A stretch of DNA of 64,000 nt, from assembly GCA_021792555.1 (NCBI GenBank), contig JAJYUL010000003.1, positions 1 through 64,000 of the forward strand. The letters run 5' to 3'. This DNA is from Pseudomonadota bacterium. Its GTDB lineage: Bacteria; Pseudomonadota; Gammaproteobacteria; Steroidobacterales; Steroidobacteraceae. The position numbers and the translations under genes were made by a program. Below, piece after piece: positions 1 through 64,000 of the stretch. Below the pieces are notes generated by a model. It was not told the origin of the DNA and did not search any database. It saw only the letters and a program-made list of their open reading frames with translations. The first letter of the stretch is position 1, and each line of letters begins with the position of its first letter.

Positions 1-22
1 GGATGCGCCGAGCGAGAGGAAT

Positions 23-98
23 TGGTGCCGGGAATAGGATTCGAACCTACGACCCGCGCATTACGAATGCGCTGCTCTACCAGCTGAGCTATCCCGGC
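23..98 (-). tRNA. tRNA-Thr (anticodon CGT), CCA encoded
   Basis: Minus-strand cloverleaf GCCGGGA..TCCCGGC acceptor, anticodon loop TTCGTAA in GCGCA/TGCGC stem, GGTTCGAATCC T-arm, terminal CCA. Confidence 0.95.
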
Positions 99-153
99 GC
101 CGGGCCGCGCATTCTATAGACTGTCGCGTCCGCCGTCACCCCGGGGGCGCCGC

Positions 154-456
154 CTAGCGTCCGGGGGCGGTCGGTCCGGATCCTGAACCCGGCGGCGGAA
201 AACCTGGGGCGCTCGGGGTGCCGGGGGCACCCGGGCCGGCGCGGCCCCGCCAAGCCGGCCACTCGCCGAAGGCGAGGAAGTACACGAAGATCAGATTGGC
301 GAGCGGAACGACCAGCAGCAGGCTCAGCCAGGGGGACAGGCCCACCCGTGTGCAGATGCGCCAGAACGGGATGATGGCGATGGCGGCCATGATCGGCCAG
401 CCGAGCCCCCAGAACCCGAGCATCCACGGATGGAAGAAGCCGTAGGACATGTACAC
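154..456 (-). CDS. small hydrophobic membrane protein, GTG or ATG (450) start
   Basis: 100-aa ORF with 2-3 hydrophobic segments (PWMLGFWGLGWPIMAAIAIIPFW; LSLLLVVPLANLIFVYFLAF); just downstream of the Fur-family gene. Confidence 0.6.
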   Translation of the reverse strand: MYMSYGFFHPWMLGFWGLGWPIMAAIAIIPFWRICTRVGLSPWLSLLLVVPLANLIFVYFLAFGEWPAWRGRAGPGAPGTPSAPGFPPPGSGSGPTAPGR

Positions 457-488
457 GGTGAACCCCCCTGCAAGCGCACGTCAGTGCT

Positions 489-926
489 TCAGGACGCTTT
501 TCTTCTCAGGCGAATCACCAAATCGATGCCCTCCACCTCGGTGCCCGGGGGCGGCGGCGGCAGGCGGCTGAACTCCACATCGGGCACCGGAACGTCGATC
601 AGTGCTCCGCTCGAGAGATCGTGAAAATGGTAGTGCGCATCCACATTGGAGTCGAACCAGGCCCGCGCCCCGTCGACCGAAAGCTGCCGGATCAGGCCGT
701 GGGAGGCAAATAGATTCAAGGTGTTGTAGACGGTCGCCTTGGAGACCCGTGCGCCGCTGGCGCGCAGGTTCGCAAGGATCTGCTCCGCCGAAAGGTGCTG
801 CGGCTCTGAGAGCAGCAGCGTGGCGATGCGCATGCGCTGCGCGGTCGGCCGGATGCCGCAATCGGCCATGCGTCGCTGGCAGCGGACCGTGACCGATTCG
901 TGGGCAGGTGACGCGATGGCGTCCAT
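489..926 (-). CDS. Fur-family transcriptional regulator, Irr-like
   Basis: Winged helix RPTAQRMRIATLL..VSKATVYNTLNLFASHGLIRQLSVDGARAWFDSNVDAHYHFHD; no CxxC motifs. Confidence 0.88.
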   Translation of the reverse strand: MDAIASPAHESVTVRCQRRMADCGIRPTAQRMRIATLLLSEPQHLSAEQILANLRASGARVSKATVYNTLNLFASHGLIRQLSVDGARAWFDSNVDAHYHFHDLSSGALIDVPVPDVEFSRLPPPPPGTEVEGIDLVIRLRRKAS

Positions 927-967
927 AGGCGAGATTATAGCCGGACTTCAGCGAAATTTAGGCAAAA

Positions 968-3637
968 TCAGGCCACCGCGGCCTTGAGCACACGCTGCGG
1001 TTGCGCCACGCCGTAACCCTGCGCGAAATCCACCCCGAGGCTCGTCAGCATCTCGATGATCTCGGCATTCTCGGCGAACTCGGCAATCGTCTTCTTGCCG
1101 GTGAGGTGGCCGATCTCATTGATCGAGCGGACCATCTCCCGGTCGATCGGATCGCGCAGGATCTCGCGCACGAAGCTGCCGTCGATCTTGAGGAAATCCA
1201 CCGGGAAGTGCTTCAGGTAGCCGAAGGAGGACAGGCCCGTGCCGAAATCATCCAGCGCGAACTTGCAGCCGAGCTCCTTCAGCGCCTGAATGAATCGATT
1301 GGCCTGGGAGAAGCTGGCCACCGCCGCAGTCTCGGTGATCTCGAAGCAGATCTTCGAGCCGTCGAGTCCACTGCGGTGGAACTGGTCGATCACGAACGGC
1401 AGGAACTTGTCGTCCCCCAGGCTCTGCCCGGACAGATTGATCGAGCACATGGCGAGCTTCTCGCGCTCGTCGGCCTCCGAGACCAGCCAGCGGAAGGCAT
1501 TCTCGATCACCCAGCGGTCGATTGCCGGGGTGATGCCGTAGCGCTCGGCCGCGGCGATGAAGTCGTTCGGGGTGACGATGCGGCCCGCCTCGTCCTTCAG
1601 GCGCAGCAGCAGCTCGTAATGCGCTCCGGGATCGGCGTGCTGCAGCGGCTGGATCGCCATGCGGTGCAGCTCGAATCTGCCTTCCTCGAGCGCGGTGTTG
1701 ATGCGGGCGGCCCACTGCATCTCGCGCCGGCGCCGCATCAGCTCCATGTCGTTCTCGGCGAAGCTGTGCACGCGGTTGCGGCCGGCTTCCTTGGCCGCGG
1801 TGCAGGCGCTGTCGGCGGCCGAGAGGATCGAGGCGACATCCTCGTTGTCGGCGGTGATCGGCACCACCCCCACGCTTGCCCCGAGGCGGAACACCCGGTC
1901 CTCCCAGGTGAAGCGGAAATTGCGCACGCTCTCGCGCAGCTGCTCGGCGGTGCGCATCGCCTCATCGAGCGAGCAGCTCTCGAGCAGGATGCCGAATTCG
2001 TCCCCGCCGAGGCGCGAGAGCGTGTCGCGCCAGCGGATCTTGGACTTCAGCAGCGCTCCGACCTGGCCGAGCAGCGCATCGCCCGCGCTGTGGCCGCAGG
2101 TGTCGTTGACGATCTTGAATTGATCGATGTCGAGGTAGCACAGCGCGTAGGAGGACTCGTGCGCCTTGGCGCTCTTCAGCGCCCGCTCCAGGCGGTTCTC
2201 GAACTCGCGCCGGTTGACGAGCCCGGTGAGCAGGTCGTGGCTGGCATGGTAGGACAGGCGCCGGTTCAGCTCCCGCGCCTCGCTCACGTCGTGGAACACC
2301 AGCACCCCGCCGGTGACCTTGCCGGCCCCGTCGCGGATCGGCGCCGCGGTGCTCTCGACGTACAGCTCATTGCCGTCGCGCCGGATCAGCAGCATCGGGC
2401 GGACCGATTTGATCGGGCGGACGCGCCGGATGGACATGGTGAGCGGATTTTCCAGCGGCTCGCAGGTTTCCTCGTGGAAGGCGCGGAAGATCTCCTCGAC
2501 CGGCCGCCCCATGGCGCTCTCGAGCCGCCAGCCGGTGAGCGACTCGGCGACCGGATTGATGTAATCGATGACCGATTCGGCATCGGTGGTGATGACCCCG
2601 TCGCCGATCGACTGCAGGGTGATCTGCGCGCTTTCCTTCTCGCGAAACAGCGCTTCCTCGTACAGCTTGCGCTCGGTGATGTCGAACTCGACGCCCACCA
2701 GGCGCAGCAAGCGGCCGTGCTCATCGACGCGCGCGGTGGCCCGGCTGACCACCCAGCGCCACTCGCCGTTGCGGTGGCGCATGCGGTGGGTGCTCTCGAA
2801 GATCGGCGTCTTGCCGTCGATGTGCTCGCGCAGCGCGGCCTGGACCCGCGGCAGATCGTCCGGGTGCACCAGGCTGCTCCAGTCCGGCGAGCCGCGCAGG
2901 TCCTCGTCCCGGTAGCCGAGCATCGCCTTCCAGCGGGGCGAGAAGTACACCTCGTTGTTCTCGACGTCGAAGTCCCACAGCCCGTCGTTGGCTGCCGCCT
3001 GCGCCAGGCTGTTGCGCTCCTCGAGCTTTGCGAGGCGCGCCTCCATCTGCAGCCGCTCCATGCCGGTGGCGAGACTGGTGCCGATGAGCTTCATCAGCAG
3101 CTGCTGTCCGACCTCCCAGGCGCGCGGCAGGGTATTGGCGAGCCCGAGCAGCCCCGCGGGGCGGCCCTGGATTCGCAGCGCCACCAGCAGCACCGAGCCG
3201 ATGTAGAGCGAGGCGAAGCGCTGCCCTTCGGCGCTTTGCTCGCGTGTGGCGCGCGCGGTGTCGGGAATCTGGGAGAGCCGCAGGTGATCGAGCCGACCGT
3301 TCAGCCACGGCAGCGACTCCAGGGGGGTCTCCTGCAGCCCCTCGGGGCGGCATTGGCTGAGGGCGGTGCGCTCGAACTGCACGTCCTGGATGACCGCGTG
3401 ATCCGCCCGCAGCAGCGCCACGAAGGCGCAATCGACCCCGGTGAGCTCGCGCAGCAGCGCCAGGTTGCGCTGCAGGCACGCGCTCTGGGTGCCTTTGCGC
3501 ATGTTCTGGAATTCGACGGCGATCTGCGTGCAGGTGCCGTCGATGGCCAGCCGCGACGTGCGGTCCTTCCACGCGTCGGACGCCAGGATGTCCGTGGAGG
3601 TGAAGTCCGCTGGTCTGTCCGGCGGTTGACTCGACAT
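968..3637 (-). CDS. GAF-PAS-PAS-GGDEF-EAL cyclic-di-GMP signalling protein
   Basis: RLGGDEFGILLES; EAL-type domain YELLLRLKDEAG..DDFGTGLSSFGYLKHFPVDFLKIDGSFV; two PAS segments (DITERK; TTDAESVIDYINPVAE). Confidence 0.95.
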   Translation of the reverse strand: MSSQPPDRPADFTSTDILASDAWKDRTSRLAIDGTCTQIAVEFQNMRKGTQSACLQRNLALLRELTGVDCAFVALLRADHAVIQDVQFERTALSQCRPEGLQETPLESLPWLNGRLDHLRLSQIPDTARATREQSAEGQRFASLYIGSVLLVALRIQGRPAGLLGLANTLPRAWEVGQQLLMKLIGTSLATGMERLQMEARLAKLEERNSLAQAAANDGLWDFDVENNEVYFSPRWKAMLGYRDEDLRGSPDWSSLVHPDDLPRVQAALREHIDGKTPIFESTHRMRHRNGEWRWVVSRATARVDEHGRLLRLVGVEFDITERKLYEEALFREKESAQITLQSIGDGVITTDAESVIDYINPVAESLTGWRLESAMGRPVEEIFRAFHEETCEPLENPLTMSIRRVRPIKSVRPMLLIRRDGNELYVESTAAPIRDGAGKVTGGVLVFHDVSEARELNRRLSYHASHDLLTGLVNRREFENRLERALKSAKAHESSYALCYLDIDQFKIVNDTCGHSAGDALLGQVGALLKSKIRWRDTLSRLGGDEFGILLESCSLDEAMRTAEQLRESVRNFRFTWEDRVFRLGASVGVVPITADNEDVASILSAADSACTAAKEAGRNRVHSFAENDMELMRRRREMQWAARINTALEEGRFELHRMAIQPLQHADPGAHYELLLRLKDEAGRIVTPNDFIAAAERYGITPAIDRWVIENAFRWLVSEADEREKLAMCSINLSGQSLGDDKFLPFVIDQFHRSGLDGSKICFEITETAAVASFSQANRFIQALKELGCKFALDDFGTGLSSFGYLKHFPVDFLKIDGSFVREILRDPIDREMVRSINEIGHLTGKKTIAEFAENAEIIEMLTSLGVDFAQGYGVAQPQRVLKAAVA

Positions 3638-3885
3638 GAACCGGTAACCTCTAAGCCCGTCGTTGCAGCATACACGCGGGCTGTCCGCGCTCGCGTGAAC
3701 TGCCGCCTGGCCGTACGGGGTGATCGGACCTTTGGTCTTCTAACGAGTTACGGCGGATTTTCGCATACCTATTCAAGAACACAAGCTAACGTGCTGTTCG
3801 GCCAGGGGTTGCCGACTTGACAGAATCCGGCTGGAACCGGTTCAAGATGCGAACCGGCGCACGGTTTCGGCCCGCCGCGGCGCGC

Positions 3886-4617
3886 TCAGCCGAGCGCCCG
3901 GCGCGCCGATTCGAAGGTGCGCTTGAGCTCGGCGGTCATCTGCACCTGCAGCGCCGCGAGGCCCTGGGCATCGAGCGTGCGCGGCACGTGGCGGGGCGGC
4001 CCGATGGCGATCGCGATGCGCGCGAAGGGCTTGGGGATGACGAACCGGTCCCACTTGATCCGCCAGGCGCTCGAGGCGGCGTAGGCCATGGGCACGATGG
4101 GCCGGCCGGACATCTGTGCGAGCAGGATCGCACCCGGCTTGAACTGGTAGCGCGGCCCGCGCGGCCCGTCCGGCGTGATGGCCGGGGAGATGTTCTCCTT
4201 GACAAGCGCCTGGTAGTAATCGCGCAGCGCGCGCGCGCCGGTGTGCGTCGAGGAGCCGCGGATGACGTGCGCGCCGAGGCGGCGCACCAGCATCGCGCCG
4301 AGCTCCCCGTCGACCGAGGGGCTGATCAGCCAGCCGACCTTCATGCCGCGCCCGCTCTGCTCGAGCAGGTATTTGCCGCAGAACAGCTGGTGCTGGTGCC
4401 AGTAGCACGGCAACACCGAGGGCGTCTCGGCGAGCGCGGCGCGCAGGTGTTCCTCGCCCTCGATCTTCACCACGCGGCACAGGCGCCACCAGGAGCGGAT
4501 CACGGCCAGCCCGAGCGGTATCGCCAGGCGGTACAGCGCGCGGCGCAGCGGGGTCATGCGCCGGTCCGAGCGCGTGACCTTGCGGTAGAACGAATTGCGC
4601 AGGCCAGGCTCGGTCAT
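3886..4617 (-). CDS. lysophospholipid acyltransferase family protein (DUF374)
   Basis: MTEPGLRNSFYRKV..CYWHQHQLFCGKY..ISPSVDGE..SSTHTGARALRDYY..ITPDGPRGPRYQFKPGAILLAQ. Confidence 0.88.
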   Translation of the reverse strand: MTEPGLRNSFYRKVTRSDRRMTPLRRALYRLAIPLGLAVIRSWWRLCRVVKIEGEEHLRAALAETPSVLPCYWHQHQLFCGKYLLEQSGRGMKVGWLISPSVDGELGAMLVRRLGAHVIRGSSTHTGARALRDYYQALVKENISPAITPDGPRGPRYQFKPGAILLAQMSGRPIVPMAYAASSAWRIKWDRFVIPKPFARIAIAIGPPRHVPRTLDAQGLAALQVQMTAELKRTFESARRALG

Positions 4618-4651
4618 GCGGGAACGACTCCGATGGTGGGGCGACGATGGG

Positions 4652-4657
4652 TATAAT
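4652..4657 (+). promoter_or_regulatory. candidate -10 box TATAAT for the P450 gene
   Basis: Perfect TATAAT 11 nt upstream of the ATG at 4669; -35 poorly conserved. Confidence 0.4.
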
Positions 4658-4668
4658 TCACAGCTTAC

Positions 4669-5985
4669 ATGAGGAAGATTGCGACAACCCAGCACGGACC
4701 GCCGGTGGCGGCCGAGGCATTCGATATCGGCTCCACGGACGACTCCCTGGAGCGCATGAGGGAGCTGTTCGCCGCGCACGGGGACATCTACCGCGTCTTC
4801 GTTCCGAGCCGCAAGTCCCATACCTACGTCGTGCACCATCCCGATGACGTCAAGCGCATCCTGGTCACGAACCACCGCAACTACACCAAGGGCATCGGGC
4901 TCGACCGGGTGAAGATCCTGCTCGGCAACGGCATCATGACCAGCGAGGGGGAGTTCTGGCGCCGCCAGCGCATGATGCTGCAGCCGCTGTTTCACCGCCG
5001 GGTGATCACCCAGTTCGCCGAGGTGATCGCGGCGGCGAACGATGCGCTGCTCGCGCGCTGGGAGGCGCTCGCGCGCGCCGGGGAGCCGGTGAACCTCACC
5101 GACGAGATGAGCGAGCTCACCCTGGGGATCGTGCTGCGGTCCATCTTTGGGCGCGATCTTGAGCACATGTCCGCCGAGCTCGGCGGCAACCCCTTCGAGG
5201 TGATCACCAAGGAGCAGGCGCGCAACCTGCAGTTCGCCTACAAGTTCCGCTCCCTGACGCGCCTGGTGGCCGGCCTGATCGCGCGGCGGCGCCAGAGCGG
5301 CGAGGAGCATTTCGACTACGTGGCGATGCTCATGAACGCCCGCGACAAGGACACCGGCGAGGCGATGAGCGAGCGCGAGCTGATCGATGAGATCCTGACG
5401 CTGGTGGTCGCCGGGCACGAGACCACCGCGAGCGGCCTGAACTGGACCTGGTATCTCATCGCCCAGCACCCGCAAGTCGAGGCCCGGCTGCACGCGGAGC
5501 TCGACGCCTCGATCCTCGCTGCCGAGCGGGCGCCGAGCCTCGCGCAGGTCGAGCAGCTTACCTATACGCGCCAGGTGATCGACGAGGCGCTGCGGCTGTA
5601 TCCGCCCGGCTGGCTGCTCTCGCGGCGCACGATCGAGCCGGACGTGCTGTGCGGCTACGAGATTCCATCGGGTGCCAACGTGCTGCTGCCGCTTTATCTG
5701 CTGCACCGCCATCCGCGCTACTGGAAGAACCCGGATGCATTCATGCCCGAGCGCTTCGCGAGCGAACACGAGGCCGAGCGGCCGCGCTTCGCGTACATGC
5801 CGTTCGCCGCCGGCCCCCGGCACTGCATCGGGGAGACCTTCGCGCTCTACGAGATGCTGATGCACGTGCAGCGCACGGCACGCGCGTTCCGCCTGGTGCA
5901 CGTGCCGCGTGAGCCCTTCGCGCTCGAGGCGCAGATCAACCTGCGCACCCGCCACCCCGTCTACATGAGATTGGAACGTCGCTGA
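4669..5985 (+). CDS. cytochrome P450
   Basis: I-helix AGHETTASG, ExxR EALRLYPP, heme-binding FAAGPRHCIGETFA. Confidence 0.96.
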   Translation: MRKIATTQHGPPVAAEAFDIGSTDDSLERMRELFAAHGDIYRVFVPSRKSHTYVVHHPDDVKRILVTNHRNYTKGIGLDRVKILLGNGIMTSEGEFWRRQRMMLQPLFHRRVITQFAEVIAAANDALLARWEALARAGEPVNLTDEMSELTLGIVLRSIFGRDLEHMSAELGGNPFEVITKEQARNLQFAYKFRSLTRLVAGLIARRRQSGEEHFDYVAMLMNARDKDTGEAMSERELIDEILTLVVAGHETTASGLNWTWYLIAQHPQVEARLHAELDASILAAERAPSLAQVEQLTYTRQVIDEALRLYPPGWLLSRRTIEPDVLCGYEIPSGANVLLPLYLLHRHPRYWKNPDAFMPERFASEHEAERPRFAYMPFAAGPRHCIGETFALYEMLMHVQRTARAFRLVHVPREPFALEAQINLRTRHPVYMRLERR

Positions 5986-7943
5986 TGCTTACTGTCACGA
6001 CCCTGACCGAACTGCTCGAGGCCAACCGCGGGTTTCCGCGCGGCGTCACCTACCTGGAAAGCGAGAAGGACTCGCGCACCGTCACGTTCGCCGAGCTGCA
6101 CGAGCGCGCGCTCGGGATCCTCTATCACCTGCAGCGCCTCGGCGCGCGCCCGGGCGACCGGCTGATCCTGTTCCTCGGCAACAACGAGCAGTTCATCGAC
6201 GCGTTCTGGGCGGCGATCATGGGCGGGATCGTGCCGGTGCCGGTGGCGCTCGGCATCAGCGACGAGCACCGCCACAAGCTGCTCAGGATCGCCCGGCGCC
6301 TCGGTGAGCCGTTCCTCTACAGCGAGCGGCGCTCCCTCGAGCGCATCGGGGCGTTCGCCGCCGCGAGCGGCCAGAGCGAGACCTTCGAGCGACTGCGCGG
6401 GCGCGCCTTCCTGGTCGATGACCTGGATGACATCTCGCGGCCGGGCAAGGTGCACCGCGCCCGCCCCGAGGATGTCGCCTTCATCCAGTTCTCCTCCGGC
6501 TCGACCAGCCAGCCCAAGGGCGTGGTGCTCACCCACGGCAACATCCTCGCCAACGCGCGCGGATCGACCGAGGTGGCCGGGTTCAACGAGCGCGACGTCA
6601 GCCTCTCGTGGATGCCGCTGACGCACGATATGGGCCTCATCGGCTTTCACCTGGTCATGTTCTTCAACCGGGTGCACGCGCACCTGATGCCGACCGACCT
6701 GTTCATCCGCCGGCCGCTGCTGTGGCTCGAGTTCGCGAGCCGCGTGCGCGCCTCGATCCTCTGCTCGCCGAATTTCGGCTACAAGCACTACCTGAAGGTG
6801 CTCGGCGAGCGGCCCCTCGAGGGGCTCGACCTCTCGAGCGTGCGGCTCATTTTCAACGGTGCCGAGCCGATCTCGGTGGCGCTGTGCGAGCAGTTCCTCG
6901 CGCGCCTCGCCCCGGCGCGCCTGAGCCGCAACGCCATGTATCCGGTCTACGGGCTCGCCGAGGCATCGCTCGCCGTGAGCTTCCCGCCGCCCGGCGCGCC
7001 GATGCGCACCCTGGTGCTCAACCGCCATGCGCTCGCCGTCGGCAGCGAGGTGCAGCGCCTCGAGCCCGGCGATCGCGACGGGATCGAGCTGGTCTCGGAA
7101 GGCAAGGCCATCCCGTACTGCAGCGTGCGCATCGCCGATGAGGAGGACCGGCCGCTGCCGGAGGGCCGGGTGGGCCATCTGCACATGCGCGGCGAGAACG
7201 TCACGGGCGGCTATTTCGAGGATCCGGAGGCGAACGCGGCGGCCTTCACCGCCGACGGCTGGCTGCGCACCGGGGATCTGGCGGTGGTCTGGGAAGGGGA
7301 TCTGTACGTCACGGGACGCGCCAAGGAGATCATCTTCGTCAACGGCCAGAACTACTACCCGCACGACCTGGAGGCCATCGCGCAGCATGTCGAGGGGCTC
7401 GAGCTCGGCAAGGTGGTGGCCGCCGGGGCGCGCAAGCGCGACAGCGACGTCGAGCAGCTGGTGCTGTTCGTGCTGCATCGCGGCGCCCTGGAGGACTTCG
7501 TGCCGCTCGCGACCGCCGCGGCGCGCGTGATCAACGAGCAGACCGGGCTCGAGGTCGCCGACGTCGTGCCGGTCAAGCGCATCCCGAAGACCACCAGCGG
7601 CAAGATCCAGCGGCACCTGCTCGAGCAAAGCTATACGGACGGGGAGTTTGACGCCGAGCTTGCCGCGCTGAGCGCATTGCGCGCCGAGCGCGGCACGGCA
7701 CACGCGGACGCGCGCACCGAGATCGAGGCGAAGCTCAAGGCGATCTGCGATGCGGCGCTCGGCGGCAAGCGCGTGTCGGTTGACGACAACCTCTTCGAGC
7801 TCGGCGCGAGCTCCCTGAAGCTGATCGAGATTCACGAGCAGATCGACCGGGAGTACCCGGGCAAGATCGATCTGACCGAGCTGTTCGATTTTCCGACGAT
7901 CGCCGAGCTCGCCCGTCACCTCGAGAGCAAGCTCGCCGGCTGA
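5985..7943 (+). CDS. fatty-acyl-AMP ligase-like adenylation domain with C-terminal carrier protein domain
   Basis: A-domain core SSGSTSQPKGVVLTHGN, GWLRTGDL, KTTSGKIQR; carrier motif DDNLFELGASSLKLIEIHEQ. Confidence 0.93.
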   Translation: MLTVTTLTELLEANRGFPRGVTYLESEKDSRTVTFAELHERALGILYHLQRLGARPGDRLILFLGNNEQFIDAFWAAIMGGIVPVPVALGISDEHRHKLLRIARRLGEPFLYSERRSLERIGAFAAASGQSETFERLRGRAFLVDDLDDISRPGKVHRARPEDVAFIQFSSGSTSQPKGVVLTHGNILANARGSTEVAGFNERDVSLSWMPLTHDMGLIGFHLVMFFNRVHAHLMPTDLFIRRPLLWLEFASRVRASILCSPNFGYKHYLKVLGERPLEGLDLSSVRLIFNGAEPISVALCEQFLARLAPARLSRNAMYPVYGLAEASLAVSFPPPGAPMRTLVLNRHALAVGSEVQRLEPGDRDGIELVSEGKAIPYCSVRIADEEDRPLPEGRVGHLHMRGENVTGGYFEDPEANAAAFTADGWLRTGDLAVVWEGDLYVTGRAKEIIFVNGQNYYPHDLEAIAQHVEGLELGKVVAAGARKRDSDVEQLVLFVLHRGALEDFVPLATAAARVINEQTGLEVADVVPVKRIPKTTSGKIQRHLLEQSYTDGEFDAELAALSALRAERGTAHADARTEIEAKLKAICDAALGGKRVSVDDNLFELGASSLKLIEIHEQIDREYPGKIDLTELFDFPTIAELARHLESKLAG

Positions 7944-7949
7944 GCGCCC

Positions 7950-8828
7950 TCAGCGCGCGTCGAACTGCAGGCGCATCGACAGGTCGACCGCCTGCACGTG
8001 CTTGGTCAGTGCGCCGACCGACACGAAGTCGACGCCGGTGGCGGCAATGGCCCGCACCGTCTCGAGGCTCACGCTGCCTGAGGCCTCAAGCAGCACAGGC
8101 CGCCCGCGTGCGCGGTTGCGCGCCACGGCGGCAGCCATGTCCTCGAGCGTGAAGTCATCGAGCATCACGATGTCCGGGCCCGCCGCGAGCGCCTGCTCGA
8201 GCTCCTCGAGCGATTCGACCTCCACCTCGATGCGCACGCCGGCATCGAGCGCCCGGGCCGCGGCGACGGCCCGGGCGATCGAGCCGGCCGCCAGAATATG
8301 GTTCTCCTTGATGAGCACCATGTCGTAGAGCCCCATGCGGTGATTGGCCGCTCCGCCGCAGCGCACCGCGTACTTCTGCGCGCTGCGCAGCCCGGGCAGG
8401 GTCTTGCGGGTATCGAGCACGGTGCAGCCGGTGCCGGCCACGGCCGCGGCGAAACGGTGGGCCGCCGTGGCGGTCCCGGAGAGCAGTTGCAGGAAATTGA
8501 GCGCGGTGCGCTCCCCGCTGAGCACCCCCCGGGCCGGACCCTCGACGGTGCACACCAGGGCGCCGGCCTCGAGCGCCTCGCCGTCGGCCGCATGCCAGGT
8601 GAGGCGGATCTGCCGGTCGAGCTGGGCAAAGCAGGCCTGCGCCCAGGGGCGGCCGCAGAGGATCGCCGCCTCGCGCGAGACGATCCGGCCCCGGACCTGC
8701 TGGGCGGGCGGCACGAGCGAGGCGGTCAGATCGCCGCTGCCGAGATCCTCGCGCAGCGCCGCGGCGACCTGGGCGGTGAGGTCCGGGGGCGGCAGGAGGG
8801 CGGAGGGCGGGGGAGGGGGCTCGTTCAT
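7950..8828 (-). CDS. nadC: nicotinate-nucleotide pyrophosphorylase (quinolinate phosphoribosyltransferase)
   Basis: LDTRKTLPGLRSAQKYAVRCGGAANHRMGLYDMVLIKENHI; ASGSVSLETVRAIAATGVDFVSVGALTKH. Confidence 0.96.
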   Translation of the reverse strand: MNEPPPPPSALLPPPDLTAQVAAALREDLGSGDLTASLVPPAQQVRGRIVSREAAILCGRPWAQACFAQLDRQIRLTWHAADGEALEAGALVCTVEGPARGVLSGERTALNFLQLLSGTATAAHRFAAAVAGTGCTVLDTRKTLPGLRSAQKYAVRCGGAANHRMGLYDMVLIKENHILAAGSIARAVAAARALDAGVRIEVEVESLEELEQALAAGPDIVMLDDFTLEDMAAAVARNRARGRPVLLEASGSVSLETVRAIAATGVDFVSVGALTKHVQAVDLSMRLQFDAR

Positions 8829-8890
8829 GGGCGAGAGGCTACCATGGGTGGGGTTTGAACCTGGGCGGCCCGGCCTCATAATGGTCGTGA

Positions 8891-9088
8891 ATGTCCGAGG
8901 CTCCTGCGCTGGCATCCCGCCGCCCCCCCTCTCCCTGCGTCAAGGTCTGCTCGCTGGATGAGCAGGGGTACTGTGCCGGCTGCCTGCGCACGCTCGAGGA
9001 GATCGCCCGCTGGAGCGCGCTCAGCGCCGCGGAGCAATGGCAAGTGATCGCCGCGATCGAGCGGCGCAAAGTGTTCCTGAAGAGGTGA
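8891..9088 (+). CDS. DUF1289 domain-containing protein
   Basis: SPCVKVCSLDEQGYCAGCLRTLEEIARWSALSAAEQWQVIAAIERR. Confidence 0.88.
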   Translation: MSEAPALASRRPPSPCVKVCSLDEQGYCAGCLRTLEEIARWSALSAAEQWQVIAAIERRKVFLKR

Positions 9089-9092
9089 AGCG

Positions 9093-9422
9093 ATGGACGT
9101 GGTCGAGAGAATCAAGGCCGAGATCGGCGCGCAGCCGGTGGTGCTGTTCATGAAGGGCACCCCGGACTTTCCGCAGTGCGGTTTTTCGGCGCAGACGGTG
9201 GCGGCCCTGCGGGCGCTCGGGGCGCAGTTCAAGGCGGTCAATATCTTCGAGGACCCGGAACTGCGCGAGGCGCTGAAGCGCTACTCGAACTGGCCGACGT
9301 ACCCGCAGCTCTACGTCAGCGGCGAGCTGCTCGGCGGCTGCGACATCACGCTCGAGATGTACCAGAGCGGGGAGCTGCAGAAGGTGCTCGAGAGCGCCGG
9401 AGCGCTCGGCGCGCACGCCTGA
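9093..9422 (+). CDS. grxD: monothiol glutaredoxin, Grx4 family
   Basis: VVLFMKGTPDFPQCGFSAQTVAAL; NWPTYPQLYVSGELLGGCDI. Confidence 0.95.
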   Translation: MDVVERIKAEIGAQPVVLFMKGTPDFPQCGFSAQTVAALRALGAQFKAVNIFEDPELREALKRYSNWPTYPQLYVSGELLGGCDITLEMYQSGELQKVLESAGALGAHA

Positions 9423-9453
9423 GGCTGCGGACCGGCGGCCGCCGGCGGGCCGC

Positions 9454-10158
9454 TCAGGGCTCCTCGGCGGCCTCGGGGTCGCTCGGCTGGGTCTGCCAGC
9501 CGAGCGCCAGGGTGCGCGCCTGGGCGTCGAGGAAGCTCTCGCGCAGCCGGTTGCACACCAGGCAGAACAGCTCCGCGGTCCGCTCGGCATCGTAGCTCGC
9601 CGAGTGCGCGCTCGAGGGATCCCACTCGAGCCCCGCCACCATCGCCGCTTTGGCGAGCACCGTCTGGCCGAGCCCTGCGCCGGCGAGCGTCGCGGTGTCG
9701 AAGCACGAGAACGGATGGAAGGGATTGCGCTTGATGTCGGCCCGCTTGACCGTGGCGTTGAGAAAGCCGAGGTCGAACGCGGCGTTGTGGCCGACCAGAA
9801 TGGCGCGCCGGCAGCCGTAGTCGCGCATGGCGTGGCGGATTTCCCGAAAGATCCTCTGCAGCGCGTCGCGCTCAGGCAGCGCCGGGCGCAGCGGATGATA
9901 CGGGTCGATGCCGTTGACCTGCAGCGCCGCCGGCTCGATGCGCGCGCCCTCGAACGGCTTGACGTGATAGCAGTGCGTCACGCCGCGGCGCAGGACGCCA
10001 TCGGCGTCGATGTCGATCATCACTGCGGCGATCTCAAGGAGCGCATCGGTGGCGGCATTGAACCCGCCGGTCTCGACGTCGACCACCACGGGCAAAAATC
10101 CGCGAAAGCGCCCCGCCATCGGCCCGGGGGGCGCCTGTGCCGTGGGAGTCTCGCTCAT
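9454..10158 (-). CDS. rnt: ribonuclease T
   Basis: [80 protein letters not shown]. Confidence 0.95.
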
Positions 10159-11210
10159 GTCTCCTCCACCGCGGCGATGCGCCAGCCGATGCGCTCGCCG
10201 GCCCGCAGCCCGATGAGCTCGCCGGCGCCGAACGGATACGACGGCGGCACGTCCCAGGCCGTTTTCACCAGGCGCACCCGCCCGCCGTTGCGCGGCAGGC
10301 CGTAGAAATCCGCGCCGTGGTGGGCGGCGAAGGCCTCCAGCCGATCCAGCGCGCCCATGGCCTCGAAGGCCTCCGCGTACAGCTCGAGCGCGGCATGCGC
10401 GGAGAAGATCCCGGCGCAGCCGCAGGCGCTCTCCTTGGCCGAGCGGGCGTGCGGGGCGCTGTCGGTGCCGAGAAACAGCCGTGGACTGCCGCCGCGCACG
10501 GCTGCGCAGAGCGCCTCGCGGTCCGCCTCGGATTTCAGCACCGGCAGGCAGTAGTGGTGCGGACGGATGCCCCCGGCGAACAGCGCATTGCGGTTCATCA
10601 GCAGATGCTGCGGCGTCACCGTCGCGGCGATGCCCTCGCGGGCTCCCAGCACGAACTCGACTGCCGCGCGCGTGGTGATGTGTTCGAACACGATGCGCAG
10701 GCGCGCGAAGCGCTCGGCGAGCGGCGCGAGCACGGTGTCGATGAAACGCGCCTCCCGGTCGAACACATCGACGCGCGGATCGGTGACCTCGCCGTGCACC
10801 TGCAGCGCCAGTCCCGTCTCCTGCAGCCGCTCGAGCAGCCCGTACACCGCGCGGATGTCCGTCACGCCCGCGTCCGAGTGGGTCGTGGCGCCGGCCGGAT
10901 AGAGCTTGAAGCCGAGGATGCAGCCGCTCTCGCGGGCGCGCTCGGCCTCCTCGGCCGGGGTCTGGTCCGTCAGATACAGGCTCATCAACGGCGTGAAGGG
11001 CGCCCCCGCCGGCACGGCGGCCAGGATCCTCTGGCGGTAGGCAAGCGCCTCGGCCGTGGTGCGTACCGGCGGCCGCAGGTTCGGCATGATCAGCGCGCGC
11101 GCGAAGCGCGCCGCGCTGAACGGCACGACGGCCGCGAGCGCCTCGCCGTCGCGCACGTGCAGATGGAAGTCATCCGGGCGGCGCAGCGTGACCGCGCCCG
11201 AGGCGTTCAT
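10155..11210 (-). CDS. pyrC: dihydroorotase
   Basis: [59 protein letters not shown]. Confidence 0.95.
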
Positions 11211-12748
11211 GGGTGTTTCTCCAGAGCCTGCAGGATGTTCTGCCGCACGAGCAGCTCGAGCGCGAAGCGCACACCGAAGCCGGTGATGTCGGTGGTGACG
11301 TGCCCGAGGCCGCCGCTGCGTGTCGCCGAGGACAGGTCCACGTGCGCCCAGGGGATCTCGCGCGGCACGAAGCGGCTGAGAAAGCGGGCCGCGAGGATGT
11401 GATCGCCCTTGCCCTCGACGGCGCACTGCAGCACGTCGGCGACCTTGCTGTCGAGGTCGGCGTCGAAATCCGCATCGAAGGGAAAGGGCCAGACGCGCTC
11501 GCCGCTGGCGCGGCCGGCGGCGAGCAGCCGCTCCTCGAGCGCCGGGCGGTTGGTGAACACTCCGCTCATGCGTTCGGTGAGCGCGTAGACGCACGCGCCG
11601 GTCAGAGTGGCGAAGTCGAGCATCAGGCGCGGGCGCGTGCGCGCGGCGAGCGCCAGCGTGTCGGCGAGCGCCATGCGGCCCTCGGCGTCGCTGTGCACGA
11701 CCTGGATGGTCACGCCGTTGGCCGCGCGCACCACCTCCTGCGGGCGGTAGGCGTGCGGGCCGATGTGGTTCTCGCTGATGGCGAGCCAGGCGTCCGCGGC
11801 GATGGGCGCGCGCAGCTCGGCCAGCGCGATGAGCGTGGCGAGCGCCACGGCGCTGCCGCCCATGTCGGTGTGCATCTCGAGCATGCTGCGATGCGGCTTG
11901 AGGTTCACACCGCCGGTGTCGAACACGATGCCCTTGCCGATCAGGGCCAGATCCGGCGCGCCGGCGCGGCGGCGCGCCGGCCGGTACGAGAGCCGCGCGA
12001 TGCCCGCGTCGCGATGGCCGTTACCGGCCGCGACCGCAAGAAACGCATTCGCGCCCGCGCGGCGCAGCGCGGGCTCGCCGAGCCAGCTCATGCCGAGGCC
12101 GTGGCGGCGCGCCAGGCGCGTGAGCACCGAGTGGTAGGCGCGGGAGTCGAGCATGTTGGGCGGCAGGGCGGTCAGCCAGCGCGCCAGGTTGGTTCCATCG
12201 GCGCTGATGGCCGCGTAGCGCGTATCGAGCGGCGGGTCGCTCGGCAGCACGATGCGGCGCAGCCGCGGCGCAGCGCCGGCGGCGCTCTTGAAGCTCGGCA
12301 GCGCGAACTGCCCGGTGAGCGTCGCGGCGAGCAGCGCCTCGAGCGCGGGCTGGGACCTCGCGGGCGTGCCGATGACCGCCAGTCCCACGCGCTCGGGCGC
12401 GCGTGCGGCGGCTGCCTTGAGCATCTGTCCGGCCAGCTGCAGCTGCTCGAAGGCACTCGCCTGCTCGGGCAGGAATCCCAGCACCGCCAGCGTCTGGCGG
12501 CGGTTCGCAAGCGTGGTGCTGCGCACCGTGCCGGCGCGCGGCCGCTCGCGCGCATGCAGCGCCTGCCAGCGCGCGCTCTCGCTCAGGCGGGCGAGGCTCT
12601 CCCTTCCGGCAGACTCGGGCATCACCACAAGTAGGGTGTCGAGTTCTCCATATGTGCGCGAGCGCACGATTTGCGGGCGTATTGCGGCCGGCAGCAGCGC
12701 AACAGCGCCGCGCGCGCGCGCGCGCCGCTGCGGCCCTTGCTTGACCAT
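11207..12748 (-). CDS. M17 leucyl aminopeptidase family protein (start uncertain: 12748 or 12781)
   Basis: GKGIVFDTGGVNLKPHRSMLEMHTDMGGSA; VHSDAEGRMALADTLALA; DFATLTGACVYALT. Confidence 0.88.
   Translation of the reverse strand: MVKQGPQRRARARGAVALLPAAIRPQIVRSRTYGELDTLLVVMPESAGRESLARLSESARWQALHARERPRAGTVRSTTLANRRQTLAVLGFLPEQASAFEQLQLAGQMLKAAAARAPERVGLAVIGTPARSQPALEALLAATLTGQFALPSFKSAAGAAPRLRRIVLPSDPPLDTRYAAISADGTNLARWLTALPPNMLDSRAYHSVLTRLARRHGLGMSWLGEPALRRAGANAFLAVAAGNGHRDAGIARLSYRPARRRAGAPDLALIGKGIVFDTGGVNLKPHRSMLEMHTDMGGSAVALATLIALAELRAPIAADAWLAISENHIGPHAYRPQEVVRAANGVTIQVVHSDAEGRMALADTLALAARTRPRLMLDFATLTGACVYALTERMSGVFTNRPALEERLLAAGRASGERVWPFPFDADFDADLDSKVADVLQCAVEGKGDHILAARFLSRFVPREIPWAHVDLSSATRSGGLGHVTTDITGFGVRFALELLVRQNILQALEKHP
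12709..12724. repeat. (CG)8 dinucleotide repeat in the 5' coding part of the M17 gene
   Basis: aacagcgccgcgcgcgcgcgcgcgcgccgctg read directly. Confidence 0.8.
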
Positions 12749-12967
12749 CGCGGATGAAACCCGGATTATTGCGCGGCTCATTGACAGGCGACTTTCGCTC
12801 GCACGGAATGCTGGCGGCGCATCCTACCCCATTCGGCCGAGGCGTTTCGCATCGGGTGTATGCGTCGTAGGTCCGAGGGTGCGCCACCGGACCGAGCGGC
12901 GGATGTCGAGGAATTCGACCCCTTGGGTCGCGCGCGCCCGGCGTTGCGCGGCCGAGTGTGAGACCGC

Positions 12968-15640
12968 ATGACCGAACCGCCAAAACTCACAGACATCGAT
13001 CCGGTTGAGACCCAGGAATGGCTCGAGTCGATCGACTCGGTGCTGAAGACCCACGGGCCCCTGCGGGCGCATTTCCTGCTCGACCGGCTGATCGACTACT
13101 CGCGCAGAAGCGGCGCGTATCTGCCGTTCAAGGCCAATACCGCCTACGTCAACAGCATCCCCCCGGGGCGCGAACCGGCCTATCCGGGCAACCGCGAGCT
13201 GGAAAAGCGCATCGAGGCGTACATCCGCTGGAACGCCCTCGCGATGGTCGTGGCGGCGAACCGCAAGTCCTCCGAGTACGGCGGACATCTGGCGAGCTAC
13301 GCCTCCTCGGCGACGCTCTACGAGGTCGGCTTCAACCACTTCTGGCGCGCATCGAGCGCGGAGCACCCGGGGGACCTCGTGTTTTTCCAGGGTCACTCCT
13401 CCCCGGGCATCTACGCGCGCGCCTACCTCGAGGGGCGCCTTACCGAGAGTCAGCTGCATCACTTCCGTCAGGAGGCCGGCGGCCCCGGAGTGGGTCTTTC
13501 CTCCTACCCGCATCCCTGGCTGATGCCGGAGTTCTGGCAGTTTCCGACCGTCTCGATGGGCCTCGGGCCGATGCAGGCGATCTTCCAGGCCCGCTTCATC
13601 CGCTACCTCGAGCACCGCGGGCTGCTCGCGCCGTCCGACCGCAAGGTCTGGGCGTTCCTCGGCGATGGCGAGATGGACGAGCCGGAGTCGATGGGCGCGC
13701 TCACCATGCCGGTGCGCGAGGGCCTCGACAACCTGGTGTTTGTCATCAACTGCAACCTGCAGCGTCTCGACGGCCCGGTGCGCGGCAACGGCAAGATCAT
13801 CCAGGAGCTCGAGGCGGCCTTCCTCGGCGCCGGCTGGAACGTGATCAAGGTGCTGTGGGGCTCGCGCTGGGATCCGCTGCTCGCGCGCGACACGCAGGGC
13901 CTGCTGCGCCGGCTGATGGATGAGTGTGTCGACGGGGAATATCAGAACTTCAAGGCCAAGGGCGGCGCCTACACGCGCGAGCACTTCTTCGGCAAGTACC
14001 CCGAGCTGCGCGCCATGGTCGCCAACATGTCCGATGAGGAGATCTGGCGGCTCAATCGCGGCGGCCACGACGCCCGCAAGGTCTATGCCGCCTACGCCGC
14101 GGCCATGGCGCACAAGGGCCAGCCGACGGTGATCCTCGCCAAGACCGTCAAGGGCTTCGGACTCGGCAAGGGCGGCGAGGGCCAGATGGTCGCGCACCAG
14201 CAGAAGAAGCTCTCCGAGGAGGATCTGCGCGCCTTCCGCGACCGCTTCCATATTCCGATCTCCGACGAGGAGATCGCGCGGCTGCCGTTCCGCAAGCCGC
14301 CGGAGGATTCAGAGGAGGCCCGCTACCTGCGCGAGCGCCGCTCGCATCTCGGCGGGTATCTGCCGGCGCGCCGCCGCGAGGCGCCGCCGCTCGCCGTGCC
14401 GCCGCTCGAGGCGTTCGCCCAGGTGCTCGAGGGCACCGGCGAGCGCGAGATCTCCACCACCATGGCGTTCGTGCGCATCCTGACGGCGCTGCTGAAGGAC
14501 AAGGAGATCGGTAAGAACATCGTGCCGATCGTGCCCGATGAGGCGCGCACCTTCGGCATGGAGGGGCTGTTCCGCCAGGTCGGCATCTACTCCTCGGTCG
14601 GGCAGCTCTACACCCCGCAGGACGCCGACACCCTCATGTCCTACCGCGAGGACAAGAAGGGGCAGATTATCGAGGAGGGCATCAACGAGGCGGGCGCGCT
14701 GTGCTCGTGGATCGCCGCCGGCACCGCCTACAGCAATCACGGCGTCAGCATGGTGCCGTTCTACATCTTCTATTCGATGTTCGGCTTCCAGCGCGTCGGG
14801 GACTTCATCTGGGCGGCGGGCGACCAGCAGGTGCGCGGCTTCCTGATCGGTGCGACCGCCGGGCGCACCACGCTCGCCGGCGAGGGGCTGCAGCACCAGG
14901 ACGGGCACAGCCAGCTCGTGGCCACCACCGTGCCGAACTGCATCGCCTACGATCCGGCCTACGGCTACGAGCTCGCCGTGATCATCCAGGACGGGATGCG
15001 CCGGATGTACATCGAGCAGGAGAACGTTTTCTACTACATCACGACGATGAACGAGAACTACCCGCAGCCGACGCTCCCGCAGGGGGCCGAGGCGGGCATT
15101 CTCAAAGGGGCTTACCGCGTGCATGCGCCCGCCAAGGGCGGCAAGCTGCGCGCCACGCTGCTCGGCTCGGGCACGATCCTGCGCGAGTGTCTGGCCGCGG
15201 CCGCCCAGCTCGAGGCCGACTACGGCGTGCGCGCCGAGGTGTTCTCGGTGACCAGCTTCAGCGAACTGCGCCGCGAAGCGCTCGAGTGCGAGCGCTGGAA
15301 CCTGCTGCACCCCGGCAAGCCCGCGCGCACGGCCTACGTGAGCGAGTGCTTCGCGCAGGCCAAGGGTCCGTTCATCGCCGCCACCGATTACGTGCGCGCC
15401 GTGCCCGATCAGATCCGCGAGTGGATGCCGGGCCGGTACGTGAGCCTCGGCACCGACGGGTTCGGGCGTTCGGACGCGCGCGCGGCGCTGCGTCAGCACT
15501 TCGAAGTCGATCGCAACTACATCACGATCGCGGCGCTGAAGGCGCTGGCGGATGAGGGCAAGCTCGACGCCTCGGTGGTGAGCGGCGCGATGGACAAGCT
15601 CGGCATCAGCGCCGAGAAGCCCGTTCCCTGGAAAGTCTGA
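12968..15640 (+). CDS. aceE: pyruvate dehydrogenase E1 component, homodimeric type
   Basis: DPVETQEWLESIDSVL..GHASPGIYARAYLEGRL-type TPP region; GDGEMDEPESMGAL; AGRTTLAGEGLQHQDGHS. Confidence 0.98.
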   Translation: MTEPPKLTDIDPVETQEWLESIDSVLKTHGPLRAHFLLDRLIDYSRRSGAYLPFKANTAYVNSIPPGREPAYPGNRELEKRIEAYIRWNALAMVVAANRKSSEYGGHLASYASSATLYEVGFNHFWRASSAEHPGDLVFFQGHSSPGIYARAYLEGRLTESQLHHFRQEAGGPGVGLSSYPHPWLMPEFWQFPTVSMGLGPMQAIFQARFIRYLEHRGLLAPSDRKVWAFLGDGEMDEPESMGALTMPVREGLDNLVFVINCNLQRLDGPVRGNGKIIQELEAAFLGAGWNVIKVLWGSRWDPLLARDTQGLLRRLMDECVDGEYQNFKAKGGAYTREHFFGKYPELRAMVANMSDEEIWRLNRGGHDARKVYAAYAAAMAHKGQPTVILAKTVKGFGLGKGGEGQMVAHQQKKLSEEDLRAFRDRFHIPISDEEIARLPFRKPPEDSEEARYLRERRSHLGGYLPARRREAPPLAVPPLEAFAQVLEGTGEREISTTMAFVRILTALLKDKEIGKNIVPIVPDEARTFGMEGLFRQVGIYSSVGQLYTPQDADTLMSYREDKKGQIIEEGINEAGALCSWIAAGTAYSNHGVSMVPFYIFYSMFGFQRVGDFIWAAGDQQVRGFLIGATAGRTTLAGEGLQHQDGHSQLVATTVPNCIAYDPAYGYELAVIIQDGMRRMYIEQENVFYYITTMNENYPQPTLPQGAEAGILKGAYRVHAPAKGGKLRATLLGSGTILRECLAAAAQLEADYGVRAEVFSVTSFSELRREALECERWNLLHPGKPARTAYVSECFAQAKGPFIAATDYVRAVPDQIREWMPGRYVSLGTDGFGRSDARAALRQHFEVDRNYITIAALKALADEGKLDASVVSGAMDKLGISAEKPVPWKV

Positions 15641-15660
15641 AAGCTGAAGGCAATATCGCG

Positions 15661-16995
15661 ATGAGCGCGGCAGAGAGCCTCGTTGAAGTGCGCGTGCCCG
15701 ACATGGGCAATTTCAAAGACGTCGCCGTCATCGACGTGCTGGTCAAGGCCGGCGACACCATCGAGCCGGAGGCGCCGCTGGTCACGCTGGAGACCGAGAA
15801 GGCGACCATGGACGTCCCCTCGACCGTCGGCGGGGTGATCGAGAAGCTGCACATCGAAAAGGGCGGCACCGTCTCGGCGGGCGATCTGGTCGCCACGGTG
15901 CGCACCCAGGGCGCAGCTGCGGCGGCGCCCGCACCGGCGGCGGCTGCCGCGCCTGCTGCGGCTCCTGCTCCTGCTCCGGCGCCCGCCGCCGCGCCGGCTC
16001 CTGCTCCTGCTCCGGCACCCGCGGCGCCTGCTGCCCCTGCGGCGACCGCGCCGGCGGCGCTGCCGCCGATCAACGAGCCCGGCTTCTCGCGCGCATACGC
16101 CGGACCGAGCGTGCGCAAGTTCGCACGCGAGCTCGGAGTGGATCTCACCCGGGTCAAGGGCAGCGGTGTGAAGGGCCGCATCACGCACGATGACGTCAAG
16201 GCATTCGTCAAGAGTGCCATGAGCGGTTCAGGCGGCGGCGGTGGCGGCGGTGCGCTGCCGGCCGTGCCGGCGGTGGATTTCGCCGCGTTCGGTCCGATCG
16301 AGACGCAGCCGCTCTCGCGCATTCAGCGCATCTCCGGGCCGCGTCTGCACGCCAGCTGGGTCAACGTGCCGCACGTGACTCAGTTCGACGAGGCGGACAT
16401 CACCGAACTCGAGGCGCTGCGCGCGAAGCTCAAGGACGCGGCTGGCGAGCGCGGCATCAAGCTCACGCCGCTCGCGTTCATCGTGCGGGCCTGCGTCAAG
16501 GCCCTGCAGGCGTTCCCGACGTTCAACGCCTCGCTCGACGCCTCGGGCACGAATCTGATCCTGAAGAAGTACCTCAACATCGGCTTTGCCGCCGACACGC
16601 CGAACGGCCTGGTGGTGCCGGTGCTGCACGAGGCTGACCGCAAGGACGTCTACGAGGTGGCGCGCCAGCTCGGGGAGCTCTCGGGGGCTGCCCGCGCCGG
16701 CAAGCTCGCCGCGGCGCAGATGCAGGGCGGGTGTTTCACGATCTCGAGCCTGGGCGGCATCGGCGGCACCGCCTTCACGCCCATCATCAACGCGCCCGAG
16801 GTGGCCATCCTCGGCGTGTCCCGATCCGCGCACAAGCCCGTCTATCGCGACGGCGCATTCGTGCCGCGCCTGATGCTGCCGCTGTCGCTCTCCTATGATC
16901 ATCGGGTCATCGACGGCGCGGCGGCCGCGCGCTTCACCACCTTCCTTGCCAACACCCTGGCCGATCCCCAGGCGCTGATCGAGGCGGTGCCGTGA
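15661..16995 (+). CDS. aceF: dihydrolipoyllysine-residue acetyltransferase (E2), one lipoyl domain
   Basis: Lipoyl site ETEKATMDVP; E3-binding domain AGPSVRKFARELGVDLTRVKGSGVKGRITHDDV; catalytic SLSYDHRVIDGA. Confidence 0.97.
   Translation: MSAAESLVEVRVPDMGNFKDVAVIDVLVKAGDTIEPEAPLVTLETEKATMDVPSTVGGVIEKLHIEKGGTVSAGDLVATVRTQGAAAAAPAPAAAAAPAAAPAPAPAPAAAPAPAPAPAPAAPAAPAATAPAALPPINEPGFSRAYAGPSVRKFARELGVDLTRVKGSGVKGRITHDDVKAFVKSAMSGSGGGGGGGALPAVPAVDFAAFGPIETQPLSRIQRISGPRLHASWVNVPHVTQFDEADITELEALRAKLKDAAGERGIKLTPLAFIVRACVKALQAFPTFNASLDASGTNLILKKYLNIGFAADTPNGLVVPVLHEADRKDVYEVARQLGELSGAARAGKLAAAQMQGGCFTISSLGGIGGTAFTPIINAPEVAILGVSRSAHKPVYRDGAFVPRLMLPLSLSYDHRVIDGAAAARFTTFLANTLADPQALIEAVP
15905..16060 (+). 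repeat. Ala/Pro-rich interdomain linker coding region with near-identical internal direct repeats
   Basis: ggctcctgctcctgctccggc repeated (gcggctcctgctcctgctccggcgcccgcc / gccggctcctgctcctgctccggcacccgcg). Confidence 0.8.
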
Positions 16996-18740
16996 GCCGC
17001 ATCGAGCTGCTCGTGCCGGATCTGGGCAACTTCAGCGAAGTGGCCGTGGTCGACGTGCTGGTCAAGGCCGGCGAGCGCATCGAGATCGACACGCCGCTGT
17101 TGACCCTCGAGACCGACAAGGCCTCGATGGACGTCCCGGCGACCTCCGCCGGGGTGATCGCCGAGCTGCTCGTGAAGGCCGGGGACAAAGTCTCCAAGGG
17201 CACACCGATCCTGCGGCTGGATACCGAAGCGGCTGCGCCGGCTGCACCGACTCCCGCGCCGGCCCCGGCGCCCGCGCCGACTCCCGCGCCTGCACCCGCT
17301 TCGGCTGCGGCGCCGGTGGCTGCGGCCGGCTTCGACCGCTCGACGCAGCTGCTGGTGCTCGGCGCCGGTCCGGGCGGCTATTCGGCAGCGTTCCGCGCCG
17401 CAGACCTCGGGCTGAAGGTGACGCTGGTCGAGCGCTGGCCCGCGCTCGGCGGAGTGTGTCTGAACGTCGGGTGCATTCCCTCCAAGGCGCTGCTGCACGC
17501 CGCCAAGGTGATCGACGAGGCCGCCGAGATGGGCGCGCACGGCATCAGCTTCGGGACACCCAAGATCGACCGCGCGAAACTGCGCGAGTGGAAGAACTCG
17601 GTGGTCGGCAAGCTCACCGGCGGCCTGACGCTGCTCGCCAAGCAGCGCAAGGTGGATGTGGTGCAGGGCGCCGGCACCTTCCTCGGCCCGAACCTCATCG
17701 AGGTGCGGGGCGAGCACGGCAGCGAGCGCATCCGCTTCGAGCAGTGCATCATCGCCGCGGGCTCCGAGGCGATCCGCCTGCCGGGCGTGCCCGAGGATCC
17801 GCGCCTCATCGACTCCACCGGCGCGCTCGAGCTCGAGGCGTTCAAGGGGCCGATGCTGGTGATCGGCGGCGGCATCATCGGCCTGGAGATGGCCTGCGTG
17901 TACGAGGCGCTCGGCACGCGTGTGACGGTGGTGGAGCTGACGGCGCAGCTCATCCCCGGCTGCGATCCGGATCTGGTCCGCCCGCTCGAGAAGCGGATCC
18001 GGCCGCGCTACGAGCAGATCCTGCTCGGCACCAAGGTGACGCGCGTCGAGGCGCTCGCCGAGGGCCTGCGCGTGAGCTTCGAGGGCGCGAAGGCGCCGGC
18101 AACGGCCACGTACGAGCGGGTGCTGGTCGCGGTCGGCCGGGCCCCGAACGGCAAGCGGATCGGCGCGCAGGCGGCCGGCGTGAACGTCTCGGAGCGCGGC
18201 TTCATTCCCGTCGACAGGCAGATGCGCACCAACGTCCCGCACATCTTCGCGATCGGCGACATCGTCGGGCAGCCCATGCTCGCGCACAAGGCGGTGCACG
18301 AGGCGAAGGTCGCCGCCGAAGTCGCGGCCGGACACAAGAGCGCATTCGATGCGCGGGTGATCCCGTCGGTCGCCTACACCGATCCGGAGATCGCCTGGGT
18401 GGGCCTGACGGAGACCGAAGCGAAGGCCAAGGGCCTGAAAGTCGAAAAGGCCGTGTTCCCGTGGGCGGCGAGCGGCCGCTCGCTCTCACTCGGCCGCGAT
18501 GAGGGCATGACCAAGCTGCTGTTCGACCCGGACACGCGCCGTGTGCTCGGCGGCGGCATCGTCGGCACCAATGCCGGGGAGCTGATCAGCGAAGTGGCGC
18601 TCGCGATCGAGATGGGCTGCGATGCGGCGGATATCGGCCTGACCATCCACCCGCACCCGACACTCTCGGAGACGGTGGGCGCGGCGGCCGAAGCGTTCGA
18701 AGGCACGCTGACGGATCTGTATATCCCGAAGAAGCGCTGA
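16992..18740 (+). CDS. lpdA: dihydrolipoyl dehydrogenase (E3) with N-terminal lipoyl domain, GTG start
   Basis: Lipoyl domain ETDKASMDVP; GAGPGGYSAAFRAADLG; GGVCLNVGCIPSKALL; HPHPTLSE. Confidence 0.97.
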   Translation: MSRIELLVPDLGNFSEVAVVDVLVKAGERIEIDTPLLTLETDKASMDVPATSAGVIAELLVKAGDKVSKGTPILRLDTEAAAPAAPTPAPAPAPAPTPAPAPASAAAPVAAAGFDRSTQLLVLGAGPGGYSAAFRAADLGLKVTLVERWPALGGVCLNVGCIPSKALLHAAKVIDEAAEMGAHGISFGTPKIDRAKLREWKNSVVGKLTGGLTLLAKQRKVDVVQGAGTFLGPNLIEVRGEHGSERIRFEQCIIAAGSEAIRLPGVPEDPRLIDSTGALELEAFKGPMLVIGGGIIGLEMACVYEALGTRVTVVELTAQLIPGCDPDLVRPLEKRIRPRYEQILLGTKVTRVEALAEGLRVSFEGAKAPATATYERVLVAVGRAPNGKRIGAQAAGVNVSERGFIPVDRQMRTNVPHIFAIGDIVGQPMLAHKAVHEAKVAAEVAAGHKSAFDARVIPSVAYTDPEIAWVGLTETEAKAKGLKVEKAVFPWAASGRSLSLGRDEGMTKLLFDPDTRRVLGGGIVGTNAGELISEVALAIEMGCDAADIGLTIHPHPTLSETVGAAAEAFEGTLTDLYIPKKR

Positions 18741-18753
18741 GCGCGCTCAGCGC
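18734..18753. terminator. 20-bp perfect palindrome GCGCTGAGCGCGCTCAGCGC containing both stop codons of lpdA and paaK; candidate bidirectional terminator
   Basis: Direct reading; TGA 18738-18740 (+) and TCA 18747-18749 (TGA on -). Confidence 0.5.
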
Positions 18754-20039
18754 GCCGCGGCGCGCCGCTCGATCAGCCGCGTGGCCTTGCCCGGGGCCCG
18801 CTCGAGGGTCCCGGGGCGGTGCACCGCGACCGCGATGCTCACCCCCACGTAGGTTTTGACCTGACGGGTCAGTTCGGCGGCGATCCGCCCCCGCGCCGCA
18901 TCGGCCTCGTATTCCCGCTCGAGCGTCTCGACGTGCAGCGTCAGCTCATCGAGCGGGCCCTGGCGGTTGATCTCGAGCTTGTAGTGCGGCGAGAGCCCCC
19001 CGGTGTGCGCGATCAGCGCCTCGAGCTGCGAGGGGAACACGTTGACGCCGTGAATGACCAGCATGTCGTCGGTGCGGGCGAACACCCGCGCGATGCGCCG
19101 CATCGGGCCGCGCTGCGGCGGCAGCAGCCGGGTCAGATCGCGCGTGCGGTAGCGGATCACCGGGAGAGCCTCCTTGGTGAGCGTGGTGAGCACCAGCTCG
19201 CCCTCCTCGCCGTCGCTCAGCACTCGCCCGGTATGCGGATCGATCACCTCCGGGTAGATGTGATCCTCCCACAGCGTCAGGCCCTCGGGGCCACCCGCGG
19301 TTTCGCAGGCCACCCCAGGACCCATGACCTCCGCAAGGCCATACAGATCGAACGCCTCGAGCCCCAGACGCGCCTGCAGCGCCGCGCGCGTCGTCTCGGT
19401 CCAGGGTTCGGCGCCGAAGATGCCGATGCGCAGCGAGCTCAGCTGCGCGTCGAGCCCGCGCCGCGTGAACGCCTCGGCCAGGTTCAGCGCGTAGGAGGGT
19501 GTGGCCATCAGGATGTCGGGGCGGAAATCCTCGATGAGCTCGACCTGCCAGCCGCTGCGCCCGCTCGAGACGGGGATCACCGTGCAGCCGAGCCGCTCGG
19601 CTCCCCAGTGCGAGCCGAGGCCGCCGGTGAACAGACCGTAGTCATAGGCGATGTGGACGATATCGCCGGTGCGGGCGCCGGCGGCGCGGATGCAGCGGCC
19701 CATCAGCGTGGTCCAGGTGTCGATGTCGCGCGCCGTATAGCCGACCACCGTGGGCTTGCCGGTCGTGCCGCTCGAGGTGTGGATGCGCACGACTTTCTCG
19801 CGCGGCACGGCGAACAGATCGAATGGATAGTTGACGCGGAAGTCCTGTTTGGTGAGGAACGGGAACCTGGCGAGGTCCTCGAGCGTGCGCAGATCATCCG
19901 GATGCACGCCCCGGTCGGCAAAGCTGTGCCGATAATGCGGGACGTTCTCCCAGGCGTGACGAATCGACCAGCGCAGGCGCTGCAGCTGCAGGTCCCGGAT
20001 CTGTTCGACCGACTGGCGTTCTGGCGCGTCGGTGCTCAT
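18747..20039 (-). CDS. paaK: phenylacetate-CoA ligase
   Basis: FPFLTKQDFRVNYPFDLFAVPREKVVRIHTSSGTTGKPTVVGYT; YDYGLFTGGLGSHWGAERLG; AEPWTE. Confidence 0.92.
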   Translation of the reverse strand: MSTDAPERQSVEQIRDLQLQRLRWSIRHAWENVPHYRHSFADRGVHPDDLRTLEDLARFPFLTKQDFRVNYPFDLFAVPREKVVRIHTSSGTTGKPTVVGYTARDIDTWTTLMGRCIRAAGARTGDIVHIAYDYGLFTGGLGSHWGAERLGCTVIPVSSGRSGWQVELIEDFRPDILMATPSYALNLAEAFTRRGLDAQLSSLRIGIFGAEPWTETTRAALQARLGLEAFDLYGLAEVMGPGVACETAGGPEGLTLWEDHIYPEVIDPHTGRVLSDGEEGELVLTTLTKEALPVIRYRTRDLTRLLPPQRGPMRRIARVFARTDDMLVIHGVNVFPSQLEALIAHTGGLSPHYKLEINRQGPLDELTLHVETLEREYEADAARGRIAAELTRQVKTYVGVSIAVAVHRPGTLERAPGKATRLIERRAAAR

Positions 20040-20357
20040 CGTGCCCCCGCCGCTCAATCCCATGTGCGGTCCTCAGGTCCGCAGATACCCCCCGAGTCTA
20101 GCAGCGCCGCTGCGGCCGAGGCCCCGGGGCGCCCAGAGTGTGCGCGAGTGCTCGAACCGCGCAGGTCCGCTTGCGCGCCAGGCGCGCCGTCTCCCTCCCT
20201 TCGCCTTCGGCCGCACGGCGGCTCCGCGCGGGGCGCCCCGGACGCGGCTGAAATGGTCAGGGCCGCGCTTGTGTTACCATCCGCTGGCCTGGAACAGCCC
20301 CTGCGGCCAGGGAGCGGTCAGAACAACAAGCTACTGCATGCGTTCCACTGAAGGGGG

Positions 20358-21071
20358 ATGCCCATGTACAAGCGTCTGGCGGCGGAGTTCTTCGGAACGT
20401 TCTGGCTGGTGCTCGGCGGCTGCGGCGCCGCCGTGCTGGATGCGGCCTATCCGCATCTCGGCATCGGCTTTCTCGGGGTCGCGCTCGCGTTCGGCCTCAC
20501 GGTCCTCACCATGGTGTACGCAGTCGGAGCGATCTCCGGCGGGCACTTCAATCCCGCGGTGACGCTGGGTCTGTTCGCCGGCGGGCGGTTCGGCGCACGG
20601 GAGGTGATTCCCTACATCATCGTGCAGGTGATCGGCTCGATCGCCGCTGCCGCGGTGCTGTATGCGATCGCCACCGGCAAGCCGGGCTTCAGCGCCTCGG
20701 CGAGCGGTTTCGCGTCCAACGGCTACGGCGCGCACTCGCCCGGCGGCTACTCCATGCAAGCGGTGATGGTCAGCGAGTTCGTGCTGACCGGGATGTTCGT
20801 GTTCGTCATCCAGGGCGCCACGGACCGGCGGGCCCCGGCGGGCTTCGCGGGGCTGGCCATCGGACTGACGCTGACCATCATCCATCTGATCAGCATCCCC
20901 GTCGACAACACTTCGGTGAACCCGGCGCGCAGCACCGGCGTCGCTCTGTTCCAGGGCGGCTGGGCGGTGCACCAGCTGTGGCTGTTCTGGGTGATGCCGC
21001 TCGCCGGCGGCGTCGCGGGCGGCCTGATCTACCGTCTGCTGCTCGAGGAGCGCGCCGCGGCCGGCGCTTAG
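20358..21071 (+). CDS. aqpZ: aquaporin Z
   Basis: [25 protein letters not shown]; two NPA motifs [12 protein letters not shown] and [13 protein letters not shown]. Confidence 0.96.
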
Positions 21072-21086
21072 GCGCCGCCTGAGCCC

Positions 21087-21515
21087 CTAGAGCGACTGCA
21101 GGCGCTGCAGGTAGCGCTGCTCATCGGGCATGCGCCCGGCCCGTTGGGCCTCCCACAGCGCCTCGGCGAGCCGCTCCAGCATGGCGTGCTCCGCGGCGTG
21201 CGCACTGCCGAGCCGGGCGGTGAGGTCGCGGTGGATCCGCGCGATTCCCGCCGGCCGGTCGGTTGCCACCTGCTCGCGGATCGCCAGATGCAGGCTCATG
21301 TGCAGGAAGGGGTTCTGCCGTCCGCCCTCCGGGGTGAACTCCGCTTCGAGCGCTTCGGGGGACTCGAGCAGCGGCAGGTACTCGCGGTGCTCGGCGATCA
21401 CGGCGGCAATCTGTCCCTCGAGCGGCTCGAGCGGCTGCTGCGCGCTGAACTTGCGCCACGCCTCGAGGTACATCCGGCGCAGCTGCTCGCGGCTTTGCTG
21501 GGCAAATATCGGCAT
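21087..21515 (-). CDS. DUF1841 family protein
   Basis: MPIFAQQSREQLRRMYLEAWRKF..EFTPEGGRQNPFLHMSLHLAIREQVATDRPAGI. Confidence 0.9.
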   Translation of the reverse strand: MPIFAQQSREQLRRMYLEAWRKFSAQQPLEPLEGQIAAVIAEHREYLPLLESPEALEAEFTPEGGRQNPFLHMSLHLAIREQVATDRPAGIARIHRDLTARLGSAHAAEHAMLERLAEALWEAQRAGRMPDEQRYLQRLQSL

Positions 21516-21520
21516 TGGAC

Positions 21521-22213
21521 TTAATCGGCTCTCTTGCGCCGGGGCATGCGGCCGGGCGGTGTCCGGCGCGCCGGCGGCGGCGCGGCGCTCTTGTGAGGAT
21601 ACTCGCACAGGTCCGCCAGAATGCAGCTCGGGCAGTGCGGGGCGCGCGCCGTGCAGACGTAGCGGCCGTGCAGCAGCAGCCAATGGTGCGCGTCGCGCTT
21701 GAACTCGGCCGGGGTGTTGCGTGTCAGGACCTGCTCGACCGCGAGCGGCGTGCGCCCGGGCGCGAGTCCGGTGCGGTTGGCCACCCGGAAGATGTGCGTG
21801 TCGACGGCGATGTGATCCTCGCCGAAGGCGATGTTGAGGATGATGTTCGCGGTCTTGCGGCCGACCCCGGGCAGCGCTTCGAGCGCGGCGCGCTCGCGGG
21901 GCACCTCGCCGCCGTGGCGCTCGAGGATCTGGCGGCTGAGCCCGATGAGGTTGCGCGACTTGGCGTTGTAGAGCCCGACCGAGCGCAGGTAGGGCTTGAC
22001 GCCCTCGACGCCGAGTTCGACCAGCGAGCGCGGCGTGTTGGCGAGCGGAAAGAGCTTGCGGGTGGCCGCGTTGACGCTCTTGTCCGTCGTGTGGGCCGAG
22101 AGCATGACTGCGACCAGCAGCTCGAAGGCGCTCGAATACTCGAGCTCGCTGCGCGGCTGGGGATTCGCCGCGCGCAGCCGGCGGTACAGGGCGCGGCGGG
22201 TGGCCGGATGCAT
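21521..22213 (-). CDS. nth: endonuclease III
   Basis: VAVMLSAHTTDKSVNAAT; LPGVGRKTANIILN; VDTHIFRVANR; C-terminal FeS cysteines CTARAPHCPSCILADLC. Confidence 0.96.
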   Translation of the reverse strand: MHPATRRALYRRLRAANPQPRSELEYSSAFELLVAVMLSAHTTDKSVNAATRKLFPLANTPRSLVELGVEGVKPYLRSVGLYNAKSRNLIGLSRQILERHGGEVPRERAALEALPGVGRKTANIILNIAFGEDHIAVDTHIFRVANRTGLAPGRTPLAVEQVLTRNTPAEFKRDAHHWLLLHGRYVCTARAPHCPSCILADLCEYPHKSAAPPPARRTPPGRMPRRKRAD

Positions 22214-22218
22214 CGTGG

Positions 22219-22776
22219 TCACGCTCCCGGGGGTCCGCCGTTCTCGGCCAGGCGCTTGCGCGCAGCGAGCAGCGCAGCGCGTTCTCGCGCGCGCCGTTCG
22301 ATCCGCGCCGTGTGCGCGGCATAGCGCAGGCGGTTGGCGGCGGGCTCGGGCGGCGGAGGCATCGCGGGCGGCGCCGCACGCGCCACCAGGGTGATGCAGT
22401 CGACCGGGCAGGGCGCGATGCACAGCTCGCAGCCGGTGCACAGCTCAGCGACCACCGTGTGCAGGTGCTTGCGTGCCCCGATGATGGCGTCGACGGGGCA
22501 GGGCGGCAGGCACTTGGCGCAGCCGATGCACGCCTGCTCGTCGATGCGCGCGATGAGCGGCGGCCCCTCGGTGCCGTTCGCGGGGTTCAGCGGCAGCGGC
22601 GCGCGCGCGAGCAGCGCGGCCAGCCGGCCGATCACGGCCGCGCCCCCGGGCGGACACTGATTGATCTCGGCCTGCCCGCGGGCGATGGCCTCGGCATACG
22701 GGCGGCAGCCGGCGTAGCCGCAGCGCGTGCACTGCGTCTGCGGCAGCAGAGCCTCGATGGCGTCGGCGCGGTTCAC
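22219..22776 (-). CDS. rsxB: RnfB/RsxB-like iron-sulfur protein
   Basis: [23 protein letters not shown] plus two 4Fe4S motifs [14 protein letters not shown] and [14 protein letters not shown]. Confidence 0.88.
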
Positions 22777-22794
22777 GGCACGCTCGCGGCGGGT

Positions 22795-24852
22795 TCAGCT
22801 GATGCGCATGCCCGGGACGGCGCCCGCATCCGGGCTGAGCAGGAACGGTCCGCCCTGCGGGCCGCTCGCGGCGAGCACCATCCCCTCGGAGAGCCCGAAT
22901 TTCATCTTGCGCGGCGCGAGGTTGGCCACCATCACCGTCAGGCGGCCGACGAGCGTGGCCGGGTCGTAGGCGGCCTTGATGCCCGCGAACACGGTGCGCG
23001 TCTCGGTGCCCAGATCGAGCGTGAGCTTCAGCAGCTTGTCCGCGCCGGCGACGGCCTCGGCCGCGGCGATGCGCGCCACACGCAGGTCGACCTGCTTGAA
23101 GGCATCGAGCGAGAGGGTGGCCGGCGCCTCGGCGGCGCTCTGCGCCGGCGCGGCTGCGGGCGGCTTCGGCTCGGCGGGCGGCTCGAGCAGCGCATCGAGC
23201 TGCTTCGGATCGACGCGCGTCATGAGGTGCTGGTAGGGCTCGATGCGCCGCGGGGGCTCGAGCGCATCGGCGAAGGTCAATGCCCGATCGAGCCCGAACA
23301 GCTCGCGCGCCACGCGTTCGGCCACCGCCGGCAGCACCGGGGCGAGCAGGCAGGTGAGGGTCTTGAAGCTGTACAGCGCCCGCGCGCAGCTGTCCTGCAG
23401 CGCTTCGCGCTGCGCGGGGTCCTTGGCGAGCACCCAGGGCTGGCGTGCGTCGAACTCCTGGTTCACCCGGTCGGCGAACGCCATGATCTCGCGCATCGCG
23501 CGGCCGAACTCGCGCGCGTCGTAGCTGGCGCGCACCTGCTCGAGCACTTCCCGCGCCCGCTGCGTGAGCGCCTCGGTGCCGCCCGGATAGTCGATCGCGC
23601 CGCCGAAGTGACGGCTGATGAAGGGGGCGGCGCGGCTGGCGATGTTGACGTACTTGCCGATGAGGTCGCTGTTGACGCGGGCGAGAAAGTCGGCGGGATT
23701 GAAATCCAGGTCTTCCACGTTCGCGTTGAGCTTGGCGGCGATGTAGTAGCGCAGCCACTCGGGGTTCATGCCGAGCTCGAGATAGCGCAGCGGACTGATG
23801 CCGGTGCCGCGCGACTTCGACATCTTCGCGCCCGAGACGGTGATGAAGCCGTGCACGTGCACGTTGTCGGGGGTGCGGTAGGGCGCGCCCGCGAAGTGCA
23901 GCATCGCCGGCCAGAACAGCGTATGGAAGTAGATGATGTCCTTGCCGATGAAGTGGACCTGGCGCGTATCGGGAGCGGTGAGGAAGTCCTCGAACGAGCG
24001 CAGCTCGCCGTTGGCGCGCGCCTTGCCGCTCTCGAAGTAGCTCTTGAGCGCGGCCAGGTAGCCGATCGGCGCGTCCAGCCAGACGTAGAAGAATTTCCCC
24101 GGCGCATCGGGAATGGGGATGCCGAAGTACGGCGCGTCGCGGGAGATGTCCCAGTCCCCGAGCGCCTGCTCGCCCTTGCCGGCGAGCCATTCGCGCGCCT
24201 TGTTGGCGACCTGCGGCTGCACGTGGCCGGCCACCGCCAGCCACTCGTGCAGGAAGGCCACGCAGCGCGCATCGGAGAGCCGGAAGAAGAAGTGCTCGGA
24301 GCTCTTCAGCACCGGCTTCGCGCCGGTGAGCGCCGAGTACGGCGCGATGAGCTCGGTCGGCGCGTACACGCTGCCGCAGACCTCGCAGGCGTCGCCGTAC
24401 TGGTCTTTGGCGTGGCACTTGGGGCACTCGCCCTTGATGTAGCGGTCGGCGAGGAACATGCCCTTGACGGGGTCGAAGAACTGCTCGATGGGCTTCGAAT
24501 AGACGAGGCCGGCGGCCTTCAGGCGCCGGTAGATGTCCTGGGAGAGCGCAGTGTTCTCGGGCGAGTGGGTCGAGTGCCAGTGGTCGAACCCGATGTGGAA
24601 GCCCTCCAGATAGCGCGCCCGGCCGGCGCCGATGCGCGCCACGAGCTGCTCCGGGGTGATGTGCTCGGCTTCGGCCTTGAGCATGATGGGCGCCCCGTGG
24701 GCGTCGTCCGCGCCGACGAAATGCACCCGTTTGCCCTGCAGGCGCTCGAAGCGCACCCAGATGTCGGCCTGGATGTACTCCATGATGTGCCCGATGTGGA
24801 ACGGGCCGTTCGCATAGGGCAGGGCGGTGGTGACGAAGAATGTCTCGCTCAT
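22795..24852 (-). CDS. metG: methionyl-tRNA synthetase
   Basis: [37 protein letters not shown]-terminal tRNA-binding domain. Confidence 0.97.
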
Positions 24853-24953
24853 CCGGCCAGTTTACCGGCAGCGGGGGGACTGCGACAGTCGCGGGCGCTC
24901 GCAGGCCCGCGAGCGCCTGTGCGCGGCGCGGCGTGCGCCAGGGGCAGCGGCGC

Positions 24954-26015
24954 TCAGCCGGTGTCCTTCAGCCCCTCGAAGCGCGACTTGTTGATGGCCT
25001 TATTGTAGGCCTCGCGGGGGCTGACCTGCCCCTGATCGAGCAGCTGTTGAATCGCCGAGTCCATGGTGCGCATGCCGAACTGGGCGCCCGACTGCATGGT
25101 GTTCTCCAGCTGATCGAGCTTGCCCTGGCGGATCAGGCTCGCCGCCGCCGGGGTGTTGATCAGGATCTCGAGCGCCGCCACGCGCCCCTGTCGGTCGGCG
25201 CGCTGCAGCAGCTGCTGGGAGATCACCCCGCGCAGCGAGGTCGAGAGCATGGCGCGCACGTGCGATTGCTTGTCGGCCGGGAACACGTTGACCATGCGAT
25301 CGACGGTCTGGGCCGCGCCGTTGGTGTGCAGGGTGCCCATCACCAGAATGCCCGTCTCGGCCGCGGTCACCGCAATACTCATGGTCTCAAGATCGCGCAA
25401 CTCGCCGACCAGGATGACGTCCGGGTCTTCGCGCAGGGCCGAATGCAGCGCGGCGGCGAAGCTCGAGCTGTGCACGCCGATTTCCCGCTGGCTGATCAGG
25501 CAGTTCTTGCGCTGGTGCACGAACTCGATGGGGTCCTCGATGGTGAGGATGTGACCCTTCTCGCGCGTGTTGATGTCGTCGATCATCGCTGCGAGCGTGG
25601 TCGACTTGCCCGAGCCGGTTTTGCCCGTGACCAGCACCAGCCCGTTGTTGGCGCGGCAGAGCTGGGCGACCGAGGCCGGCATGGCGAGCTGCTCGAGCGT
25701 GAGCGCCGTGGAGGGGATGGCGCGGAACACCGCGCCCATGCCGTTCAGCTGCCGCAGCACGTTGACGCGAAAGCGGCCGCGCTCGGGGATGGTGTAGGCG
25801 AAGTCCGCCCCGTCGTGCGCCTCGAAGCGATCCGCGGCGATCTTCGGCATGATCTCGTAGAGCGCCTGTTTGACGAACTCCTGACCGAGCGGCTCCTTCT
25901 TCAGCGGCATCAGATCGCCGTACAGGCGGATGCGCGGGGGCTCCCCGGCGATGAAGTGCAGGTCCGAGCCGCGCTTCTGCAGGATCTCGAGCAGCAGAGA
26001 GTCGATGGTCGCCAC
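24954..26015 (-). CDS. PilT/PilU-family type IV pilus retraction ATPase (GTG start)
   Basis: Walker A GKTGSGKST; ITIEDPIEFVH; LREDPDVILVGELRDLET; GTLHTNGAAQTVDR. Confidence 0.92.
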   Translation of the reverse strand: MATIDSLLLEILQKRGSDLHFIAGEPPRIRLYGDLMPLKKEPLGQEFVKQALYEIMPKIAADRFEAHDGADFAYTIPERGRFRVNVLRQLNGMGAVFRAIPSTALTLEQLAMPASVAQLCRANNGLVLVTGKTGSGKSTTLAAMIDDINTREKGHILTIEDPIEFVHQRKNCLISQREIGVHSSSFAAALHSALREDPDVILVGELRDLETMSIAVTAAETGILVMGTLHTNGAAQTVDRMVNVFPADKQSHVRAMLSTSLRGVISQQLLQRADRQGRVAALEILINTPAAASLIRQGKLDQLENTMQSGAQFGMRTMDSAIQQLLDQGQVSPREAYNKAINKSRFEGLKDTG

Positions 26016-26028
26016 GGTTCGTCCGCCC

Positions 26029-27123
26029 TCACGCCCCGGCCATGTCGCTCTTCGGCAGCAGACCGCTGTCGCTGACGAATTTCTGGAAGGGGCGCTTGTC
26101 GCTCGCGTACACGTACGCCTCGTCGGGGTCGATCTCCCGCGCGTTGATCGCCGCGAGCAGCGCCTGATCGAGCAGCTGCATGCCGAGATCGCGTCCGGTC
26201 TGCACCAGGCTCGGGATCTGGAAGGTCTGCTCGGTCTGGATGAGCTTGGCGATCGCGCGAGTCATCATCATGATCTCGCAGACCGCGCGGCGACCGCGCG
26301 CATCGGGGGTTTTCACCAGCACTTGGGTGACCACCGCGAGCAGGCTCTGGGCGAGGAAGCTCTTGGTCTGCTCGCGCTGCTCGATCGGCAGCGCATCGAC
26401 GATGCGGTCGATGGTCTTGACCGCGCTGGTGGTGTGCAGTGTGCCGAGCACCAGGTGGCCGGTCTCCGCGGCGGTCATGGCCATGGAGATGGTCTCGGCA
26501 TCGCGCATCTCGCCCACCAGGATCACGTCCGGGTCCTCGCGCATCGCCGCGCGCACGCCCTCGGCGAAGCTCGGGATGTGGGTGCCGAGCTCGCGCTGGA
26601 TGACCTGGCTCATCTTGCTGCGGTGGACCACCTCGATCGGATCCTCGAGCGTGATGATGTTGAGTTTGCGCGACTGGTTCAGGTGGTCGATCATCGCTGC
26701 GAGCGTGGTCGACTTGCCGGTGCCGGTCGCGCCGGTGACCAGGATCATGCCCTGGTGGTAATCGCACAGCTTGGCGATCACCGGCGGCAGGCCCATGGTC
26801 GCGAGCGAGGGCACGGTGGTGGGGATGGTCCGGAAGGTCGCGCCAATGCCGGTCTCCTTGCGGAAGACGTTGACGCGGAAGCGCCCGCCCTCGGCCGACA
26901 CGTAGGAGAAGTCGAGGTCATGGCCGCCGCTGAAGCGCTCCGCCTGCGAGGGCGTGAGGATCTCGGTGATGTAGCCCTCGAGTTCCGGTCCGCGCAGCTC
27001 GCGGAATTTGATCGGCAGCAGATCGCCCTGCATGCGCAGCATCGGCGGCACGCCGACGGCCAGATGCACATCCGAGCAGCCTTGCTGCACGCCGAGCTTC
27101 AAGAACGCATCGATACGGGCCAA
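26029..27123 (-). CDS. PilT/PilU-family type IV pilus ATPase, PilU-like; probable TTG start at 27123 (ORF opens at 27195)
   Basis: Walker A GATGTGKST; ITLEDPIEVVH; MREDPDVILVGEMRDAET; GTLHTTSAVKTIDR; GGAG upstream of TTG. Confidence 0.88.
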   Translation of the reverse strand: MARIDAFLKLGVQQGCSDVHLAVGVPPMLRMQGDLLPIKFRELRGPELEGYITEILTPSQAERFSGGHDLDFSYVSAEGGRFRVNVFRKETGIGATFRTIPTTVPSLATMGLPPVIAKLCDYHQGMILVTGATGTGKSTTLAAMIDHLNQSRKLNIITLEDPIEVVHRSKMSQVIQRELGTHIPSFAEGVRAAMREDPDVILVGEMRDAETISMAMTAAETGHLVLGTLHTTSAVKTIDRIVDALPIEQREQTKSFLAQSLLAVVTQVLVKTPDARGRRAVCEIMMMTRAIAKLIQTEQTFQIPSLVQTGRDLGMQLLDQALLAAINAREIDPDEAYVYASDKRPFQKFVSDSGLLPKSDMAGA

Positions 27124-27254
27124 AGAGCACTCCAGGCCGGGGTCCGGTGCGCTACTTTCGCGCCGCTTCCCGCAGAAAATCAACCGTATGCGCATGAAAC
27201 CTTGAGGTGCGGCACGGTAGCGGCCGCCCGCCGCGCGGTCGGGCCCCGCTCGGG

Positions 27255-29642
27255 CTAGAGGAACTTCTCCAGCGCCCCGCGCACCTCCTCCATGGTCTGG
27301 AAGCGCTTGTTCTTGTCGACCGCCATGGCGCGCATGACCATCTCGGACAGTCCTGCCGGCAGCGCCGGATTGAGCTCCTGCGGCGCCCGGGCCTTGCCTT
27401 GCACGTGCTGGTACATCACCGACATGTGATCCCCGCGCGAGTACGGGGGGGTCCCGGTGAGCATCTCGTAGAGGATGACTCCGAGGGCGTAGATGTCGGC
27501 GCGCTCATCGACGCGCTTGCCGAGAATCTGCTCCGGCGCCATGTACTTCGGTGAGCCGATCACATAGCCGGTGCGCGTCAGCTGCGTCTCGCTCTCGCGC
27601 TGCGCGGCGGCCACGCCGAAATCGACGATCTTCAGCAGCGCCTCGTGGTTGATCAGCACGTTGGCGGGCTTCAGGTCGCGGTGCACGATGCCGGCCTGGT
27701 GGGCCACGGTCATGCCGGTGCAGATGTCGATGCCGAACTGCAGCGCGCGCTTGAGCTCCATCGGCTTCTCGCCGCTGACCTCGCTCGCGAGCGTGTGCGA
27801 GGGGAAATACTCCATCGAAATGGCGTAGTTGCCCTGGATATAGAGGAAGTCGTAGATGCGGATGACGTTGCGGTGCGTGATCTTGCGCGAGTAGCGCAGC
27901 TCGTGGACGAAGCGCTTCATCACTTCCTCGTCCGTCGCCACGTTCGGGTTCAGGAACTTCAGGATCAGCCGCTCGTCGACCACCGTGTCTTCCATCAGCA
28001 GCACGGTGCCGAAGGCGCCGCGGCCGATGCGCTCGACATATTTGTAGCGGCCCTCGATGACATCGCCCGCCCGGAGCGTCTGGATGTCGAGCCGATCCGC
28101 CGCCGCGCGCGCCGCGGCCGGGACCGCGGCGCCCGCCTCCGGCGGCTCGGGCAGCGCCTCGTGCGGGGGCTGTATCTGGCCGGCGGCGAGCGGGGCCGCG
28201 GCGGTCGCGCCCGAGAGCCGCCGCTCCAGCTCGGCCAGGGCCGCCTCGGCGGCGCGCGCGATGGTCTGGTCCGGCGCGCTCGTCTGGCTCTTCAGCTGCG
28301 TGCGCAGCGCATCGGCGCTCGCCGGGTCGGCGATCGTGGCGAGCGCCTGCATCGCCTCGATGCGCACTTCGCGCTCGGGCCGGGCGAGCAGCGGCGTCAG
28401 CGCGCCGGCGAGCTGCGCATCGCCGAGCTTGCCGAGGGCGCGGACCACCACCGGCAGAATCTTCGCATTGCCGTTGCGCAGCATCTCGAGCAGCCGCGGC
28501 ACCGCGCGCTTGCTGCCGATCTCCGCGAGCGCATCGACCGCCCGTTCGCTTACCCACCAGTCCGAGTCGCGCGTCGCCTGGATCAGCGAGTCCACCGCGC
28601 GCGGGTCCTTGGTCTGGTTGAGGATTTCGATCGCCGAGCGGCGGATGTCCTCGTCCTTGTCCCGCACCAGCTGCAGCACCGCATCGATGACGCGCGGCCC
28701 GCCGATCCGGCCGAGCGCATCGGCGGCGCGCGAGCGCACCCACCAGTCGCTGTCCTTCAGCGCCTCGAGCAGGTGCTTGACCGACTTCGCGTCGCCGACC
28801 TCGTTGAGCACTTCGACGGCCGCCCGGCGCGCGTTTTCGTTCTCGTCCTTCAGCACGCCGATCAGGTAGCGGATGGTCTCGGGGTGGTTCGCCTTGATCA
28901 CCACGTCGATGGCGCGGTTCTGCACGTCGATTTCCGGGTCCTTCAGCAGCTCGCAGACCCGCTCGACGTCGATCTGTCCTTCCATGCGCTGCAGCGCCGA
29001 GAGCGTCGCGCCGCGAATGAGCTTGTTCGGGTCGTTCAGCAGCCCCTGCAGCGCGGTGTGCACCTCCGGCAGGGGAAAGCGCGAGAGGATGTTGATGATG
29101 TGCACCCGGGCGATCGGGTCCTTGCCCTGCAGGCGCTGCATCAGCTCCGGCAGCGTCGCCGGGGTGGCCAGCTCCCCCACGATGCGAAACAGCGCCGCCT
29201 TTTCGTTCGGCTCCTGGTTGTAGGCGGCCGTGAGCAGATCGCGCAGCGAGAAGCGCGACTTGTGCGCCGCAATGACCTCGAGCAGCGCCGCCTTGGCGAT
29301 TCCCGGGGCCGAGAGCGCATCGAGCAGCAGCTGCGGGGGGTAGTTGCGGCTGCTGGTGAGGGCCCAGGCGATGCCGGCGATCACCCGCGGGCTGCCCTGC
29401 ACGAGCCCCTCGACGAACTGCGGGAAGGTCTTGGCGCTGACCAGGGCGCTCAGCACCTCGACGAAGGCGACGGTGGCGTTCTTGTCCGCATCGGGCAGGG
29501 AGGCGAGCACCGGGCCAATGACGCCCGGTCCCAGGTCTTTCAGCCGCGCGACGGCCTTCTGGGTCTCGGGGCTGGCCGGGTCCGTCGAGGACCGGATACC
29601 GGTGATCAACCGGTCGGCGCGCAAATTGGTCAAAAACGTCAT
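27255..29642 (-). CDS. HEAT-repeat protein fused to C-terminal Hanks-type Ser/Thr kinase
   Basis: N-terminal tandem HEAT/PBS-lyase-like repeats ([20 protein letters not shown]..); kinase [37 protein letters not shown]. Confidence 0.95.
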
Positions 29643-29879
29643 TCAGCCGATCCGCCGGGGCCCCGCCAGGCCCGCCTGCATGCCTTAGCTTCCTCGCGTC
29701 CCCGTGCCGCCGCGCGTGATCTGGGTCGCATTTCGCGGCACCGGGCGCGGCATTGCATGGGCAGCGCCCGGGAGCGCCGCAGAGTATGCCATAGGCCCCG
29801 GGGCGGGAGACGCCGATGCGCGCCGCGGCGCTTGCCTCTACAATTGCTCACCTTCACCGGCGTCCGTTGCAAAATCCCC

Positions 29880-30977
29880 ATGTCCGATGATTCCACCCTA
29901 GACGCGCTGCGCGCGGCGATCGAGAGCTACGTAGAGCCCTATCTGCATCAGAGTCTGCGCGAGGCCGGCGCATTGCGCGAGCTGACCGCCTCGCCGGATG
30001 GCTACGCCGCGCGGATCGTGCTCGATTTCCCCGTCGGGGGCTACCGCGAGAGCCTTGCCGCGGCCCTCGGCGCGCACGTGGCGGCTGCCGGCGTGAGCGC
30101 CCCGGTGCGCTTTGCGGTCGAAGCGCAGATCCGCGCGCACGCCGTGCAGCGGCCACTGCAGCCGCTCGCCGGGATCAAGAACGTGGTGGCGGTCGCTTCC
30201 GGCAAGGGCGGAGTGGGCAAGTCCACCGTGGCGGCCAATCTGGCGCTCGCCTGGGCCGCCCAGGGCGCCCGCGTCGGGGTGCTCGATGCGGACATCTACG
30301 GGCCGAGCCAGCCGCTGATGCTCGGGCTCTCGGGCGAGCGGCCGGACTCCCCCGACGGTGAGCACATCATCCCGCTGCGCAACCACGACGTGGCGGCGAT
30401 GTCGATCGGGTTCATGGTCGATGCCGAGCAGCCGATGGTCTGGCGGGGCCCCATGGTGACCCAGGCCCTGCAGCAGCTGCTCTCGCAGACCCGGTGGGGC
30501 GAGCTGGACTATCTGGTGGTCGACATGCCCCCGGGCACCGGGGACATCCAGCTCACCCTCGCCCAGAAGGTGCCGGTGGCCGGTGCGGTGATCGTCACCA
30601 CGCCGCAGGACATCGCGCTCTCCGATGCCCGCAAGGGGCTGAAGATGTTCGAGAAGGTCTCCGTGCCGGTGCTCGGCATCGTGGAGAACATGAGCGTGTA
30701 CGTGTGCTCGAACTGCGGCCACGTCGAGCACATCTTCGGAGCCGGCGGCGGTGCGCGCATGGCCGAGCAGTACGGCGTGCGCCTGCTCGGCGAGCTGCCG
30801 CTCGATGCGCGCGTCCGGGAGGAGGCCGACAGCGGCCGCCCGACGGTGGTGGCCGAGCCCGGCTCCCCGCGCGCCGAGGCGTACCTGCAGATGGCCCGGC
30901 GGACCGCCGGGGCGCTCGCCACGCGGCCGCTCGATCGCAGCGGCCTGTTTCCGAAGATCGTCGTCGAGAAGAGCTGA
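29880..30977 (+). CDS. apbC: Mrp/ApbC-type iron-sulfur cluster carrier ATPase
   Basis: ASGKGGVGKSTVAANLALAWA; DADIYGPSQP; DMPPGTGDIQLTL; CSNCGHVEHIFG. Confidence 0.95.
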   Translation: MSDDSTLDALRAAIESYVEPYLHQSLREAGALRELTASPDGYAARIVLDFPVGGYRESLAAALGAHVAAAGVSAPVRFAVEAQIRAHAVQRPLQPLAGIKNVVAVASGKGGVGKSTVAANLALAWAAQGARVGVLDADIYGPSQPLMLGLSGERPDSPDGEHIIPLRNHDVAAMSIGFMVDAEQPMVWRGPMVTQALQQLLSQTRWGELDYLVVDMPPGTGDIQLTLAQKVPVAGAVIVTTPQDIALSDARKGLKMFEKVSVPVLGIVENMSVYVCSNCGHVEHIFGAGGGARMAEQYGVRLLGELPLDARVREEADSGRPTVVAEPGSPRAEAYLQMARRTAGALATRPLDRSGLFPKIVVEKS

Positions 30978-31117
30978 GGCGCCCTCTGCCGTCGGACCGG
31001 ACGAGGTGAGTTGCCTGGTGCGCGAGGCCCTGCGTGACCGCTCGCCGCAATGCCGGCGTGCGGCGGGGAGGCCCCCCTCGCGGCCGAGAGCGTGTTTTTC
31101 CAGAGTATCATCCGCGC

Positions 31118-32272
31118 ATGAGCATCAAATCTGACAACTGGATCCGTCGCATGGCGCGCGAGCACGGCATGATCGAGCCGTTCGCGCCCGAGCAGGTGCG
31201 TTACGTCGACGGCCAGAAGATCGTCTCGTACGGCACCTCGAGCTATGGCTACGATGTGCGCTGCGCCAACGAATTCAAGATTTTCACCAACATCAACTCG
31301 ACCATCGTCGATCCGAAGCGCTTTGACGAGAAGAGCTTCGTCGATCTCGCTGCCGACGTGTGCGTCATTCCGCCCAATTCCTTCGCGCTTGCGCGCACCG
31401 TGGAGTATTTCCGCATCCCGCGCAACGTGCTTACCGTGTGCCTGGGGAAATCGACATACGCGCGGTGTTTTCGCGGCGACACGCGCGTGGCGTTGCTGGA
31501 CGGCGAGGCGCCGACGCTGGAGGAGATGGCGAGGCGCCACGAGTCGGGCGAGAGCTTCTGGGGCTACAGCATTGGCCGCAACGGGCGGATCGTCGCTGCG
31601 CATCTGCAGCAGCCGCGCTACATCGGCCGGGATGCGTTGCTTCAGATCGAGCTCGACAACGGCGAGCGCATTCACGCCACTGCGGACCACCAGTTCATGC
31701 GCCGCGACGGCCGCATGGTCGAGGCGCACAGGTTGCGGCCGCAAGATGCGCTCATGCCGTTATACCGCTCTGTGATCGGCGGTTGCGAGGCCGTTTATCA
31801 GCCGCAGGACGGCCACACGTACCGCATGCCTCGCCCGGCCGACGAGCCGGAGCGCTCGCGCGGCGGATGCGCGCACCAGCCGCCGGCCCCGCGCCACATT
31901 GCGCAGGCCGTCGCGCGTTCGGGCGGCGCTGCGGCCTATCGCAATCACAAGATCGTCGCGATTCGCGAGCTGGCCGGCGACCATGACGTGTATTGCCTGA
32001 CCGTGCCCGAGGCCGGCAACTTCGCGCTCGAGGCGGGCGTGTTCGTCCACAATTGCGGCATCATCGTGAACGTGACGCCGCTTGAGCCGGAGTGGGAAGG
32101 GCACGTCACGCTCGAGTTCTCCAACACCACGCCGTTGCCGGCGAAGATCTACGCCAACGAGGGCGTGGCCCAGATGCTGTTCTTCGAGTCGGACGAGGTC
32201 TGCTCGACCTCCTACAAGGACCGCGGCGGCAAGTACCAGGGCCAGCGCGGCGTGACGCTGCCGAAGACCTGA
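31118..32272 (+). CDS. dcd: dCTP deaminase precursor interrupted by an in-frame intein
   Basis: N-extein [31 protein letters not shown] (31118..31465) and C-extein [44 protein letters not shown] (32054..32272) join to a 188-aa Dcd. Confidence 0.96.
31466..32053 (+). mobile_element. intein in Dcd, 196 aa, Cys1 / terminal His-Asn / Cys+1; no intact homing endonuclease recognised
   Basis: Block [14 protein letters not shown]; block [18 protein letters not shown]; block [16 protein letters not shown]; block G GVFVHN followed by Cys. Confidence 0.95.
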
Positions 32273-32296
32273 GCTCGCCGGCCCGGCCGCTCAGGT
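32267..32296. terminator. inverted repeat ACCTGAGC-N14-GCTCAGGT spanning convergent stops of dcd and the DUF3108 gene
   Basis: 8-bp perfect arms read directly; no T-tract. Confidence 0.45.
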
Positions 32297-33031
32297 GCGC
32301 TTGAAGCGCAGGATGTTGAGCGAGAACAGCGTGCTGTCGCCGCTGTGCTGCTCGAGGCGCACCGGCAGGTAATCGAGCGACGGGGCGAGCCACATGTAGG
32401 TGGTGCGGCGCGCGCCGGCGTGGTGGCTGGTGTAGATCAGGGTGTGCAGCCGGCCGAGCGGGGTGTCGAGCGTCGCCTCGCCTCGGCGCACGAACTCGAA
32501 CTGGTTGATCACGTCGGTGTTGAGCATCCAGAAGCTCGCCGGCGGATGCCCGGCGAGAAACCCCAGCATCAGTGCTATCTGCACCGAGCCTGGATCCTGG
32601 GTGCCGGGCTCGAGCTTCAAATCGATCTGCTTGTGCTTGGCGGTGCCGGTGACGCGCCCGCTCGTCCAGTCGAAGCGCACGTCCTCCGGCGCACCGCCGC
32701 CCTGCGAGCGGAACGAGATCGGCTTGATCTGCCCGTCGACCAGCCGGAAGCGGCTCTCCTGGGTGATCGCGTGGCGCAGGAAGAGCCGGAACAGGCCGTG
32801 GGCGTGATCCACGGAGCTGTAGCGGTACTCCCCGGGGGCCGTCTCGGCGAGCGTCAGGGTGGACTCCCCGGCGGTGATGCCGTGCCACGCCACCGAGTAG
32901 GTGGCCACGAAGGTCGGCGGCTTCAGCGCCGCGGCCGCCGGCTCGGTGCCGGCCCGGCACAGCGCCACGCCGGCGAGCAGCATCAGCAGCGCGGCGGCGG
33001 CACGGATCGGCGTGGAAGGTGTGTTACGCAT
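32291..33031 (-). CDS. DUF3108 domain-containing protein with signal peptide
   Basis: PTFVATYSVAWHGITAGESTLTL..YLPVRLEQHSGDSTLFSLNILRFKR. Confidence 0.88.
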   Translation of the reverse strand: MRNTPSTPIRAAAALLMLLAGVALCRAGTEPAAAALKPPTFVATYSVAWHGITAGESTLTLAETAPGEYRYSSVDHAHGLFRLFLRHAITQESRFRLVDGQIKPISFRSQGGGAPEDVRFDWTSGRVTGTAKHKQIDLKLEPGTQDPGSVQIALMLGFLAGHPPASFWMLNTDVINQFEFVRRGEATLDTPLGRLHTLIYTSHHAGARRTTYMWLAPSLDYLPVRLEQHSGDSTLFSLNILRFKRT

Positions 33032-33683
33032 CGAAATCCTCGAGCAGCGGCTGCGTGAGCGGCTGACCGTCGAGCCAGGGGAGCTCCCCGCGCCACTCGA
33101 GCCGTCCGTCGGCGCGCCAGCCGATCACCTTCGGGTAGATGATGTGCTCGGTCGCCTGAACGCGCGCTGAGAGCGTCTCTTCGGTGTCGCCGGGGCGCAC
33201 CGCAATCCTAGACTGCAGCACCCGGGGGCCGCCGTCGAGTTCGGAAGTTACGAAGTGCACGGTCGCGCCGTGCACCCGATCACCGCCAGCGAGCACCCGG
33301 CGGTGCGTGTGCAGCCCTGGGTACTTCGGCAGCAGCGAGGGATGGATGTTGAGGATGGCGCCGGCGCGGGCCGCCACGAACTGCCCCGAGAGGATGCGCA
33401 TGAAGCCGGCGAGCACGATCAGCTCCGCCCCGGCTGCATCGAGCGCCGCCGCAGCCTCGCGTTCGAACTGCGCCCGATGCGCTGCCCCCGGCCAGGCGAG
33501 CGCCCGCGCCGGGATGCCATACTCCCGCGCGGTGACGAGGCCCGCCGCCTCGGGCCGCTCGGAAATCACCACGGCGACTTCCGCGGCGATGCGCCCTTCG
33601 CGGCACTGGCGCGCGATGGCCGCCATGTTCGAGCCGCGGCCCGAGATCAGAATCCCGAGCCGCAGCGCGCGCCGTGCGCTCAT
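33024..33683 (-). CDS. purN: phosphoribosylglycinamide formyltransferase
   Basis: [61 protein letters not shown]. Confidence 0.97.
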
Positions 33684-34717
33684 TCGATCACGACACCGCG
33701 CGTGCCGGCGCGAATTTCGCCGATCAGGCGCGCATCTTCGCCCTGCCCGGCCAGGAATTCGAGCGCGGCGGTCTCGTGTCCGGCCGGCACGATGACCACC
33801 ATGCCGATGCCGCAGTTGAAGGTGCGGTACATCTCAGCCGGATCGATGCGGCCGGTGCGCTGCAGCCAGCCGAACACCGGATCCTCGGGCCAGTTGCGCC
33901 GCTTCAGCACCGCCTCGAGACCGTCCGGCAGCACGCGCGGAATGTTGTCCGTCAGGCCGCCGCCGGTGATGTGCGCAAGCCCCCGCACCGGCACGGCGCG
34001 CAGCAGCGCAAGCAGGGGTCTGACGTAGATGCGCGTCGGGGCGAGCAGCCGCTCGTAGAGCGGCTTGCCCTCGAGCGTGGTGTGCGGATCCGCACCGCTC
34101 GCGGCAAGCAGCTTGCGGATCAGCGAATAGCCGTTCGAGTGGGGCCCGGAGGAGGCGAGGCCGATGACCGCATCGCCGGCCCGGGTGTCCCGTCCGTCGA
34201 TGATCGCAGCCTTTTCCACCACGCCGACGCAGAACCCAGCCAGATCGTAATCTTCGCCGTGGTACATGCCCGGCATCTCGGCGGTCTCCCCGCCGACCAG
34301 CGCGCAGCCGGCCTCGGCACAGCCGGCCGCGATGCCGCGCACGACCGCCTCGGCGACCTGCACCCGCAGCTTCCCGGTGGCGTAGTAGTCGAGGAAGAAC
34401 AGCGGCTCGGCGCCCTGCACGAGGATGTCGTTGACGCACATCGCCACCAGATCGATGCCGATGGTGTCGTGCCGGCCGGTGTCGATCGCCAGGCGCAGCT
34501 TGGTGCCGACCCCGTCGGTGCCGGACACCAGCACCGGCTGGCGGTAGCCGGCGGGAATCTCCACCAGGGCGCCGAAGCCGCCGATGCCGGCGAGCACTTC
34601 CGGGCGGCGCGTGCGCGCAACATGGGGCTTGATGCGCTCGACGAGCTCATCGCCGGCGTCGATGTCGACACCGGCATCGCGATACGTCATGCCGCGCGGG
34701 GATTTCGGTTCACTCAT
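33680..34717 (-). CDS. purM: phosphoribosylformylglycinamidine cyclo-ligase
   Basis: [61 protein letters not shown]. Confidence 0.97.
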
Positions 34718-34819
34718 GGGGTCGCTTTATCAGGATGGATCTGCCGCCGTGCAGCCGATTCGCCTATGGTATTGTACATTCCGTCCGGCGCCGTGGCGCG
34801 GTACAAACACCAGGATCGA

Positions 34820-36022
34820 ATGCTTGTTCGCATGACCACCGTATTGCGCCGCGTACGGCGCCTGTTGATGCTGCTGGCATGTGCGGCGCTCCCGGCGGTG
34901 TGCCTGGCGAGCCGCGAAGTGCCCGTGTTCACCGTAGATGTGGCGGCCCAGACTCCCGCGGCGCTCGCGCAGGCGATGCGCGCGGTGCTGGTGCGGGCCA
35001 CCGGACACGCCGGCGCGGCCGACGATCCCGAGCTCGCCGCCCTGGTGGCGAACGCCGCGCAATACGTGCAGGGCTATCAGCAGGGGCCGGCCGGGGAGCT
35101 CGAGGTGACCTTCAAGGCCGGCGCACTCGAGCAGGCGATCAGTGCCGCGGGGCGCAGCCTGTGGAGCGCCGATCGACCCTTCACCCTGATCGTGCTCAGT
35201 CCCGCGCCCGGGCAGATCCAGCAGGCCACCGATGCCGCGGCCGTGCAGCAGGCCGCCGAAACGCGCGGGCTGCCGATCAGCATCGTGCCGCTCACGGTGC
35301 GCGCGGCGGACGGGCAGCTGCTGCCGTCGGAGACGCTGCTCACGATGGTGCACAACCTCGGCGCCGAGCAGCTGCTCATCGGCCGGGATCTCACTGTGCC
35401 GCTGAGTGCCTCTGCGCCGGGCGCGAGTTCCTCTGTGCCGGCGGCCGCTGCTGCGCCCGCGGTGCCGGCCGCCGCCGCGGCCCAGTCGGCCGCTGCCGCC
35501 CCGCAGGGAGCAGACGGATCGGCGGCTGCGGCGCCGAACGATGTCTGGCACTGGACGCTCGTGACCCCATTCATCACCCGCCAGTTCACCGGGACGCTCA
35601 CCACGGGCATCGACGCGACGGTGGACCTCCTGGCGCCGCCGCTCGAGGCTTCACCGGCCGACGGCACCGTCGCCACGCGGGTGCGCATCGAAGGGCTCAA
35701 GACGCTCGATGACTACGCGCGGGTCGAGACCATGCTCGCGGCGGCGCCGGGCATTGGCCACAGCTCCGTGGTGCGCGTTGACGCAACCTCAGTGGTCTTC
35801 GACCTGTGGGCCCGTGGCGGCGCATCGGCGCTGCAGCGCGTGCTCGCGCTCTCGCCGCGCTTCAAGCCGCTCGCGGCGGCCGGCATGCTGACCTATCAGT
35901 ACCTCCCGCCGCCGCCACCGGCGGCGAGCCCTGCACCTTCGACCCCGAGCGCCCCTGGCGCATCCTCCGCGGGGCAGCCCAACCCAGCACCCGCGGCGGA
36001 TCCGGCGGCGAGCACGCCCTGA
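34820..36022 (+). CDS. DUF2066 domain-containing protein
   Basis: Signal peptide, then VPVFTVDVAAQTPAALAQAMRAVLVRATGHA; position between purM and hda. Confidence 0.82.
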   Translation: MLVRMTTVLRRVRRLLMLLACAALPAVCLASREVPVFTVDVAAQTPAALAQAMRAVLVRATGHAGAADDPELAALVANAAQYVQGYQQGPAGELEVTFKAGALEQAISAAGRSLWSADRPFTLIVLSPAPGQIQQATDAAAVQQAAETRGLPISIVPLTVRAADGQLLPSETLLTMVHNLGAEQLLIGRDLTVPLSASAPGASSSVPAAAAAPAVPAAAAAQSAAAAPQGADGSAAAAPNDVWHWTLVTPFITRQFTGTLTTGIDATVDLLAPPLEASPADGTVATRVRIEGLKTLDDYARVETMLAAAPGIGHSSVVRVDATSVVFDLWARGGASALQRVLALSPRFKPLAAAGMLTYQYLPPPPPAASPAPSTPSAPGASSAGQPNPAPAADPAASTP

Positions 36023-36025
36023 GCC

Positions 36026-36577
36026 GTGCGCCACATCCCCAACCTGATCTGTCTGATCCGGCTGGCGTTGATCTGGCCGGTGGCGAGCGCGCTCGATCAG
36101 GGGCGCTTCCAGCTGGCGCTGGCACTGTTCGTGGTTGCGGCCATCTCCGACGGGCTTGACGGCTTTCTCGCCAAGCGCTTCAACTGGGTCTCGGAGCTCG
36201 GCAAGGTGTTGGATCCGGCCGCCGACAAGCTGCTGCTGGTGGTGGTGTTCGTGGAGTCCGCGTGGCTCGGCCTCGTGCCCTGGTGGGTGACGGCCGCGGC
36301 AGTGGCCCGCGACGTGATGATCGCGCTCGGCGCGCTCATCTACCGCGTTTGGATCGGCCCGCTGCGCGGCCGGCCGACGGTGATCAGCAAAATCAACACC
36401 GCGGCGCAGCTGCTGTATCTGGCCGGCGTGATGTTCGTGGCGGCGTCCCGGCTGCCGCTTCTCGACGAGCTGCGCGCCTTTGCGCTCATCGTGTTCGTCA
36501 CCACGGTGCTCTCGGGGCTCGATTACCTCGTGACCTTCACGCGCCGCGCCTGGACGAGCCCGCCGCGGGCGGCCTGA
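36026..36577 (+). CDS. CDP-alcohol phosphatidyltransferase family protein (PgsA-like), GTG start
   Basis: SDGLDGFLAKRFNWVSELGKVLDPAADKLL motif; multiple TM segments. Confidence 0.9.
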   Translation: MRHIPNLICLIRLALIWPVASALDQGRFQLALALFVVAAISDGLDGFLAKRFNWVSELGKVLDPAADKLLLVVVFVESAWLGLVPWWVTAAAVARDVMIALGALIYRVWIGPLRGRPTVISKINTAAQLLYLAGVMFVAASRLPLLDELRAFALIVFVTTVLSGLDYLVTFTRRAWTSPPRAA

Positions 36578-36586
36578 GGCGGACCC

Positions 36587-37282
36587 ATGCAGCAGCTGCC
36601 GCTCGGGGTGCGCCTCGCGGATCGAGCCGTGTTCGAGAGCTTTCTGCCGGCGCGCAATACCGAGGCGCTGGCGCACGCGCGGCGCGCGGCGGACGGCGAG
36701 GCGGGCCTGACGTGGTTCTGCGGTCCCTCAGGGGCAGGCAAGACCCATCTGCTGCAGGCGATCTGCGCCGCCGCGGGCCGCGCGCGCCGCACCGCCTACC
36801 TGCCGCTCGGGGAGCTGGCCGGTCTCGGGGCCGACGTGCTCGGCGGGCTGGCCGAGCTCGATTGCGTGGCGCTCGATGATCTGCAGGCGATTGTCGGGCG
36901 CAGCGAATGGGAGCGAGCGCTCTTTACCCTCGTGCGGGAGTTCGCCGAGCGGGGCAGGCCGCTGGTGCTCGCCGATGAGCACCCGCCGGCGCTCATCGGC
37001 TGGTCGCTTGCGGACCTGGGGTCACGCTGCGCCGCCGCGGCGGTCTTTCAGCTGCGCGCGCTCGATGAGGCCGAGCAGCAGCAGGCGCTGCAGCTGCGTG
37101 CGCGGCTGCGCGGTCTGGAGCTGCCCGAAGACACCTCCCGCTGGCTGCAGCGGCGGTTCCCGCGCGACATGCGCCTGTTGTACGAATTGCTCGACACGCT
37201 CGATGAGGCGGCGCTCGCCGCTCAGCGGCGCCTGACCGTGCCGTTCATCCGCGAGGTGCTCGCGCGCCGCGGGCGCGCCTGA
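36587..37282 (+). CDS. hda: DnaA regulatory inactivator Hda
   Basis: QQLPLGVRLADRAVFESFLPARNTEAL; CGPSGAGKTHLLQA; DDLQAIVG. Confidence 0.93.
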   Translation: MQQLPLGVRLADRAVFESFLPARNTEALAHARRAADGEAGLTWFCGPSGAGKTHLLQAICAAAGRARRTAYLPLGELAGLGADVLGGLAELDCVALDDLQAIVGRSEWERALFTLVREFAERGRPLVLADEHPPALIGWSLADLGSRCAAAAVFQLRALDEAEQQQALQLRARLRGLELPEDTSRWLQRRFPRDMRLLYELLDTLDEAALAAQRRLTVPFIREVLARRGRA

Positions 37283-37299
37283 GAGCCCGGCCGTGCGGC

Positions 37300-37920
<621 letters not shown>

Positions 37921-37948
37921 TTAACTGCCGCTAGGGTATATTGATTTG

Positions 37949-38224
37949 ATGCTGTGCAAGAAGTGTCTGGTGTCCGGCCGCGTGCAGGGGGTCTTCTACC
38001 GCGCCACCTGCCAGCGGCGCGCGCGCGAGCTCGGCGTGCGCGGCTACGCGCGCAATCTGCCCGACGGACGGGTGGAGGTGCTGGCCTGCGGTGAGGCGCA
38101 GGCGGTGCACGAGTTCATCGAGTGGCTGTGGGAAGGCTCGGCGGCGAGCCGGGTCGAGGCGGTCGAGGTGAGCGACGCTGCGCAGCACGCGGCGCAGCCC
38201 CCGGAGGGCTTCCACACGGCCTAG
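37949..38224 (+). CDS. acyP: acylphosphatase
   Basis: [44 protein letters not shown]. Confidence 0.95.
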
Positions 38225-38880
38225 CGTCGGGCGGGCGCGGCTCGCTGCGCGCGCACCGGAAAACCCAGGTCGTCCGCCCCGTTCCAGTTCTCCCAGGCGG
38301 TGAGCACGCGGTTGGGATAGAAGTGCCGCCCGACGCTGCCGTTGTATTCCTCGAGCGCGAGGCGCACGTCGTCGTGGGTGATCTGCAGGTAGTAACGCAG
38401 GATCGCACAGCCCATGCGGATGTTGGCCGCGACGTGCACCAGCTCGTAGCCCTGCATGCCGAGCCGCTCCGGCCAGTAGGGCATCACCTGCATCAGCCCG
38501 ACCGCGCCGCTCGATGAGACCGCCCAGCGGTTGAAGGCGCTTTCCACCTGCATCACCGCGAGCACCAGCCCCGGCGGCACTTTCGCCGCGCCGGGCTGAT
38601 GGGTGACGCAGTAGACCTGCTTGAGGATATCGAGCCGCTCGGCCGGGTTGTGCACATAGCGGGCAAGCCGCGGCTCCATCAGCGTGTACCACACCGCCGC
38701 GTCATAGCGGTTGAGGAAGCACTGGGCCTGCGTGATGGCGTGCTGGACGATCGGCCGCAGCGCCGGGTCGCGCTGGCCGGCCGCTTCGGCGCGCGGGGCA
38801 AGCGCGAGCGCCAGCGCTGCGAGCAGACCCGGTGCCGCCTTAGCCGCCCAGGCGCGCGCGGATGAACGCAAGCGCCTCAT
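38221..38880 (-). CDS. lytic transglycosylase domain-containing protein
   Basis: [65 protein letters not shown]. Confidence 0.93.
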
Positions 38881-40552
38881 CGGCCGGAAACTCCACGCTG
38901 TCGCTGTCACGTCGATGCCGGTACTCCAGGCGGCCGGCCGCGAGTCCGCGCTCGGCCACCACCAGCCGGTGCGGGATGCCCAGCAGCTCCGCATCGGCGA
39001 ACTTCACCCCGGGGCGCGCATCGCGGTCGTCGTAGAGCACCTCGATGCCCGCAGCCGTGAGCTGCGCATAGAGCCGATCGGCCGCCTCGCGCACGTGCAC
39101 GGCCTTCTGCGCCCCAAGGCTCACCAGCACCACCTGGAAGGGCGCAAGCGGCTCCGGCCAGATGATGCCGCGCGCATCGTGATTCTGTTCAATGGCCGCC
39201 GCCACGACGCGCGTCACGCCAATGCCATAACAGCCCATCCACACTGTCACTTCCTGCCCCGCCTCATCGAGCACCAGGGCGCCCATGGCCTTGCTGTACT
39301 TGCGGCCGAGCTGGAAGATGTGCCCGACCTCGATGCCGCGGGCGAGCTTCAGGCGTCCCTTGCCGCTCGGGCTGGGATCCCCCTCGACGGCATTGCGGAT
39401 ATCGGCGGCGACGTACTCCTGCACGTCGCGGTCCCAATTGACCCCGGTCAGGTGCATGTCCTTCTCGTTCGCGCCGCAGACGAAATCCGCGACCGCGAGC
39501 GCGCTGTGATCGACGTAGATGCGGCACTTCAGGCCCACCGGGCCGATGAAGCCGGCCTCCGTGCCCGTGGCGCGCTCGATCCGCGAGGCCGAGGCCATGC
39601 GCAGCGGGCTCGCCACGCCTTGCAGGCGCTGCGCCTTGGTGGCGTTCAGCTCGTGATCGCCGCGGATCACGAGCGCCACCACCGCCTCCTCGTCCTCGCC
39701 GTCGACGAGCAGCGTCTTGAGGCAGCGGGCCGGCTCGACCGCGAGCAGCCGGGAGATCTGCTCGATGGTCTTCGCGCCCGGGGTGGGCACCTTGGCGAGA
39801 GCGGCACCGGGCGCCGGGCGCGCCGTTGCCGGCGGCAGCGCGGCGGCCGCCTCGATGTTGGCGGCGTACTCGTCTGCGTCGGAGAACACGACCGCATCCT
39901 CGCCGGAGGCCGCCAGCACGTGAAATTCCTGCGACACGTCGCCGCCGATCGGACCGGAGTCGGCGCGCACGGCGCGGAAATCGAGCCCCATGCGGCGGAA
40001 GATGCGCGAGTAGGTCTCGTGCATCACCCGGTAGCCCTGCTGCAGCGAGGCTTCATCGGCATGGAAGGAATAGGCGTCCTTCATGATGAACTCGCGCGCG
40101 CGCATCACGCCGAAGCGCGGCCGGATCTCGTCGCGGAACTTGGTCTGGATCTGATAGAAGTTCACCGGCAGCTGCCGGTAGCTCTTCAGCTCCCGGCGCG
40201 CGATGTCCGTGATGACCTCCTCGTGGGTCGGGCCGGTCACGAAGTCGCGCTGGTGGCGGTCCTTCAGGCGCAGCAGCTCCGGGCCGTACGCGCTCCAGCG
40301 GCCGGACTCCTGCCACAGCTCCGCCGGCTGGATCACCGGCATCAGCAGCTCGAGGGCGCCGGCGCGGTTCATCTCCTCGCGGATGATCGCCTCGGCCTTG
40401 CGCAGCGTGCGCAGGCCCATCGGCAGCCAGCTGTACAGGCCCGAGGCCAGGCGGCGGATCAGTCCCGCGCGCAGCATCAGCTGGTGGCTGATGATTTCCG
40501 CCTCGGCGGGGGTTTCCTTGGTGGTCTGGATGGGGTACTGCGAGAGCCTCAT
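38840..40552 (-). CDS. proS: prolyl-tRNA synthetase
   Basis: [80 protein letters not shown]. Confidence 0.97.
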
Positions 40553-40655
40553 GACGCGGATCTTGGCCAAAGGGAGGCGCGCATCATAACAGCTGGCCGC
40601 GAGCTGATAAGATAGGCTCCCGAAACACCCGATCCGCACGCCCGCCCCCCGCGCC

Positions 40656-41474
40656 ATGAACGACAGTCCGAGCACCCGGAGCGAACCGACCGGCGCCGAG
40701 GCGCACGAGCTGCGCCGCCCGCGCCGGGGTTTTTACCTGCTGCCGAACCTGCTCACGACCGCGAGCCTGTTTTCCGGCTTCTACGCCATCGTCGCGGCGA
40801 TCGACAAGCACTTCGCGCCGGCCGGCATGGCGGTGTTCATCGCGATGGTGTTCGACTCGCTCGACGGGCGCATCGCCCGCCTGACGCACACCGAGAGCGC
40901 CTTCGGCAAGGAGTACGACAGTCTCTCGGACATGGTCTCCTTCGGACTTGCCCCGGCCATCGTCGCCTACCAGTGGGGGGTGATCCGGATCGCCGAGTAT
41001 GGGCGGGCCTGGGGCCGCTTCGGCTGGCTGGCGTGCTTTTTCTACGCCGCGGCCGCTGCGCTGCGTCTGGCGCGCTTCAACGTGCGCACCGCCAGCACCG
41101 ACAAGCGCTACTTCGAGGGTCTGCCGAGCCCCTCGGCGGCGGCCACCGTGGCCGGTTTCGTATGGGTCTCGAGCCAGTGGCGGCAGCCGGGACTGACCGG
41201 CTTGATCGTGGCCTTCAGCGTGACGGCGCTCGCCGGGGCGCTCATGGTCAGCCGCTTCAGCTACTTCAGCTTCAAGAAGATCGATTTCGACGGACCGATC
41301 CGCTTCATTTTCCTGCTGTTCGTGCCGCTCGCCTTCGTGCTGATCGCGAGCGACCCGCCGCTGATCCTGCTGCTGATCTTCGGCGGCTACGCGGTCTCGG
41401 CGCCGCTGCAGTGGGTTTGGCGCAAGGTGCGCCGCCGCCGCCGCGCGCCGCGGCGGGAGCGCCCCGCCCAATGA
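40656..41474 (+). CDS. pssA: CDP-diacylglycerol--serine O-phosphatidyltransferase
   Basis: [54 protein letters not shown]. Confidence 0.95.
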
Positions 41475-42250
41475 GCGCCCCTGAGCGGCGCGCGCAATAT
41501 CTTCAGGCCATCGGCGTCGATCTGTGGCTGCCGCGCGCCGCCGTGGCGGGCGCGGCCGCGCCGCTCGAGGCGCCTGGGGGGGCGCCGCACGTGCCCGAGC
41601 GTGCGCCCGCCGTAGCGGAGGTGGCGGCCGCGCCTGCCCCGGCCCCGGGTGCTGAAGCGGCCGATTGGGAGCAGCTGCGCGCGCAGGTGCTGAGCTGCAC
41701 CCGCTGTGCGCTGCACGAGAGCCGCACCCAGGCGGTCTTCGGGGTGGGCAACCCCCGCGCCGAGTGGATGGTGATCGGAGAGGCTCCGGGCGCCGAGGAG
41801 GACCGGCGCGGGGAGCCGTTCGTCGGGCGAGCCGGCCAGCTGCTCGATGCGATGCTGCGCGCCGTCGGGCTGTCGCGCGCGACGAACGTCTTCATCGCCA
41901 ATATCCTCAAATGCCGCCCGCCCGGCAATCGCGATCCGCGGCCCGAGGAGGTCGCAGCGTGCCTGCCCTACCTGCACCGGCAGATCGATTCCGTGCGCCC
42001 GCGGATGCTGCTGGCCGTCGGCCGGATCGCCGCGCAGAACCTGCTGGCCACCGATGCGCCGCTCGGCCGGCTGCGCGGCCGGGTGCACCATTTCGGCGAG
42101 CGCAACGTGCCGCTCTTGGTGACGTATCATCCCGCCTATCTGCTGCGCTCGCCTGCGGACAAGCGCAAGGCGTGGGAAGATCTGCAGTTCGCGCGCAGCG
42201 TATTCGCGCAGACCCTGAACGCCGAACCGAACGATGGCCATCGCCCCTGA
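41471..42250 (+). CDS. family 4-type uracil-DNA glycosylase with Ala/Pro-rich N-terminal extension
   Basis: [68 protein letters not shown]. Confidence 0.93.
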
Positions 42251-42731
42251 ACTGCTCGAACCGATGCCGCCGGCGCAGATCCGTGCGATGTGCGCCGCCG
42301 ACGTCCCGGAGGTGTTCGCCATCGAGCGGGCCGCGTACTCGTTCCCGTGGAGCGCCGGCATCTTCCGCGACTGCCTGCGGGTCGGGTACGTCTGCCGCGT
42401 GCTCACCGTCGGCGGGCAGATCGCCGGCTACGGCGTGATGAGCATGGGCGCCGGCGAGATGCACGTGCTCAACCTCTGCATCGCCGAGGCGCAGCGCGGC
42501 CGCGGGCTCGGCCGGCGGATGCTCGAGCATCTGCTCGCGCAGGGCGCTGCGGCGGGCATGACCGACGCATTCCTCGAAGTGCGGCCCTCGAACTGCGCGG
42601 CGCTCGCGCTGTACCGTGCGCTCGGGTTCGAGCAGATCGGCATGCGCCGCGGCTATTACCAGGCGGTCAACGGCCGCGAAGACGCCTGTGTGTTGAAACT
42701 GACCCTGCGCGCGCGCCGCGCCGAATCCTGA
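42234..42731 (+). CDS. rimI: ribosomal protein S18-alanine N-acetyltransferase
   Basis: EVFAIERAAYSFPWSAGIFRDCL; LNLCIAEAQRGRGLGRRMLEHLL; LEVRPSNCAALALYRALGFEQIGMRRGYY. Confidence 0.94.
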   Translation: MAIAPELLEPMPPAQIRAMCAADVPEVFAIERAAYSFPWSAGIFRDCLRVGYVCRVLTVGGQIAGYGVMSMGAGEMHVLNLCIAEAQRGRGLGRRMLEHLLAQGAAAGMTDAFLEVRPSNCAALALYRALGFEQIGMRRGYYQAVNGREDACVLKLTLRARRAES

Positions 42732-42743
42732 CTACATCGATCC

Positions 42744-44330
42744 ATGAGTGACCTGACTGCCGAAGTCCGCAGGCGGCGGACGTTTGCCATCATCTCGCAC
42801 CCCGATGCGGGCAAGACCACCCTCACCGAGAAGCTGCTGCTGTTCGGCGGCGCCATCCAGATGGCCGGCACCGTCAAGGGCCGCAAGGCCGACCGCCATG
42901 CCACCTCGGACTGGATGCGCCTCGAGCAGCAGCGCGGCATCTCCGTGACCTCCTCGGTGATGCAGTTCCCCTACGGGGAGTGCATCGTGAACCTGCTCGA
43001 CACCCCGGGGCACGAGGATTTCTCCGAGGACACCTACCGCACGCTCACCGCGGTCGACTCGGCGCTGATGGTGATCGACTGCGCCAAGGGAGTCGAGGAG
43101 CGCACCATCAAGCTGATGGAGGTGTGCCGTCTGCGCGACACGCCCATCATGACTTTCATCAACAAGCTCGACCGCGAGGGGCGCGCGCCGATCGAGCTGC
43201 TCGATGAGATCGAGCGGGTCCTCGGCATCCGCACCGCGCCGGTGACCTGGCCGATCGGCATGGGTCGCGCGCTGCGCGCGATCTATCACCTGCTCGAGGA
43301 CCGGCTGTACGTGTACGCCGCCGGCGAGCGCGGCCGGGTGGGCGAGAACCAGGTGATCGAGGGCCTCGAGAGCGAGGCGGCCGGGAATTTCCTCGGCGCC
43401 GATGCGGCTGCGGTGCGCGAGGAGATCGAGCTGGTGCGGGGCGCGAGCCCGCCGTTCGATCCGGAAGAGTATCGCGCCGGCCGCCAGACTCCGGTGTTTT
43501 TCGGCTCGGCGATCAACAATTTCGGGGTCGAGGAGCTGCTCGCGGCATTCACCCGCCACGCGCCGGGGCCGCTCGCGCGCAGCGCGCGCGAGCGGCAGGT
43601 CGAGCCGCTCGAGCCTGCGCTCAGCGGCTTCGTGTTCAAGATCCAGGCCAACATGGATCCGGGGCACCGCGATCGCATCGCGTTCCTGCGGCTGTGCTCG
43701 GGGCGCTACAGCCGCGGCATGCGGCTGTATCACGTGCGGCTCGGCAAGGAGGTGCGCATCTCCGATGCGCTCACGTTCATGGCCGCCGAGCGCGAGCACG
43801 CCGAGGAGGCCTTCGCCGGGGACATCATCGGCCTGCACAACCACGGCACCATCAACATCGGCGACACGTTCACCGAGGGTGAGCGGCTGGTGTTCACCGG
43901 GATTCCAAACTTCGCCCCGGAGATCTTCCGCCGCGCGGTGCTGAAGGATCCGCTGAAGATGAAGGCGCTGCAGAAAGGGCTCGCGCAGCTGTGCGAGGAA
44001 GGCGCCACGCAGCTGTTCAAGCCGCTGCGCAACAACGACCTGATCCTCGGCGCGGTCGGCCAGCTGCAGTTCGAGGTCGTCGCATTCCGACTGCAGGACG
44101 AGTACGGCGTCAGCTGCGTGTTCGAGCCGGTCAACGTGTACACGGCCCGTTGGATCGCGAGCGAGGATCAGCGCAAGCTCGAGGAGTTCCGCGCGCGCGC
44201 CCACGAGCATCTGGCGGTCGATCACAGCGGCGCGCCGGTGTATCTGGCGCCATCGCGCGTCAATCTGGAACTGACGCTCGAGCGCTGGCCGGACATCAGC
44301 TTCCGCGAGACCCGCGAGCACGCGCTCTAG
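42744..44330 (+). CDS. prfC: peptide chain release factor 3
   Basis: [82 protein letters not shown]. Confidence 0.98.
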
Positions 44331-44332
44331 GG

Positions 44333-44357
44333 ACGCTCCCGCCGCCGGCGGGAGCGT
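44333..44357 (+). terminator. GC-rich hairpin immediately after prfC (11-bp stem ACGCTCCCGCC/GGCGGGAGCGT, loop GCC)
   Basis: Perfect inverted repeat 3 nt after the stop codon; no U-tract. Confidence 0.55.
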
Positions 44358-44671
44358 ACGGGCGCCCGGCCGCGGCCACGCGGCGGGGCGTGCGCGCCTT
44401 GCGGGAAATTACGTATTCCCGAAACAGCCCTCTCGGCCTCACCGTGCGCATCAGGACGGGCGCCGCGCTTGACCGTGCGTGCATCTGGAGGCTAGCGTAA
44501 ATGGGCAGGGTGGACGGGGTAGGACCCCGGCCGCCGCTATGGCCTGCCACGCACGCTCCTGGCGGCGACCGCGGACATCCTTATCCAGGCTGGTGGGGAC
44601 CGCGATGGCTCACAAGCACACGATCGCTGCGCACGCGCGTCTCGCCGCGCCGATTGTCGTCCCTGCAAGGG

Positions 44672-44690
44672 TGCGCGCCTTGGGCGCGCA
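44672..44690 (+). other. hairpin TGCGCGCC-TTG-GGCGCGCA in long intergenic region upstream of the sulfotransferase gene
   Basis: 8-bp perfect stem, 3-nt loop, read directly. Confidence 0.5.
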
Positions 44691-44755
44691 GTGACCGCCG
44701 GTTCGCTCAATCAAACACGAAGAACCGCTGCGATCGACGAGGAGGCGATGGACGC

Positions 44756-45988
44756 ATGACAATCAATCAACGGCAGACGATGCGGGTGCTCGAGCGGCTC
44801 TGTCCGCTCGATGCGGATGAGCTGGCGGACACGGCGCTGCGCGCCGCCGGCAGACAGCGCTTTGCCGAGGAATCCTTCCGGCCCGCGCTCGAGCGGCTGC
44901 TCGCGGCGCTCGGGGCCGAGGCCGACCTCGGTGTCTTCGGCCAGTTCGCCGCGCGCTTTGACCTGCTGCGCTGCATGCGCAACGTGCTGCGCATGGACGC
45001 GGCCGAGGAACAGGATCCGGGCATCGCCGCGCGCAGCCTCGGCCGGCCCATCTTCATCACCGGACTGCCGCGCAGCGGCTCGACCTTCCTGCACTCGCTG
45101 CTCGCCCTCGATCCGGCCAATAACGTGCCGCGCAGCTGGCAGCTCATCTATCCGTACCCGCGGCGCGATGCCTGGTTCCCGGGCGATCACCGCCGCGCGC
45201 AGGTCGCCCGTCAGCTCGCGCTGTTTCGCCTGTTCTCGCCGGGCCTTGCCCGCATGCATCCGCTCAGCGCCGACTCCCCGCAGGAATGCACCGACATCAA
45301 CGCGCACGTGTTCCGCAGTCTGCGCTTCGACAACATGTACCGGATACTGTCCTACCGCGACTGGCTGGATGATCACGGGCACGCGCCGGCCTACCGGTTC
45401 CACCGCCGCTTCCTGCAGCACCTCGACGCGCAGGGGCCGGCCGGCCGGCAGTGGGTGCTGAAAAGCCCGGACCACGTGTTCGCGCTCGATGCGCTGCGCA
45501 AGGAGTATCCCGAGGCGCACATCGTCATGCTGCACCGCGACCCGCTGAAGGTCATGGCGTCGGTCGCCCGGCTGACCGAGATCCTGCGCCGGCCGTTCAC
45601 GCGCCGCCTGGAGCGCGCCGAGATCGGTCAGGAGGTGAGCGCGCGCTGGGTGCAGGGCGTCGAGCGCATGATGGCGTTCAAGGCCGGCGGCGAGAACGTT
45701 CTGCATCTGTATTACCGGGACATCGTCGCCGCGCCGATGCAAACCGTGGCCAAGCTGTACCGGCATTGCAGACTGACCTTGAGTCCGGCCGCCGAGACGC
45801 GCATGCAGGAATACCTGCGCCGCGTTCCCCGCGGCGGCTACGCCGTGCACAACCACAGTCTCGAGGCGTTCGGCCTCGAGCCGCTCACGCTGCGCGAGCA
45901 GTTCGCCCGCTACATCAACTTCTTCGAGGTGCAGCCGGAGCGGTCCCGCCCGAGCGCGAGCCCCGTGTTCAGCGCGAGACCGGCATGA
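44756..45988 (+). CDS. sulfotransferase family protein
   Basis: PAPS-binding motif PIFITGLPRSGSTFLHSLLA; RQWVLKSPDHVFALDALRKEYPEAHIVMLHRDPLKVMASVA. Confidence 0.92.
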   Translation: MTINQRQTMRVLERLCPLDADELADTALRAAGRQRFAEESFRPALERLLAALGAEADLGVFGQFAARFDLLRCMRNVLRMDAAEEQDPGIAARSLGRPIFITGLPRSGSTFLHSLLALDPANNVPRSWQLIYPYPRRDAWFPGDHRRAQVARQLALFRLFSPGLARMHPLSADSPQECTDINAHVFRSLRFDNMYRILSYRDWLDDHGHAPAYRFHRRFLQHLDAQGPAGRQWVLKSPDHVFALDALRKEYPEAHIVMLHRDPLKVMASVARLTEILRRPFTRRLERAEIGQEVSARWVQGVERMMAFKAGGENVLHLYYRDIVAAPMQTVAKLYRHCRLTLSPAAETRMQEYLRRVPRGGYAVHNHSLEAFGLEPLTLREQFARYINFFEVQPERSRPSASPVFSARPA

Positions 45989-46959
45989 GACGGGCGAGCG
46001 CACTGACGCTGCTGCTCGGCGTGGCCGCTCTGGTGGCGATCATCGCCTATGCCGGAGGGGCCGCGGTCGAGCAGGCGGTGCTGCGCGTGGGTATCGTCGG
46101 GCTGGTGCTCGTGGCGCTGATCCATCTGCCGGTGATCGGCACGACCGGCTCGGCGTGGTACGTGATCGGCGGGCAGTTGCCGGGAGCCTCGCCGTGGAAG
46201 TTCATCTGGGCCCGCTACGTCCGCGAGGCGACGGCGGAAGTGTTGCCGTTCTCGCAGCTCGGCGGGATGGTGGCCGGCGCCCGCACGCTGACGCTGACGG
46301 GACTGCAATCCCTGCCGGTCACCGCGACGCTGCTGGCGGATGTGATCATCGAGCAGCTGGCGAAGATCCCCTACGTGCTCGCCGGCGTGGTGCTGCTGCT
46401 GCTCGGCGGACATGCTGCGCCCGTGCGGCTGCTGGCGGCGGCGCTGCTGCCGGTCGGGGTGCTCGCTCTGCTCGTGAGCGCCGGGCGCAAGCGCGCCTCG
46501 GCGCTGCTCGGCCGCAGCGCCGAGGCGCTCGCGCGCCGCTGGCCGGCGCTGCGAGGGCAGGGCACCGCCTCGCTGCAGGGGCTGTTCGGGCGGCTGTTCA
46601 GGTGGGACCGGCGGACCCTGGGGGCGCTCGCGACCCACACGGCCGCCTGGGCGCTCGGCGCCGCGGAAACCTGGGTCGCCTGTCACCTGATGGGGGTGCA
46701 GGTCAGTCCTGCCGAGGCGCTGATCATCGACAGCCTGTTCTGCGGGCTGCGCACGTTCGGGTTCGCGGTGCCCGCGGCGCTCGGCGTGCAGGAGGCCGGG
46801 TACGTGCTGGTGTGCGCGCTGGTGGGCGTGCCGGCCGCGCCGGCCGTCGCCTTGTCCCTGGTGCGCCGGGTCCGCGAGCTGCTCGTGGGCGTGCCGGCGC
46901 TGGGTATCTGGCAGCTGGTGGAGGGCGGACGGGCGCTGGCGGGGCAGTCCGACAAGTAA
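45985..46959 (+). CDS. lysylphosphatidylglycerol synthase TM / UPF0104 family membrane protein
   Basis: Polytopic; ARYVREATAEVLPFSQLGGMVAGARTL..FGFAVPAALGVQEAGYVLVCALVGVP. Confidence 0.83.
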   Translation: MRRASALTLLLGVAALVAIIAYAGGAAVEQAVLRVGIVGLVLVALIHLPVIGTTGSAWYVIGGQLPGASPWKFIWARYVREATAEVLPFSQLGGMVAGARTLTLTGLQSLPVTATLLADVIIEQLAKIPYVLAGVVLLLLGGHAAPVRLLAAALLPVGVLALLVSAGRKRASALLGRSAEALARRWPALRGQGTASLQGLFGRLFRWDRRTLGALATHTAAWALGAAETWVACHLMGVQVSPAEALIIDSLFCGLRTFGFAVPAALGVQEAGYVLVCALVGVPAAPAVALSLVRRVRELLVGVPALGIWQLVEGGRALAGQSDK

Positions 46960-47015
46960 TTGCGCGCGGCACGTTCGATCACCCCGATCGTCTCCCGAGC
47001 GCGCGGCATGCGCCC

Positions 47016-48281
47016 ATGAAGGGACTCACGCTTCGGCATGCGCTGCGCTGCGCACCCGCCGTGCTCGCCGTGGCGGGCCTCATCGGCACGGCACACGCGG
47101 CCGAACCGGCCAAGGTCGCATTCAACTGGCTCAATCCGACCACCTGGCCGGTGGTGCCGGTGCCGAACATCTCGGTCGATCCGACCAACGGCGTCACCGT
47201 GGGCCTCATTCCCACGCTGCTCGAGCATGACCGCCGCGGGCGCATCGTGCGCATCATCGCTCCGGACATCGTGCACAACGCGAACTTCGGCTGGGGCGGG
47301 CACATGCGCATCCTCGACTTCCCGTCGGCCGATACCCAGTGGTCGGTCGTGGCCGGACTGATGCAGCACGTCGAGAGCAGCTTCGATGCGCTCTACGAGA
47401 CCGGCCTGCTGCGCACGCGGCGCTGGTCGGAGAGCACGGAGCTCTCATACAACCGCAGCGGCACCGCACGCTTCTTCGGCATCGGCAACGAATCGGCGTA
47501 TGCGGATCAGAGCGTCTTCACCGATCAGCGCCTGCGGATGCAGGCGCACCTCGGCTGGAACCTCACCCACGCGTGGCAGGTGGCCGCCGTGCTGATGGTG
47601 CAGAGAGTCAGGGTGAGCGCCGGCCATCTGCCGGGCATGGTCTCGATCACGGAGCGCTTCCCGCAGGTGCGGGGCATGGGCACGACTCACGAGGTGCTCG
47701 AGCGGATTCTGGTGACCTACGATACGCGTGACAACATCACGATACCCACGCGCGGCGTCGATGTCGTCGTCTACGCCGGGGCCGCGAGCCGCAACGCGGC
47801 GCCCGACGGCTCGCTGTTCACCGAAGCCGGCGCGGACGGCCGCTTTTATTGGTCGCCGAAGCGCTCGCTCACCATCGCCGCGCACGTCGGTCTGCGCTAC
47901 ATGCTGTCGCTGCACGATGTGCCGTTCTGGGCGCTGAGCAGCCTTGGAGGCGACCGCAGCATCGTCGGCGGACGGGAGCTGCTGCGGGGGTTCGGCGAGG
48001 GGCGCTTCTACGACCGCAACTTGTTCGTGGCGAACATCGAGTTGCGCGAGAACGTGCTCTCGCTCAACACGCTCGGTACGCGCATCATCTTGCAGATCGC
48101 GCCGTTTTACGACACGGGCCGGGTTTTCGCGCACAGCTCGACGTTTCCCATCGACAAGCTGCACAACGTGGTGGGCGTCGGGTTCCGCGGCATCGCGGCG
48201 CCGTTCATCGTCGGATACGTCGACGTCGGCTACGGCAGCGAGGGGGCGGCCGTCTTCACCGGCATCAACTATCCGTTTTAG
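47016..48281 (+). CDS. BamA/TamA (Omp85, surface antigen)-type outer-membrane beta-barrel protein without POTRA
   Basis: Signal peptide; TYDTRDNITIPTRGVDVVVYAG; GGDRSIVGGRELLRGFGEGRFYDRNLFVANIELREN; C-terminal Phe (NYPF). Confidence 0.85.
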   Translation: MKGLTLRHALRCAPAVLAVAGLIGTAHAAEPAKVAFNWLNPTTWPVVPVPNISVDPTNGVTVGLIPTLLEHDRRGRIVRIIAPDIVHNANFGWGGHMRILDFPSADTQWSVVAGLMQHVESSFDALYETGLLRTRRWSESTELSYNRSGTARFFGIGNESAYADQSVFTDQRLRMQAHLGWNLTHAWQVAAVLMVQRVRVSAGHLPGMVSITERFPQVRGMGTTHEVLERILVTYDTRDNITIPTRGVDVVVYAGAASRNAAPDGSLFTEAGADGRFYWSPKRSLTIAAHVGLRYMLSLHDVPFWALSSLGGDRSIVGGRELLRGFGEGRFYDRNLFVANIELRENVLSLNTLGTRIILQIAPFYDTGRVFAHSSTFPIDKLHNVVGVGFRGIAAPFIVGYVDVGYGSEGAAVFTGINYPF

Positions 48282-48287
48282 GCGCCC

Positions 48288-51050
48288 TCACCGCAGCATG
48301 GTGCGCACGCGCTCGAGCTGAGCGGTGAGTCCCGCGGCGGTGCGCTCGAGTTCGGCGGCGCGCTCACGCTCGCCCGCGACCACCGCGGCCGGCGCGTTGC
48401 TGACGAAGCTTTCGTTGTCGAGACGCGCGCGCACTTTGGCCAGATCGCCCTGCGCGCGCGCGAGGAGCTTCTCGAGGCGCTCGGCCTCGGCGTCCGCATC
48501 GATCAGCCCGGCCATGGGCACGAGCACGGTCAGCTCCCCGACGAGCGCCGTGGCCGATTGCGGCTCGGCCTCGCCCCGGGCGAGCAGCGTGACCGACTCG
48601 ATGCCCGCGAGACGCTCCAGATACGGCCGATGGCGTTCGAGGTACGTGCGGTCCTGCTCGCACGCGCCCTTCAGCAGCACCGGGATGCGCCGCGAGGGGT
48701 TGATGTTCATCTCGCCGCGGATCTGCCGCACGGCGAGGATCAATGCCTGGATCCAGCCCACCTCCCGCTCGCTCGCTTCATCGGCCGGAAACTCTTCCGG
48801 CAGCGGGTAGGGGGCCAGCATGACTGTCTCGCCGCCGCGTCCGGCGAGCGGTGCGACGCGCTGCCAGATCTCCTCGGTGATGAACGGCATGATCGGATGC
48901 AGCGCGCGCTGCAGCGCCTCGAGGATCCCGCTGAGCGTCCCTCGGGCGCCGCGTCGGGCCGCCGCGCTGCTCGTCTCGGACTGCAGCACCGGTTTGGTCA
49001 GCTCCAGATACCAGTCGCAGTACTCGTACCAGGTGAACTCGTAGAGCGCGTTGGCGGCGTAGTCGAAGCGGTACTCGGCGAGCGCCTTCTCGACCGTGGC
49101 GAGCGTGCGGCCGAAGCGTGAGCGGATCCAGCGGTCGGCGACCGACAGCTCGAGCGGGCCGGCGTCGCTTTGCTGCTCGCACATCAGGGTGACGAAGCGC
49201 GCGGCGTTCCACAGCTTGTTGCAGAAGTTGCGATAGCCGGCGACGCGCGCCAGATCGAAGCGGATGTCGCGGCTCGGCGAGGCGAGGGCCGCGAACGTGA
49301 AGCGCAGCGCATCCGTGCCATGGGCGGCGATGCCGTCGGGGAACTGCTTGCGCGTCGCCTTCTCGATGGCGGGCCGCTTGTGCGGCTGCATCAGACCGGT
49401 GGTGCGCTTCTCGATCAGGGCCGCCAGATCGATGCCATCGACGATGTCGAGCGGGTCGATTACGTTGCCCTTGGACTTGGACATCTTCTCGCCGGACTCG
49501 TCGCGGATCAGCCCATGGACGTACACGTCGCGGAACGGCACGTCGCCCATGAACTTCAGGCCCATCATCATCATCCTCGCCACCCAGAAGAAGATGATGT
49601 CGAAGCCGGTGATCAGCACCGTGGTGGGGTAGTAGCGGCTGAGCTGCGGGGTGCGCTGCGGCCAGCCGAGCGTCGAGAAGGGCCAGAGGGCCGAGGAGAA
49701 CCAGGTGTCGAGCACGTCCGGGTCCTGCCGCAGCGCGACGTCCGCGGCGAGACCGTGCTGGGTGCGCACGTCCTGCTCGCTGCGCCCGACGTACACGTGG
49801 CCCTGCTCGTCATACCACGCCGGAATGCGGTGCCCCCACCACAGCTGCCGGCTGATGCACCAGTCCTTGATGTTGCGCATCCATTCGAAATAGGTCTTGG
49901 CCCAGTTCTCCGGGATGAAGCGGGTGCGGCCGTCTTCCACCGCGGCGATCGCCGGCGCGGCGAGCGGGGCGATCTTCACGTACCACTGGTCGGTGAGGTA
50001 CGGCTCGAGCACCGCGCCGCTGCGATCGCCGCGCGGCACGGTCATCTTGTGCGCTTCGGTGCGCTCCAGGAGCCCCGCCGCGCTGAGCTCCTCGAGCACC
50101 CGCTGGCGCGCCTCGGCGCGCTCGAGGCCGCGCAGGCGCTCCGGGACGTTCTCGTTGAGCGTCGCGCGGGGCGTGAAGATGTTGATCTGCGGCAGGTTGT
50201 GGCGCTGGCCGATTTCGTAGTCGTTGAAATCGTGCGCCGGGGTGATCTTGACGCAGCCGGAGCCGAAGGACGCATCGACGTAGGCGTCGGCGATGATCGG
50301 AATCAGCCGCTCGGCGAGCGGCACGCGCACGCGCTTGCCGATGAGGTGCCGGTAGCGCTCGTCGTCGGGATTGACGGCAACGGCGGTATCGCCGAGGAGC
50401 GTCTCGGGCCGGGTGGTGGCCACCACGACGTGACCGCTGCCGTCCGCGAGCGGATAGCGCAGGTGCCACAGGTGGCCGTCCTCCTCGCTGCTCTGCACCT
50501 CGAGGTCGGACAGCGCCGTGAGCAGCACCGGGTCCCAGTTGACCAGGCGCTTGCCGCGGTAGATCAGGCCCTCCTCGTGCAGGCGGACGAACACCTCGAT
50601 GACCGCCTGCGACAGTCCCTCGTCCATGGTGAAGCGCTCGCGCGACCAGTCGACCGAGTCGCCGAGGCGGCGCATCTGTGCGGCCATGGTGCCGCCGGAT
50701 TGGGCCTTCCACTGCCACACGCGCTGCAGGAACGCCTCGCGGCCGAGATCGGCGCGCCGCACGCCCTCGGCCTCGAGCTGCCGCTCGACGACCATCTGCG
50801 TGGCGATGCCGGCGTGATCGGTCCCCGGCTGCCAGAGCGTGTCCTCCCCGCGCATGCGGTGGTAGCGCGTCAGGGTGTCCATCAGGGTGTGATTGAACGC
50901 GTGCCCCATGTGCAGCGTGCCGGTCACGTTCGGCGGCGGAATCATGATGCAGAACGGCGCGCCGCGGCCGCTCGCGGCGAACCAGTCGTGGGATTCCCAG
51001 CGCGCGTAGATCCGCCGCTCGATCTGATGCGGCGCGTAGACTTTATCCAT
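48288..51050 (-). CDS. valS: valyl-tRNA synthetase
   Basis: [56 protein letters not shown]. Confidence 0.98.
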
Positions 51051-51100
51051 GATCCTCGGGGGCTCGTTGCACAGCAGTCGGGGAAGGAATTATAGGGCTG

Positions 51101-51532
51101 CTACGGGGCGCGCAGCGGGTGCGTCGCCGGCTCGCAGCCGAGCTGCCGATAGGCCCTGAAGCGCGCGCGGCCGGCCTCGCGGACCGCCGGGTCGGCATCG
51201 AGGATCTCCGCGATGCGCTCGGCCGCGGCGGCGAACGGCGGCGGCTCGGGTGCGTTGGCGAGATTGATGAGCACCTCGAGCGGGCCGTCCGGGGCTCCCC
51301 CGGCGCTCAGCAGTACCGGCGCGTCGCGCCCCGCGCCGAGCCACTCGTGCGGCACGAAGCTCGTGTCGGCGAAGGTCCACAGCAGCTCATCGAAGCGCGC
51401 AAGCTCCTCCCGCTCGGTGTGCCACACCAGCACACGCTGCCCGGCGAGGTAGGCCTTCTCGGCGATCCGGCAGGCGACCTTCAGCCGCGCCGCCGGCGCC
51501 GTCTCCTCGAGTAGGTAGAAGTCCGCCCGCAA
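51101..51532 (-). CDS. holC: DNA polymerase III chi subunit
   Basis: MRADFYLLEETAPAARLKVACRIAEKAYLAGQRVLVWHTEREELARFDELLWTFADTSFVPHEW; between valS and pepA. Confidence 0.93.
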   Translation of the reverse strand: MRADFYLLEETAPAARLKVACRIAEKAYLAGQRVLVWHTEREELARFDELLWTFADTSFVPHEWLGAGRDAPVLLSAGGAPDGPLEVLINLANAPEPPPFAAAAERIAEILDADPAVREAGRARFRAYRQLGCEPATHPLRAP

Positions 51533-51540
51533 CTGGCCCT

Positions 51541-53034
51541 CTACAGCTTGGCGCGCCGCAGCAGGAAGTCCGCAAGCAGCGGCGTCGGGCGGCCGGTGCT
51601 GCCCTTGTGCGCGCCGCTCTGCCAGGCGGTGCCGGCGATGTCGAGATGCGCCCAGCTCATGCCGCGGGTGAACTTGGCGAGAAACGCCGCCGCGGTGATG
51701 GCGCCGCCGTCGCGTCCGCCGATGTTGGCGAAGTCCGCGAAATTGCTCTTCAGCTGCTCGGTGTACTCCTCGGTGAGCGGCAGCGGCCAGGCGCGGTCGT
51801 CGGCGCGCACCCCGGCTTCCACGAGCTCGTGCACCAGCGCCTCGTCGTTGCCGAAGGCGCCCGAGTGATGATGGCCGAGGGCGATGACGCAGGCACCGGT
51901 GAGGGTGGCCATGTCGATGATCGCGGCGGGCTTGAAGCGCCGCGCGTAGTGCAGCGCATCGCTGAGCACCAGGCGGCCCTCGGCGTCGGTGTTGAGGATC
52001 TCCACGGTCTGACCGGAGGAGCTGGTGACGATGTCGCCGGGCTTGATGGCCTTGCCGTCGGGCATGTTCTCCACCGCCCCGACGATGCCGACGACGTTCA
52101 GCGGCAGTTTCACCTCCGCGGCGAACGAGAGGGAGGCGATCACGGCGGCCGCGCCGCTCATGTCGTACTTCATCTCGTCCATGTCCGCGCCGGGCTTGAG
52201 CGAGATGCCGCCGGAGTCGAAGGTCACGCCCTTGCCGACGAGCACCACCGGGGCCGCGCCGCTCTTGCCGCCGCGGTGCTCGATCACGATCAGCCGCGGC
52301 GGCTCGTTGCTGCCCTGGGCGACCGCCAGCAGACAGCCCATCTTCTCCCGCCGCATCGCCGGCTCATCGAGCACCCGCACGCGCAGCGAACGATGCCGCC
52401 GAGCCAGCCCGCGTGCCTGTTCGGCGAGGTAGCGCGGCGTGCAGATGTTGCCGGGGAGATTGCCAAGGTCGCGCTGCACGTTCGCGGCGCGGGCGAGCGC
52501 CTCACCGTGCGCCAGCCCGCGCTCGACGGCCGCGGCCGAGGTGCGCGTGACCGGTCCGGCGAGCACCTGCGACAGGGCGGCGGCCTTGGGCTTCTTGCCG
52601 CTCTTGAGGTCATTGATGCGGTACAGCGCGCTCACGGTGAGCTCGGCCACGCCCCGCCCGTAGTAGTAGTCGTCGAGCGCCTCGGCGTCCGGCCGCTCGA
52701 GCGCGACGGCGGCGCTCTTCACGCCGGTGCGCGCCAGCGCCCCGATGGCGCTCGAGCAGGCCTTGCGCCAGGGCTTGCGCCCGAAGCTCTTGCGCGCCCC
52801 GAGTCCGGTGAGCAGCACGCGCCGTGCGGCGAGCCCCGGCAGGTCCGCAAGCAGCAGCGTCTCGCCGGCGCGGCCCGGGAAATCCCCGCGCGCGATGAGC
52901 TTGCCCAGGCGCCCGCCGGCGGCATGATCGATCCGCCGCGCCTCCTCGGTGAGCTCGTTTTCCTCGAAAACGCCGACAATCAGGCAATCCACGTCGAGCG
53001 TGGTGATGCTCTTGCTCCAGGTCTCGAAACGCAT
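51541..53034 (-). CDS. pepA: leucyl aminopeptidase (M17)
   Basis: GKGVTFDSGGISLKPGADMDEMKYDMSGAAAV; ILNTDAEGRLVLSDALHYA; DMATLTGACVIALGHHHSG. Confidence 0.97.
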   Translation of the reverse strand: MRFETWSKSITTLDVDCLIVGVFEENELTEEARRIDHAAGGRLGKLIARGDFPGRAGETLLLADLPGLAARRVLLTGLGARKSFGRKPWRKACSSAIGALARTGVKSAAVALERPDAEALDDYYYGRGVAELTVSALYRINDLKSGKKPKAAALSQVLAGPVTRTSAAAVERGLAHGEALARAANVQRDLGNLPGNICTPRYLAEQARGLARRHRSLRVRVLDEPAMRREKMGCLLAVAQGSNEPPRLIVIEHRGGKSGAAPVVLVGKGVTFDSGGISLKPGADMDEMKYDMSGAAAVIASLSFAAEVKLPLNVVGIVGAVENMPDGKAIKPGDIVTSSSGQTVEILNTDAEGRLVLSDALHYARRFKPAAIIDMATLTGACVIALGHHHSGAFGNDEALVHELVEAGVRADDRAWPLPLTEEYTEQLKSNFADFANIGGRDGGAITAAAFLAKFTRGMSWAHLDIAGTAWQSGAHKGSTGRPTPLLADFLLRRAKL

Positions 53035-53253
53035 TCCGCTTCTCCCGTGTGCCGGCGAGCGCCGGTGTACCCTCAGTCCCGGGCGGCGTGCCATTGAGCT
53101 GCGCAACCCGCTGCTTTATCTTCGCTACCGCTGCGTACCGCGCGGTGTTGTGTGCGCCGGGTGCGCGCGCTGCAGGGACGGCCCTCCGCGCGCGCCGCGG
53201 GCGCAAGCGAGCAGTGTAACTCAAGCCGGCGATCCGGCGGGCGGGCTCCTCGG

Positions 53254-54345
53254 GTGGGAAAAATTATCGGTCGCTACGTTTTGCGCGAGGTGCTCACCGC
53301 CTGGCTGGCGATGATGGCGGTGCTGCTGATCGTCCTTACCGCCTACGAGGTGGGGGCGGTGCTCGAGCGAGCCGCGGCCAGCCAGTTCCCCCAAGGGGTC
53401 ATCCTGCGGCTGATCTACCTCGGCCTGCTGCAGTACGTGAGCCTGGTGGCGCCCTTGGCGCTGCTGCTCGGGGTCATCTGGGCGTTCGGCCGGCTGTATC
53501 ACGACAGCGAGATGGCCGCGGCTCTCGCCTGCGGGGTGCGCCCGGCGGTGCTGTACCGGCCCGTGATCGGCCTCGCGGTCGTGGTGAGCGCGGGCCTCGC
53601 GGCGGTCACTCTGATGCTCGCGCCCACGGCGACCCATCAGGCGCTCACGCTGCGTGACCAGGCGGTGCGCGCCGGGCAGTTCGCGCCCCTCGAGCCCGGC
53701 CAGTTCCGCGCCTTCGGCGGCGGCAGCGCGGTGGTGTACGCGCAGCAGGTCGAGCCGGACGGCACGCTCGGCAACGTGTTCATCGAGCGCACTCGCGGGC
53801 CGGTGGTGGAGGTGGCCGTGGCGAACCAGGCGCGCCATACCGTCTCCCCGGACGGCAAGATGCAGACCATCGAGCTGTATCATGGCGAGCGCTTCGAGGG
53901 CGTGCCCGGGAGTCCGGAGTTTCGCATCATGCGCTTCGCCGAGCACACCGTGCCGATCCCCATGCCGCCGGCCAACGACGTCGTGACCGATCTCGATGCG
54001 GCACCGACCGCAGCGCTGTACGCATCGGCCGATCCGCGCCGTCAGGCGAAGCTGCAGTGGCGCATCGCGCTGCCGCTGATGTGTCTGGTGCTCACCGTCG
54101 TCGCGCTGCCGCTCTCGCGGCTCAGGCCGCGCCAGGGCCGCTATGCGCGCGTGTGGCTCGCGCTGGTCATTTACGTGGTGTACCTGAACCTGCTCACGGC
54201 CGGGGAGGCGTGGATCGGCCACGGCACTATTCCGGTGGTGCTCGGCCTGTGGTGGGTGCACGTGGTGGTGATTCTGCTGGCGCTGGCGATCAGCTACGGG
54301 CCGACGCTGGCGCAGCGGGCCCGTTACCCACTGGTGCGGGCATGA
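53254..54345 (+). CDS. lptF: LPS export ABC transporter permease LptF (GTG start)
   Basis: VGKIIGRYVLREVLTAWLAMMAVLL..MAAALACGVRPAVLYRPV; followed by lptG, divergent from pepA. Confidence 0.93.
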   Translation: MGKIIGRYVLREVLTAWLAMMAVLLIVLTAYEVGAVLERAAASQFPQGVILRLIYLGLLQYVSLVAPLALLLGVIWAFGRLYHDSEMAAALACGVRPAVLYRPVIGLAVVVSAGLAAVTLMLAPTATHQALTLRDQAVRAGQFAPLEPGQFRAFGGGSAVVYAQQVEPDGTLGNVFIERTRGPVVEVAVANQARHTVSPDGKMQTIELYHGERFEGVPGSPEFRIMRFAEHTVPIPMPPANDVVTDLDAAPTAALYASADPRRQAKLQWRIALPLMCLVLTVVALPLSRLRPRQGRYARVWLALVIYVVYLNLLTAGEAWIGHGTIPVVLGLWWVHVVVILLALAISYGPTLAQRARYPLVRA

Positions 54346-55409
54346 GCATTCTCGACCGCTACATCGTGCGCGCGATCCTCGGCTCGGTGCTGCTGGTGCT
54401 GGCGGTGTTCGTGGTGCTCGGCGGACTGTTCGCGTTCATCAGTCAGCAGCACAACATCGGGGTCGGGCACTACACGCTGGCCGATGCTCTGTGGTTCACC
54501 CTGCTCAACGTGCCGCAGCAGGCCTATCAGCTGCTGCCGATCACCGCGATGATCGGCTCGCTGATCGGACTCGGGGCGCTGGCGCGCGGCAGCGAGATCA
54601 CCGTGATCCGCGCCACAGGGATGTCGGTGCGGCGCCTGGCGGGCGCGGCGCTCATCGCCGCGCTGATCCTCATCGCCGCCGAGGCGGTGGTCGGTGAGTT
54701 CGTCGCCCCGCAGCTGCAGGCGGCCGCCAACCAGGAGCTCGCCTTCAGCCAGTACAACTCCATCAGCTTCGGCGGCGGCACCGGCGCGTGGGTGCGCGAC
54801 GGCAACATGATCTTCAACGTCGCCCGCCAGTCGAGCTCGCGGCAGTTCGGCGGCATGCAGGTCTTCGAGCTCTCGAGCACTCACCAGCTGCTTGCGGTCG
54901 GCCGGGCCACGCGCGCCACCGCGGCAGGACACGACCGCTGGCTGCTCGATGACTACACGGCCTCGCACTTCGACGGCGATCGCGTCACGGTGCGCCCTCC
55001 CGGCCAGAAGATGCTCCAATCCAACGTGTCGGCGAGCTTCCTCGGCTTCACCGTGCAGGATCCGCAGCAGATGACCCTGACCTCGCTGTGGCAGCTGATC
55101 GGCTACCTGCGCGCCAACTCCGTCGATGCCAGCCAGTACGTGTTCGCGTTCTGGTCGCGCATCGCGCGCATCGTGGCGATCGCCTTCTCGGTGCTGCTCG
55201 CCGTGCCGTTCGTGCTCGGCTCGATGCGCTCGGCGGGCGCCGGCGCGCGCACCATGCTCGGGCTCGCCATCGGCATCGCCTTCTTCCTGCTGCAGCGCCT
55301 GATCGAAAGCGGCACCATCGTCTTTCACCTCAACCCGGTGATCCTGGCGTGGCTGCCGACCGTGCTGCTCGCCACCGTGACGCTGCTGCTGCTCGCCCGG
55401 GCGCGCTGA
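54342..55409 (+). CDS. lptG: LPS export ABC transporter permease LptG
   Basis: MSILDRYIVRAILGSVLLVLAVFVVLGGLFAFISQ..RGSEITVIRATGMSVRRL. Confidence 0.94.
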   Translation: MSILDRYIVRAILGSVLLVLAVFVVLGGLFAFISQQHNIGVGHYTLADALWFTLLNVPQQAYQLLPITAMIGSLIGLGALARGSEITVIRATGMSVRRLAGAALIAALILIAAEAVVGEFVAPQLQAAANQELAFSQYNSISFGGGTGAWVRDGNMIFNVARQSSSRQFGGMQVFELSSTHQLLAVGRATRATAAGHDRWLLDDYTASHFDGDRVTVRPPGQKMLQSNVSASFLGFTVQDPQQMTLTSLWQLIGYLRANSVDASQYVFAFWSRIARIVAIAFSVLLAVPFVLGSMRSAGAGARTMLGLAIGIAFFLLQRLIESGTIVFHLNPVILAWLPTVLLATVTLLLLARAR

Positions 55410-55416
55410 GGCTCGC

Positions 55417-56454
55417 TCAGGCGGCCGGCTTGTGGCGCACCGCCGGCCGCTGAGCGGGCGGCGCGAGCAGCCCCGAGAGCGGCTGGAAGATCTGCCGATA
55501 GCTATAGCCCGCAATGCGGTATTGCCAGCCGTGCACGCGCGCATTGATCTGCGCCGCGGCCGCGGCGGCCTTGGGATCCGCCGCGCGCGCGCTGACCTCG
55601 ATGTAGTGCGGACCGTGCTTGGCGGCCTGATAGCCGCTCACCGTCACGATAAGTCCGTCGAACGTAGTGAACTCGGCGCTCGAGAGGCGCGCGTCCCGGG
55701 GAATGGGCTGCGCCTTGCGCACGTCGTTCAGCGTGAGATTCGACAGTGCGCTTGCCACCGCGTTGGCCGCGCCGGGGCTCTCGAGCTTGCGTCCGGGCGG
55801 AATGCCGAGCACGCGGAAATTCGCCGCGCTCGCCTTGGCGCGCTCGATGCGATAGGGGCGCTCGCCGGCGAGGCGCTCCGCGATGCTGCGCACCTGCTTG
55901 TGGTGCACGTCCACGATGATCGGCTCGAGCCACTCATCCGCCTTGGCTTCGGCCATCACCAGCGGGGCTGCGAGCAGGCTCTGCTTGTGGCCGACGAGGC
56001 GCACGTACGAGCCGCTGCCCGCGGCGTTGTGCCCGACGATCAGCGACCAGGTGTGCTGCGCGCTCACCACGTCGATGCGCACGCCGCTCGCGCCGGGGGC
56101 GCTCACGGACTGCACCCCGAGCAGCGGATAGTTCTGCTCGAGCCGCGTCTTGCGCGCCACGGCCTTGAGATTGCCGAGATCGATGAGCAGCTTGCGCAGC
56201 TTGCCGGAGTCGGCCGGGTAGTCGCGCTGGCTCACCATCCAGCGGCTCGCGCCCTTGACGAGCGTGACCTCCTTGCCGCCCGGGCCGGTGATGCGCACCT
56301 GGGTGACGGCGTTGAGGTTCGCCTCGAGCCCCGGCAGCACGACCGTGCCGGCGATCGAAGCACTGCCGCGCTGGGCGCGATGCGCCACCCACACCGCGAG
56401 CCCCAGCACGGCGAGGCTCACGGCGAACAGGATTGCCAGATGACGTTGGCTCAT
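55417..56454 (-). CDS. DUF4340 domain-containing protein
   Basis: ITGPGGKEVTLVKGASRWMVSQRDYPADSGKLRKLLIDLGNLKAVARKT; 4-bp overlap with upstream GldG-like gene. Confidence 0.88.
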   Translation of the reverse strand: MSQRHLAILFAVSLAVLGLAVWVAHRAQRGSASIAGTVVLPGLEANLNAVTQVRITGPGGKEVTLVKGASRWMVSQRDYPADSGKLRKLLIDLGNLKAVARKTRLEQNYPLLGVQSVSAPGASGVRIDVVSAQHTWSLIVGHNAAGSGSYVRLVGHKQSLLAAPLVMAEAKADEWLEPIIVDVHHKQVRSIAERLAGERPYRIERAKASAANFRVLGIPPGRKLESPGAANAVASALSNLTLNDVRKAQPIPRDARLSSAEFTTFDGLIVTVSGYQAAKHGPHYIEVSARAADPKAAAAAAQINARVHGWQYRIAGYSYRQIFQPLSGLLAPPAQRPAVRHKPAA

Positions 56455-58325
56455 GGGTGCTCCCGATTCGGCTGTGCCGTGCCGCGCCGGCGGCGGCGCA
56501 GCGCCGCGCCGGCGAGCGCCGCCAGCGCGAACACGGCCGGCATGACGATGATGTTGATGACCTTCAGCTCGGTGCCGAGCTCATCGATGCTGTGCACCAG
56601 GCCGGCCTGCACGGCGCGCAGGCGCTTGCGGATGGTAACCCGCTCGGCCTCAAAGTGTTGAATCTCGCGCTGCTGCGCGGGGCTGAGGATCAGCGTCGAC
56701 TTGTTGTCGCGCTTGGTCTGCAGCAGCGTCAGCTGCTGCTCGGTCTGCCGCAGCTCCTTCTGCAGCTGCTGCTGCTGGGCGCGATAGCGCGCCTCGGCCG
56801 CCCGCCGCAGCGCCGCGACGCGGGTGAACGGGCGGGTGAAGCCGGCCTTGGCGCGCACGCTGATCAGATCATTGCTGCCGGAGAGATTGTCGAGTGCGTT
56901 GAGCACCAGGTCGCCGTTGCTCGCCCACGCTTCGGCGAGGGTCTGGCCGAACAGATCCAGATGCCGCACCCACAGGAAGTCCGACAGCATGTCCGAGTCG
57001 GCGAACACCAGCAGCTGCAGCGGCTTGACCGCAGCCGTCAGCACTTTCGTGCCCGCCGGCAGCTTCACGCCCTTCGGCGGCCCGTCCGGGAAGGCGCTCT
57101 TGACCTTCCCGCTGACGCGCGCGCCGAAGACGTAGCGCTTGCCGGTCGGCTTGAAGCCGTTGAGCAGACCCGAGGGATCGAACATCCCGGCGAGCGTCTG
57201 CGCCGCGACCGGCTTGGCGTCCGTGCTGCTCCAGAGCAGCGGCGCGAAGCTCGTCCCGGCGCCCTTGATGGGGCTGAGGTAGCCGGCGGTGTCGATGTTG
57301 ACGTTCGACAGCCCGGCGGTGACCACATCGTGCTGCGACATCTGCGCGCGCCCGAGACCGAGGATCACGGGGTCGAGCACCGGGGCTCCGCCGGGGCCGG
57401 TCGCATTCAGGGCGAGCGAGCGGTCGGCGATCACTTCCTCGGGGTTGAAGCGCACGCCCCAGGAGGCGAGCAGCCTCGCCAGATCAGGGCCGCCGACGGC
57501 CGGCGGGGTGTCGGGCGCGGCCGCCGACTCGGCGAGCGGATCGACGAACGCGATGATGTGCCCGCCGGCGAGCGCGTACTGATCGATGGCGAAGCGGGTG
57601 GCGGGCGGGAGGTTGCGCGGATCGACGAGCACCAGCACGCGGGTGTCGGCGGGAATGACCGCGGCGCCCGGCTTGAGCGTGTGCAGGTCGTACAGCTGCG
57701 CGGCCTGGCGGTACACCAGCCAGGGCTGGCGCATCTGGCCGCTCTGCGGGTTGAAGCCGCCGCTCATCGGCAGAGCCGAGTACCACTCGACGAGCGGCTT
57801 TTTCGGATGGGCCAGGCGGTAGATCAGCTTGGCGATATCGTACTCGAGGAAGCGCTGCTTCTGCGGATTGAAGAACGGAATGGCCTCGTGGCCGTTGGTG
57901 GAGTTGGTGCCGGCGAGCCCGAAGTAGAACTTGCTGCCCGCGGCGTTCATCGGCGTGCCGGTGACGCCGAGCTCGGCGGCCCGGTCTTCCTCGACCGAAT
58001 ACGGGCGCGGATCGATGATGTGCAGGCGGATCTTGCCGTCGGCATCGGTGGCGATCTCGCGCAGGAAGTTCTCGACGTGATCGCCGTAGGCGCGCAGCTG
58101 CGGCACGTTGTCGGCCGCCTTGCGCGAATAGAAGAAATACAGATCGATCGGCTCGGGGATGCCCTTGAGGATCCGCCGGGTGCCGCGCGAGAGCGTGTAC
58201 AGATGGTTCTGCGTCAGATCGAGCTGCCAGCCCGTGAGCACGTAGTTGAAGATGATGGTCAGGCCGATGAGCAGCAGCGCAAGCGCGCCGACCGAGCCCC
58301 AGCCGAGAGTCGAGCGTTTCATCAT
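56451..58325 (-). CDS. GldG-family ABC-associated auxiliary protein
   Basis: QLDLTQNHLYTLSRGTRRILKGIPEPIDLYFFYSRKA..VVIPADTRVLVLVDPRNLPPATRFAIDQYALAGGHIIAFVDP. Confidence 0.9.
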   Translation of the reverse strand: MMKRSTLGWGSVGALALLLIGLTIIFNYVLTGWQLDLTQNHLYTLSRGTRRILKGIPEPIDLYFFYSRKAADNVPQLRAYGDHVENFLREIATDADGKIRLHIIDPRPYSVEEDRAAELGVTGTPMNAAGSKFYFGLAGTNSTNGHEAIPFFNPQKQRFLEYDIAKLIYRLAHPKKPLVEWYSALPMSGGFNPQSGQMRQPWLVYRQAAQLYDLHTLKPGAAVIPADTRVLVLVDPRNLPPATRFAIDQYALAGGHIIAFVDPLAESAAAPDTPPAVGGPDLARLLASWGVRFNPEEVIADRSLALNATGPGGAPVLDPVILGLGRAQMSQHDVVTAGLSNVNIDTAGYLSPIKGAGTSFAPLLWSSTDAKPVAAQTLAGMFDPSGLLNGFKPTGKRYVFGARVSGKVKSAFPDGPPKGVKLPAGTKVLTAAVKPLQLLVFADSDMLSDFLWVRHLDLFGQTLAEAWASNGDLVLNALDNLSGSNDLISVRAKAGFTRPFTRVAALRRAAEARYRAQQQQLQKELRQTEQQLTLLQTKRDNKSTLILSPAQQREIQHFEAERVTIRKRLRAVQAGLVHSIDELGTELKVINIIVMPAVFALAALAGAALRRRRRGTAQPNREHP

Positions 58326-58334
58326 GTCCCGCTC

Positions 58335-59069
58335 CTAGTCCGCTTTGCGCAGGTCGATCGCGACCGTGGTGGTGAACAGGAAGAAGGCGATCAGCATGGC
58401 GAAGTACAGTACGTCGCGAGCCTCGAGCACCCCGCGGGTGATCGACTGGAAGTGCGTCAGCAGCGACAGCGAGGCGACCGCCTCGATGAGGGTCTGCGGC
58501 GCCCAGCCGCGGAAGGCATCGAGCACCAGCGGATAGCCGGCGAGCAGCAGCACGAAGCAGGCGACGACCCCGAGGATGAACGCCACCACCTGATTACGCG
58601 TCAGCGCCGACATGCACGAGCCGATGGCGAGGAAGCCGCCGGCGAGCAGCAGGCTGCCGAGATAGGAGGCGAAGATCACTCCGTTGTCGGGGCTGCCGAG
58701 GTAGTTCACCGTGATCCAGATCGGGAAGGTGAGCGCGAGGGCGAGTCCCGTAAACAGCCATGCGGCCAGGTACTTGCCGAGCACCGCTTCCCAGGTCTTC
58801 ACCGGCAGCGTCATCAGCAGCTCGATGCTGCCGGATTTGCGCTCCTCGGCCCACAGCTTCATGGTGAGCGCCGGGATCAGGAACAGATACAGCCACGGGT
58901 GGAACAGGAAGAACGGCCGCAGGTCCGCCTGGCCGCGCTGGTAGAAGTCCCCGACGTAGAAGGTAAAGGCGTTGGCCAGCACCAGGAAGATGAGAATGAA
59001 GACATAGGCGAGCGGCGTCGCGAAATAACTCGCGAGCTCGCGGCGCAGGATCAGTGCCACGTTGCGCAT
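58335..59069 (-). CDS. ABC transporter permease, GldF-like
   Basis: MRNVALILRRELASYFATPLAYVFILIFLVL..EERKSGSIELLMTLPVKTWEAVLGKYLAAW. Confidence 0.9.
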   Translation of the reverse strand: MRNVALILRRELASYFATPLAYVFILIFLVLANAFTFYVGDFYQRGQADLRPFFLFHPWLYLFLIPALTMKLWAEERKSGSIELLMTLPVKTWEAVLGKYLAAWLFTGLALALTFPIWITVNYLGSPDNGVIFASYLGSLLLAGGFLAIGSCMSALTRNQVVAFILGVVACFVLLLAGYPLVLDAFRGWAPQTLIEAVASLSLLTHFQSITRGVLEARDVLYFAMLIAFFLFTTTVAIDLRKAD

Positions 59070-59089
59070 GAGTCCCCCAGTGTGTGCCA

Positions 59090-60013
59090 TCAGGCGGTAA
59101 TGGTGCGGAACACTTCGTCGAGCCGTCCGGACTCCAGATGCAGCTCCTTCAGCTGCAGTCCCTGGCTCGCCGCGAGCGCCGCGACTTCTTGCAGGATCAT
59201 CGCGCCGGAGCGCGGCAGGGCCGTCAGGCGCGCCTCGCGCTCGCTGACCTCGACCGAGGCAACCGCTGCGAGGCCCGCCACCGCCGCGCGGGCGGCCTCC
59301 AGCTGATCGCTGCGCGCGAGCTGCAGCGACACGGCGTTGTGATAGCGCGAGCGGCTGGTCAGCTGCAGCGGCGTGTCATCGGCGACGATGCGCCCGCGGG
59401 CGATGATGATGGCGCGGGTGCAGACGGCATCGACCTCCTCGAGGATGTGCGTGGAGATCACGATGATCTTCTCCCGCGCCATCTCGTCGATGAGGGTGCG
59501 TACCTCGTGCTTCTGGTTTGGATCGAGGCCGTCGGTCGGCTCATCGAGAATGAGCACCGGCGGATCGTGAATGATGGCCTGGGCGAGTCCTACGCGCCGC
59601 CGGAAGCCCTTGGAGAGCGTCTCGATGGGGCGGTCGAGCACGCTCGAGAGCTGCAGCCGCTCGGTGACGTAATCGAGCCGCGCGCGCTTGCGCGCCCCGT
59701 CCAGGCGGCGCAGCTCGGCGATGAACTCCAGGAATGCGGCCACGCGCATCTCGCCGTAGCTCGGGGCCCCCTCGGGCAGGTAGCCGAGGCACTGGCGCGC
59801 CGCGAGCGGCTCGCGCTCGACGTCGTGTCCGCAGATGCTCGCGCGCCCGGAGGTCGGGGTGACGAACCCGGCCAGCATCCGCATGGTGGTCGTCTTGCCG
59901 GCGCCGTTGGGCCCGAGGAACCCGAGCACCTCTCCGGGCCGAACTTCAAACGTGACGTCCTCGACGGCCGTCACCGATGGGTAGCGCTTGCACAGATGCT
60001 CGGTCTTGATCAT
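59090..60013 (-). CDS. ABC transporter ATP-binding protein
   Basis: LGPNGAGKTTTMRMLAGFVTPTSG; LSKGFRRRVGLAQAIIHDPPVLILDEPTDGLDPNQ. Confidence 0.95.
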   Translation of the reverse strand: MIKTEHLCKRYPSVTAVEDVTFEVRPGEVLGFLGPNGAGKTTTMRMLAGFVTPTSGRASICGHDVEREPLAARQCLGYLPEGAPSYGEMRVAAFLEFIAELRRLDGARKRARLDYVTERLQLSSVLDRPIETLSKGFRRRVGLAQAIIHDPPVLILDEPTDGLDPNQKHEVRTLIDEMAREKIIVISTHILEEVDAVCTRAIIIARGRIVADDTPLQLTSRSRYHNAVSLQLARSDQLEAARAAVAGLAAVASVEVSEREARLTALPRSGAMILQEVAALAASQGLQLKELHLESGRLDEVFRTITA

Positions 60014-60073
60014 GGCGCCTCCTTCTCAGGCTGCCATAGATTTGCGGCCGCGCGAAAAGTTCCCGGCCGGCCG

Positions 60074-60682
60074 TCAGCGCGGGCGCCCGCGCCAGCCGCC
60101 CTGGCCGGCGCGCGAGCGCCAGTAGAGCATCATGATCGCCCCGCCCAGCATGCCGCCGAGGTGCGCGAAGTGTCCGATGCCGGGCTCGGTGCCGGTGACG
60201 CCGAAGAACAGCTCGACCAACCCATAGAGCGAGACGAACAGCCACGCCGGCATCGGAATGGGCGGCAGCAGCAGCAGCAACTGCGCGCGCGGAAAGAGCA
60301 TGGCGAAGGCGAGCAGCACGCCGAACACCCCGCCCGAGGCGCCGATGGTCGGCTCGTGATTGCCCGTGGCGTGCAGCACGGCGATCTCGGTGATCGCCGC
60401 AGCGATCACGCATACGAAGTAATAAAGGAGAAAGCGCCGCGGGCCCCAGTAGCGCTCGAGCGCGGGGGCGAACACGAACAGCCCGAACATGTTGCCGAAG
60501 ATATGCCACCAGGTGGCGTGCAGGAACGCGTAGGTGACGAGCTGCCAGAGGCGAAACTGCGGCCCGAGCGGCCAGAGCGCAAAGCGCAGGATGAGCGAGG
60601 CGGGCACCACCTGCTCGAACAGGAAGATCACCACGTTGGCGAGGATCAGGCCCAGTACGGTCGGTGTGAGCGAGCGGAGCAT
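60074..60682 (-). CDS. rhomboid family intramembrane serine protease
   Basis: HATWWHIFGNMFGLFVFAPALERYWGPRRFLLYYF; catalytic GASGGVFG; GHFAHLGGMLGG. Confidence 0.94.
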   Translation of the reverse strand: MLRSLTPTVLGLILANVVIFLFEQVVPASLILRFALWPLGPQFRLWQLVTYAFLHATWWHIFGNMFGLFVFAPALERYWGPRRFLLYYFVCVIAAAITEIAVLHATGNHEPTIGASGGVFGVLLAFAMLFPRAQLLLLLPPIPMPAWLFVSLYGLVELFFGVTGTEPGIGHFAHLGGMLGGAIMMLYWRSRAGQGGWRGRPR

Positions 60683-60731
60683 CCGCGCAGTTTACGCGTC
60701 GGCGCCGCGCGGCGGCGGCGAAAACGCGCCC

Positions 60732-61580
60732 CTAGGGCGCGAGTTGGCCGCCGAGCCGTTCCGCCGCCGCGCGCAGCGCCGGCAGCGCGTTGTCGATCAG
60801 CTCCTGGCGCGAGAGGCGCGAGGCCTGCGCGCTGACGTTCATGGCCGCGACCGTGACGCCGACCACGTTGCGCACGGGCACGGCGATCGAGCGCAGCCCG
60901 ATCTCCAGTTCCTGATCGTTCAGCGCGAAGCCCTCCGCGCGCACCGCGGCGAGGATCCCGAGGAGCTGCTCGCGCGAGGTGACCGTGAAGCGGGTGTGAG
61001 CGGTGAGCTCGCTGCCCGCGAGCTCGGCGGCCGCCTGCTCGAGCGGCAGACTGGCGAGCAGCACGCGCCCGAGTGCGGTGCAGTAGGCCTGCAGGCGGCT
61101 GCCCACCCCGAGCGTCACCGACATGATGCGTTGGGTCGAGGCGCGCGCCACGTACACCACGGCGCCCTCGTCGAGCACCGCCACGGTGGTCGCCTCTCCG
61201 ATCTTCTCGCTGAGCTCCTGCAGGATCGGCTGTGCGGCAAGGGCGAGCGGGGCGGTCGAAAGGTAGGCGTAGCCCAGGCTGAGCACGCGCGGCTGCAGGT
61301 AGAAGGCGCGCCCGTCGCTGGCGGCGTAGCCGAGTTCGCGCAGCGTATACAGACAGCGTCGCGCCACCGCACGCGTCAGTCCCGTGGCGCGGCTGACGTC
61401 GGCGATGGTGAGCCGCCGGTCGACACCGGCAAAGGCGCGGATGACATGCAGCCCGCGCGCCAGCGAAGTCATGAAGTCCGGATCGCCGGCGCGATAAAGC
61501 GTGTCGTCGGCGCGCACCGGCCGGCGCGCCGGGTCGGACTGTCGGGTTGGGGCTTTGGGGTTGGACACGGCGGAGGGCAC
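60732..61580 (-). CDS. IclR family transcriptional regulator (PcaR/PobR-type)
   Basis: SLARGLHVIRAFAGVDRRLTIADVSRATGLTRAVARRCLYTLRELGYAASDGRAFYLQPRVLSLGYAYLS. Confidence 0.93.
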   Translation of the reverse strand: MPSAVSNPKAPTRQSDPARRPVRADDTLYRAGDPDFMTSLARGLHVIRAFAGVDRRLTIADVSRATGLTRAVARRCLYTLRELGYAASDGRAFYLQPRVLSLGYAYLSTAPLALAAQPILQELSEKIGEATTVAVLDEGAVVYVARASTQRIMSVTLGVGSRLQAYCTALGRVLLASLPLEQAAAELAGSELTAHTRFTVTSREQLLGILAAVRAEGFALNDQELEIGLRSIAVPVRNVVGVTVAAMNVSAQASRLSRQELIDNALPALRAAAERLGGQLAP

Positions 61581-61638
61581 GGCGCGGGCGCGGTCATCGT
61601 ACCGCGCGGCGCGGCGCCGTGCGAGCGTCGCCTGCGCC

Positions 61639-62355
61639 TCACGGTCCGCCGAGGCTTGCCTCGATGCTGCGCCACAGCACGCTTTTCAGCGTGGGGAGCC
61701 GCTCCCCGGCGAAGTCCGGCCAGCCCAGCGACTTCAGCATCAGCGCGCGCGAGCGGCGCACGAGCGTCGCCTGGCCGATGATGGCGACCGCGCGGATCTG
61801 TGCCTCGGGCCCGGGCTGCCTCTGCCCGAGCAGCCGGCCGATGATCTCGGTCAACAGTCCGAGCAGCCGGCCGCCGATGTGCTCCTGGATCGCCGCGAAC
61901 GCTTCGTTGTGCTCGCTCTGCGCGCGCGCGAAGAACAGCGCCCAACTCTCCGGGCGGTCGGTGGCGAGCGCCTCGATGAGCGGCTCAAGCAGGCTGCGCA
62001 GCAGCGCCAGCAGCTGCGCGCGGCTGAGCCCGCCGGCGCGCAGCGCCGCGCGGGCCTGCTCGGCCGGCGGGCCGAGACGCACCCGCACGTCATCGGTGAT
62101 GTACTCGATGCACGCCTGGTGCAGGCCCTGTTTGCCGCCGAAGTAGTACTGCAGGGCCGGCAGGCTGACCCGCGCCCGATGCGCGATCGCGCGCGTCGAG
62201 GCGCCCTGGTAGCCAAGCTGCGCGAACAGCACGATCGCGGTCTCGAGAATCCGCCGCCGGGTGTCCTCGCCGCACGCGTAGCTGCGCCGGGGCGCGCGCC
62301 GCACTGGGGAAGGAGCGCGGCCCGGGACCGGGCGTTTGGCGTTGGCAGTGTCCAC
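61639..62355 (-). CDS. TetR/AcrR family regulator with CerR/CecR-type (DUF1956) C-terminal domain; GTG start proposed
   Basis: ILETAIVLFAQLGYQGASTRAIAHRARVSLPALQYYFGGKQGLHQACIEYI; divergent from HlyD-ABC genes. Confidence 0.88.
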   Translation of the reverse strand: MDTANAKRPVPGRAPSPVRRAPRRSYACGEDTRRRILETAIVLFAQLGYQGASTRAIAHRARVSLPALQYYFGGKQGLHQACIEYITDDVRVRLGPPAEQARAALRAGGLSRAQLLALLRSLLEPLIEALATDRPESWALFFARAQSEHNEAFAAIQEHIGGRLLGLLTEIIGRLLGQRQPGPEAQIRAVAIIGQATLVRRSRALMLKSLGWPDFAGERLPTLKSVLWRSIEASLGGP

Positions 62356-62409
62356 CGTGTCGATCGTCCGTCTGCGGCCGCGGCCGCCGTTTCGGTTAAT
62401 ACGGAATAC

Positions 62410-62439
62410 TATCAATTGACAGAAAAGTATCAAGCGATA
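62410..62439. promoter_or_regulatory. two TetR-operator-like palindromes: TATCAATTGACA (62410-62421) and TATCAAGCGATA (62428-62439)
   Basis: TATCNNNNGATA-type half-sites repeated 18 bp apart in the TetR/HlyD divergent intergenic region. Confidence 0.6.
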
Positions 62440-62471
62440 GAAAATTCGCGGACGCACACAGGAGTCCGTCC

Positions 62472-63542
62472 GTGAACGAACCGTCCTCGCCCCCTGCGGC
62501 GCCAGCGCCCACGGCAGCGCCGCGCCCGCTGCGCCGCCGCCAGCGCTGGACCGCACTCGGGGCCGGGCTGATCGTCGTGGCCGCTCTGGGCTCCTGGTGG
62601 TACGCCGGGCGCAATCGCGGACTTCAGCCGATCGTGCTGTACGGCAACGTGGATCTGCGCGAGGTGGATCTGGCCTTCAACGACAGCGGCCGGATCGAGA
62701 GCGTCGCGGTGGACGAGGGCGATCGGGTACGGCGCGGCGAGGTGCTGGCGCAGCTCGACACCAGCCGCCTGCGCCCGATGCTCGCGCAGGCCATGGCGCA
62801 GGCGGCTGCCGAGCGCGCGGTGCTCGCCCGGCTGCGACACGGCAGCCGGCCGCAGGAGATCGCCCAGGCGCGCGCCAATCTGGCGCTGGCGCGCGCGCAG
62901 CAGCAGCAGGCGCTCGTGCAGTACGCGCGCATCGCATCGGTGTTTCGCCGCTCCGGCGGCCGGGCGGTGAGCCGGCAGGACGTGACCGACGCGAACGCCG
63001 CGGCCGGGGTGGCCGTAGCGCGCACGCGTGTCGCCCGCGAGGCGTTGCGGCTGGCGGTGCTCGGGCCGCGCCGCGAAGACATTGCGCAGGCGGCCGCGCT
63101 GCTCGCGGCGGACCAGGCGCAGGTGGCGCTGCTGCGCCGCGAACTGGCCGATGCGACGTTGCGCGCGCCGCTCGATGCCGTGGTGCGCACGCGCGTGGCC
63201 GAGCCCGGCGACATGGCTTCGCCGCAGCGTACGGTGTTCACGCTGGCCATCACCAACCCGAAGTGGGTGCGCGCCTACATCCCGGAGAGCGACCTCGGGC
63301 GCGTGCATCCGGGAATGAAGGCGAGCGTGGCCGTGGACGCCTTTGCGCACAGGCGCTTTCCGGGCTGGGTCGGGTTCATTTCCTCCGAGGCGCAGTTCAC
63401 GCCGAAGACGATCGAGACGCCGGATCTGCGCACCAGCCTCGTCTATGAGATCCGCGTGTTCGTCGAGGACCCCCACGACGATCTGCGCCTCGGCATGCCG
63501 GCGACGGTGTATCTGGCGCGCACACGCAGGACGCACTCGTGA
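62472..63542 (+). CDS. HlyD-family periplasmic adaptor (YbhG-like)
   Basis: N-terminal TM; VDLREVDLAFNDSGRIESVAVDEGDRVRRGEVLAQLDTSRL; DATLRAPLDAVVRTRVAEPGDMASP. Confidence 0.93.
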   Translation: MNEPSSPPAAPAPTAAPRPLRRRQRWTALGAGLIVVAALGSWWYAGRNRGLQPIVLYGNVDLREVDLAFNDSGRIESVAVDEGDRVRRGEVLAQLDTSRLRPMLAQAMAQAAAERAVLARLRHGSRPQEIAQARANLALARAQQQQALVQYARIASVFRRSGGRAVSRQDVTDANAAAGVAVARTRVAREALRLAVLGPRREDIAQAAALLAADQAQVALLRRELADATLRAPLDAVVRTRVAEPGDMASPQRTVFTLAITNPKWVRAYIPESDLGRVHPGMKASVAVDAFAHRRFPGWVGFISSEAQFTPKTIETPDLRTSLVYEIRVFVEDPHDDLRLGMPATVYLARTRRTHS

Positions 63543-64000
63543 ACAGCCCGCCGCCGGCGGCGCTGCTCGAGTGCCGCGAGGTGCACAAGTCCTTCGGCCC
63601 GCGGACCCCGGCGCTCGCGGGCGTGTCGCTCGCGGTGAGCGCCGGTGGCCTGAACGCGCTCATCGGCCCCGATGGCGCGGGCAAGACCACCCTGATGCGC
63701 CTGATCTGCGGTCTGCTCACCGCCGAGCGCGGCACGGTGCGCGTGCTCGGCTTCGATCCGGTGCGCGCCGCGCAGCGCATCCAGGAGCGCGTGAGCTACA
63801 TGCCGCAGAAGTTCGGGCTGTACGAGGACCTCACGGTGCGCGAGAACCTCGACCTGTACGCCGATCTGCATGGGGTGAGCGCCGCGCAGCGCGCGCAGCG
63901 CTATCCGCAGCTGCTGCACATGACCGATCTGCGCCGCTTCGAAGGACGGCTCGCCGGGCGGCTCTCCGGCGGCATGAAGCAAAAGCTCGGCCTGGCGTGT
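63539..64000 (+). CDS. ABC transporter ATP-binding protein (YbhF-like), truncated by window end, GTG start
   Basis: My translation: ..LIGPDGAGKTTLMRLICGLLTAERGTVRVLGFDP..YMPQKFGLYEDLTVRENLDLYADLHGV..LSGGMKQKLGLAC; overlaps HlyD stop by 4 bp. Confidence 0.93.
   Translation, partial: MNSPPPAALLECREVHKSFGPRTPALAGVSLAVSAGGLNALIGPDGAGKTTLMRLICGLLTAERGTVRVLGFDPVRAAQRIQERVSYMPQKFGLYEDLTVRENLDLYADLHGVSAAQRAQRYPQLLHMTDLRRFEGRLAGRLSGGMKQKLGLAC

What the first reader, a model, noticed from the sequence alone, without database searches (positions are those of the whole stretch)
24954..29642. HEAT-repeat Ser/Thr kinase co-oriented with two PilT/PilU-family ATPases
Kinase (27255..29642) lies directly upstream of a PilU-like ATPase (26029..27123) and a PilT-like ATPase (24954..26015), all on the minus strand between metG and apbC. 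The kinase keeps GRGAFGTV, the catalytic Lys, HRDLKPAN and DFG. Its ~480-aa HEAT array could be a docking or mechanosensory scaffold. The arrangement suggests phospho-control of pilus retraction; no pilus assembly genes are in the window.
Basis: partly seen in the sequence, partly recalled or inferred. Interest (0 to 1): 0.6.

Follow-up and report, generated by a model that had tools for sequence, protein, structure and literature searches.

The report
HEAT-kinase operon with extra PilT motors
A signalling protein kinase is encoded, in a long-conserved gene trio, with an extra pair of pilus-retraction-type motor proteins, and in many relatives with phospho-threonine readers and a phosphatase as well, which points to an undescribed phosphorylation system tied to type IV pilus motors.

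Summary
Window 24954-29642(-) encodes a 795-aa kinase (HEAT superhelix, linker, intact RD kinase domain) followed by two PilT-family ATPases. In 232 gammaproteobacterial genomes the three genes occur together in 29 genomes (21 families) and in none of the other 203. They are adjacent in 28 of the 29; in the other they sit on separate contigs. Outside Steroidobacterales metG/apbC/dcd are gone but the trio stays, often with overlapping start/stop codons, so this is not passive linkage. Canonical pilT-pilU lies elsewhere. In the tree both window ATPases form their own clades on the PilT side; neither is PilU. In 18 of 23 testable non-Steroidobacterales loci an FHA gene (tandem FHA, or cyclase-FHA) directly follows; a PP2C phosphatase (7 loci) and an FHA-GAF-HD protein (6) lie upstream. 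HEAT residues 256-380 are more conserved than the catalytic domain. Best reading: a kinase/phosphatase/FHA module that controls, or is driven by, a dedicated second pair of PilT-type motors. Phosphorylation, substrates and direction of signalling are untested. My paper searches found no description. New variant of a known kind (compare T6SS PpkA-PppA-Fha, archaellum Arn).

The parts
27255..29642 (-). Ser/Thr kinase gene, 795 aa: HEAT superhelix + disordered linker + Hanks-type RD kinase domain
   Evidence: orthologues in 29 of 232 class genomes
28197..29642 (-). HEAT-repeat superhelix, residues 1-482 (about 15 helix pairs)
   Evidence: Pfam HEAT_2; AlphaFold2 model, pLDDT mostly above 90
28503..28877 (-). 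Hyper-conserved HEAT patch, residues 256-380, with two DxDWW motifs (28740-28754 and 28554-28568)
   Evidence: 33 fully conserved positions, higher mean conservation than the catalytic domain; two DxDWW in 42 of 42 orthologues
28068..28196 (-). Ala/Pro-rich linker, residues 483-525, mostly disordered
   Evidence: pLDDT below 50 at 480-515; least conserved segment
27258..28067 (-). Kinase domain, residues 526-795, PknB-like, catalytic residues intact
   Evidence: Pkinase 1e-49; invariant K562, E581, HRD, DFG, T689; Foldseek best hits M. tuberculosis PknB and S. aureus Stk1
26029..27123 (-).
   Evidence: TIGR01420; own clade with support 99, on the PilT side of the tree; Walker A/B, Asp and His boxes intact
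24954..26015 (-). PilT-family ATPase B (here 'triadT'), 353 aa, GTG start, 13 bp after ATPase A
   Evidence: TIGR01420; own clade with support 99, on the PilT side; motifs intact

Best explanation
The three genes are one operon-encoded functional unit: a soluble Ser/Thr kinase plus a dedicated second pair of PilT-type hexameric ATPases that works beside the cell's ordinary PilT/PilU. The HEAT superhelix, mainly its invariant 256-380 face, docks the kinase on a fixed partner, most simply one of the ATPases or the pilus base. The kinase phosphorylates threonines in this complex. FHA proteins read the phosphothreonine and a PP2C phosphatase resets it; both are encoded beside the trio in many lineages, and homologues are unlinked in the window's own genome. 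The result is adjustment of type IV pilus retraction or motor exchange, with links to cyclic nucleotide and, through the HD-domain protein, probably c-di-GMP signalling. Shown: gene order, co-inheritance, intact catalytic motifs, own clades, linked FHA/PP2C genes, canonical pilus genes elsewhere. Inferred: docking, phosphorylation, substrates, and effect on retraction.
For: Co-inheritance: kinase orthologues in 29 of 232 class genomes; ATPase A and ATPase B orthologues in the same genomes and no others (28 above threshold; the 29th, G218, has a partial ATPase A gene at a contig end). Adjacent in 28 of 29; in G205 the kinase sits apart, yet all three are kept. Distant loci lost metG/apbC/dcd, and kinase-ATPase gaps are -4 to -1 in many. 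Distance matrices correlate, r = 0.84-0.93. Catalytic residues are kept in the kinase and both ATPases. FHA directly downstream in 18 of 23 testable non-Steroidobacterales loci, PP2C upstream in 7, FHA-GAF-HD in 6. The linked tandem-FHA protein is most similar in the PDB to GarA, a mycobacterial kinase substrate, and carries EPTMF[IVL][KR]AE in 12 of 13, in a disordered inter-domain linker. Hyper-conserved HEAT patch. The window genome also has pilA-B-C-D and canonical pilT-pilU.
Against: No biochemical or genetic data. No pilus assembly genes lie next to any trio that I read, so the link to a pilus rests on the ATPase family. FHA/PP2C genes are not linked to the trio in the window or its order; the window genome's PP2C-FHA pair (C73) and cyclase-FHA (C7) belong to more widespread groups and may serve other kinases, of which the genome has four. 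ATPase A lacks the PilT-type AIRNLIRE motif. In the window the kinase-ATPase gap is 131 bp, so a separate promoter is possible; none was found by consensus.
Confidence: 0.58

Rival explanations
1. Reverse direction: the two PilT-type ATPases act as sensors of motor or pilus state and switch the kinase; the output is FHA-coupled signalling (cyclase-FHA, FHA-GAF-HD, GarA-like FHA protein), not control of retraction.
For: The genes next to the trio are signalling outputs, not pilus parts: cyclase-FHA, FHA-GAF-HD, tandem FHA. The canonical PilT-PilU pair is kept for retraction. A 2024 review notes retraction ATPases as transducers of surface contact (PMC11656802).
Against: Both ATPases keep full catalytic motifs. 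Gene order alone cannot give direction.
Confidence: 0.22
2. The ATPase pair serves another type IV pilus-like machine or a non-pilus task, and the kinase regulates that.
For: No pilin or platform gene beside any trio read; ATPase A lacks AIRNLIRE; GspE and a further T2SSE-family protein exist in the genome.
Against: Both ATPases pass the PilT/PilU cut-off and branch beside canonical PilT; the window genome and 16 of 16 trio genomes examined also hold canonical pilT-pilU.
Confidence: 0.15
3. Passive linkage: neighbours without a functional tie.
For: Fixed metG-apbC context within Steroidobacterales.
Against: Trio kept in 21 families after its flanks changed, with start/stop overlaps; never found apart in presence/absence.
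Confidence: 0.02

Closest known systems
T6SS threonine phosphorylation pathway (PpkA kinase - PppA phosphatase - Fha)
   Same: Ser/Thr kinase, PP2C phosphatase and FHA protein encoded with a cell-envelope nanomachine's genes; post-translational control (PMC6082577, PMC3953482)
   Different: Here the machine genes are PilT-family ATPases, not T6SS; the kinase is HEAT-fused; FHA/PP2C genes are linked only in some lineages
Archaellum regulatory network of Sulfolobus (ArnA FHA, ArnB, kinases ArnC/ArnD, PP2A)
   Same: Hanks-type kinases, an FHA protein and a phosphatase control a type IV pilus-like motility structure (PMC5300886); ArnA appears among PDB matches of the linked FHA protein
   Different: Archaeal; acts largely on archaellum expression; no HEAT kinase and no operon with retraction-type ATPases
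Canonical PilT-PilU retraction ATPases
   Same: Same ATPase family, intact Walker/Asp/His motifs
   Different: Window pair forms two separate clades on the PilT side, additional to canonical pilT-pilU elsewhere in the genome
Neisseria PilT2 and Geobacter PilT1-4 (extra PilT paralogues)
   Same: Extra PilT paralogues beside the main motor; Neisseria PilT2 modulates retraction (PMC6762196, PMC5065972)
   Different: No linked kinase is described in the passages read; phylogenetic relation to the window pair not tested
Synechocystis SpkA
   Same: Hanks-type kinase affecting pilus formation and motility (cited in PMC6213207)
   Different: Acts on pilA expression; not encoded with PilT-type ATPases as far as I know; domain make-up not compared here
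Mycobacterial PknB-GarA
   Same: PknB is the top structural match of the kinase domain and GarA the top PDB match of the linked FHA protein
   Different: Metabolic control; phosphoacceptor threonines lie N-terminal to the FHA domain (recalled), here the conserved EPTMF lies between two FHA-like domains

Membership tests
Hanks-type Ser/Thr protein kinase | G-loop, VAIK Lys, alpha-C Glu, HRD, DFG, APE present | tested here: met
   invariant or nearly invariant in 42 orthologues; Pkinase 1e-49
Hanks-type Ser/Thr protein kinase | protein kinase activity on Ser/Thr | not testable with these tools
   needs an in vitro assay
PilT/PilU family (TIGR01420) | score above curated cut-off | tested here: met
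   417 and 445 bits against 319
PilU proper | groups with canonical PilU | tested here: not met
   ATPase A is in its own clade on the PilT side; canonical PilU is on the other side of a branch with support 100
PilT proper | groups inside canonical PilT; AIRNLIRE motif | tested here: not met
   both ATPases are separate clades outside canonical PilT; AIRNLIRE reads AIAKLIQT and AAASLIRQ
PilT proper | drives pilus retraction | not testable with these tools
   needs twitching or retraction assay
T6SS TPP (PpkA/PppA/Fha) | kinase, PP2C and FHA genes in one locus | tested here: inconclusive
   all three kinds within the fetched flanks in 7 loci (L161, L168, L171, L177, L178, L179, L183), not in the window's order
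T6SS TPP (PpkA/PppA/Fha) | located in a T6SS gene cluster | not tested
   no search for T6SS genes was made; conserved neighbours found were signalling genes and ATPases

The most novel reading that the evidence does not exclude
A previously undescribed kinase/FHA/phosphatase system in which a second, dedicated pair of PilT-type ATPases is the mechanical sensor: motor state is passed to the HEAT-docked kinase, and FHA-coupled cyclase and HD-domain enzymes turn it into second-messenger signals, so that pilus mechanics is read by eukaryote-like phosphorylation.
Probability: 0.2. Interest if true: 0.88.

Novelty: new variant of a known kind. Interest (0 to 1): 0.68.

Why it matters
Known control of type IV pilus motors runs through c-di-GMP, Pil-Chp/cAMP and protein inhibitors; the 2024 review consulted has no mention of FHA proteins and, in the passages I read, no Ser/Thr kinase (PMC11656802). 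A kinase that has co-travelled with two extra PilT-type motors through 21 families of Gammaproteobacteria, with FHA and PP2C genes beside it in many, would be a new layer of motor control or motor sensing. It gives a function-linked home to PilT paralogues that are usually annotated simply as PilT/PilU. It is directly testable in cultured hosts such as Povalibacter uvarum, Steroidobacter gossypii and Peristeroidobacter species.

Tried and rejected
Passive linkage (rejected). 'PilU' label for ATPase A (rejected by tree). Idea that the window pair replaces canonical PilT/PilU (rejected: canonical pair on C30; 16 of 16 trio genomes examined have it). C36 T2SSE gene as PilB: the ORFs beside it look like GspD and a GspF-type protein, so it is the T2SS ATPase; PilB is on C70. 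G196 kinase hit (28% identity, no trio) is not an orthologue. The window genome's C73 FHA looked like the trio FHA, but genomes with a linked FHA also carry a C73-like second copy, so it is probably a paralogue. Phylum-wide draw of 358 genomes found the kinase and ATPase A only in the window's genome; the draw seems to favour well-sampled taxa, so this bounds rarity, not absence. Paper searches combining HEAT repeat, kinase and pilT/pilU or type IV pili gave nothing.
Full report
OBSERVATION. The three genes are at the stated coordinates on the minus strand. The kinase has 795 aa; Pfam finds HEAT_2 and Pkinase. The two ATPases pass the curated PilT/PilU cut-off. Gaps are 131 bp (kinase to ATPase A) and 13 bp (A to B). 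No sigma-70-like promoter or minus-strand terminator was found between them (consensus matches only).

CANONICAL PILUS GENES ARE ELSEWHERE. The window lies in a 3.5-Mb, 84-contig, 99% complete assembly. Contig C30 carries a canonical pilT (77-86% identical to canonical PilT of the 16 trio genomes examined), a pilU and a third PilU-like gene beside genes that read as yggS, proC and yggT. Contig C70 carries a pilin, pilB, pilC and pilD. The window pair is therefore an extra pair.

CONSERVATION. In the window's order (Steroidobacterales), nearly every locus that reaches far enough shows apbC, kinase, ATPase A, ATPase B and mostly metG. In an even draw of 232 genomes of the class, 30 hold a kinase match at E<=1e-90, 28 hold ATPase A at E<=1e-110 and the same 28 hold ATPase B above a gap in scores (365 bits and up against 359 and down for canonical PilT; the lowest of the 28 is a gene cut by a contig end, the next is 398). 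The two extra kinase genomes are G218, whose contig ends inside ATPase A, and G196, a 28%-identity non-orthologue. So 29 of 29 trio genomes (21 families), and 0 of the other 203. The genes are adjacent in 28; in G205 the kinase lies on another contig, with sequence on both sides showing a true split. Outside the order, metG, apbC and dcd are not next to the trio, while kinase-ATPase A gaps shrink to about -4 to +60 bp. Distance matrices of the three proteins correlate at r = 0.87 (kinase-A), 0.93 (kinase-B) and 0.84 (A-B) over 28 loci; part of this is shared species history. A phylum-wide draw of 358 genomes found kinase and ATPase A only in the window's genome.

PHYLOGENY OF THE ATPASES. In a 114-row tree, ATPase A (31 rows) and ATPase B (31 rows) are each one side of a single branch (support 99). 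Both lie with canonical PilT, including P. aeruginosa PilT (PDB 3jvu), and apart from canonical PilU and the third PilU-like group. Walker A, Walker B, Asp box and His box are kept in both. The PilT motif AIRNLIRE is changed in both, more in A.

KINASE. Catalytic residues are invariant or nearly so in 42 orthologues of 38-100% identity. The model (42-sequence alignment, mean pLDDT 88.6) shows a continuous HEAT superhelix 2-482, a disordered linker 480-515 and a kinase domain closest to PknB and Stk1 in the PDB. The relative placement of the two parts is not reliable (pTM 0.57). HEAT residues 256-380 have mean conservation 3.39 bits against 3.33 and 3.07 for the kinase lobes, with 33 fully conserved positions and two DxDWW motifs in 42 of 42. 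A structural repeat alone does not need this; a fixed binding surface is the simplest explanation (inference).

LINKED SIGNALLING GENES. Among non-Steroidobacterales loci with sequence after the trio, 18 of 23 have an FHA gene directly downstream: a tandem-FHA protein in 11 loci, two copies in L161 and L183, or a class III nucleotide cyclase-FHA protein. Upstream and divergent lie a PP2C phosphatase (7 loci) and an FHA-GAF-HD protein (6 loci). That the HD domain is an HD-GYP c-di-GMP phosphodiesterase is inferred from its HD_5 match. The tandem-FHA protein resembles GarA best among solved structures; 12 of 13 copies carry EPTMF[IVL][KR]AE in a predicted disordered linker between two beta-rich domains. 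The likeness to the ETTSVF-type phosphoacceptor of GarA/OdhI is from memory. In the window genome an unlinked PP2C-FHA gene pair (C73) and a cyclase-FHA gene (C7) exist; they belong to wider groups present in 70 and 53 of 232 genomes at loose thresholds and may not serve this kinase.

EXPLANATION. The data show a co-inherited unit of kinase and two PilT-type ATPases, and in many lineages its embedding in FHA/PP2C signalling. The inferred steps are HEAT docking, threonine phosphorylation, FHA reading, PP2C reset and effect on retraction. Direction is open: the kinase may set the motors, or the motors may set the kinase. I put 0.58 on control of pilus motors, 0.22 on motor-to-kinase sensing, 0.15 on a non-pilus role and 0.02 on no tie.

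COMPARISON. It works like the T6SS TPP pathway and the archaellum Arn network (PMC6082577, PMC3953482, PMC5300886), but I do not file it as a member of either: the machine genes differ, and T6SS membership was not tested beyond the neighbours read. PilT paralogues are known in Neisseria and Geobacter (PMC6762196, PMC5065972). The paper searches found no kinase encoded with PilT-type ATPases; the library lacks most subscription papers, so absence is weak evidence.

VERDICT. A real, conserved and apparently undescribed module; mechanism plausible but unproved.

Noticed in passing
window 31034-32272 (+): dCTP deaminase gene interrupted by a 196-aa intein at GKSTYAR^C...HN^CGI; 14 relatives carry 191-376-aa inteins at the same site and 29 have none.
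   Followed up: partly
L124 6700-10313: Canonical pilT and pilU are followed by a third PilU-like ATPase; the third gene also occurs in several other families.
   Followed up: partly
L192 6650-8192 (G000 C73): PP2C phosphatase directly followed by a tandem-FHA-like protein with EKTMVIQP motif, not linked to a kinase.
   Followed up: partly
L195 2558-3475 (G000 C7): Class III cyclase-FHA protein, 46% identical to a protein directly downstream of the trio in another lineage (L159).
   Followed up: partly
L174 and L175 (G205): Only genome in the draw in which kinase and ATPase pair are on separate contigs with unrelated neighbours.
   Followed up: partly
L184 (G196): Divergent HEAT-kinase (28-33% identity) without trio ATPases.
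   Followed up: no
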